Below are positions 1-32,575 of a stretch of 32,575 nucleotides of DNA, one piece after another. This DNA comes from Patescibacteria group bacterium UBA4664. GTDB taxonomy: Bacteria > Patescibacteriota > Saccharimonadia > CAILAD01 > BJGX01. Each line of letters opens with the position of its first letter. Positions within the stretch are counted from its first letter, which is position 1. Where the stretch lies: contig CALRCL010000007.1 in assembly GCA_943354575.1 (NCBI GenBank), positions 1-32,575 on the forward strand, in the 5' to 3' direction. The translations under genes were made by a program, and so were the position numbers. Below the pieces are notes generated by a model that did no database searches, was not told the origin of the DNA, and was given only the letters and a program-made list of their open reading frames with translations.

Positions 1-135
1 GAGGAACCAACTCCAGAGGAACCAACTCCAGAGGAACCAACTCCAGAGGAACCAACTCCAGAGGAACCAACTCCAGAGGAACCAACTCCAGAGGAACCAA
101 CTCCAGAGGAACCAACTCCAGAGGAACCAACTCCA
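1..135 (+). repeat. Tandem repeat, 9 exact copies of GAGGAACCAACTCCA (15 nt, EEPTP)
   Basis: Direct reading; 9 identical units, then a diverged gaaactcct; extends off the left edge. Confidence 0.98.
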
Positions 136-1338
136 GAAACTCCTGACGGTCCAGATGGCCCCGATGGACCAGAATCAAGAGGCAACCGAGCTGTTCGGAA
201 CCTCGATGATTCAATCGTAGCTTTTGCTCGGGCTCGAATTGCGCTGGAGCGAATCCTTGGTGGTAAAAACCAAGAGGCCTACGATACTGCCGAGGCAAAC
301 TTGCACAGCGCCTACAACGAGTACATAGCTAACCTCTCCGAAGAGGTTGCAGAAGGCAACAGAGAGCTAAATACCAGAGTCGAGGCATTAGGCGCTGGCA
401 TCGATGCTATTTCAGATCAAATTAGCGCCACCGAAGATGCTATTGCTTCGGCAGCACCAGATGCCGATATTGCGCAAATGTACGCCAATATAGCTGCCCA
501 CGAAGCTCGCCAGCAAGAGCTAGAAGGCAGACGAAGCGAGCTTCAAAGCCAAATCGAGGCCAGCGAAGTCCGTAATAACGAAATTATTGCCCAGAGGGTC
601 GCCGAAGTTAGTGCTAGGGTCGATAGTGAAATGCTTGCCCAGCGCGAGCGCGCCCATCCGCGCCTTACTAAAATCAACGAATGGCTTCGGACTCATACCA
701 AAACCAGGATTGCGGTAGGCGTGGCTCTGGCAGCCAGCGGATTTGTTGGTGCGGTTACTGGCAATGTGCCTCTCGTTGTGGGATCCATAGCAGCTCGGGC
801 GGCCCTTAGCGGCTACGGTGGCTACAATGCCGCCCGTGGTTTTGGTGAGCGTCGAGCCGACAAGCGCTTCAATGCCGCCGATACTAGCTCAATAGAGGAC
901 TACACCGCCGCCGCAGGCAACCAGAGCCGTACCCGCCGCCGTAGCAAACAGACCGGCGCCGTCATTGGTGGGGCAATGGCCGCCGTACCTATTATTAGAG
1001 GTATAGCGAATGCTGGCGATGTTGTTGCACCACCAAAAACTCTAGCCCCAGTACCCGAAACTCCTATCCCGGTACCGCCAAGCAACATCCCGAACCTAAC
1101 ACCAACCGATTTTAGGTTCCCATGGACACACATGACCGACCAAATAGGCTCTAACGGTACACCTAGGATCATGGAAATAGCCAATAATGCCCCAAAGCTA
1201 GGCTGGCAAGTAATTGGTAATGGCCAGGGTGGAGGCTCGGGAGCAATTCTTAGAATAATAGACCCAGTCGGCAAGGTTTATGAGGGTAATGGTCCAATCA
1301 ATGCCGCCCTCGATTACCTCGGTACCCAAACCCCATAG
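1..1338 (+). CDS. 5'-truncated repeat/coiled-coil membrane protein: (EEPTP)9, coiled coil, hydrophobic segment, C-terminal domain
   Basis: Frame 1 is open from base 1 (EEPTPx9-ETPDGPDGPDGPESRGNRAVRNLDDS...) through the listed 301 ORF to TAG at 1338. The TTG at 301 is internal, so the gene starts upstream of the window. Confidence 0.85.
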   Translation, partial: EEPTPEEPTPEEPTPEEPTPEEPTPEEPTPEEPTPEEPTPEEPTPETPDGPDGPDGPESRGNRAVRNLDDSIVAFARARIALERILGGKNQEAYDTAEANLHSAYNEYIANLSEEVAEGNRELNTRVEALGAGIDAISDQISATEDAIASAAPDADIAQMYANIAAHEARQQELEGRRSELQSQIEASEVRNNEIIAQRVAEVSARVDSEMLAQRERAHPRLTKINEWLRTHTKTRIAVGVALAASGFVGAVTGNVPLVVGSIAARAALSGYGGYNAARGFGERRADKRFNAADTSSIEDYTAAAGNQSRTRRRSKQTGAVIGGAMAAVPIIRGIANAGDVVAPPKTLAPVPETPIPVPPSNIPNLTPTDFRFPWTHMTDQIGSNGTPRIMEIANNAPKLGWQVIGNGQGGGSGAILRIIDPVGKVYEGNGPINAALDYLGTQTP

Positions 1339-1378
1339 TGTATATAAAGTAATTAAGCTTTCTTAAGGAGGTAACAGA

Positions 1379-1708
1379 ATGTTAACCACAGAGCAAATCA
1401 TAAATAAGCTAGGCATCGAGGGTTCTGCGCCAGAGGTGCAAGATAAGATGTTGCAAGATTTAGCCAATTCGGTTGCGACCCGCATACTTCTACGAATATC
1501 CGAAAAACTCACCGATGCCGAACTCGACGAGCTATCTAAACTCACTGATGCCGACGACGAAGGAGGAGTTGAGGCCTATATATCCTCAAAAATCGCTAAC
1601 TTTGAAGATTTTAAGATCCAAATTGAAGCCGAGCTAATCGATGAGATTGTAACCAACCGAGAGGCCGTAAATGCTCAGGTATCGGCTATGAAGAGCGAGA
1701 TAATCTAG
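1379..1708 (+). CDS. Small acidic alpha-helical protein of unknown function (possibly DUF5663-like)
   Basis: Complete 109-aa ORF with strong SD AAGGAGG just upstream. Family recall is tentative. Confidence 0.8.
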   Translation: MLTTEQIINKLGIEGSAPEVQDKMLQDLANSVATRILLRISEKLTDAELDELSKLTDADDEGGVEAYISSKIANFEDFKIQIEAELIDEIVTNREAVNAQVSAMKSEII

Positions 1709-1800
1709 CCTAAACTTTATTTAGACAAAATATTTTAATAAACTAGCAGCCAGCTATGCTTTTAGTTGTCTATAAGCACAAGAACTAAATAATAAAAGTA

Positions 1801-1829
1801 TTGACAAAACGCTTATCTTATAGTATTGT
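1801..1829 (+). promoter_or_regulatory. Sigma70-like promoter for the 1887 gene
   Basis: TTGACA (1801-1806), 17-nt spacer, TATTGT (1824-1829). Confidence 0.6.
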
Positions 1830-1886
1830 CACATATGATTTCCACAGATCGTGGAGATGGCAATTTGAGACATATAGGAGATTGGC

Positions 1887-2543
1887 ATGCCGACAAAAAA
1901 ACCTACCATCGCTTCGGCGGTAGAGGATTTGCAAGGCCGGGTGGAGACTCTCGACCAAGAAATCGCCAAAGCTAGGAAGAAACAAGAGCGAATCAATGGC
2001 GGTATCGAGCTAGCTAATAGGCGCTCGGCACATCTTGAAAACAGAGTTGGTATCCTCGAGAGCGCATCCAGTGCTGTCATCGAACGAATGACGATATTTG
2101 CTGGCTTCTTCCGCACCCAACTAGAGGATAGTGCACTCCACGAGGAGCGGATTTCGCGTCTCGAGACCACCTCGAATTCCACCAGTTATGGCAGCATTTT
2201 TGCTACCTGGCTGGCCGTAGTGGTCAGTGTCGTCGGGGGCATGCTAATCGCCCACGCCTATTTGGCGGAGCGCTACACGGCGTTTTACCAAGGCAAGACA
2301 ATCGATATCGGAGCCCACCCGGGCTATGATGCGATTTTCTGGGCAGCTGGCGCGATTGCATTGGTTGCGACTACCGCAGCAGCTATAGTTGCTGCCTACT
2401 CGGCCACACCGCTATCCTCGGTGGTAGCGACTAGTTCAACCACTCGGACATCGGATGCCTCAACCGGCAGCATTGCTGTCGCAGAGGACTATGTCTATGT
2501 CGAGACAACTCCCACCGAAGTTACACCCGTCGTTCGGGTCTAA
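1887..2543 (+). CDS. Coiled-coil protein with two predicted TM segments
   Basis: 218-aa ORF with SD-like aggag; heptad-rich N-terminal half, hydrophobic segments YGSIFATWLAVVVSVVGGMLIA and AIFWAAGAIALVATTAAAIVAAY. Confidence 0.8.
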   Translation: MPTKKPTIASAVEDLQGRVETLDQEIAKARKKQERINGGIELANRRSAHLENRVGILESASSAVIERMTIFAGFFRTQLEDSALHEERISRLETTSNSTSYGSIFATWLAVVVSVVGGMLIAHAYLAERYTAFYQGKTIDIGAHPGYDAIFWAAGAIALVATTAAAIVAAYSATPLSSVVATSSTTRTSDASTGSIAVAEDYVYVETTPTEVTPVVRV

Positions 2544-2563
2544 TCTTGGTTGGGCTGCGCTTC

Positions 2564-2591
2564 GTTGGAGGGGGTTTTAACCCCCTCCAAC
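2564..2591 (+). terminator. Strong hairpin between CDSs (possible terminator)
   Basis: GTTGGAGGGGGTT-TT-AACCCCCTCCAAC, perfect 13-bp stem; only a weak U-tract follows. Confidence 0.55.
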
Positions 2592-2693
2592 AAGCATATA
2601 TTTTGATCCAACTGCATTGTTATCAGGTTATAAGGACACCTGGTAGCAAGTTGTTGAACCAAAGTCCTTCCGATCTCCTAGGAGGAGAGTACC

Positions 2694-3590
2694 ATGAAAA
2701 ATTCAAAGAAGTATATCATAGCAGCTGGTGCAGCTAGTGTAACCTTGCTAATGTTGCTGCTTCTCCTCCTCGGAAGTGGAGGACGCAGCATCCCTGTGGC
2801 AAGTGCTGGCGTTGGTTGCGATAAAGCAGCCGTCGTTACGGCAGCCCTGGTGTCGCGAGGCTTTACCGCCGATCAATTTACCTTTGAGGTAAATTGGGAC
2901 GCACCTGAAGCAAATACCAGGGGGTCTGCAGCGTTTACGTCGCAAACCCCACGCTCGGCCCAAGAGCTCGTCACCTTCATTGGTGGCAGTTCGCCCGAAA
3001 GTGAAGCTTCGTTGGCTTTAGTAACAGCCAGCGGTGTTAGCCGAGAGCAAGCACTGCAGCCCGATGGCTGGATTGCGGCTCAATTGCTAGTCAACTCGGA
3101 ATTGCCAGGTAACACTGGTTTTCGAGATGGACAGACGTTTGAAGCTGGAACCCGCCAGTCAAGTGCTGGTGAAGTGCTTTGGTACTTCGTGGACATACGC
3201 GCTTGCCAGAACGGTGAACCCGCCCCCCCGGTAATACCGGTAAGGGCGGGATGTGGCAACCCTCAAACGGAGTTGCCACGGCCGACCGCACCACCTACAC
3301 CAACTACACCGACTACCACCACTACCCGCCCATGCGGCGAGCTGTGTAAGGGCGAGGATACCCAACCCGCACCCTGCGTCGATAATAACGGCGTGAGGTG
3401 TGATGGTATTCCGGGCTCTGGTGGCTCCCCCGGCAACGGAGGAGCAGTGGAGCACGGAGATGATGGCTATTCGCCAGCAGATCCGCCACCCACCACTATC
3501 GTCAAGCCGGCTCCACCACCCACCACAGTGGTAACGCTGCCGCCTACGACGACACCACCAACTACCTATTTGCCACCCCCACCGGGGTAG
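2694..3590 (+). CDS. Secreted/membrane-anchored Pro/Thr-rich protein
   Basis: SD AGGAGGAG, signal/TM segment YIIAAGAASVTLLMLLLLLLG, low-complexity PT/PPTT C-terminus, several cysteines. Confidence 0.8.
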   Translation: MKNSKKYIIAAGAASVTLLMLLLLLLGSGGRSIPVASAGVGCDKAAVVTAALVSRGFTADQFTFEVNWDAPEANTRGSAAFTSQTPRSAQELVTFIGGSSPESEASLALVTASGVSREQALQPDGWIAAQLLVNSELPGNTGFRDGQTFEAGTRQSSAGEVLWYFVDIRACQNGEPAPPVIPVRAGCGNPQTELPRPTAPPTPTTPTTTTTRPCGELCKGEDTQPAPCVDNNGVRCDGIPGSGGSPGNGGAVEHGDDGYSPADPPPTTIVKPAPPPTTVVTLPPTTTPPTTYLPPPPG

Positions 3591-3613
3591 TGGCCGATAG
3601 GCTGGGCTATATA

Positions 3614-3642
3614 GTCCCGGGAGAGTTATACTCTCCCGGGAC
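3614..3642 (+). terminator. Strong hairpin after the Pro/Thr-rich protein gene
   Basis: GTCCCGGGAGAG-TTATA-CTCTCCCGGGAC, perfect 12-bp stem. Confidence 0.6.
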
Positions 3643-3744
3643 GCCCAACCCTACTTTTAAGCTTGAACCTAGTAGCGCAATATTATGCTGTTAGGTTCAG
3701 GGTTAAGCCCTGCAAATAGTGATCGTGCAATCATAGTACAGGTA

Positions 3745-3773
3745 TTGACAAAAATAACCAAAAGTGGTATCAT
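3745..3773 (+). promoter_or_regulatory. Sigma70-like promoter P1 upstream of the structured leader
   Basis: TTGACA (3745-3750), 17-nt spacer, TATCAT (3768-3773). Confidence 0.7.
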
Positions 3774-3791
3774 ACCGAACTGTAATAGCAA

Positions 3792-3900
3792 AATTGTTTT
3801 TTGGTCCTTGAAAGCTCAATAGTCATCCACTCCCAAAGAAAACGCTTCGGCGTTCGAGCTCTTGTGCTGTCCCCAATGCACCAGGAGCTAAAAAACAATT
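3792..3900 (+). ncRNA. Candidate structured RNA (5' leader element or stand-alone sRNA)
   Basis: AATTGTTTTTT (3792-3802) pairs with AAAAAACAATT (3890-3900), and the helix extends inward (GG.UCCU with AGGAGCU). Internal AACGC-UUCG-GCGTT hairpin (3841-3854) and a GTGC/GCAC hairpin. Confidence 0.45.
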
Positions 3901-3913
3901 AGAAAATTATCGA

Positions 3914-3942
3914 TTGACCTTACTAAAATTAACTCTTATTAA
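3914..3942 (+). promoter_or_regulatory. Second promoter-like element P2 proximal to the LPQTG gene
   Basis: TTGACC (3914-3919), 17-nt spacer, TATTAA (3937-3942). Confidence 0.4.
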
Positions 3943-3977
3943 CCATTCATTAACTATTCATTTAAAAGGAGATACCT

Positions 3978-5306
3978 ATGAAACTTAAAACTTTTGCCAA
4001 ATTGGCCGTTTTTGTAGCCGCTATTGCAGCTGCAATCATAATTCCAATAACTGCCATTGCAGGTTACGAACCAGCCAACAGACCGGTCAAAACCTACACT
4101 GGCGCCGATTCCGTCGCTTTTGACTACCCAGTATTTAATTCGTGGGTAAACACACCAAACTACGGCGATGAACGAGCATTTTTTGATGCTGGTAGCGCCA
4201 CTAGTGGCCCCTATAAAGATCAGCTTGTCGTTGTTCCTGGCCAAGAAGTAACACTTAGAATGTATATTCATAACGGTGCTGCTCCTAGCCTTAATGGTAC
4301 AAACTTCAACGGTCCTGGAGTTGCACGCAACACTCGTTTGCAGGTGTTTTTACCTACCGCCACCTCGACTTCATTAAGAAGTTTTGGATACATTATCGCT
4401 GATAACACCAACCCTACCTGGGTTGCTGATTCGGTCGATTTTAATTCCTCAGTTCCTGTAAATATGGAATACGTTCCTGGTTCTGCTCGTCTTGCCAACG
4501 GCGCTCACCCCAATGGTGTAGCCTTGCCTGACAGCATTATCCAGCACGATAATCAGTTCAACGTAAATCGTCCAGCTGCTCCTATCGGATACCAGAACAT
4601 GGACGGTAATTTTCCTGGCTGTTTCGAATATGACGCTTTTGTAACCTTGAAAGTTAAGATCAACGGACCAAAGCTAGAAGTAAGCAAAAAGGTAACCACT
4701 CCTGGCTCTACTAACTGGCAAGAAAACCTTGATGTTAACCTCAACGACCCGGCTGCTACTCCTACCACTAGTTGGTTAATCGAGTACAAAAATACCGGCT
4801 CGGCGATGGTTACAAATGGTGCCGTCCGAGACACCCTACCTGCCAACCTAAAGTTGGTTCCGGGCTCAGTCATGAACTTCGATGGTAACCACCCTCAAGG
4901 AATTGCTGTAGCTGACAATGGCCTATTCGACGGAGGCGTCGGAATTGGTAATGTGGCTCCAGGTGCTAACGGATATTTCCGTTTCAGAACCACGGTCATT
5001 ACGCCATTCTCAGCCCAAGAATGTGGAACTAAAAAAATAGTTAACACAGCTCAGGTCGAGGCCACTGGAATAGCTAAGATCAACGATGATGCTAGTGTAA
5101 CAGTTAGTAAAACCGTCGATTGTGCTAAACCACCAACACCTCCAACACCTCCAACTCCTCCTACACCACCTACACCAGCCCCTATCTTGCCACAAACTGG
5201 TATTGAGACAGGATTGCTAGGAGTGCTAGGCTCAAGTGCGATGACTATCGGTGCAATCAAGTACCGTAAGAGCCGAAAAGCTCTAGCCGAAGCTCTAAAA
5301 AGCTAA
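3978..5306 (+). CDS. DUF11-type surface protein with LPQTG sortase sorting signal
   Basis: SD AAAGGAG; signal peptide; DUF11-like region (WLIEYKNTGSAMVTNGAVRDTLPANLKLVPGSV); Pro-rich spacer (PTP/PPT); LPQTG, hydrophobic stretch, KYRKSRK tail. Confidence 0.88.
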   Translation: MKLKTFAKLAVFVAAIAAAIIIPITAIAGYEPANRPVKTYTGADSVAFDYPVFNSWVNTPNYGDERAFFDAGSATSGPYKDQLVVVPGQEVTLRMYIHNGAAPSLNGTNFNGPGVARNTRLQVFLPTATSTSLRSFGYIIADNTNPTWVADSVDFNSSVPVNMEYVPGSARLANGAHPNGVALPDSIIQHDNQFNVNRPAAPIGYQNMDGNFPGCFEYDAFVTLKVKINGPKLEVSKKVTTPGSTNWQENLDVNLNDPAATPTTSWLIEYKNTGSAMVTNGAVRDTLPANLKLVPGSVMNFDGNHPQGIAVADNGLFDGGVGIGNVAPGANGYFRFRTTVITPFSAQECGTKKIVNTAQVEATGIAKINDDASVTVSKTVDCAKPPTPPTPPTPPTPPTPAPILPQTGIETGLLGVLGSSAMTIGAIKYRKSRKALAEALKS

Positions 5307-5348
5307 AGACTAACCACAGCTAAAGAAACAAATAGACCTTGTCTATCA

Positions 5349-5381
5349 GAAAAAGACCCTGCAACTAGTAGGGTCTTTTTC
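5349..5381 (+). terminator. Rho-independent terminator
   Basis: GAAAAAGACCCT-GCAACTAGT-AGGGTCTTTTTC: perfect 12-bp stem with a T-run. Confidence 0.85.
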
Positions 5382-5425
5382 GTACAAGCTGCCCCCTTGG
5401 CATTAAAAAGAGTTATAATATAATT

Positions 5426-6538
5426 ATGAAACAATCAATAGAACAATTAAAAGCGCTTCAAGCCAAACTCGGCGACGCCGTACAAAAGCTCGATCTAGAT
5501 AGCGATAAGCAAAAGCTTGCCGAATTAAGGCAACAAACGGCAGGTGCTGATTTCTGGAACGACCAAGCCCGTGCCGAGATGATTACCAAGCAAGCCGCCA
5601 GCCTGGCAGCTTATACCGAGCTATGGGACAACACAATTGAGGATATCAACACCACCTTGGAGCTTTTGGAATACGACGACCATGACAAAAAGGACGACCA
5701 TGATGCAAAAAGCGACCAGAGCGAATACCAGTCAGACATCGACAAGCTAATCGTAGCAGCCGAGAAGCTCCTAATAACTGTTAAGCTCAACGGCCCTCAT
5801 GACAAATCGCCGGCTATTATGCAACTCTCGGCTGGAGTTGGTGGTACTGATGCCGCCGACTGGACGGCAATGCTAGAGCGAATGTACTTGCGATACGCCG
5901 AGGCCAGCGGCCTGCAGGCTGAAGTACTGGATGAAAGCCCTGCCGAAGAAGCCGGCCTAAAAAGTGCTACCATCCGCTTTAGTGGCCCTTTTGCCTATGG
6001 CAAATTGCAATCCGAAAAAGGCGTGCATCGCCTTGTACGCTTGAGCCCATTTAACTCTGCCAGCCTCAGACAGACATCCTTCGCACTTGTCGATGTAATA
6101 CCAGAAATATCCCAAACTGAAGCCCTAATTGACGAAAAAGATCTTAAAATTGACACTTACCGCAGTAGTGGCAACGGCGGTCAGAGTGTTAATACCACCG
6201 ATAGCGCGGTCCGTATTACACATTTGCCAACAGGACTAGTTGTGGCTATCCAAAACGAACGCAGCCAGCTCAAAAACAAACAGCGTGCTATGAGTATTTT
6301 GGCCAGTCGCCTAGCCGAACAGGCACGTGAGCAGCACCTAGAGAGCATTAACGAGCTCAAAGTATCGTCCAAATCCGCCGACTGGGGAAGCCAAATCAGA
6401 TCGTACGTATTGCACCCTTATCAGAAGGTCAAAGACAACCGCAGTGGCTACGAAACCAGTGATACCCAAGGAGTTTTAGATGGCGACCTGGAGCCCCTGA
6501 TTGAAGCTTACTTATCTAGTCAAGTTGGTAAGGATTAG
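5426..6538 (+). CDS. prfB: Peptide chain release factor 2
   Basis: SPF tripeptide (VRLSPFNSASLRQTSFA) and GGQ motif (RSSGNGGQSVNTTDSAVRITHLPTG); in-frame, no frameshift site needed. Confidence 0.95.
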   Translation: MKQSIEQLKALQAKLGDAVQKLDLDSDKQKLAELRQQTAGADFWNDQARAEMITKQAASLAAYTELWDNTIEDINTTLELLEYDDHDKKDDHDAKSDQSEYQSDIDKLIVAAEKLLITVKLNGPHDKSPAIMQLSAGVGGTDAADWTAMLERMYLRYAEASGLQAEVLDESPAEEAGLKSATIRFSGPFAYGKLQSEKGVHRLVRLSPFNSASLRQTSFALVDVIPEISQTEALIDEKDLKIDTYRSSGNGGQSVNTTDSAVRITHLPTGLVVAIQNERSQLKNKQRAMSILASRLAEQAREQHLESINELKVSSKSADWGSQIRSYVLHPYQKVKDNRSGYETSDTQGVLDGDLEPLIEAYLSSQVGKD

Positions 6539-6576
6539 CTTTATTATTCTGGTTATTTTTGGTAAGCTAGTAGCAT

Positions 6577-7257
6577 ATGATTTTACTAGACCGCGTTACT
6601 GTTATATACCCCAATAAGACAGTGGCTCTTTCAGGCGCCTCACTGCATATTCAGCCCAAGGAATTTGTAACTATCGTCGGTGCATCTGGTGCCGGCAAGA
6701 GTACGCTGATTCGATTACTCATTAAAGAAGAAGAGCCCACTTCGGGTAAGATTATTGTCGGCAGCATCGATTACGATACTATCGACAAATCTAACATCCC
6801 TCATTTACGCCGCAAAATCGGAGTTGTCTTTCAGGATTTTAAGCTTCTTCCAAACCTCACGGTATATGAAAACGTGGCCTTCGCACTGGAAGTTTCTGGT
6901 GTCAAAACCAAAGAGATCAAGCGAGCCGTACCAAAAATACTGCAATTAGTTGGCTTGAGCGAAAAAGCTCGTCATTATCCGGGCGAAATATCTGGTGGCG
7001 AAAAACAACGCACCGCAATTGCCCGAGCACTGGTGCGTAACCCCAAAATCCTCATCGCCGACGAGCCGACCGGCAATCTCGACCCCAAAAACTCCTGGGA
7101 CATCATCGAGCTACTGCTTAAGATCAATCGTTTTGGCACCACCGTGGTCCTGACCACTCACAATAAAGACATCGTCGATGCCTTAAAAAAGCGCGTCATC
7201 ACGATTAGTCGCGGACGAGTAGTGAAAGATGAAAAGGTCGGGAAATACACCTTATGA
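6577..7257 (+). CDS. ftsE: Cell division ATP-binding protein FtsE
   Basis: Walker A GASGAGKST, signature SGGEKQRTAIARAL, Walker B ILIADEPTGNLD; overlaps ftsX by ATGA. Confidence 0.95.
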   Translation: MILLDRVTVIYPNKTVALSGASLHIQPKEFVTIVGASGAGKSTLIRLLIKEEEPTSGKIIVGSIDYDTIDKSNIPHLRRKIGVVFQDFKLLPNLTVYENVAFALEVSGVKTKEIKRAVPKILQLVGLSEKARHYPGEISGGEKQRTAIARALVRNPKILIADEPTGNLDPKNSWDIIELLLKINRFGTTVVLTTHNKDIVDALKKRVITISRGRVVKDEKVGKYTL

Positions 7258-8168
7258 TTACTTTTTGGAGGGTTTTTAAGAGCGGTTTTCGCAATACTTT
7301 TAGGCACGCCTGGCTAAGTACTGCGGCCACAGCAATTATGTTTGTGACGCTGCTAATTCTGACATTCTTTGCCTTTTCGATTTATTTTGTTCAGACTCAG
7401 CTTAAGGATGTCCAGCAAAAGATCGACCTAACCTTGTTTATTAGTGACGACGCCAAGGACGAACAAATTAAAGCCCTGCAGTCCAAGGTTTTGCAATCGT
7501 CTGGAGTAACTACGGTTCAATTCGTATCTAAGGCCGATGCCCTCAAACGACTCGAAAATAGCAGCGAGGAGGGCAAGAAGCTAGCCAAATCGGCCACTGA
7601 AATAGGGAACCCTCTGCCAGCCTCACTTGAGGTAAAGCTAGTTAAAATAGATGATATCGGTAATATCAATAAGACTATTCGGGGCTATTCAGAAGGTACC
7701 ATCATCACCGAAACTAGCTACGACAGCCGAGACGACAATCGCAAGGGAGTTATCGAGAACATCATACGTATCAGCAATGCCGTAACTCGAGTTGGCGGAG
7801 TGTTGAGTGCAGTCTTTTTGATTATTGCCCTACTGATCATATTCAATACCGTTCGGATGGCAATATTTACCCGCCGTGAGGAAATCGAAATTATGAAGTT
7901 GGTTGGGGCTACAAAATGGTTTATTCGCGGGCCATTTATTATCGAGGGCTCAATGTACGGGGTCTTTGGTGCTACCATTGCGCTTCTCGCCCTGGTACCA
8001 ATCAGTCGAGTGGTCGGGCAGTTCTTGGTCGAAAAGCTCAACGCCGGGGTGGCTGTTGATTATTTTGGCGCAAATATTTTGCTAATTGTGCTAGCAATTT
8101 ATGCTATCGGAGTATTTATCGGAGCTATTTCGAGCTGGCTGGCAATCTCAAGGCACCTAAAGCTTTAA
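7254..8168 (+). CDS. ftsX: Cell division permease-like protein FtsX
   Basis: FtsX topology, IFNTVRMAIFTRREEIEIMKLVGATKWFIRGPF motif, downstream of ftsE. Confidence 0.95.
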   Translation: MITFWRVFKSGFRNTFRHAWLSTAATAIMFVTLLILTFFAFSIYFVQTQLKDVQQKIDLTLFISDDAKDEQIKALQSKVLQSSGVTTVQFVSKADALKRLENSSEEGKKLAKSATEIGNPLPASLEVKLVKIDDIGNINKTIRGYSEGTIITETSYDSRDDNRKGVIENIIRISNAVTRVGGVLSAVFLIIALLIIFNTVRMAIFTRREEIEIMKLVGATKWFIRGPFIIEGSMYGVFGATIALLALVPISRVVGQFLVEKLNAGVAVDYFGANILLIVLAIYAIGVFIGAISSWLAISRHLKL

Positions 8169-8216
8169 AATGCCACAAAGGCTCCAAAAACTATCGTAAT
8201 TTTATTGCCGATGTGT

Positions 8217-8222
8217 TATAAT
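8217..8222 (+). promoter_or_regulatory. Extended -10 element upstream of the PcsB-like gene
   Basis: TGT-TATAAT (TGn extended -10) about 50 nt upstream of the inferred start. Confidence 0.5.
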
Positions 8223-8269
8223 AGTTATGGTTTTACAGCTAGCTTTACCGCTAATTAGGAGGGTGATCA

Positions 8270-9397
8270 ATTTTTAAAAAAATAAATCGAAAGTCGAATC
8301 GAATATCAAAATTAAAAGCTATCGCAATACTAGGGATTATTGTTATTGCTTTTGGTTTTGTAGCTACTATTGTTCCGCACCAAGCTAGGGCCGACCAGTA
8401 CGATGTTCAGATAGCAGCCCTTAAGGCTAAGGTCAAGCAGGCCACAGAGGTTGCCAATAGTAAAAAATCCGAAGTTGATACCCTGAAAGGCAAAATCGCC
8501 AGCATCGATGCCGAAATAGCGGCTGCCCAGCAACAGCTCGACCTAACCGCCCTAGAGATGCGTAGCACCGAGGCCACTATTGAACAGGCCAACCGTGACA
8601 TGGAAAAGCAAAAACAAATATTGCGCGACAACTTGAGGCTGATTTATCGTTCTGGCAATATTAGCCCCCTCGAGGTCTTGGCTTCTAGCAAAAATCTCAG
8701 CGACTTCGTATCGCAACAGCAATACCTAGGTGCAATTAAGCGTAAAGTCGATGACAACGTCAATAAAATAGATGCCCTCAAAAAAGTGCTCGATAGCAAA
8801 AAAAGTCAACTCGCCGCCCAATCACTTCAACAGCAGTCAGTTGTAACCCAAATCGCCTCTAAACGAGCCGAACAAGCCAGTATCTTGGCCAGAACACAAG
8901 GAGAGGAGTCGAACTACCGTAGCGTCATCAAAGAGGATGAAGGCAAGATTGCCAGCCTAAGGGCCCAACAGGCCGCCATTATTAGCTCATTTTCTACCAA
9001 CGTACAGTACGGTGGTACTGGTGGTTACCCATGGGCCAACGCTTCGCCGTTTCCAAATAGCTATTCAGATCCTTGGGGTATGTACCAGAGGCAATGCGTT
9101 AGCTACACCGCTTGGCGCGTGGCTGCATCTGGTCGCAACATGCCCTACTGGGGTGGTCGAGGCAATGCCTATGAGTGGCCCAATAGTGCCCGAACAGACG
9201 GAATCCCGGTCGATGGTAATCCGCAGCCTGGCGATGTTGCAATTTCTGGTGCTGGCACCTACGGACATGCCATGTATGTCGAATCTGTTCTCGGTGGCGG
9301 CAAAGTTAGGGTTAGTCAGTATAATGCTAACTGGAGCGGTAGTTACTCCGTAAGTGATGTGTCAATTGCTGGGCTGGAGTTTATTCACTTTCCTTAA
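8270..9397 (+). CDS. PcsB-like secreted peptidoglycan hydrolase: signal peptide, coiled coil, CHAP domain; inferred ATT start
   Basis: Frame is open upstream of listed start 8558 and encodes a signal peptide (..KKINRKSNRISKLKAIAILGIIVIAFGFVATIVPHQARA-DQYD). In-frame TGA at 8264; SD AGGAGGGTGATC at 8257-8268. CHAP Cys/His in QCVSYTAW and GHAMYVE. Adjacent to ftsEX. Confidence 0.85.
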   Translation: MFKKINRKSNRISKLKAIAILGIIVIAFGFVATIVPHQARADQYDVQIAALKAKVKQATEVANSKKSEVDTLKGKIASIDAEIAAAQQQLDLTALEMRSTEATIEQANRDMEKQKQILRDNLRLIYRSGNISPLEVLASSKNLSDFVSQQQYLGAIKRKVDDNVNKIDALKKVLDSKKSQLAAQSLQQQSVVTQIASKRAEQASILARTQGEESNYRSVIKEDEGKIASLRAQQAAIISSFSTNVQYGGTGGYPWANASPFPNSYSDPWGMYQRQCVSYTAWRVAASGRNMPYWGGRGNAYEWPNSARTDGIPVDGNPQPGDVAISGAGTYGHAMYVESVLGGGKVRVSQYNANWSGSYSVSDVSIAGLEFIHFP

Positions 9398-9415
9398 AAC
9401 TAAAAATTAGTAATT

Positions 9416-10654
9416 ATGAACGACAAACCTAAAACAACCCCAAATCAAACACCACCATCAGAGCCAAAACTAAATAAGCCCCGCCGCTCGGGTGCTATTA
9501 ATTTGGTCATTGGTTTTGTACTAGGCCTGGCTGTATTCTGGGCATTTAGCACTTTTTATCGCCCCGCCGCCGGCAAAAATCAGCTCGATACCGCAATGCT
9601 CTACAAAGTTCAATCTATTTTGCGACAAAAGTATGATGGCGATATCGACTATGATAAGTTCTCGGAAGGTGCCGCCGCCGGAGCAGTAGCATCGCTGGGC
9701 GACCCTTACACGGTATTTTTAGACCAGCAAAACAATAAGGAGCTGGCCGACGACCTCAAGGGTGAACTATCTGGAATTGGCATTGAGGTTGGGCAAAAAA
9801 GTGATAGGCTAACCGTCATTGCTCCGTTCGATGGAACTCCCGCCTCTAGGGCTGGTATCCGTGCTGGTGATGTGATTGCGACTATCAATGGCGAAGAAAC
9901 TAGCTCGCTAACTATCGACCAAGCAGTCAATAAAATCAGGGGCGAAAAAGGCACTGTCGTCAAACTTGGTATCATTAGAGCCGGCGATCTGCTTAAAGAA
10001 ATTGAAATCACCCGTGAAGTTATTAGTATTCCCAGCGTTTCATACGAGATGAAAGATGGTAAGGTGGGCTATATCAAAATCCGACGATTTGGCGAAGATA
10101 CCGCCTCACTAGTCAAGTCGGCCGGCTCTAGCCTTGTGGCCCAAGGGGCAAAAGCAGTTATTGTTGATGTCCGAGATAACCCCGGTGGGTATCTAGATTC
10201 GGCAGTTGCAGTAGCGTCGGAGTTTTCCAATAAAGGTGTGGTAGTTGAAGAACGCTCACGCAACTCTAAACCCAAGGTAGAGTACGCCATCGCCGGTGGA
10301 ACAATGACCACTATACCAGTAATTATGCTCATAAACGGCGGTAGTGCCTCAGCATCAGAAATCCTTGCCGGAGCGCTCAATGATAACGATCGGGCCACAT
10401 TGGTTGGAGAGAAAACCTACGGCAAGGGTAGTGTCCAAGAAGTAGTCTGTTTGAGCCCAGTATTTATTACTAATGACTGCCCGGGAGCATCGCTAAAAGT
10501 TACTATTGCCCGATGGTTCACGCCCGCTGGTATCAATATCAGCAAAGAGGGCATTAAGCCCGAGTTCGAAGTTAAGCTGACTGACGAGGATATCAACAAC
10601 AGCAAAGACCCTCAACTCGAAAGGGCCATTGAGCTCGCCAAGCAAGCAAAATAA
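9416..10654 (+). CDS. S41 family C-terminal processing peptidase (Ctp-like) with PDZ domain
   Basis: TM anchor, PDZ (GIGIEVGQKSDRLTVIAPFDGTPASRAGIRAGDVI), S41 motifs (DVRDNPGGYLDSAV, GGSASASEILAGAL, TYGKGSVQ). Confidence 0.93.
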   Translation: MNDKPKTTPNQTPPSEPKLNKPRRSGAINLVIGFVLGLAVFWAFSTFYRPAAGKNQLDTAMLYKVQSILRQKYDGDIDYDKFSEGAAAGAVASLGDPYTVFLDQQNNKELADDLKGELSGIGIEVGQKSDRLTVIAPFDGTPASRAGIRAGDVIATINGEETSSLTIDQAVNKIRGEKGTVVKLGIIRAGDLLKEIEITREVISIPSVSYEMKDGKVGYIKIRRFGEDTASLVKSAGSSLVAQGAKAVIVDVRDNPGGYLDSAVAVASEFSNKGVVVEERSRNSKPKVEYAIAGGTMTTIPVIMLINGGSASASEILAGALNDNDRATLVGEKTYGKGSVQEVVCLSPVFITNDCPGASLKVTIARWFTPAGINISKEGIKPEFEVKLTDEDINNSKDPQLERAIELAKQAK

Positions 10655-10693
10655 AAATCTATTAAAAAACATAATTTTGGTTTGATAATCGTA

Positions 10694-10723
10694 TTGACCT
10701 ATTAGCAGCATAGGCATTATTAT
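10694..10723 (+). promoter_or_regulatory. Promoter-like element for pyrG
   Basis: TTGACC (10694-10699), 18-nt spacer, TATTAT (10718-10723), overlapping TATAAT (10721-10726). Confidence 0.45.
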
Positions 10724-10758
10724 AATAAAGACATCTAATTGTGAGGGGGTTTAATAAT

Positions 10759-12405
10759 ATGAAAACAAAACCAAAAACAAAGTTTATATTTGTAACCGGC
10801 GGTGTGATTTCTGGTATCGGCAAGGGTATCACGGCGGCCTCTATTGGTAAGCTCATCTCGGCTAGGGGCCTAAAGGTCACAATGCAAAAGTGCGACCCCT
10901 ATTTGAATATGGACGCAGGTACCCTAAACCCGTCCGAGCATGGCGAGGTTTTTGTAACTAAAGATGGTGGCGAAACCGACCTCGACCTTGGTCATTATGA
11001 GAGATTTATCGACACCGAGCTAACCCGCAAATCCTCTACCATGAGCGGCAAGATATATTCTAAAGTTCTATCTGATGAACGCAAAGGCATGTACCTTGGT
11101 AAAACAATCCAGATTATACCCCATATCACCAACGAAATCATGAACCAAATCGTTGCATCTGGCGAGGGTAGTGATGTGCATATCGCCGAAGTCGGTGGTA
11201 CGGTTGGCGATTACGAGGCGATGGCCTGGATCGAGGCAATCCGGCAAATGAAGCGTCGTGTCGGGGAAGACAACATTCTCTATGCCCATGTTGTTTATGT
11301 GCCGTATCTGGCTGTTAGTAATGAGTTTAAGACCAAGCCAGCTCAAAACAGCGTTAGAGACCTGCGCGAGGCTGGAATTCAACCTGATATACTTTGTGTA
11401 CGATCTGATGAGCCAATTAATGCCGAAGCATTCGACAAAATGAGCCTGTATTGTGATGTCGATAAAGATGCAATCGTGGCCCTGCCCAATTCTAAAAGTG
11501 TCTATGAGGTACCTTTAAGAATGGAAGAAGCCGGCCTTGGCAAATACATCTGTGAGTTTATAGGTCTAAAATGTAAAAAACCAGACCTAAAAGACTGGAA
11601 ATTGTTGGTCGATCGCATAAAGCAACCAAAGCCATCGGTATCTGTGGGGGTGGTAGCGAAATATATGAGCAACGAAGACACCTACCTGAGTGTTTTTGAA
11701 GCCTTACGATCGGCCGGATGGCACCATAATCTCGATATCAACATCGTCTGGATCGACTCCGAAAAACTAATTGGTGACGAATCCGAATTTGCTAACCTCG
11801 ACGGTATTATTGTTCCAGGTGGTTTTGGTAGCCGTGGCTTAGAGGGCAAAATCTGGGCTGCTCGCTTTGCACGCCAAAACAATGTTCCGTATTTGGGCTT
11901 GTGCCTGGGAATGCAGGTGGCGGTCATAGAATTTGCTCGCGAGGTACTAAACGATCCGTCGGCCAGTAGTAGCGAGATAGACCCTAGCTGCAAGAACCAA
12001 GTGATACACATTATGCCCGACCAAATTGGTGTTGATTTAGGCGGCAGCATGAGGCTCGGCAACTACAAGGCCACACTTAATAAAAAATCTCGATCCTTCT
12101 TGGCTTACGGCAAGGGCAGTATTATCGAGAGGCACCGACATCGCTACGAATTTAATAATGATTACCGAACCCAGCTCGAGGCTGCCGGGCTAGTCATAGC
12201 TGCCACTTCACCAGACGGAAAGCTAGTCGAGATAGTTGAGCACAGCAACCACCCGTTTTTTGTAGCTTCACAGTTTCACCCCGAGTTTAAGTCCAGACCT
12301 GATAAGCCGCACCCGCTGTTTAAAGACTTCGTCGGTGCGATTAAGTTTGCCCAAGGTAACCCAATAAAACATCAACAAAAAAAAACAGTCACTCGCGATA
12401 ATTGA
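10759..12405 (+). CDS. pyrG: CTP synthase
   Basis: KFIFVTGGVISGIGKGITAASIGKL, MDAGTLNPSEHGEVFVTKDGGETDLDLGHYERF, glutaminase GLCLGMQ. ATG at 10759 follows an SD-like gaggggg; the GTG at 10741 is probably not the start. Confidence 0.96.
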   Translation: MKTKPKTKFIFVTGGVISGIGKGITAASIGKLISARGLKVTMQKCDPYLNMDAGTLNPSEHGEVFVTKDGGETDLDLGHYERFIDTELTRKSSTMSGKIYSKVLSDERKGMYLGKTIQIIPHITNEIMNQIVASGEGSDVHIAEVGGTVGDYEAMAWIEAIRQMKRRVGEDNILYAHVVYVPYLAVSNEFKTKPAQNSVRDLREAGIQPDILCVRSDEPINAEAFDKMSLYCDVDKDAIVALPNSKSVYEVPLRMEEAGLGKYICEFIGLKCKKPDLKDWKLLVDRIKQPKPSVSVGVVAKYMSNEDTYLSVFEALRSAGWHHNLDINIVWIDSEKLIGDESEFANLDGIIVPGGFGSRGLEGKIWAARFARQNNVPYLGLCLGMQVAVIEFAREVLNDPSASSSEIDPSCKNQVIHIMPDQIGVDLGGSMRLGNYKATLNKKSRSFLAYGKGSIIERHRHRYEFNNDYRTQLEAAGLVIAATSPDGKLVEIVEHSNHPFFVASQFHPEFKSRPDKPHPLFKDFVGAIKFAQGNPIKHQQKKTVTRDN

Positions 12406-12424
12406 CCCACATACCAATCATTGT

Positions 12425-12474
12425 GCTGGCCTACTTGGCTAACTTTGATTTTATTCAAAAAGCCAGAGACCAGC
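12425..12474 (+). terminator. Nested imperfect hairpin downstream of pyrG
   Basis: GCTGG...TGGCT...TTTGA-TTTTAT-TCAAA...AGCCA...CCAGC in symmetrical order. Confidence 0.4.
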
Positions 12475-12496
12475 GTGCCGGCGACTAGCTAATAAA

Positions 12497-12527
12497 ATCA
12501 ACCACATCGAGTAGTGATGTGGTTGAT
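12497..12527 (-). terminator. Intrinsic terminator for rpmA (minus strand)
   Basis: ATCAACCACATC-7 nt-GATGTGGTTGAT, perfect 12-bp stem, followed on the minus strand by TTTATTAG. Confidence 0.7.
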
Positions 12528-12574
12528 AGGATTCGGCAACTATTGAAGTGCTAGTTTTTTACTAGGTTTTTTAT

Positions 12575-12856
12575 TTAAGCGCTAGCTACGACGCTAACCA
12601 AAGATTTGCGTTGCTTAGTACCAGTAAAGGCTTGTTTTTGGATGGTTTTGAATTCTACAAGTCCAGGTTGCAAGGCAAATAGGGTGTGGTCTTTGCCAAT
12701 ACCAACATGTGAGCCAGCAATAAACTTGCTACCGCGTTGACGGATTATAATATCGCCAATTTGAACTGTCTGACCGCCCGAGCGTTTTACGCCCAGTCTT
12801 TTAGACTGTGAATCTCTGCCGTTTCTTGATGAACCGCCGGCTTTTGTATGTGACAT
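12575..12856 (-). CDS. rpmA: 50S ribosomal protein L27
   Basis: [62 protein letters not shown]; minus-strand SD GGAG. Confidence 0.95.
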
Positions 12857-12865
12857 TTGTTGCTC

Positions 12866-14005
12866 CTATTTAGTTTCAAAAATGATAATCTGACGACCCG
12901 TGAATTGTCCTTCTCTATGATAGCTCAGATTGCTTTGTCGTACAGATGTAAACTCGGACTTAGTATAACCCAAATTGCATATCTCGTCAATGATATTTAG
13001 CCTGACAATCTCGTCGCCCGGCAGCCAGAACGGCATACAAACGCAAACTTTAGTGGGTTTGGTCGGCTGTAGTAGCAGGTGTTTAAAAAAACTCAGGTAA
13101 AGCTCCTTAAGCTCCGGGAACTGCTCCTTGATTAGCATTTTGGTTGGTTTGGAGAGGAAGTTCCGACCCAAGAAGCCTTCTGTCACAATACTATACTTGC
13201 TGGTGGGGTAGTCTCTTGTAAGGGCATCTTCAGCTATACCAATGCTAATACTAGCAGTGTTATCGAAATTTTCAGCGAACCAGCTGGAATTTTTGCTAGC
13301 GCAATCTATCATATCTTTTTGGAGGTCGCTGCCCTGACTTTTAAGGCCCATCAGAGAAGCCTCCATTAGTAGCCCACCAGAACCGCAAAAAGGGTCGACA
13401 ATTATGGTGTCGCGGTCGGGCCTGGTTAGGTTAATCATTATTTGTGATAGTTTTGGTGGTAGCATACCGACCTTCCTGTCACGGCAGGGCTTTTCGTAGT
13501 CGCGCTTTGAATAGGCGTCGATGTCCTGTACACCATAGGTGGTGGCAATAATGTATCTTGAGCCATCTTCGATTATTAGTATTTCGATACCCTTAGTCAG
13601 CAGCTTATTGTGCTTAACGGATGCGGCATTGAGCTGGTTATTGGCTTTTGGGAGTACCAGCCTAGGCTTTAGATCAATTTTTTGAAGTGATTTTTTTATT
13701 TTGATACCAAGGGCACTGAGATTAATACTGGCCTTGCCATAATAGCTCAGGCCAAAATTTAGCTTGGTACCAGTGTTAGCAGCTTGCAAAAGCTCTTCAA
13801 TCTTAATTTGAATTTCGGCGATGTTGGCCACTTCGGCATAGGCAACTCTGGCTAGTTTTATAGCACCACCAAGGCGGTTGATGTCTTCGATTTGGTCAGT
13901 TTGAATCTCGGCTATTTCGTCGCTGATCTTTCTGACATTACCAAAAACCACCTCAGCTTCAGCGATGCACAACTCGGTCTCTCTTCCTAGTACGATAATT
14001 TGCAT
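12866..14005 (-). CDS. THUMP/TRM11-like RNA methyltransferase
   Basis: SAM motif TIIVDPFCGSGGLLMEASLMG. Start corrected to ATG at 14005 (MQIIVLGRETELC) rather than 14053. Confidence 0.8.
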   Translation of the reverse strand: MQIIVLGRETELCIAEAEVVFGNVRKISDEIAEIQTDQIEDINRLGGAIKLARVAYAEVANIAEIQIKIEELLQAANTGTKLNFGLSYYGKASINLSALGIKIKKSLQKIDLKPRLVLPKANNQLNAASVKHNKLLTKGIEILIIEDGSRYIIATTYGVQDIDAYSKRDYEKPCRDRKVGMLPPKLSQIMINLTRPDRDTIIVDPFCGSGGLLMEASLMGLKSQGSDLQKDMIDCASKNSSWFAENFDNTASISIGIAEDALTRDYPTSKYSIVTEGFLGRNFLSKPTKMLIKEQFPELKELYLSFFKHLLLQPTKPTKVCVCMPFWLPGDEIVRLNIIDEICNLGYTKSEFTSVRQSNLSYHREGQFTGRQIIIFETK

Positions 14006-14011
14006 ATCTTT

Positions 14012-14017
14012 ATTATA
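14012..14017 (-). promoter_or_regulatory. -10 element 6 nt upstream of the methyltransferase start (leaderless candidate)
   Basis: Minus strand reads TATAAT-aaagat-ATG. Confidence 0.5.
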
Positions 14018-14060
14018 AACCCAGATACCATATAATGGCGAGCTAGGGTACAATTAAAGT

Positions 14061-15062
14061 ATGCGTTTACGACACTTCTTTTTCTTTTTGGCCATTGTTC
14101 TGATATCGATATTAATAATCGTCCAGTTTGGTCAATTTGGTGACTTTTTGTCTGTCATTGTTAATGTTAATATCTGGCTGCTTCTGGTGGTAGTATTTTT
14201 ACGATTTCTCTACTACCTTGCGAACACCTGTTATTTTCAGGCCTATCTAAAAAGCTTTGGCTACCACTTGGCATTTAAGCCCTTATTTAAAGATGTTGTC
14301 ACTATGAATTTTACCAATACTGTATTCCCGACCGGAGGTGTTAGTGGCATCGCCGTATTGCGCGGTCGCCTTCGAAAGCATAAGGTATCGGCACACACTA
14401 CAACTGTTGCACAAGCTTTTTGGATGGGCTTTACGGGGTTGTCATTTATTATATTGCTACTAATGAGTATGCTGATGCTATTTTTATCAAATAGAATCGA
14501 ACAAGTTAGCTTTAGGCTAATTTTGGCTGTATTGCTTTTTATGCTAGTCAGCTCACTAGTTATATTGGCTCTACTGCTCAATAGACGAGTTGCCGAGAGA
14601 GCTATTTACTTATTGACTCGACCCATAAACTTCATCTTGAGGCGCTTTGGTCGAGATTCGCTTGGCAAGCAGCAATTAAACGACTTGTCAGATAAGTTTT
14701 ATGAGACCCTGCTGGATTTTAGAAACGACTGGCGCAAGCTAGCTAGCCCCTTTTTGTGGTGCTTTACTACTTTGGTTATTGATATAGCCTCACTCTATAT
14801 GGTATTTGTAGCCTTTGGTGTCTATCCCAACCCAGGTATCGTTACAGCAGCATTTTTGGTTGCGATGGTCGTATCGTTGGCATCGGTCTTGACCTCGGGG
14901 ATTGGTGTTTTTGAAATTGGCATGGTCAGCGTCTTGGTTGGTCTGGGGCTAGCATTTGATATTAGTTTTTCGGCTGCAATCGTATATCGGATTATCGCCC
15001 TCTGGCTTTTCTTGCCAGTAGGTCTGTACTTTTATAAGCGGGCAATGTTCGATGAAAAATGA
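14061..15062 (+). CDS. Lysylphosphatidylglycerol synthase TM region / flippase-like (UPF0104-type) membrane protein
   Basis: Multiple TM helices; FTNTVFPTGGVSGIAVLRGRLRKHKVSAHTTTVAQAFW and SLASVLTSGIGVFEIGMVSVLVGLG motifs. Confidence 0.8.
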   Translation: MRLRHFFFFLAIVLISILIIVQFGQFGDFLSVIVNVNIWLLLVVVFLRFLYYLANTCYFQAYLKSFGYHLAFKPLFKDVVTMNFTNTVFPTGGVSGIAVLRGRLRKHKVSAHTTTVAQAFWMGFTGLSFIILLLMSMLMLFLSNRIEQVSFRLILAVLLFMLVSSLVILALLLNRRVAERAIYLLTRPINFILRRFGRDSLGKQQLNDLSDKFYETLLDFRNDWRKLASPFLWCFTTLVIDIASLYMVFVAFGVYPNPGIVTAAFLVAMVVSLASVLTSGIGVFEIGMVSVLVGLGLAFDISFSAAIVYRIIALWLFLPVGLYFYKRAMFDEK

Positions 15063-16254
15063 CGCAATTACTGTCAGTGAATTTAATGCTGTATTAAACC
15101 AGACCCTGTCATTTGCTTACCCTGAGGTAGTGGTCGAAGGAGAAGTTTCGGGTTTTAAGGTCAGCCAGGGAAAATGGGTATTTTTTGACCTTAAAGATAG
15201 CGAGAGCGTGGTCGGCTGTTTTATTACCACCTATCAACTCAAGACCGAGCTAGAAGATGGCATGCTGATACGCGTCAAGGCTGCACCCCAGCTTACTAAG
15301 TGGGGCAAATTTAGTCTGACTGTCAGAGAAGTCGAGCTAGCTGGCGAAGGCTCGGTTAAAAGAGCTTTCGATTTGCTCAAGGCTAAGTTCGAAAAAGAAG
15401 GCCTCTTTGCCCCGGATCGCAAGCGACCCCTGCCAGAATTTCCACAAAAGGTAATGCTTATTACATCCGCTCAGGCTGCAGCCTTCAACGACTTTGTGAC
15501 AATCATCAACGACCGCTGGAGCGGCATCGACATCGACCATATTCAGGTGCAGGTGCAGGGAGCCTCGGCCCCGGCTCAAATTGTAGAGGCAATCAGCTAC
15601 ACGAACAGTGTTGCCGACGAGTATGACGCGCTTGTAATTATTAGGGGCGGTGGTAGCGCCGAAGATTTACAGGCATTCAACGACGAAGCAGTCGTACGGG
15701 CCGTATTTGCATCCGATATCCCATCGATAGTCGCAATCGGGCACGAAGACGACGTCTCGCTCGCTGAGCTGGTAGCTGATGTTCGGGCAGCCACACCGAC
15801 CGATGCCGCCCGCCGCTTAGTGCCAGACAGGGCCGAAATTCAGACGCGAGTAGCTGGCCTCGCTAGTTCAATGCTTAGCTCGTTAGAGAACAATGTCAGC
15901 ATCAGCCGAGCCCAGCTCGAAGGCTTTTATCATAGTATCGAGATTCGTTTTAATAACCTCAGGTACAACCTAGCGGATGTTTTCTCGAGATCTTGCACTG
16001 CAATCGAGACCGCGGTACATAACTCCACCAGTCAACTAGACTCTAGTAAAAAGTTGCTTAGTAGCCTCGACCCGCGGGCCATCTTGTCTCGTGGCTATAG
16101 CATTACCAGAATCAACGGCAAGGTCGTCAAATCGCCTGATCAGTACAGTAGTGGCGATACGATTGTGATACAATTGCATCAAGGAAAAATCAGCCTAAAG
16201 CCACAGGGCAAAGGAGATGCCAATGACAAACAGCAAACAGCCATCAGTTTTTAA
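15052..16254 (+). CDS. xseA: Exodeoxyribonuclease VII large subunit
   Basis: OB-fold N-terminus (VVVEGEVSGFKVSQGKWVFFDLKD), ALVIIRGGGSAEDLQAFNDEAVVRA, AIGHEDDVSLAELVADVRAATPTDAA. Confidence 0.95.
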   Translation: MKNDAITVSEFNAVLNQTLSFAYPEVVVEGEVSGFKVSQGKWVFFDLKDSESVVGCFITTYQLKTELEDGMLIRVKAAPQLTKWGKFSLTVREVELAGEGSVKRAFDLLKAKFEKEGLFAPDRKRPLPEFPQKVMLITSAQAAAFNDFVTIINDRWSGIDIDHIQVQVQGASAPAQIVEAISYTNSVADEYDALVIIRGGGSAEDLQAFNDEAVVRAVFASDIPSIVAIGHEDDVSLAELVADVRAATPTDAARRLVPDRAEIQTRVAGLASSMLSSLENNVSISRAQLEGFYHSIEIRFNNLRYNLADVFSRSCTAIETAVHNSTSQLDSSKKLLSSLDPRAILSRGYSITRINGKVVKSPDQYSSGDTIVIQLHQGKISLKPQGKGDANDKQQTAISF

Positions 16255-16429
16255 ATATTCCGAAGCCCTTAAAGAGCTCGAAGCCATCACTACCTATCTC
16301 GAGAGCAGTGATGTAGATTTGGATGAAGCCATAAAGAAATTTGACCGTGGTAGTGAGCTAGCCAGCCAAATCGAAGCACACCTTAAAAATGCCGAGAACA
16401 AAATCAAGACAATACGCTCTAAAAACTAG
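16223..16429 (+). CDS. xseB: Exodeoxyribonuclease VII small subunit
   Basis: FKYSEALKELEAITTYLESSDVDLDEAIKKFDRGSELA; overlaps xseA. SD AAGGAG (16211-16216) favours ATG 16223 over 16217. Confidence 0.92.
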   Translation: MTNSKQPSVFKYSEALKELEAITTYLESSDVDLDEAIKKFDRGSELASQIEAHLKNAENKIKTIRSKN

Positions 16430-16468
16430 ACAAAATCTATAAAATATATTATAGTTTAGCTATAAATT

Positions 16469-16861
16469 ATGATGCCAGACTATTTTACAGGCCTAATCAG
16501 CCAGTACTCCGGAGCCTTAAATGCCGACCAGTCAGCTCGCTATGCTAAGGCTGTTATTGAGGCATGGTATTTTACATTGTCATTTGATGATCAAAAGCAG
16601 CTCATCAATCTATTGCCAGACTATCTAAAGCCCAAGAAAAAAGTCTTTTTTATTAAAAAAAATCAGGATGTTAGCCCCAATCAGGGCGAAATATTTGTTT
16701 TTAGATTAGTCCAGGATTTATCTCGTTCTAGCAATGAAGAAGCTGAATTTATTGCCCGCGGCGTATTTAGATCACTCAAAGTTATATCATCAACCGAACA
16801 AAACTTCGCTTACTCTAGGCTTTTTACCAAGAAATTCTCAGAATTTTTTATTGGATCCTAA
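16469..16861 (+). CDS. Hypothetical protein
   Basis: 130-aa ORF in the gap between xseB and the next ORF; no family recognised. Confidence 0.65.
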   Translation: MMPDYFTGLISQYSGALNADQSARYAKAVIEAWYFTLSFDDQKQLINLLPDYLKPKKKVFFIKKNQDVSPNQGEIFVFRLVQDLSRSSNEEAEFIARGVFRSLKVISSTEQNFAYSRLFTKKFSEFFIGS

Positions 16862-16868
16862 TTAGATA

Positions 16869-17696
16869 ATGATAGATTCTACTGATTCTACTATTATGCC
16901 CAGCCGAAGCAGTGAAGCAGACTTTGATGAGATACTCTTTAATCGCCCTGTTAGCAACCTTAGTCGCCGTAAAATTGGCATCCTGGCTTGTCGACATGCC
17001 AGCCTTAGGTCAATCAGTGCGACCTACTCGGTGCTTATAGCGCTAGGTCATAATGTACTGTTGGTGGCTGACATTGTTCATCAGAACAACCAGCTGCCAG
17101 CTGATGTATGGCTTACCTCTAATAACAAAAGAAACTACCAAAATAGTGATGTCGCTATTGAGGCTCTGATGGATTGTAATGTCATCATAAACTTAGTAGA
17201 GGGTGAGCTAAACTCAACGATGGAGCTCTTTACGGCCCGGCTATTTGAGAGCTACGGTGGTGTTTATGTTAGCGACTATCCAAAGATATTCAAAAACCAC
17301 AGCTACGAAGGCAAAAAAATAATCTTTAGCAGCTTACAAAAAATAGCCGATGCTAAACACATCACGACCAAGCTTACTGGAATTATTCAGGTATCCAAAT
17401 TATTGTCACAGGTGTCTGGGGAGTTATCGGCCTCAATCGTTGCTACAAATCATAACCAGCTTATTGCTCTTGAGTCTAGCTCCGCTGGTACGGCATGCAT
17501 CGTAAACGCCAAAAACAATATTTCGATAGTCGACTTTATGGCTATCTTTGTTGGCCTTCTGGCTGATAGCTCAGATACCAAAGCTGAGCTCTGGCTGAAA
17601 TACTGCCAGGCAGCCGGCTTTTTATACCGAAACCACTATAGCGAATCAAAAAATGGTGTGGCTGATTTAAAAAAATACCTTAACGAAAAGTTCTAA
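16869..17696 (+). CDS. Hypothetical protein, possibly a ribokinase/YjeF-like fold
   Basis: 275-aa ORF 7 nt after the previous stop; fold guess from the C-terminal AGTACIV...DFMAIFVGLLAD pattern only. Confidence 0.6.
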   Translation: MIDSTDSTIMPSRSSEADFDEILFNRPVSNLSRRKIGILACRHASLRSISATYSVLIALGHNVLLVADIVHQNNQLPADVWLTSNNKRNYQNSDVAIEALMDCNVIINLVEGELNSTMELFTARLFESYGGVYVSDYPKIFKNHSYEGKKIIFSSLQKIADAKHITTKLTGIIQVSKLLSQVSGELSASIVATNHNQLIALESSSAGTACIVNAKNNISIVDFMAIFVGLLADSSDTKAELWLKYCQAAGFLYRNHYSESKNGVADLKKYLNEKF

Positions 17697-17703
17697 TAAT
17701 TGC

Positions 17704-17790
17704 TGGTGCCAAAGGTGGGACTTGAACCCACATGCCCTTGCGAGCACACGATTTTGAGTCGTGCGTGTCTGCCAATTCCACCACTCTGGC
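17704..17790 (-). tRNA. tRNA-Leu(CAA)
   Basis: Reverse complement GCCAGAGTGGTGGAATTGGCAGACACGCACGACTCAAAATCGTGTGCTCGCAAGGGCATGTGGGTTCAAGTCCCACCTTTGGCACCA: acceptor GCCAGAG/CTTTGGC, loop CTCAAAA (anticodon CAA), long variable arm, GGTTCAAGTCC T-arm, encoded CCA. Confidence 0.95.
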
Positions 17791-17872
17791 CTAAATTGTA
17801 TGGCAAATATTTATACTATACTGTAGCTATAATATACAATAGTATCAAGACAAGCAAAAGAGTTATAAAAAA

Positions 17873-19060
17873 ATGAAGCATATTAAGCCAAATCCAAACT
17901 CAGATTACCAGCCCATTCCTGCTCACCGACTTCACGAAGGCGAGGAGGTTAGCTTAGGTTTATCCGAGAATCGGTTCGAGCCCGAGCTACACGCCAAACA
18001 TGCCGCCAGTATAGACCCCACAGAAACATCGGCTACTAGAGTTTATCGTGCTGCTGAGGCTAAACAGCACCGTATCGCTGCTCACGCCAGCGGCGATCTT
18101 AATGGACACCTGCGCCAGCACAACCAGCCAAAAGTCGAGTCCCAGACCCAACCTCGTATTAATCTGCATCCAAATACCCACAAAGCTATCTCGGCCTCAG
18201 CTTCAAAGGTCTCTAAGAAGCGGGCAGCACTCAATAAAATAAGATTGATCAGATCTCATAAGCATTGGCACAATGCCAAGCTCGTATTCGGTACGGTTCT
18301 GGTGTTTGTATTGGTATTTAATTCCCAGTGGTTCATATCGCAATTGATGTATCTCTTTAATAAGCCTAGCAATAATACTGTTCAGGATGTTGCTGTAACC
18401 CAGCCCACAATTGAAACTGCTCAGGCCGAAGTCGTGGGCCCAGCTAACGAAATTATAATTCCTAAAATCGGAGTTACGGCTCCTCTGGTGTTCCCCAAAA
18501 CTAATGTCGAGACAGAAGTTTTGCAGGCTCTCAAGTCTGGAGTTGCACATTATTATGGCACAGCCTATCCGGGTGAGCCTGGCAACTCAGTGTTTTTTGG
18601 ACATTCCAGCGGCGACTGGTGGGAAGCAGGCAATTACAAGTTTATTTTTGTCATACTAGAAAAACTTTCCATCGGAGACACCTACGAAATACATTATAAT
18701 TCTCGCAAGTATATCTACCAGGTAGAAGAAACCAAGGTTGTATCTCCGACCGACCTGAGCGTATTAAACCAAACATCCTACCCAAGCTCCACTCTTATCA
18801 CCTGCACGCCTCCAGGAACAAGCTGGCAGAGATTCGTGGTACGAGCCAAACAAATTGCACCAGCCTACCAAAAGCCTGAACAACCCAAAATATCTGCCAG
18901 CCCTGCAGCCACGAGCGGCCAGGCCACACTGCCTTCTGCATCTAAGAGTATCTGGGAACAAATTACGAGTTTTCTAGGTACATTGTTTGGTGATAGCAAT
19001 AAAGATCAGCCACAGTCAAATCAGCCGATTCAAACAAAATATCTACCGGAAGTTAATTAA
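17873..19060 (+). CDS. Sortase (class D/E-like) with long N-terminal cytoplasmic region
   Basis: TM segment LVFGTVLVFVLVFNSQWFI; catalytic His (VFFGHSSGDWW), Cys (STLITCTPPGT) and Arg (WQRFVVRA). Confidence 0.9.
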   Translation: MKHIKPNPNSDYQPIPAHRLHEGEEVSLGLSENRFEPELHAKHAASIDPTETSATRVYRAAEAKQHRIAAHASGDLNGHLRQHNQPKVESQTQPRINLHPNTHKAISASASKVSKKRAALNKIRLIRSHKHWHNAKLVFGTVLVFVLVFNSQWFISQLMYLFNKPSNNTVQDVAVTQPTIETAQAEVVGPANEIIIPKIGVTAPLVFPKTNVETEVLQALKSGVAHYYGTAYPGEPGNSVFFGHSSGDWWEAGNYKFIFVILEKLSIGDTYEIHYNSRKYIYQVEETKVVSPTDLSVLNQTSYPSSTLITCTPPGTSWQRFVVRAKQIAPAYQKPEQPKISASPAATSGQATLPSASKSIWEQITSFLGTLFGDSNKDQPQSNQPIQTKYLPEVN

Positions 19061-20446
19061 TCCACCCCTGGGTTCAAGACTGTAGTAGTTTATTTTTCCG
19101 GCAATCAAAAATACAACACTCTTGCTGTCGAGCAGGGTAGCAATTTTATAGTCCGACAGCAAAGTAGCATTGGGCGGAATTTTTAATAAGTTGAAGCCAT
19201 TATAGTCGATTATAAATAGGCCGTTCGGCTTTTTAAGCAACATCTGGTATTTGGTGAGCCAGTTTATCTGCCCAATGTCTGCTAGCAAAATACTATAACG
19301 GTCTGTAAATTCGATATCTATCGTCCTTAGCTTGGAGGCTTGAACAAATGATAAAAATCGTCCATTAGGGTTAAAGTTTGGAAGCGAAGTATCGAGCCCG
19401 ATCAGAGAGGAAAGATTTTTGCCATCTTTTTGTCTAAATATTGTCAAACTATTGTTGTCAGGGTTTGTGATTGCAGCAACCAAGTCGTTGCCTATTTTGC
19501 TAGAGAGAATTTTTAGTGGCTTGGTCGAGCTAGGGTATTGGTACAAAACCTTGCGGTTGTTGCCATCATAATCATAGCTCACCAAGAGCTGCGCGGTATC
19601 GGTAGGGCTAATATTTTCGATTGTCAAAATACCGTCTTTGGTCAAATCAAGGGCCGTAACGTTGGCCATTGGTAGCGAGGAAAGCTTTTTGCTATCAACA
19701 TTGACACGGCTTATTTTGCCAGCCTGCAAGTTATAAATATCTTTATTATTTCTAGGGCTAATTCGTATATAAGCTAGCGGCTGGTTAAAAAGCTTATTGA
19801 GGTCAAAGAGTTCTCCCGAGCTTGTGTTGACCCAAAAATATGCAGTGCTCGCATCGTCATAGACAGCTCGCGTCACCAGGGACCCAGCATCGTTACTAAT
19901 TTGGGTGTCGACCTGTCTAATTGGCGTCTTAATTGAGTCATTAACAGGTAGCTCGGCAACCTTGCGGAGCTCATAGTTCGACTTAACTTCGTATACCAGA
20001 CCCGGGTTGTCTATGAATGCATAAATTTTATTCTTTTCAGGGCTTGACACTATGTCCGTAAAAACCAGATTGCTTTCGATTTGTTTAGATTCGATGACCT
20101 TCGGAACTAGCAGGGCGTAATTTGCAAAAGTGACCTCGCCTGGCTTAACAAAAAAGTTAGCTTTCCAGTCGTAGTAATCTGCCAAGGAGTATTCAACGCT
20201 AATCGTACCAGTCTTGACGGACTCTAGGCGGTATGGAGTTTTTTGCGATATTAGTTTGGAATTTACTTTGATACTTGCTCCACCCGGATTAGATCCAAGT
20301 AGTGCCAGGCCAGTCGTAAAAATTTCGCCTCGGAAAATGTCTATATTGTAACCAGAAGCTAATCCAACAAGCAGGATGGTACCAATTGATACTAGGATAG
20401 TACCAATAGTTATAGTCAGCGAAGAGCGTGTTTTTTGTGATATCAT
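19043..20446 (-). CDS. Membrane-anchored PEGA-domain protein with a beta-propeller-like C-terminal region
   Basis: N-terminal TM (TITIGTILVSIGTILLVGLASG); PEGA-like SNPGGASIKVNSKLISQKTPYRLESVKTGTISVEYSLADYYDWKANFFVKPGEVTFANYALLVP. Confidence 0.75.
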   Translation of the reverse strand: MISQKTRSSLTITIGTILVSIGTILLVGLASGYNIDIFRGEIFTTGLALLGSNPGGASIKVNSKLISQKTPYRLESVKTGTISVEYSLADYYDWKANFFVKPGEVTFANYALLVPKVIESKQIESNLVFTDIVSSPEKNKIYAFIDNPGLVYEVKSNYELRKVAELPVNDSIKTPIRQVDTQISNDAGSLVTRAVYDDASTAYFWVNTSSGELFDLNKLFNQPLAYIRISPRNNKDIYNLQAGKISRVNVDSKKLSSLPMANVTALDLTKDGILTIENISPTDTAQLLVSYDYDGNNRKVLYQYPSSTKPLKILSSKIGNDLVAAITNPDNNSLTIFRQKDGKNLSSLIGLDTSLPNFNPNGRFLSFVQASKLRTIDIEFTDRYSILLADIGQINWLTKYQMLLKKPNGLFIIDYNGFNLLKIPPNATLLSDYKIATLLDSKSVVFLIAGKINYYSLEPRGGLINFR

Positions 20447-20518
20447 ATTGTTATAGCTTAGACTGTATTATAAACCACAAAGCACCAGAGCTAAACACTT
20501 TAATTGAGGAATACAAAC

Positions 20519-21775
20519 TTGCAAAAATTAATTATAAATGGCCCCACTAAACTTGAAGGGGTAATAAAAACTGCTGGCAGCAAAAACCACGTCCTACCAA
20601 TGTTATCGGCTATGCTACTAACCACAGAAGATGTCACAATCCATAACATACCAGCAATCGCCGATGCCGAAGTGATGATTGAGATACTAGAGCTCTTTGG
20701 AGTTCGTGTCGAGCGTACCGGAAGCAGTGTTATTTGTAACGCCAAAGATGCCCAGCCCAAGGCCATTCCGGCAGCACTAACCCAACGGCTACGGGCCTCA
20801 CTATTGATCCTGGGCCCAGCCCTAGCACGCTTCGGTGAGGTTGAAATGGGCATGCCAGGTGGTGATATTATTGGAGCCAGGCCAATCGATGCCCACCTCA
20901 ACGGGCTCAAGAGCTTGGGAGCAAAAATCGATTCTAGTACGGATTCTATCAAGCTCACTGGCAAGCTGACAGGTGGCCGAGTAGTACTCGGTGAAATAAG
21001 TGTTACGGCTACAGAGAACCTAATCTTGGCAGCAGTTTTAACTCCAGGAGTTAGTGAAATCAGAATGGCAGCCACAGAGCCACATATCGTTGCGCTATGT
21101 GAGTTTTTAAACAGTCTCGGAGCTAAAATATCGGGTATTAGCTCACATACTCTACTGGTAGAGGGTGTTGAAAATTTGCATGGTGGTGAGGGCGAAATCA
21201 TCCCAGATTACCTGGAGAGTGGAACGCTGGCTATTGCAGCTGCCGCGTCCCGTGGAAACCTAGTAATAGAGGATTTTATTATTAATGACCACGACGGACT
21301 TTTGAATGTTTTTAATCGCATGGGGGTTAATTATAAGATTCTGAGCGAAAGAAAGCTCCAGATTTTGCCATCTAAAAAACTTCTTGCAGCCAAAATTAGA
21401 ACCGATATATACCCCGGTTTTCCAAGCGATTTGCAGGCGCCTATGGCGGTTTTATTTACTCAGGCGGAAGGCGTATCTGAGATTTTCGAGACTATGTACG
21501 AGGGGCGATTGCAGTACCTCTTTGAACTTCAAAGAATGGGCGCCCACGTTAATTTGCGTGATAGCCATATCGGCTTGGTTGAAGGGCCAACTACGCTTCA
21601 CGGCACCGACTTGGTGTCTTTCGATGTTCGAGCCGGAGCGACCATCCTGATTGCGGCAGTTATTGCCCATGGCACAACCACAATCGACAGAATCGAACAC
21701 ATCGACCGAGGTTACGAACATTTCGATGGCCGGCTAAGGGCTCTGGGAGCTAACATTTCGAGAATCAGCACTTAA
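20519..21775 (+). CDS. murA: UDP-N-acetylglucosamine 1-carboxyvinyltransferase
   Basis: QKLIINGPTKLEGVIKTAGSKNHVLPMLSA; MPGGDIIGARPIDAHLNGLKSLGA; YPGFPSDLQAPM. Start refined to TTG 20519 behind TGAGGA. Confidence 0.93.
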   Translation: MQKLIINGPTKLEGVIKTAGSKNHVLPMLSAMLLTTEDVTIHNIPAIADAEVMIEILELFGVRVERTGSSVICNAKDAQPKAIPAALTQRLRASLLILGPALARFGEVEMGMPGGDIIGARPIDAHLNGLKSLGAKIDSSTDSIKLTGKLTGGRVVLGEISVTATENLILAAVLTPGVSEIRMAATEPHIVALCEFLNSLGAKISGISSHTLLVEGVENLHGGEGEIIPDYLESGTLAIAAAASRGNLVIEDFIINDHDGLLNVFNRMGVNYKILSERKLQILPSKKLLAAKIRTDIYPGFPSDLQAPMAVLFTQAEGVSEIFETMYEGRLQYLFELQRMGAHVNLRDSHIGLVEGPTTLHGTDLVSFDVRAGATILIAAVIAHGTTTIDRIEHIDRGYEHFDGRLRALGANISRIST

Positions 21776-21794
21776 GCTTTGAGCCTTAACCTGT

Positions 21795-21800
21795 TAGAAT
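21795..21800 (+). promoter_or_regulatory. Extended -10 element 6 nt upstream of mreB ATG
   Basis: TGT-TAGAAT-atctgt-ATG. Confidence 0.45.
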
Positions 21801-21806
21801 ATCTGT

Positions 21807-22814
21807 ATGTTTAATAAACGCATCGCAATAGACTTGGGCACCGCTAACACCCGAGTTTATATACCTAAAAAAGGCCTGGTAGCCAACGAGCCATCGGTGG
21901 TTGCCATTAGTGTTGATGATAATCGGATATTGGCAATTGGCAACGACGCCAAGGAGATGCTTGGGCGCACCCCAGACACTATAGTTGCCTCCAAGCCTCT
22001 TCGTAATGGTGTGATTGCGAACTATCGAATCACCGAAGCTCTACTGAAGTATTTTTTGAACAAAATATCGGGCCATATTCGACTGACTCGACCAGAGCTA
22101 ATGATAAGCGTACCGACCGGAATTACATCCACCGAACGTAGGGCGGTAATCGATGCCGCAACGGCGGCAGGAGCCAAAAAAGTTTATATCATCAGAGCAC
22201 CCGTTGCCGCGGCGATTGGAGCCAACGTACCGATTGCCGCACCGGCCGGAAACCTGATAGTAGATATCGGCGAGGGTACGACCGAGGTTGCCATCATCTC
22301 GCTCGGTGGTATTGTAGCCGAGAGCTCAGTTCGTATCGGTGGCGGACGCATTAGCTCAGCGATTGCCGAGCATATTAGAAAACGCCATGGACTAGTGATA
22401 GGCGTTCAGACCTCGGAAGAAATCAAAAAAAAGATAGGCTCGGCTACGGCACTCGATCAGCCCAAAACAATGCAGGTTAGGGGCCGCGACGTAGTAGGTG
22501 GCTTGCCAAAAACAATCGAAGTAACTAGCACCGAGGTAACCTCAGCTATCAAAGAGCGACTCGACGAGATCCTTTTGGCCGTCAAAGCTGTTCTGGAGCA
22601 AACTCCACCAGAGCTTTCTAGCGATATCATTGACCGCGGCATGATAATTACCGGTGGTGGTGCATTGCTTCGTAATATCGACAAGCTAATGACCAAGGTT
22701 ACAGGTGTGCCCGCCTACATTGCAGAGGACCCTATGCTTTGTGTCATCAAGGGGGCTGGGACAGCAGTAGAGCACCTCGACGAATATATTAGGAGCGTAG
22801 TGACAAATAAATGA
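21807..22814 (+). CDS. mreB: Rod shape-determining protein MreB (divergent active site)
   Basis: Phosphate-1 IAIDLGTANTRVYI, phosphate-2 IVDIGEGTTEVAIISLGG, adenosine motif GMIITGGGALLRNID, EQTPPELSSDIIDRG. Confidence 0.93.
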   Translation: MFNKRIAIDLGTANTRVYIPKKGLVANEPSVVAISVDDNRILAIGNDAKEMLGRTPDTIVASKPLRNGVIANYRITEALLKYFLNKISGHIRLTRPELMISVPTGITSTERRAVIDAATAAGAKKVYIIRAPVAAAIGANVPIAAPAGNLIVDIGEGTTEVAIISLGGIVAESSVRIGGGRISSAIAEHIRKRHGLVIGVQTSEEIKKKIGSATALDQPKTMQVRGRDVVGGLPKTIEVTSTEVTSAIKERLDEILLAVKAVLEQTPPELSSDIIDRGMIITGGGALLRNIDKLMTKVTGVPAYIAEDPMLCVIKGAGTAVEHLDEYIRSVVTNK

Positions 22815-24088
22815 GCAAGATCCGCAAAATAACAGCTGAAATATCTCAACAGCTAATCGGTATTGGCACTCTCACGATACTGCTGCTGATGCCCTTCCAT
22901 GCCTTTATGAGCATTTATATTGGCTACCTTGGAGCAAACAGGACTATTGTTCAATCCTGGAAAGAAGTTCTAATTTTGACGATGGGATTTTTATGGCTAA
23001 TCTATCAAGCCTCCAAAAAAAGCTTAGCTTTCAAGCTCGATTCCACTAACATCCTCTTCGGCTCGATTATCATATTCACATTGCTTATTACATTTTTTGT
23101 CAGGCCTAATTCGGACGCTGTGCTACTAGGGGTCAAGACAAATCTTGTTGCAATTGCACTGTATTTTATTGCCCAGACCCCACTCGCCAAACAATCAATT
23201 CTTAAAACAAAACTATTCTGGATTGTTGTGGCACCGGCTTTGGTGGTATCGCTATTGGCAATTATGCAGAGCTTCTTTATACCGCCAGATTTTTTGTCAA
23301 ATTTTGGTTATAACTCCAACACCATTAACCCCAGGCAGATTATCGATGGGTCCATCGACTTTTTGAGGTCATTTTCTACACTTGGAGGACCAAATCAGCT
23401 CGGTTCGTACTTGGTAGTACCATTGGTCTTTGTATTGGTCTATGGGATAAGGTTAAAAAAGTGGTGGCTACTGGCGTGCGGGCTACCAATTACAGCTGGT
23501 ATCGTGCTGAGCTTTTCCAGAAGTGCCTGGATCGGTGCAATAATTGGCGTATTGGTAGCGATATTTATAGCAATCGATAAAAAGTGGAGACTATATTTTG
23601 CGATCGCTTCTGGTGTTTTCATATGTCTAGTTTCGGTGCTGGTAATAACCCAAATTAATAGTAATACTGCCATAGAAAACGTCCTATTGCATGGCCGTTA
23701 TTTTGAAAATAGGATAGAGGGCTCCGACAAAGGCAGGTTAGAATCTGTAGTGGCAACCTCTGCCGAAATAATTAATAGCCCATTTGGACATGGCCTTGGT
23801 TCGGCTGGTCCGTCGAGCTTTAAGGCTGACAACCCTGTTATTCCAGAAAATTGGTACCTCCAGATAGCCTACGAAATCGGCCTAGCTGGTCTTTTGCTAT
23901 ATATACTGGCTTTTGCCAGCCTGACAAGAGACTTTGTACGCAACAAATCAGATTTGCTGGCAAGCAGCTTGCTAGCGGCTACTCTTGCCATACTGGTTAT
24001 GAACTTGTTTTTACAAACCTGGGCAGATTCGACGCTAGTACTGATGATGTTTGCCTTATACGGTATATTTAAGGCGAATAACAAATGA
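22811..24088 (+). CDS. O-antigen ligase/polymerase-like (Wzy/RfaL) membrane protein
   Basis: Multi-TM; GLPITAGIVLSFSRSAWIGAIIGVLVAIFIA and PENWYLQIAYEIGLAGLLLYI resemble the O-antigen ligase family; ATGA overlap with mreB. Confidence 0.8.
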   Translation: MSKIRKITAEISQQLIGIGTLTILLLMPFHAFMSIYIGYLGANRTIVQSWKEVLILTMGFLWLIYQASKKSLAFKLDSTNILFGSIIIFTLLITFFVRPNSDAVLLGVKTNLVAIALYFIAQTPLAKQSILKTKLFWIVVAPALVVSLLAIMQSFFIPPDFLSNFGYNSNTINPRQIIDGSIDFLRSFSTLGGPNQLGSYLVVPLVFVLVYGIRLKKWWLLACGLPITAGIVLSFSRSAWIGAIIGVLVAIFIAIDKKWRLYFAIASGVFICLVSVLVITQINSNTAIENVLLHGRYFENRIEGSDKGRLESVVATSAEIINSPFGHGLGSAGPSSFKADNPVIPENWYLQIAYEIGLAGLLLYILAFASLTRDFVRNKSDLLASSLLAATLAILVMNLFLQTWADSTLVLMMFALYGIFKANNK

Positions 24089-25185
24089 AGATCGCCATAG
24101 TCCATGATTGGCTCAACCAAAAGGTTGGTGGCGGCGAAAATGTGGTATTTGAACTAGCCAAATTATATCCGCAGGCCGATATCTTTACGCTAGTTTATAA
24201 TCCAAAAAAGTTCGATCAATACCTCGCAAAAAGAACCATAGTCGAATCAAGGCTAAGATATTTTCCTAACTTCATAAAAAAGCGGCCGAAGCTACTGCTG
24301 CCATTTATTAAAAACGCTATCGGTAAATGGTCTTTTGACGAATATGATCTTGTCATTAGTACATCATCGGCATGGGCCAAAAACATCAACTTTAATAAAC
24401 CAACAAGGCATATCTGCTACTGCTTTAGCCCAGCCAGAATGCTCTGGGATAGCTGGCCTCGCTACCTGACAGATCAAAAGCTCGGACCGGTCGGTAGATT
24501 CTACATCACCAGATTGGTATCAAAGCTAAGATTATGGGACTATTACCAGGCCCAAAACGGTACGCAGTTTATTGCTATCAGCGAATATATTGCCAAGCGA
24601 ATTAAAAAATACTACCATCTCGAAAGCACAATAGTATACCCACCGGTAGAGCTGGCTAATTTTGTAGGTCTCAAAACCAAAAAAGAACCTTACTATCTGG
24701 TGCTCTCGGTTTTGGCGAAGTACAAAAATATCGAACTCGCCATTAAGGCTTTTCGTGCCTCGGGACATCAGCTGATAGTGGCCGGTGATGGACCTGATGC
24801 CGATCGCCTACGCGGCATCGCCGAAGGGGCTGACAATATCAGTTTTGTTGGTCGAGTTAGTGATAGCGACAAGGTCAATCTGCTCGCTAGTGCCAAGGGA
24901 TTCGTTTTTTGTAGCATCGAGGACTTCGGCATAACCATGGTCGAATCGATTGCTGCTGGCACAGGAGTAATAGCACTGGCTGGTGGAGGAGCAAATGAAA
25001 TCATAAAAGACGGCCAGACTGGCGTATTTTATGATTCACCCAACGAAGCCAGTCTAAACCGAGCAATCGTAAAATATGAGGCAACTATTTTGAAAGCCCC
25101 CAGCTTTAACAATAGCTATATCTTTGATAAGTTCGATAAAGACAATTTTATAAAAGCGATTAGTAGGGCAGCAGTTGGAAAATAA
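24085..25185 (+). CDS. GT4-family glycosyltransferase
   Basis: VHDWLNQKVGGGENVVFELAKLYP; FVFCSIEDFGITMVESIAAGTGVIALAGGGANEII; ATGA overlap with the preceding gene. Confidence 0.88.
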   Translation: MKIAIVHDWLNQKVGGGENVVFELAKLYPQADIFTLVYNPKKFDQYLAKRTIVESRLRYFPNFIKKRPKLLLPFIKNAIGKWSFDEYDLVISTSSAWAKNINFNKPTRHICYCFSPARMLWDSWPRYLTDQKLGPVGRFYITRLVSKLRLWDYYQAQNGTQFIAISEYIAKRIKKYYHLESTIVYPPVELANFVGLKTKKEPYYLVLSVLAKYKNIELAIKAFRASGHQLIVAGDGPDADRLRGIAEGADNISFVGRVSDSDKVNLLASAKGFVFCSIEDFGITMVESIAAGTGVIALAGGGANEIIKDGQTGVFYDSPNEASLNRAIVKYEATILKAPSFNNSYIFDKFDKDNFIKAISRAAVGK

Positions 25186-25999
25186 CAAAATACATATTTT
25201 GGGGGTTAGGATCGACCTTCTGACTATCGCTCAGATAAACCAGCTTATTATTGAGCAAGCCAGCAAGCCATATCACCACCCAATGATAGTTTTTAAGCCC
25301 TACGTCGAATTTTTGTCGCTGGCATCGCGCAACAATAATATCAAGGATCTCATTAATAGCTCCGATATTAATGTCGCCGACTCTACCGCAGTGGCTTGGG
25401 CGGCCAGCTACCTATATGGGCGGCCAGCTACGCGCTGGGGTCTAATCTCGCTTTTTAGTAGCCTGGCATTTAGGTTGCAATCAAAAGGCTGGCTGACCCA
25501 AATTGTACCAGAGCAAATGTCTGGGGTTGACCAAACCAAGCCTCTACTTGGGCGGGCCAATCAGCTCAAACTTAAAGTTGGCATAGTTGGTGGCCCAAAA
25601 GACACCACTGCACTCAGCCACTCCCTCGAAGATAGGTATAAGGATATCCAGCTCCAATGCTGGTCTGGTTTTTTTGATACAGCCGACGAAGCTGAACTCG
25701 TCAATCGAATCGCCGATAGCCAGCTAGATATTTTATTTTGTGCAATGGGCTTTCCGAGGCAAGAAAAATTTATTATCAAGCATAAGGATGCCCTTAAGTC
25801 CAAAGTTATTATTGGGGAGGGCGGTAGCTTTGATTACGACCAGCTCGGTGGAGCTATTAAAAGATCTCCAGCCCTTCTAAGAAAGCTGCATTTAGAGTGG
25901 TTCTGGCGTCTAGCCCTGCAGCCGAAGCGACTGCGACGTCAGTTTGCCATACCAAGTTTCATCAAAAAGGTCTATTCAGAGAAAAAACGTATAAAATAA
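25175..25999 (+). CDS. WecG/TagA/CpsF family glycosyltransferase
   Basis: ILGVRIDLLTIAQINQLI; ADSTAVAWAASYLYGRPATRW; LKVGIVGGPKD; ILFCAMGFPRQEKFI; EGGSFDYDQLGGAIKRSPALLRKLHLEWFWRLALQPKR. TTG start. Confidence 0.9.
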   Translation: MENNKIHILGVRIDLLTIAQINQLIIEQASKPYHHPMIVFKPYVEFLSLASRNNNIKDLINSSDINVADSTAVAWAASYLYGRPATRWGLISLFSSLAFRLQSKGWLTQIVPEQMSGVDQTKPLLGRANQLKLKVGIVGGPKDTTALSHSLEDRYKDIQLQCWSGFFDTADEAELVNRIADSQLDILFCAMGFPRQEKFIIKHKDALKSKVIIGEGGSFDYDQLGGAIKRSPALLRKLHLEWFWRLALQPKRLRRQFAIPSFIKKVYSEKKRIK

Positions 26000-26051
26000 C
26001 TTTACGCTTATGTTCAAATAACCTATAATGGTTATATCTAAAAGTATATTT

Positions 26052-27521
26052 ATGATTGAACTTAGCAAATGCCCCCAATGCGCCCCAGACGACCGAGTAG
26101 TAATAGCTGGGAAAGAGTTTTGTATGCGTTGTGGCACACCAGCCGAAGACAACGCCATGATGGCATCAGCAACTGCTGCCACTACAGCCAATGCTCAAAC
26201 GAGCAGCCCGCAGTCGCCAGCAGTTGCTAAATTCAATACTGCACCACCTACGATTGTACCAATCCAACAGCCTGCGACTCCAATTGTAGTTGATAATTCT
26301 GCAGTTCCGCCCGCTCCTACCACTCCACCCCTTACTACTATTCCTCCAGTTCCTCCTGTTACAACTCCAACTGCTATTGCAGACACCCCGCTACAAGTAA
26401 ACGATGCCGCGGCGCAGCTAGATAGCCAGATACCTGGACTCAACACACTACCACCGTCACCGTCTGAATCTACCGCACCGATTACCGCAGCCGCTGTGCC
26501 CGACACAACAAGCCCCACACAAGTCGAAGCCTTGGCGCTACCTCAACAGCTACCGCAACCAATGCCTCAAGCTCAAAGCCAGGCTAGCACAGCTCCTGAG
26601 TTTAGCGCGATGGCGCCTCCTAGCAACCAGCAGCTCAATGCCGCAGATATCTATCAGTCAACTAGCCCTGCCGCAGTAGAGCCACTTTCCGCCACACTGC
26701 AGCCAGCCTTAGATCAGTCAGCAAGTAGTAATTTACCCCCCAGCACACTGACTCAAGATCCAATCCAGCTCAGTAATCAGGGCGGAGTACTGAGTGATGC
26801 CCAGTTCGATGAACTCCAAAACTCACTTGCACCAGCCCCGTTACCAGTAGATAGCTTGGCAGCTGCCAGCAGTCCTGTCCCAGTAGTGTCACCTGCACCT
26901 GTAGAGGCAACCATTCCGCAGCCAGTTGCTGCCCCACAACAGTCTAGAGATATTTATTCAAGTCCTATAGCGCCTAGTAATTTGGCTATCAATGCTTCTG
27001 CTGTCGAACAGGTATCGGCTAACCCCGCGGAGCAGTCAAATAAAACATCTTCTATCAAAAAAGTACTAAAGCCAGCGGGCGTTGCAGTTAGCATCGTGAC
27101 ATTATTTATGGTTGGTGCGTATATATGGAAGGTCAACTATCCAAACCTAGCTTTCAAAATAGCCAGTGCAAAATCTGGAATTGTAGCCACAGTACCAGGC
27201 TACATGCCAAGCGGTTTTGATTTGAACGGCGAAATACAAACTAACCCCGGCTCTATTAGCTATAGCTTACTAAGTACACAGGGCAATAAAAGTATTTTAA
27301 TAACTCAGTCCAAGACCGACTGGGATAGCCAAACTCTCGCCGAAAATTACGTAGCACCGAAGGCAGAGAATTACCTATCGCTGCAGGCTCAAGGACTAAC
27401 AATATACATACTCGGTAAAAATCAAGCTACATGGGTCAATCGCGGAACATGGTACAAAATCGAAAGCTCCGACCAGTCTCTCGACCAAGATCAGATTATC
27501 AGAATGGCTACTAGCCTGTGA
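26052..27521 (+). CDS. Zinc-ribbon, Pro/Ala-rich linker, single-TM protein with DUF4367-like C-terminus
   Basis: MIELSKCPQC...FCMRCG two-CxxC ribbon; long low-complexity linker; TM VAVSIVTLFMVGAYIW; GYMPSGFDLNGEIQ. Listed start 26028 overlaps the putative -10 box, so 26052 is preferred. Confidence 0.8.
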   Translation: MIELSKCPQCAPDDRVVIAGKEFCMRCGTPAEDNAMMASATAATTANAQTSSPQSPAVAKFNTAPPTIVPIQQPATPIVVDNSAVPPAPTTPPLTTIPPVPPVTTPTAIADTPLQVNDAAAQLDSQIPGLNTLPPSPSESTAPITAAAVPDTTSPTQVEALALPQQLPQPMPQAQSQASTAPEFSAMAPPSNQQLNAADIYQSTSPAAVEPLSATLQPALDQSASSNLPPSTLTQDPIQLSNQGGVLSDAQFDELQNSLAPAPLPVDSLAAASSPVPVVSPAPVEATIPQPVAAPQQSRDIYSSPIAPSNLAINASAVEQVSANPAEQSNKTSSIKKVLKPAGVAVSIVTLFMVGAYIWKVNYPNLAFKIASAKSGIVATVPGYMPSGFDLNGEIQTNPGSISYSLLSTQGNKSILITQSKTDWDSQTLAENYVAPKAENYLSLQAQGLTIYILGKNQATWVNRGTWYKIESSDQSLDQDQIIRMATSL

Positions 27522-27859
27522 GCGACAAAGCCTGGGAAGATCTAATAGACCTGATCGATAGTAAGTACACACTGGATACAACCGAAAAAAAACAAGAACC
27601 ACTAGAAGACAATCATAAGCTGAGCCAAACAATCGAAGCTATTGGTTTCGAAAAAGACAATATCAAGTTTAAGATCGAACGCATTACAGGTCCAAGAATC
27701 ATCGATAAAAAAACGTTCTATTCAGGCCAGGGTAGCTCTAATAGAGTTCAATATATATACGACCCTGAGGAAACTTCTTCAAAGGTTGTTTGCTACAAGC
27801 AGCTTCCCGATGGGCATTTTAACGAGATATCACCTGAAGACCTAATGATGTCATCTTAA
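27518..27859 (+). CDS. Hypothetical protein
   Basis: 113-aa ORF, GTG start overlapping the stop of the previous gene (GTGA). Confidence 0.6.
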   Translation: MSDKAWEDLIDLIDSKYTLDTTEKKQEPLEDNHKLSQTIEAIGFEKDNIKFKIERITGPRIIDKKTFYSGQGSSNRVQYIYDPEETSSKVVCYKQLPDGHFNEISPEDLMMSS

Positions 27860-27865
27860 TTCTGG

Positions 27866-27871
27866 TATAAT
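27866..27871 (+). promoter_or_regulatory. Extended -10 element 7 nt upstream of gltX ATG
   Basis: TGG-TATAAT-atgggct-ATG. Confidence 0.55.
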
Positions 27872-27878
27872 ATGGGCT

Positions 27879-29300
27879 ATGAATAAACCCATTAGAGTGC
27901 GATTTGCCCCAAGTCCGACAGGTTTCTTGCATGTCGGTGGGGTGCGAACAGCGCTATTTAACTATCTTTTTGCCAAAGCCAATGGCGGCAAATTTATACT
28001 GCGTCTCGAGGACACCGATAGAGAGCGGTTCGTAGAAGAAGGCGTTATGCAGATTATTGAATCGCTCGACTGGCTGGGTCTACGCCCCGACGAAGGTGTC
28101 TGGCTTGAGGAGCTGGAAGGTGAGCACGGCCCCTACGTGCAGTCTAAACGGCTCAACCATTATAGTAGCTACGCCAATGATATGATCAAATCTGGCCAGG
28201 CCTACTACTCCCGAACCTCGCCCGAGCAGCTCGAAGCCTTAAAAGCCGAGGCAGTGCTTGCTAAGCGGCCTTTTGTTTATAACTATGCGATGGAGCCAGA
28301 TTTCGGTAGCGATAGCGACACTAAGGGGCTACCCATTCGACTCAAGGTGCCAGAGGGTAGCACTAACTGGACAGATGAAGTCAGGGGAAGTTTCGATACC
28401 AAAAATGTGCTTATCGACGATTTTATTATCATTAAGGCTGATGGCTACCCTACCTACAACTTTGCCAATGTCATCGACGATCATCTGATGAATATATCGC
28501 ACGTTATTCGTGGCGACGAGTTTATTAGTAGTACCGCCAAGCACGCCTTGCTTTATGACATGCTAGGGCTTAGTAGACCCGCCTGGGTGCATTTGCCACC
28601 AATTCTTGGGCCAGACGGAACCAAAAAACTCAGCAAGCGCGATGGCGATGTCAATGTACTCGATTACAAGGCTAAGGGCTACCTGCCCGAAGCCCTACTC
28701 AACTTTCTCTCACAACTTGGCTGGAACGATGGCACTACTCAGGAAATTTTCTCACCTGAGGAGCTGATTGCAAAGTTTAGTATCGAGCGCATCCAAAAAA
28801 GTCCGGCTGTTTTTGATGCCCAAAGGCTAGACTGGATGAACGGCGAATATCTCCGCAATAAACTAACCGAAGAAGAATTTATAGAGCACATCAAGCCATA
28901 TATTCCAGCAGGCTGGCTAGAAGACCCAGATTATTTCAAGAGCGTCTTGAGACTCGATCGCGACCGCATCAAGAGGCTCGATGAGGCAAAATACATTATG
29001 GAGATATTTTTTGAAACGCCTATAATCGATAAGCAATTGCTGCACAAAAAAGACGACGCTAGTACAGTTGCGGGTTGGATTGCAAAAACAATTGCAGCCC
29101 TTGAGGGCAACCAGTTTACCCACGATAGTATCGAGGCAACCCTGCGCGAGATAGCAGCCGAGATGAAAGTTGGGGCTGGCCAATACTTTTATGTTCTGCG
29201 GGTAGCACTTACCGGCCGTACTGAAGCACCCGGGCTATTTGATATATTTAGCACTCTAGGCCGTGATGAGTCGCTAAAAAGACTCAAGGCAGTTATTTAG
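27879..29300 (+). CDS. gltX: Glutamyl-tRNA synthetase
   Basis: RFAPSPTGFLHVGGVRTALFNYL; KLSKRDGDVNVLDYKAKGYLPEALLNFLSQLGW. Confidence 0.96.
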   Translation: MNKPIRVRFAPSPTGFLHVGGVRTALFNYLFAKANGGKFILRLEDTDRERFVEEGVMQIIESLDWLGLRPDEGVWLEELEGEHGPYVQSKRLNHYSSYANDMIKSGQAYYSRTSPEQLEALKAEAVLAKRPFVYNYAMEPDFGSDSDTKGLPIRLKVPEGSTNWTDEVRGSFDTKNVLIDDFIIIKADGYPTYNFANVIDDHLMNISHVIRGDEFISSTAKHALLYDMLGLSRPAWVHLPPILGPDGTKKLSKRDGDVNVLDYKAKGYLPEALLNFLSQLGWNDGTTQEIFSPEELIAKFSIERIQKSPAVFDAQRLDWMNGEYLRNKLTEEEFIEHIKPYIPAGWLEDPDYFKSVLRLDRDRIKRLDEAKYIMEIFFETPIIDKQLLHKKDDASTVAGWIAKTIAALEGNQFTHDSIEATLREIAAEMKVGAGQYFYVLRVALTGRTEAPGLFDIFSTLGRDESLKRLKAVI

Positions 29301-29303
29301 CAA

Positions 29304-30338
29304 CTATTCCCAGTCTAGGGTACCGCCAGTTTGATACTCAGTAACTCTAGTTTCAAAAAAGTTTTTTTCCTTCGATAGATCGGCAGCTTCGCTCATCCAT
29401 GGAAAAGGATTTTTGGTGTGGTATTGCTTTGGCAACGCAACAGCAGACAGGCGCCTATCGGCAACGTGTTCAATGTACTGCTTAAAGCCGTCGGCGTTCA
29501 TTCCAAATATTCCATTCGGAAAAACATTCTGAGCGTATTTATATTCAAGCTCAGTAGCTTGCTTTACCAAATCAACCATTCTGGTCTGAAAATCTTCAGT
29601 CCATAGTTCAGGCTGTTCTTCTTTGATAGTGTTTATCATATTGATACCAAAATTCAGATGCTGCGATTCGTCACGCATAATGTATTGAATCTGCTCGGCA
29701 CTACCTACAAGCTTATTTTGGCGCTGAAAGCCAAAAATCACAGCAAAACTAGAGTAAAAAAAGATGCCTTCTAGAATTAGCGAAAAGATACAGAGGTTTT
29801 CTAAAAACTTCTGATCGCTTTCGAATGTTCCGGTGTGGAAGCTATCATCAAAAATACCTTCATTAAAAGTCAGAATAAACTTAGCCTTGCTAAAGTGCGA
29901 AGACTTCTCGCGGTACATGTTGAATATCTTTCCGCCGTCCAGGCCAAGGCTCTCGACGATGTATTGGTAGGCGTGAGTATGAATCGCCTCCTCGTAGGAT
30001 TGGCGCAGCAGGTACATTCGGCACTCCGGGCTGGTGACGTGCTTATAAAGGGCCAGTACGAGGTTATTGGCTGCTATTGAGTCGGCAGTAGTAAAAAAGC
30101 CCAAAGCAGTCTCAAAAGCCTGGCGTTCGTCGGCGGTTAGTTGGTCGGACTTCCAGAGCTCAATATCGTCTTGCATGGCAATCTCGGTAGGGAGCCAGTG
30201 GTTAGCATTGCCGGCCAAATAAGCATCCCAGGCAAAATTATGCTTCATTGGGTGCAATTGTATGACATCGGCATCCTCACCGTTAATGATTCGGCGCTTA
30301 TTGATATCGGGTCTGGTTTCGGACATTTTTAGTGACAC
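29304..30338 (-). CDS. nrdB: Ribonucleotide reductase beta subunit (class I)
   Basis: TTADSIAANN, SYEEAIHTHAYQYIVES, RDESQHLNFG metal-ligand/radical motifs. GTG start with SD AAAGGAG. Confidence 0.94.
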   Translation of the reverse strand: MSLKMSETRPDINKRRIINGEDADVIQLHPMKHNFAWDAYLAGNANHWLPTEIAMQDDIELWKSDQLTADERQAFETALGFFTTADSIAANNLVLALYKHVTSPECRMYLLRQSYEEAIHTHAYQYIVESLGLDGGKIFNMYREKSSHFSKAKFILTFNEGIFDDSFHTGTFESDQKFLENLCIFSLILEGIFFYSSFAVIFGFQRQNKLVGSAEQIQYIMRDESQHLNFGINMINTIKEEQPELWTEDFQTRMVDLVKQATELEYKYAQNVFPNGIFGMNADGFKQYIEHVADRRLSAVALPKQYHTKNPFPWMSEAADLSKEKNFFETRVTEYQTGGTLDWE

Positions 30339-30411
30339 TATAATACTCCTTTTGTTTTAATTATTTTCTGAATGCTACTGGTCATATGCAAGCTTGCTTT
30401 TAGCATCGTTA

Positions 30412-32575
30412 CTAGCCTTCGACTTTCGCTTCGCTGGCGTTGGCATTGCTGATTTCTCGCTTGTGGGTCGATCCAAATTCGGCAGTATCGACGGTAGATT
30501 TTTCGACTTGAGAAATCGCTAGACTACGAAGGTAGTAAGTTGTTTTTAGGCCTTGGTTCCAAGCCGCCATATAGATATCGCTCAGCTGCTTACCACTAAC
30601 TCCTTGCACAAATATATTAAAGCTCTGACTCTGGTCGATCCATTTGCCGCGGTGAGCAGTGATCTTGACTAAGTTCATTGAATTAATCTCAAACACTTCT
30701 TTGTACTTTTCGCGCAGCTTTTCTGGTATTTCTGTAATCTTTTGAATCGATCCATCGTGGAACTTGATTTTTTTGACCATCGTCTCGCTCCACATGTTAA
30801 GAGCCTTAAGATCTTCTATTAGGTAGGAGTTGATGACAGTAAAGTCGCCGCTCATATTTGATTTTACGTAAAGGTTTTTGTAGATTGGCTCAATACATGG
30901 GTAGCAGCCAGCAATATTGGCAATCGATGCGGTTGGAGCAATAGCCATGGTGTTGGAATTGCGCATGCCGTTTTTCTTGACGTGCGATTTGACGTAGCGC
31001 CAATCGAGTTTGCCACCCCTTTTGACATCGATCTTGCGGCCGCGTTCTTTTTCGAGCAAATCAATTGTGTCGGCAGGAAATATACCTCTATCCCACTTAG
31101 AGCCCTTGAAGCTCAGGTAGGCGCCGCGCTCTTTGGCGAGCTTACTTGAGCCCAAGATTGCATGGTAGCTAATTAGCTCCATCGATTCGTCAGCAAACTC
31201 TGTAGCTTTTGGCGAATCAAAGTTGATATCTAACATATATAGTGCATCCTGGAAGCCCATAATTCCCAGCCCGACAGGTCGGTGCTTGAGGTTAGAGGCT
31301 TCGCACTCTTTGGTTGTGTAGTAGCAAATATCAACGACATTATCGAGCATCCGCATTGCTATGTCGGTAGTATCCTCGATGAGATCCTTGTCGAGCTTAC
31401 CGTTTTTGATATGCTTCGCCATATTGATCGAACCAAGGTTGCAAACAGCGGTTTCGTCGGCCGAATTATTAAGGGTAATTTCTGTGCAGAGGTTGGAGTT
31501 GTGGATAACTCCAGCGTGGTCTTGCGGGCTACGCACATTGCAGGCGTCCTTAAAGGTGATCCAGGGGTGGCCGGTTTCAAATAGCATCGTCAGCATCTTG
31601 CGCCAAAGCTGGACGGCAGGGATACGCTTAAAGAGTTTTATTTTGCCTTGGTCGGCCATTTGCTCGTATTCTTCGTAGCGCTTCTTAAAGGCCTTGCCGT
31701 AGAGGTGATGCAAATCTGGAGTTTCGTCAGTGCTAAATAGCGTCCAGTCTTGGTTATTGGTAACACGCTCCATGAATAGATCTGGCACCCAGTTCGCGGT
31801 GTTCATATCGTGGGTGCGGCGGCGTTCGTCGCCAGTATTTTTGCGTAGCTCCAGAAAATCTTCAATATCTAGGTGCCAAGTTTCGAGGTAGGCGCAGGTG
31901 GCACCCTTACGCTTGCCAGATCGACTAATCGCTACTGTGGTATCGTTCATAATTTTAAGAAAAGGCACAACTCCCTGGGAAGGTATATTGATGGCCTTAA
32001 TCAGTGAGCCGGTACCGCGGATGTTTGTCCAGTCAGTAGCGATGCCGCCCGAGTATTTGCTCATCAGGGCGTTGTCTAGATAAACCTTAAAGATATGCTT
32101 CAGGTCGTCCTCGACGGTATTTAAAAAACACGAGCTAAGCTGGGGTTTGGCTGTGCCAGAGTGGAACAGGGTAGGGGTGGAGGGCACATAGCGTAGTGTC
32201 GAGAGTACATCATAAAAATCCATGGCCCATTTGTCTTTGTCTTTTTTCTCGGCAATCGCCAAGCCCATGGCGATACGCATCCAGAATATCTGTGGGACTT
32301 CGAGTCGGTGTCCGCGACCCTGGGATTGCACAAAATAGCGGTCGTGGAGCATATCGAGACCCATAAAGTCTATTAGTTGGTCACGCTCTGGTTTGATGTG
32401 CTCAGACAGTTGCTTTAGGTTGAAGGCGCTCAAGCGCTTATCTAGGCGACCGTCTTTTATGGTATCAGTAATGAAGCTTATGAATGTTTCTTTGTAGGTT
32501 TCGCCAAAATCAGCTTTGTTAGTTTTTCCCAAGACTTCTTTATAGACCTTACGGAGCAACAGTCGAGATGCTAGC
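30412..32575 (-). CDS. nrdA: Ribonucleotide reductase alpha subunit (class I), 5'-truncated by window end
   Basis: SSCFLNT, SNLCTEITL, TAVCNLGSINM, KTTYYLRSLAISQ. Frame stays open (..LASRLLLRKVYKE) to the right edge, so the TTG at 32559 is not the start. Confidence 0.94.
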   Translation of the reverse strand, partial: LASRLLLRKVYKEVLGKTNKADFGETYKETFISFITDTIKDGRLDKRLSAFNLKQLSEHIKPERDQLIDFMGLDMLHDRYFVQSQGRGHRLEVPQIFWMRIAMGLAIAEKKDKDKWAMDFYDVLSTLRYVPSTPTLFHSGTAKPQLSSCFLNTVEDDLKHIFKVYLDNALMSKYSGGIATDWTNIRGTGSLIKAINIPSQGVVPFLKIMNDTTVAISRSGKRKGATCAYLETWHLDIEDFLELRKNTGDERRRTHDMNTANWVPDLFMERVTNNQDWTLFSTDETPDLHHLYGKAFKKRYEEYEQMADQGKIKLFKRIPAVQLWRKMLTMLFETGHPWITFKDACNVRSPQDHAGVIHNSNLCTEITLNNSADETAVCNLGSINMAKHIKNGKLDKDLIEDTTDIAMRMLDNVVDICYYTTKECEASNLKHRPVGLGIMGFQDALYMLDINFDSPKATEFADESMELISYHAILGSSKLAKERGAYLSFKGSKWDRGIFPADTIDLLEKERGRKIDVKRGGKLDWRYVKSHVKKNGMRNSNTMAIAPTASIANIAGCYPCIEPIYKNLYVKSNMSGDFTVINSYLIEDLKALNMWSETMVKKIKFHDGSIQKITEIPEKLREKYKEVFEINSMNLVKITAHRGKWIDQSQSFNIFVQGVSGKQLSDIYMAAWNQGLKTTYYLRSLAISQVEKSTVDTAEFGSTHKREISNANASEAKVEG

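Follow-up and report, generated by a model that had tools for sequence, protein, structure and literature searches.

A conserved promoter and a boxA-like leader motif ahead of an LPQTG surface-protein gene in Saccharibacteria

What kind of signal lies in the DNA ahead of an LPQTG-anchored surface-protein gene of a Saccharibacteria genome: a structured RNA, as the original prediction proposed, or something else? We addressed this question in the window, the whole 32,575-nt stretch of DNA that was analyzed, which forms contig 7 in a draft genome of 607 kb. On the best reading, the region comprises the promoter and 5′ leader of the LPQTG surface-protein mRNA in a Saccharibacteria (UBA4664-type) organism, in line with the predicted placement of the region in the leader of that gene.

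The locus and its promoters

The surface gene (3978–5306, + strand) encodes a 442-residue LPQTG-anchored protein with a DUF11 domain, identified from its translation and from matches over cut-off to both Pfam DUF11 and NCBIfam LPXTG_anchor. The same protein is encoded by relatives assigned to Patescibacteria UBA4664 and Candidatus Saccharibacteria. Its 5′ neighbor is a gene for a Pro/Thr-rich, secreted-looking protein (2694–3590), and 3′ of that gene's stop codon stands a perfect 13-bp G+C-rich hairpin (inverted repeat I2, 3614–3642, assigned to neither strand; 100% complementary), which has no clear U-tract and occupies the same position in relatives. By reading, many of them repeat this arrangement, with the G+C-rich hairpin between the Pro/Thr-rich gene and the surface gene. 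Direct reading also gives a Shine–Dalgarno sequence, AAAAGGAG (3964–3971, + strand), which relatives keep, and a terminator-like hairpin of the intrinsic type with a T-run (5350–5381, + strand). The prfB gene, identified by PCRF/RF-1, starts 3′ of this hairpin at 5426, and the surface-gene mRNA looks monocistronic.

P1 (3745–3773, + strand) is a sigma-70-type promoter with an extended −10: the promoter scan reports TTGACA (3745–3750), a 17-nt spacer, and TATCAT (3768–3773), with 11/12 matches and a TG before the −10. We compared the window with surface-gene orthologues from a sister species (G003, 86% protein identity) and from G007, G010, and G008 (75–78%). P1 is present in all five aligned leaders, including that of the sister species, so the predicted promoter stands: P1 is conserved and is the true promoter of this LPQTG surface gene, and its position places a likely transcription start near 3780. 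P1 belongs to a promoter type, TTGACAAAAATAAgCATATGTGgTATAAT, that is spread across the class with an unusually conserved spacer (window 3745–3773; L005–L019) and precedes many different genes across Saccharibacteria. We also considered P1 as a special operator (ACCAnnnnTGGT) and rejected the idea, as its −35/−10 represents a general promoter type in the class and the palindrome is broken in the sister species.

A second promoter, P2, had been proposed further along the leader. The string itself, TTGACC-17-TATTAA (3914–3942, + strand), is there, but the promoter scan does not report it, and the relatives lack it. Since shuffled versions of the region are expected to give the scan 0.9 sites each, the unconserved match falls within chance expectation and is probably fortuitous; P2 was rejected as a promoter.

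A genome-specific helix and covarying hairpins upstream of P1

The proposed structured RNA lies between these two promoter-like elements (3792–3900, + strand), and its sequence features are all where the original prediction put them. The arms AATTGTTTTTT (3792–3802) and AAAAAACAATT (3890–3900) are exact and 100% complementary, and the minimum-free-energy (MFE) fold contains both the AACGC(UUCG)GCGUU hairpin (3841–3854) and the GTGC/GCAC hairpin (3864–3867/3878–3881). Folding of 3785–3910 (126 nt) gives an MFE of −29.6 kcal/mol (z = −3.1), matched by 0/200 shuffles; over 150 nt, the z-score is −1.8, and 10/200 shuffles do as well. Dinucleotide shuffling of the leader produced an 11-bp perfect inverted repeat at the same spacing in 12/2000 cases, and a z-score of −3.1 or lower was found in 4/109 windows of 126 nt taken along the contig. 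By these shuffle and contig-window results, the helix is a real sequence feature, locally above chance and unexceptional for its contig; the statistical surprise is moderate. The Rfam check of the region bore out the view that it belongs to no known RNA family, with no match at the gathering score, and a permissive search, up to E = 5, likewise gave no match within the leader.

DNA similarity to the window covers 3740–3831 in G010 (E = 5e-14) and 3742–3827 in G007 (6.5e-9), and covers P1 only in the sister species, which has ~50 nt from P1 to the start codon and lacks the rest of the leader. G007, G008, and G010 keep P1 and ~30 nt of leader, with both helix arms absent; in the leader alignment, the arms, the UUCG hairpin, and P2 occur in none of the four relatives. 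Nor do the relatives' leaders fold better than their shuffles (z from −0.5 to +0.9). The helix is thus specific to the window's genome among the genomes compared, and the candidate of a conserved RNA was rejected: the helix is real as a fold and not as a conserved element. Like riboswitch- or thermosensor-type leader RNAs, it forms a stable fold 5′ of a Shine–Dalgarno sequence in this genome; it differs from them in having no Rfam match and in folding without conservation or covariation.

A functional role for this helix, as a cis-regulatory RNA or as an independent sRNA between two promoters, is accordingly improbable. The perfect 11-bp arms, the local z-score, and the UUCG hairpin speak for it, as does the fact that the helix takes in part of the conserved motif described below. 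Against it stand the absence of arms and hairpins in all four relatives, whose leaders fold like shuffles, the weak and unconserved P2, and a single-copy region without a family. P1 lies upstream; a scan of 3560–4000 found no intrinsic terminator past the helix to end an sRNA. The proposal of a structured RNA as an evolved unit is not supported, the helix lacking conservation in relatives, the outcome that the original prediction itself had named as refuting it. At most, the helix could mask the boxA-like motif, part of which it pairs. We also rejected a multicopy or mobile element, because the leader region is single copy in its own genome and relatives share the motif that the helix contains, which implies that the leader region as a whole is not an insertion.

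A better candidate for a structured element lies outside the proposed RNA. Between the G+C-rich hairpin and P1, the tandem hairpins at 3659–3713 (+ strand; GAACCTA...TAGGTTC followed by AGGG...CCCT) form a covarying element on the evidence of aligned sequences: across six relatives, 4/7 pairs of hairpin 1 have changed on both sides with 98% of cells paired, against at most 59% in slid controls. The hairpin 2 pattern, GTTCAGGGTTN1-4CCCTGC, occurs once per genome and at this locus only (G000, G003, G007, G008, and G010). Folding of 3600–3720 gives z = −6.9, mostly from the G+C-rich hairpin. AGGGUU could pair with either an upstream AACUU-like arm or CCCU, giving two exclusive folds within 3659–3713. 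Because the element is 5′ of P1, it would act as a DNA-level palindrome or as part of a read-through transcript from the upstream gene.

A boxA-like motif in the leader

A short, conserved signal is very likely present in the leader. The motif TGGTCCTTGAAAGCT (3802–3816, + strand; core CCTTGAAA) resembles the boxA of rRNA leaders, a NusB/S10 site, and lies in a conserved stretch that extends to ~3829; similarity to relatives ends just past it, at 3831 (G010) and 3827 (G007). The pattern TTTGRTCNTTGAAAGCNNAATAG is found in G000, G007, G008, and G010, deviating twice in G010 and once in G008; it occurs once per genome and at the surface-gene locus only. In these four genomes, it lies 20–28 nt after the −10 and has stayed in place where the surrounding leader has diverged and turned over. 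The distance is +28 in the window and +14 to +30 in most relatives of the window's family, f1. The sister species keeps the gene and P1 and lacks the motif, which we count against the boxA reading.

To score this resemblance, we built a profile from 29 boxA-like sites of same-class 16S leaders, hand-aligned on TTGA/TTAA, using no surface-gene sequence. In leave-one-out scoring, nearly all 29 sites were the best site in their own 600-nt 16S leader. Scores of at least 12 bits were reached by 23/55 surface-gene leaders vs. 6/128 control leaders, taken from other intergenic regions of the same genomes (Fisher p = 3e-9; Mann–Whitney p = 1e-14; kinship of sequences ignored). At 9.4 bits or more, 27 sites were observed against 2.8 expected from the general background, with 5 on the reverse strand. 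Within f1, the first 55 nt after the −10 gave a combined p of 9e-7, uncorrected for relatedness. Relatedness among the sequences makes all of these enrichment p-values smaller than they should be, to an unknown degree.

The match in the window itself is only suggestive when read from its own letters: the site scores 7.6 bits (p about 0.05 in the first 55 nt and 0.33 over the whole leader). In G005 and G011, even the best match is poor. The idea that each leader is closer to its own 16S boxA was rejected, the expected direction appearing only weakly (mean 13.9 vs. 12.9–13.5 of 24 for other genomes, at sites not preselected). Boxes complementary to the Shine–Dalgarno sequence (UCCUU/AAGGA) were also noticed and are not general outside f1.

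Families other than f1 carry, ahead of the same surface gene, a related linear element, (G/A)TCTGAYTTG-n-TTAACAAnnCGG, located at L104 1353–1398 and in the leaders of L036, L037, L042, L048, L050, and L086–L118, with no Rfam match. Its pattern CTGAYTTGN4-30TTAACAANNCRG has 9 matches in 99 genomes, 8 of them directly 5′ of the surface gene and the remaining one in L156 (G005:C4:10025–10059); the reversed control has 0 matches in the same 99 genomes. For the composite TCTGR...TTAACAA, the counts are 20/44 among non-f1 surface leaders, 4/22 among 16S leaders, 0/128 among control leaders, and 2/3096 among background windows; the 16S count is the independent part, since the composite was chosen with the surface leaders already in view. 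A model of 17 copies gave 14 matches in 613 kb, 12 of them held-out surface leaders, and matched neither 16S leaders nor the window's own leader. No covarying helix was seen in the element, which fits a linear boxA-like signal, and a hairpin pairing the element's 5′ arm with TTAACAA was rejected on the same ground. These patterns thus point to a linear element with a boxA-like core that is found class-wide and is specific to this locus; boxA would be our best guess for it.

Two further features were noted. In G037, perfect terminal inverted repeats, GCTATTAAACCTGTATTTT, bound a ~130-nt insertion in the surface-gene leader (L093, reverse strand from 1290), positioned after the class-wide element and before the Shine–Dalgarno sequence. 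G001, from the same genus as the window's organism, carries a ~208-nt repeat (L165 525–731 and L166 43–250; 88% identical in inverted orientation) with AAAAGTGGTAT-like ends that looks like a small mobile element.

A putative link to NusB–S10 and its alternatives

The classical function of boxA is to oppose Rho, although that role does not strictly define it. NusB is encoded in the window's genome (PF01029, E = 1e-36) and in all f1 genomes tested. Rho (TIGR00767) scored over cut-off in 0/14 Saccharibacteria genomes (among G000–G017), whereas 8 controls did score over cut-off; weak Rho matches, paired on one contig, are most likely F1-ATPase subunits. With Rho not found, a classical anti-Rho role is unlikely, and any effect would instead fall on elongation speed, pausing, intrinsic terminators, or RNA folding and handling. 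The surface-gene mRNA, apparently monocistronic, has no terminator to pass, which also counts against the boxA reading.

The boxA consensus GYTCTTTAANA is gamma-proteobacterial, and the boxA of rRNA operons binds NusB–S10 (PMC5725501; PMC10250234). In rRNA, boxA is required to recruit the factors and suffices to do so, and contributions to RNA folding have also been suggested (PMC10250234). The present motif resembles rRNA boxA and rrnTAC as a short linear motif with a CTTTGAAA/CTTTAACA core just 3′ of a promoter, in genomes that encode NusB, and the same-class 16S profile detects orthologous surface-gene leaders. It differs in standing on a protein-coding mRNA, in the lack of a detected Rho among the tested genomes, in the deviating window copy (CCTTGAAAGCT) with its modest score, and in having neither a boxC-like part nor a leader–trailer helix shown. 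Outside rRNA, boxA is established at suhB and at a ParE-like gene in Citrobacter (C. koseri) (PMC5725501). Like the suhB site described in 2017, ours is a boxA-like site in an mRNA leader, conserved among relatives at one locus (PMC5725501). Sites of the suhB type usually lie <50 bp from the start codon (PMC5725501), whereas the window motif is ~160 nt upstream of it. The suhB boxA promotes Rho-dependent termination of suhB (PMC5725501), whereas here Rho was not found and the target gene is unrelated. Our literature search, with most subscription journals outside it, found no paper joining Saccharibacteria and antitermination.

We regard boxA as the leading explanation of the leader motif, at about even odds. 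The fuller reading, to which we assign a probability of roughly 45%, combines an ordinary promoter and leader, a probable boxA-type signal, and a genome-specific helix, with NusB–S10 acting on the leader. Transcription would start at P1 near 3780, and the signal TGGTCCTTGAAAGCT, ~25 nt into the transcript, would bring NusB–S10 and Nus factors to RNA polymerase soon after it enters the leader; the loaded polymerase would then enter the rRNA mode of elongation or engage in cotranscriptional RNA handling. Both NusB–S10 binding to the leader and its effect are predictions.

A serious competitor, itself short of even odds, holds that P1 drives the gene and that the leader is an ordinary untranslated one, its likeness to boxA reflecting convergence on an AT-rich TTGAAA/TTAACAA-like string. 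The motif might then serve initial transcription, mRNA 5′-end stability, or an RNA- or DNA-binding factor. That the sister species does without the leader fits this account, as do the weak boxA score of the window taken by itself and the weak own-vs.-other 16S similarity. Composition alone, however, would hardly yield the 16S-profile enrichment over same-genome control leaders, or a composite shared only with 16S leaders. It is less probable that the functional RNA is instead the tandem hairpin element at 3659–3713, within a read-through transcript of the Pro/Thr-rich gene, or that this element is a DNA palindrome bound by a P1 regulator, in which case the leader after P1 would matter little. 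Covariation in 4 pairs, single-copy occurrence, and retention in the sister species without the leader favor such a role, and, by reading, a P1-like promoter is missing from the stretch between element and gene at many non-f1 loci. Yet the element is 5′ of P1 and thus outside the P1 transcript, only six sequences enter the comparison, and DNA palindrome and RNA hairpin are indistinguishable in these data. A function of these hairpins is also compatible with the NusB–S10 reading, the two not being exclusive.

Extended across Saccharibacteria, the NusB–S10 reading becomes a tentative proposal, somewhat doubtful as it stands, that NusB–S10, through a leader boxA of the type usually found in rRNA operons, ties one surface-protein mRNA to ribosome synthesis. 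Surface-protein output would then follow the free NusB–S10 pool, through rRNA-style transcription without detectable Rho. If true, this would be a locus-specific rRNA-type boxA on an mRNA in a lineage without detected Rho, offering a way to ask about NusB–S10 roles other than opposing Rho, and ribosome synthesis would be linked to surface-protein output in ultrasmall, reduced-genome bacteria. Regardless of that outcome, the class-wide single-copy element and the covarying upstream hairpins are undescribed in Rfam, and both offer a way into the control of the surface gene in organisms difficult to culture.
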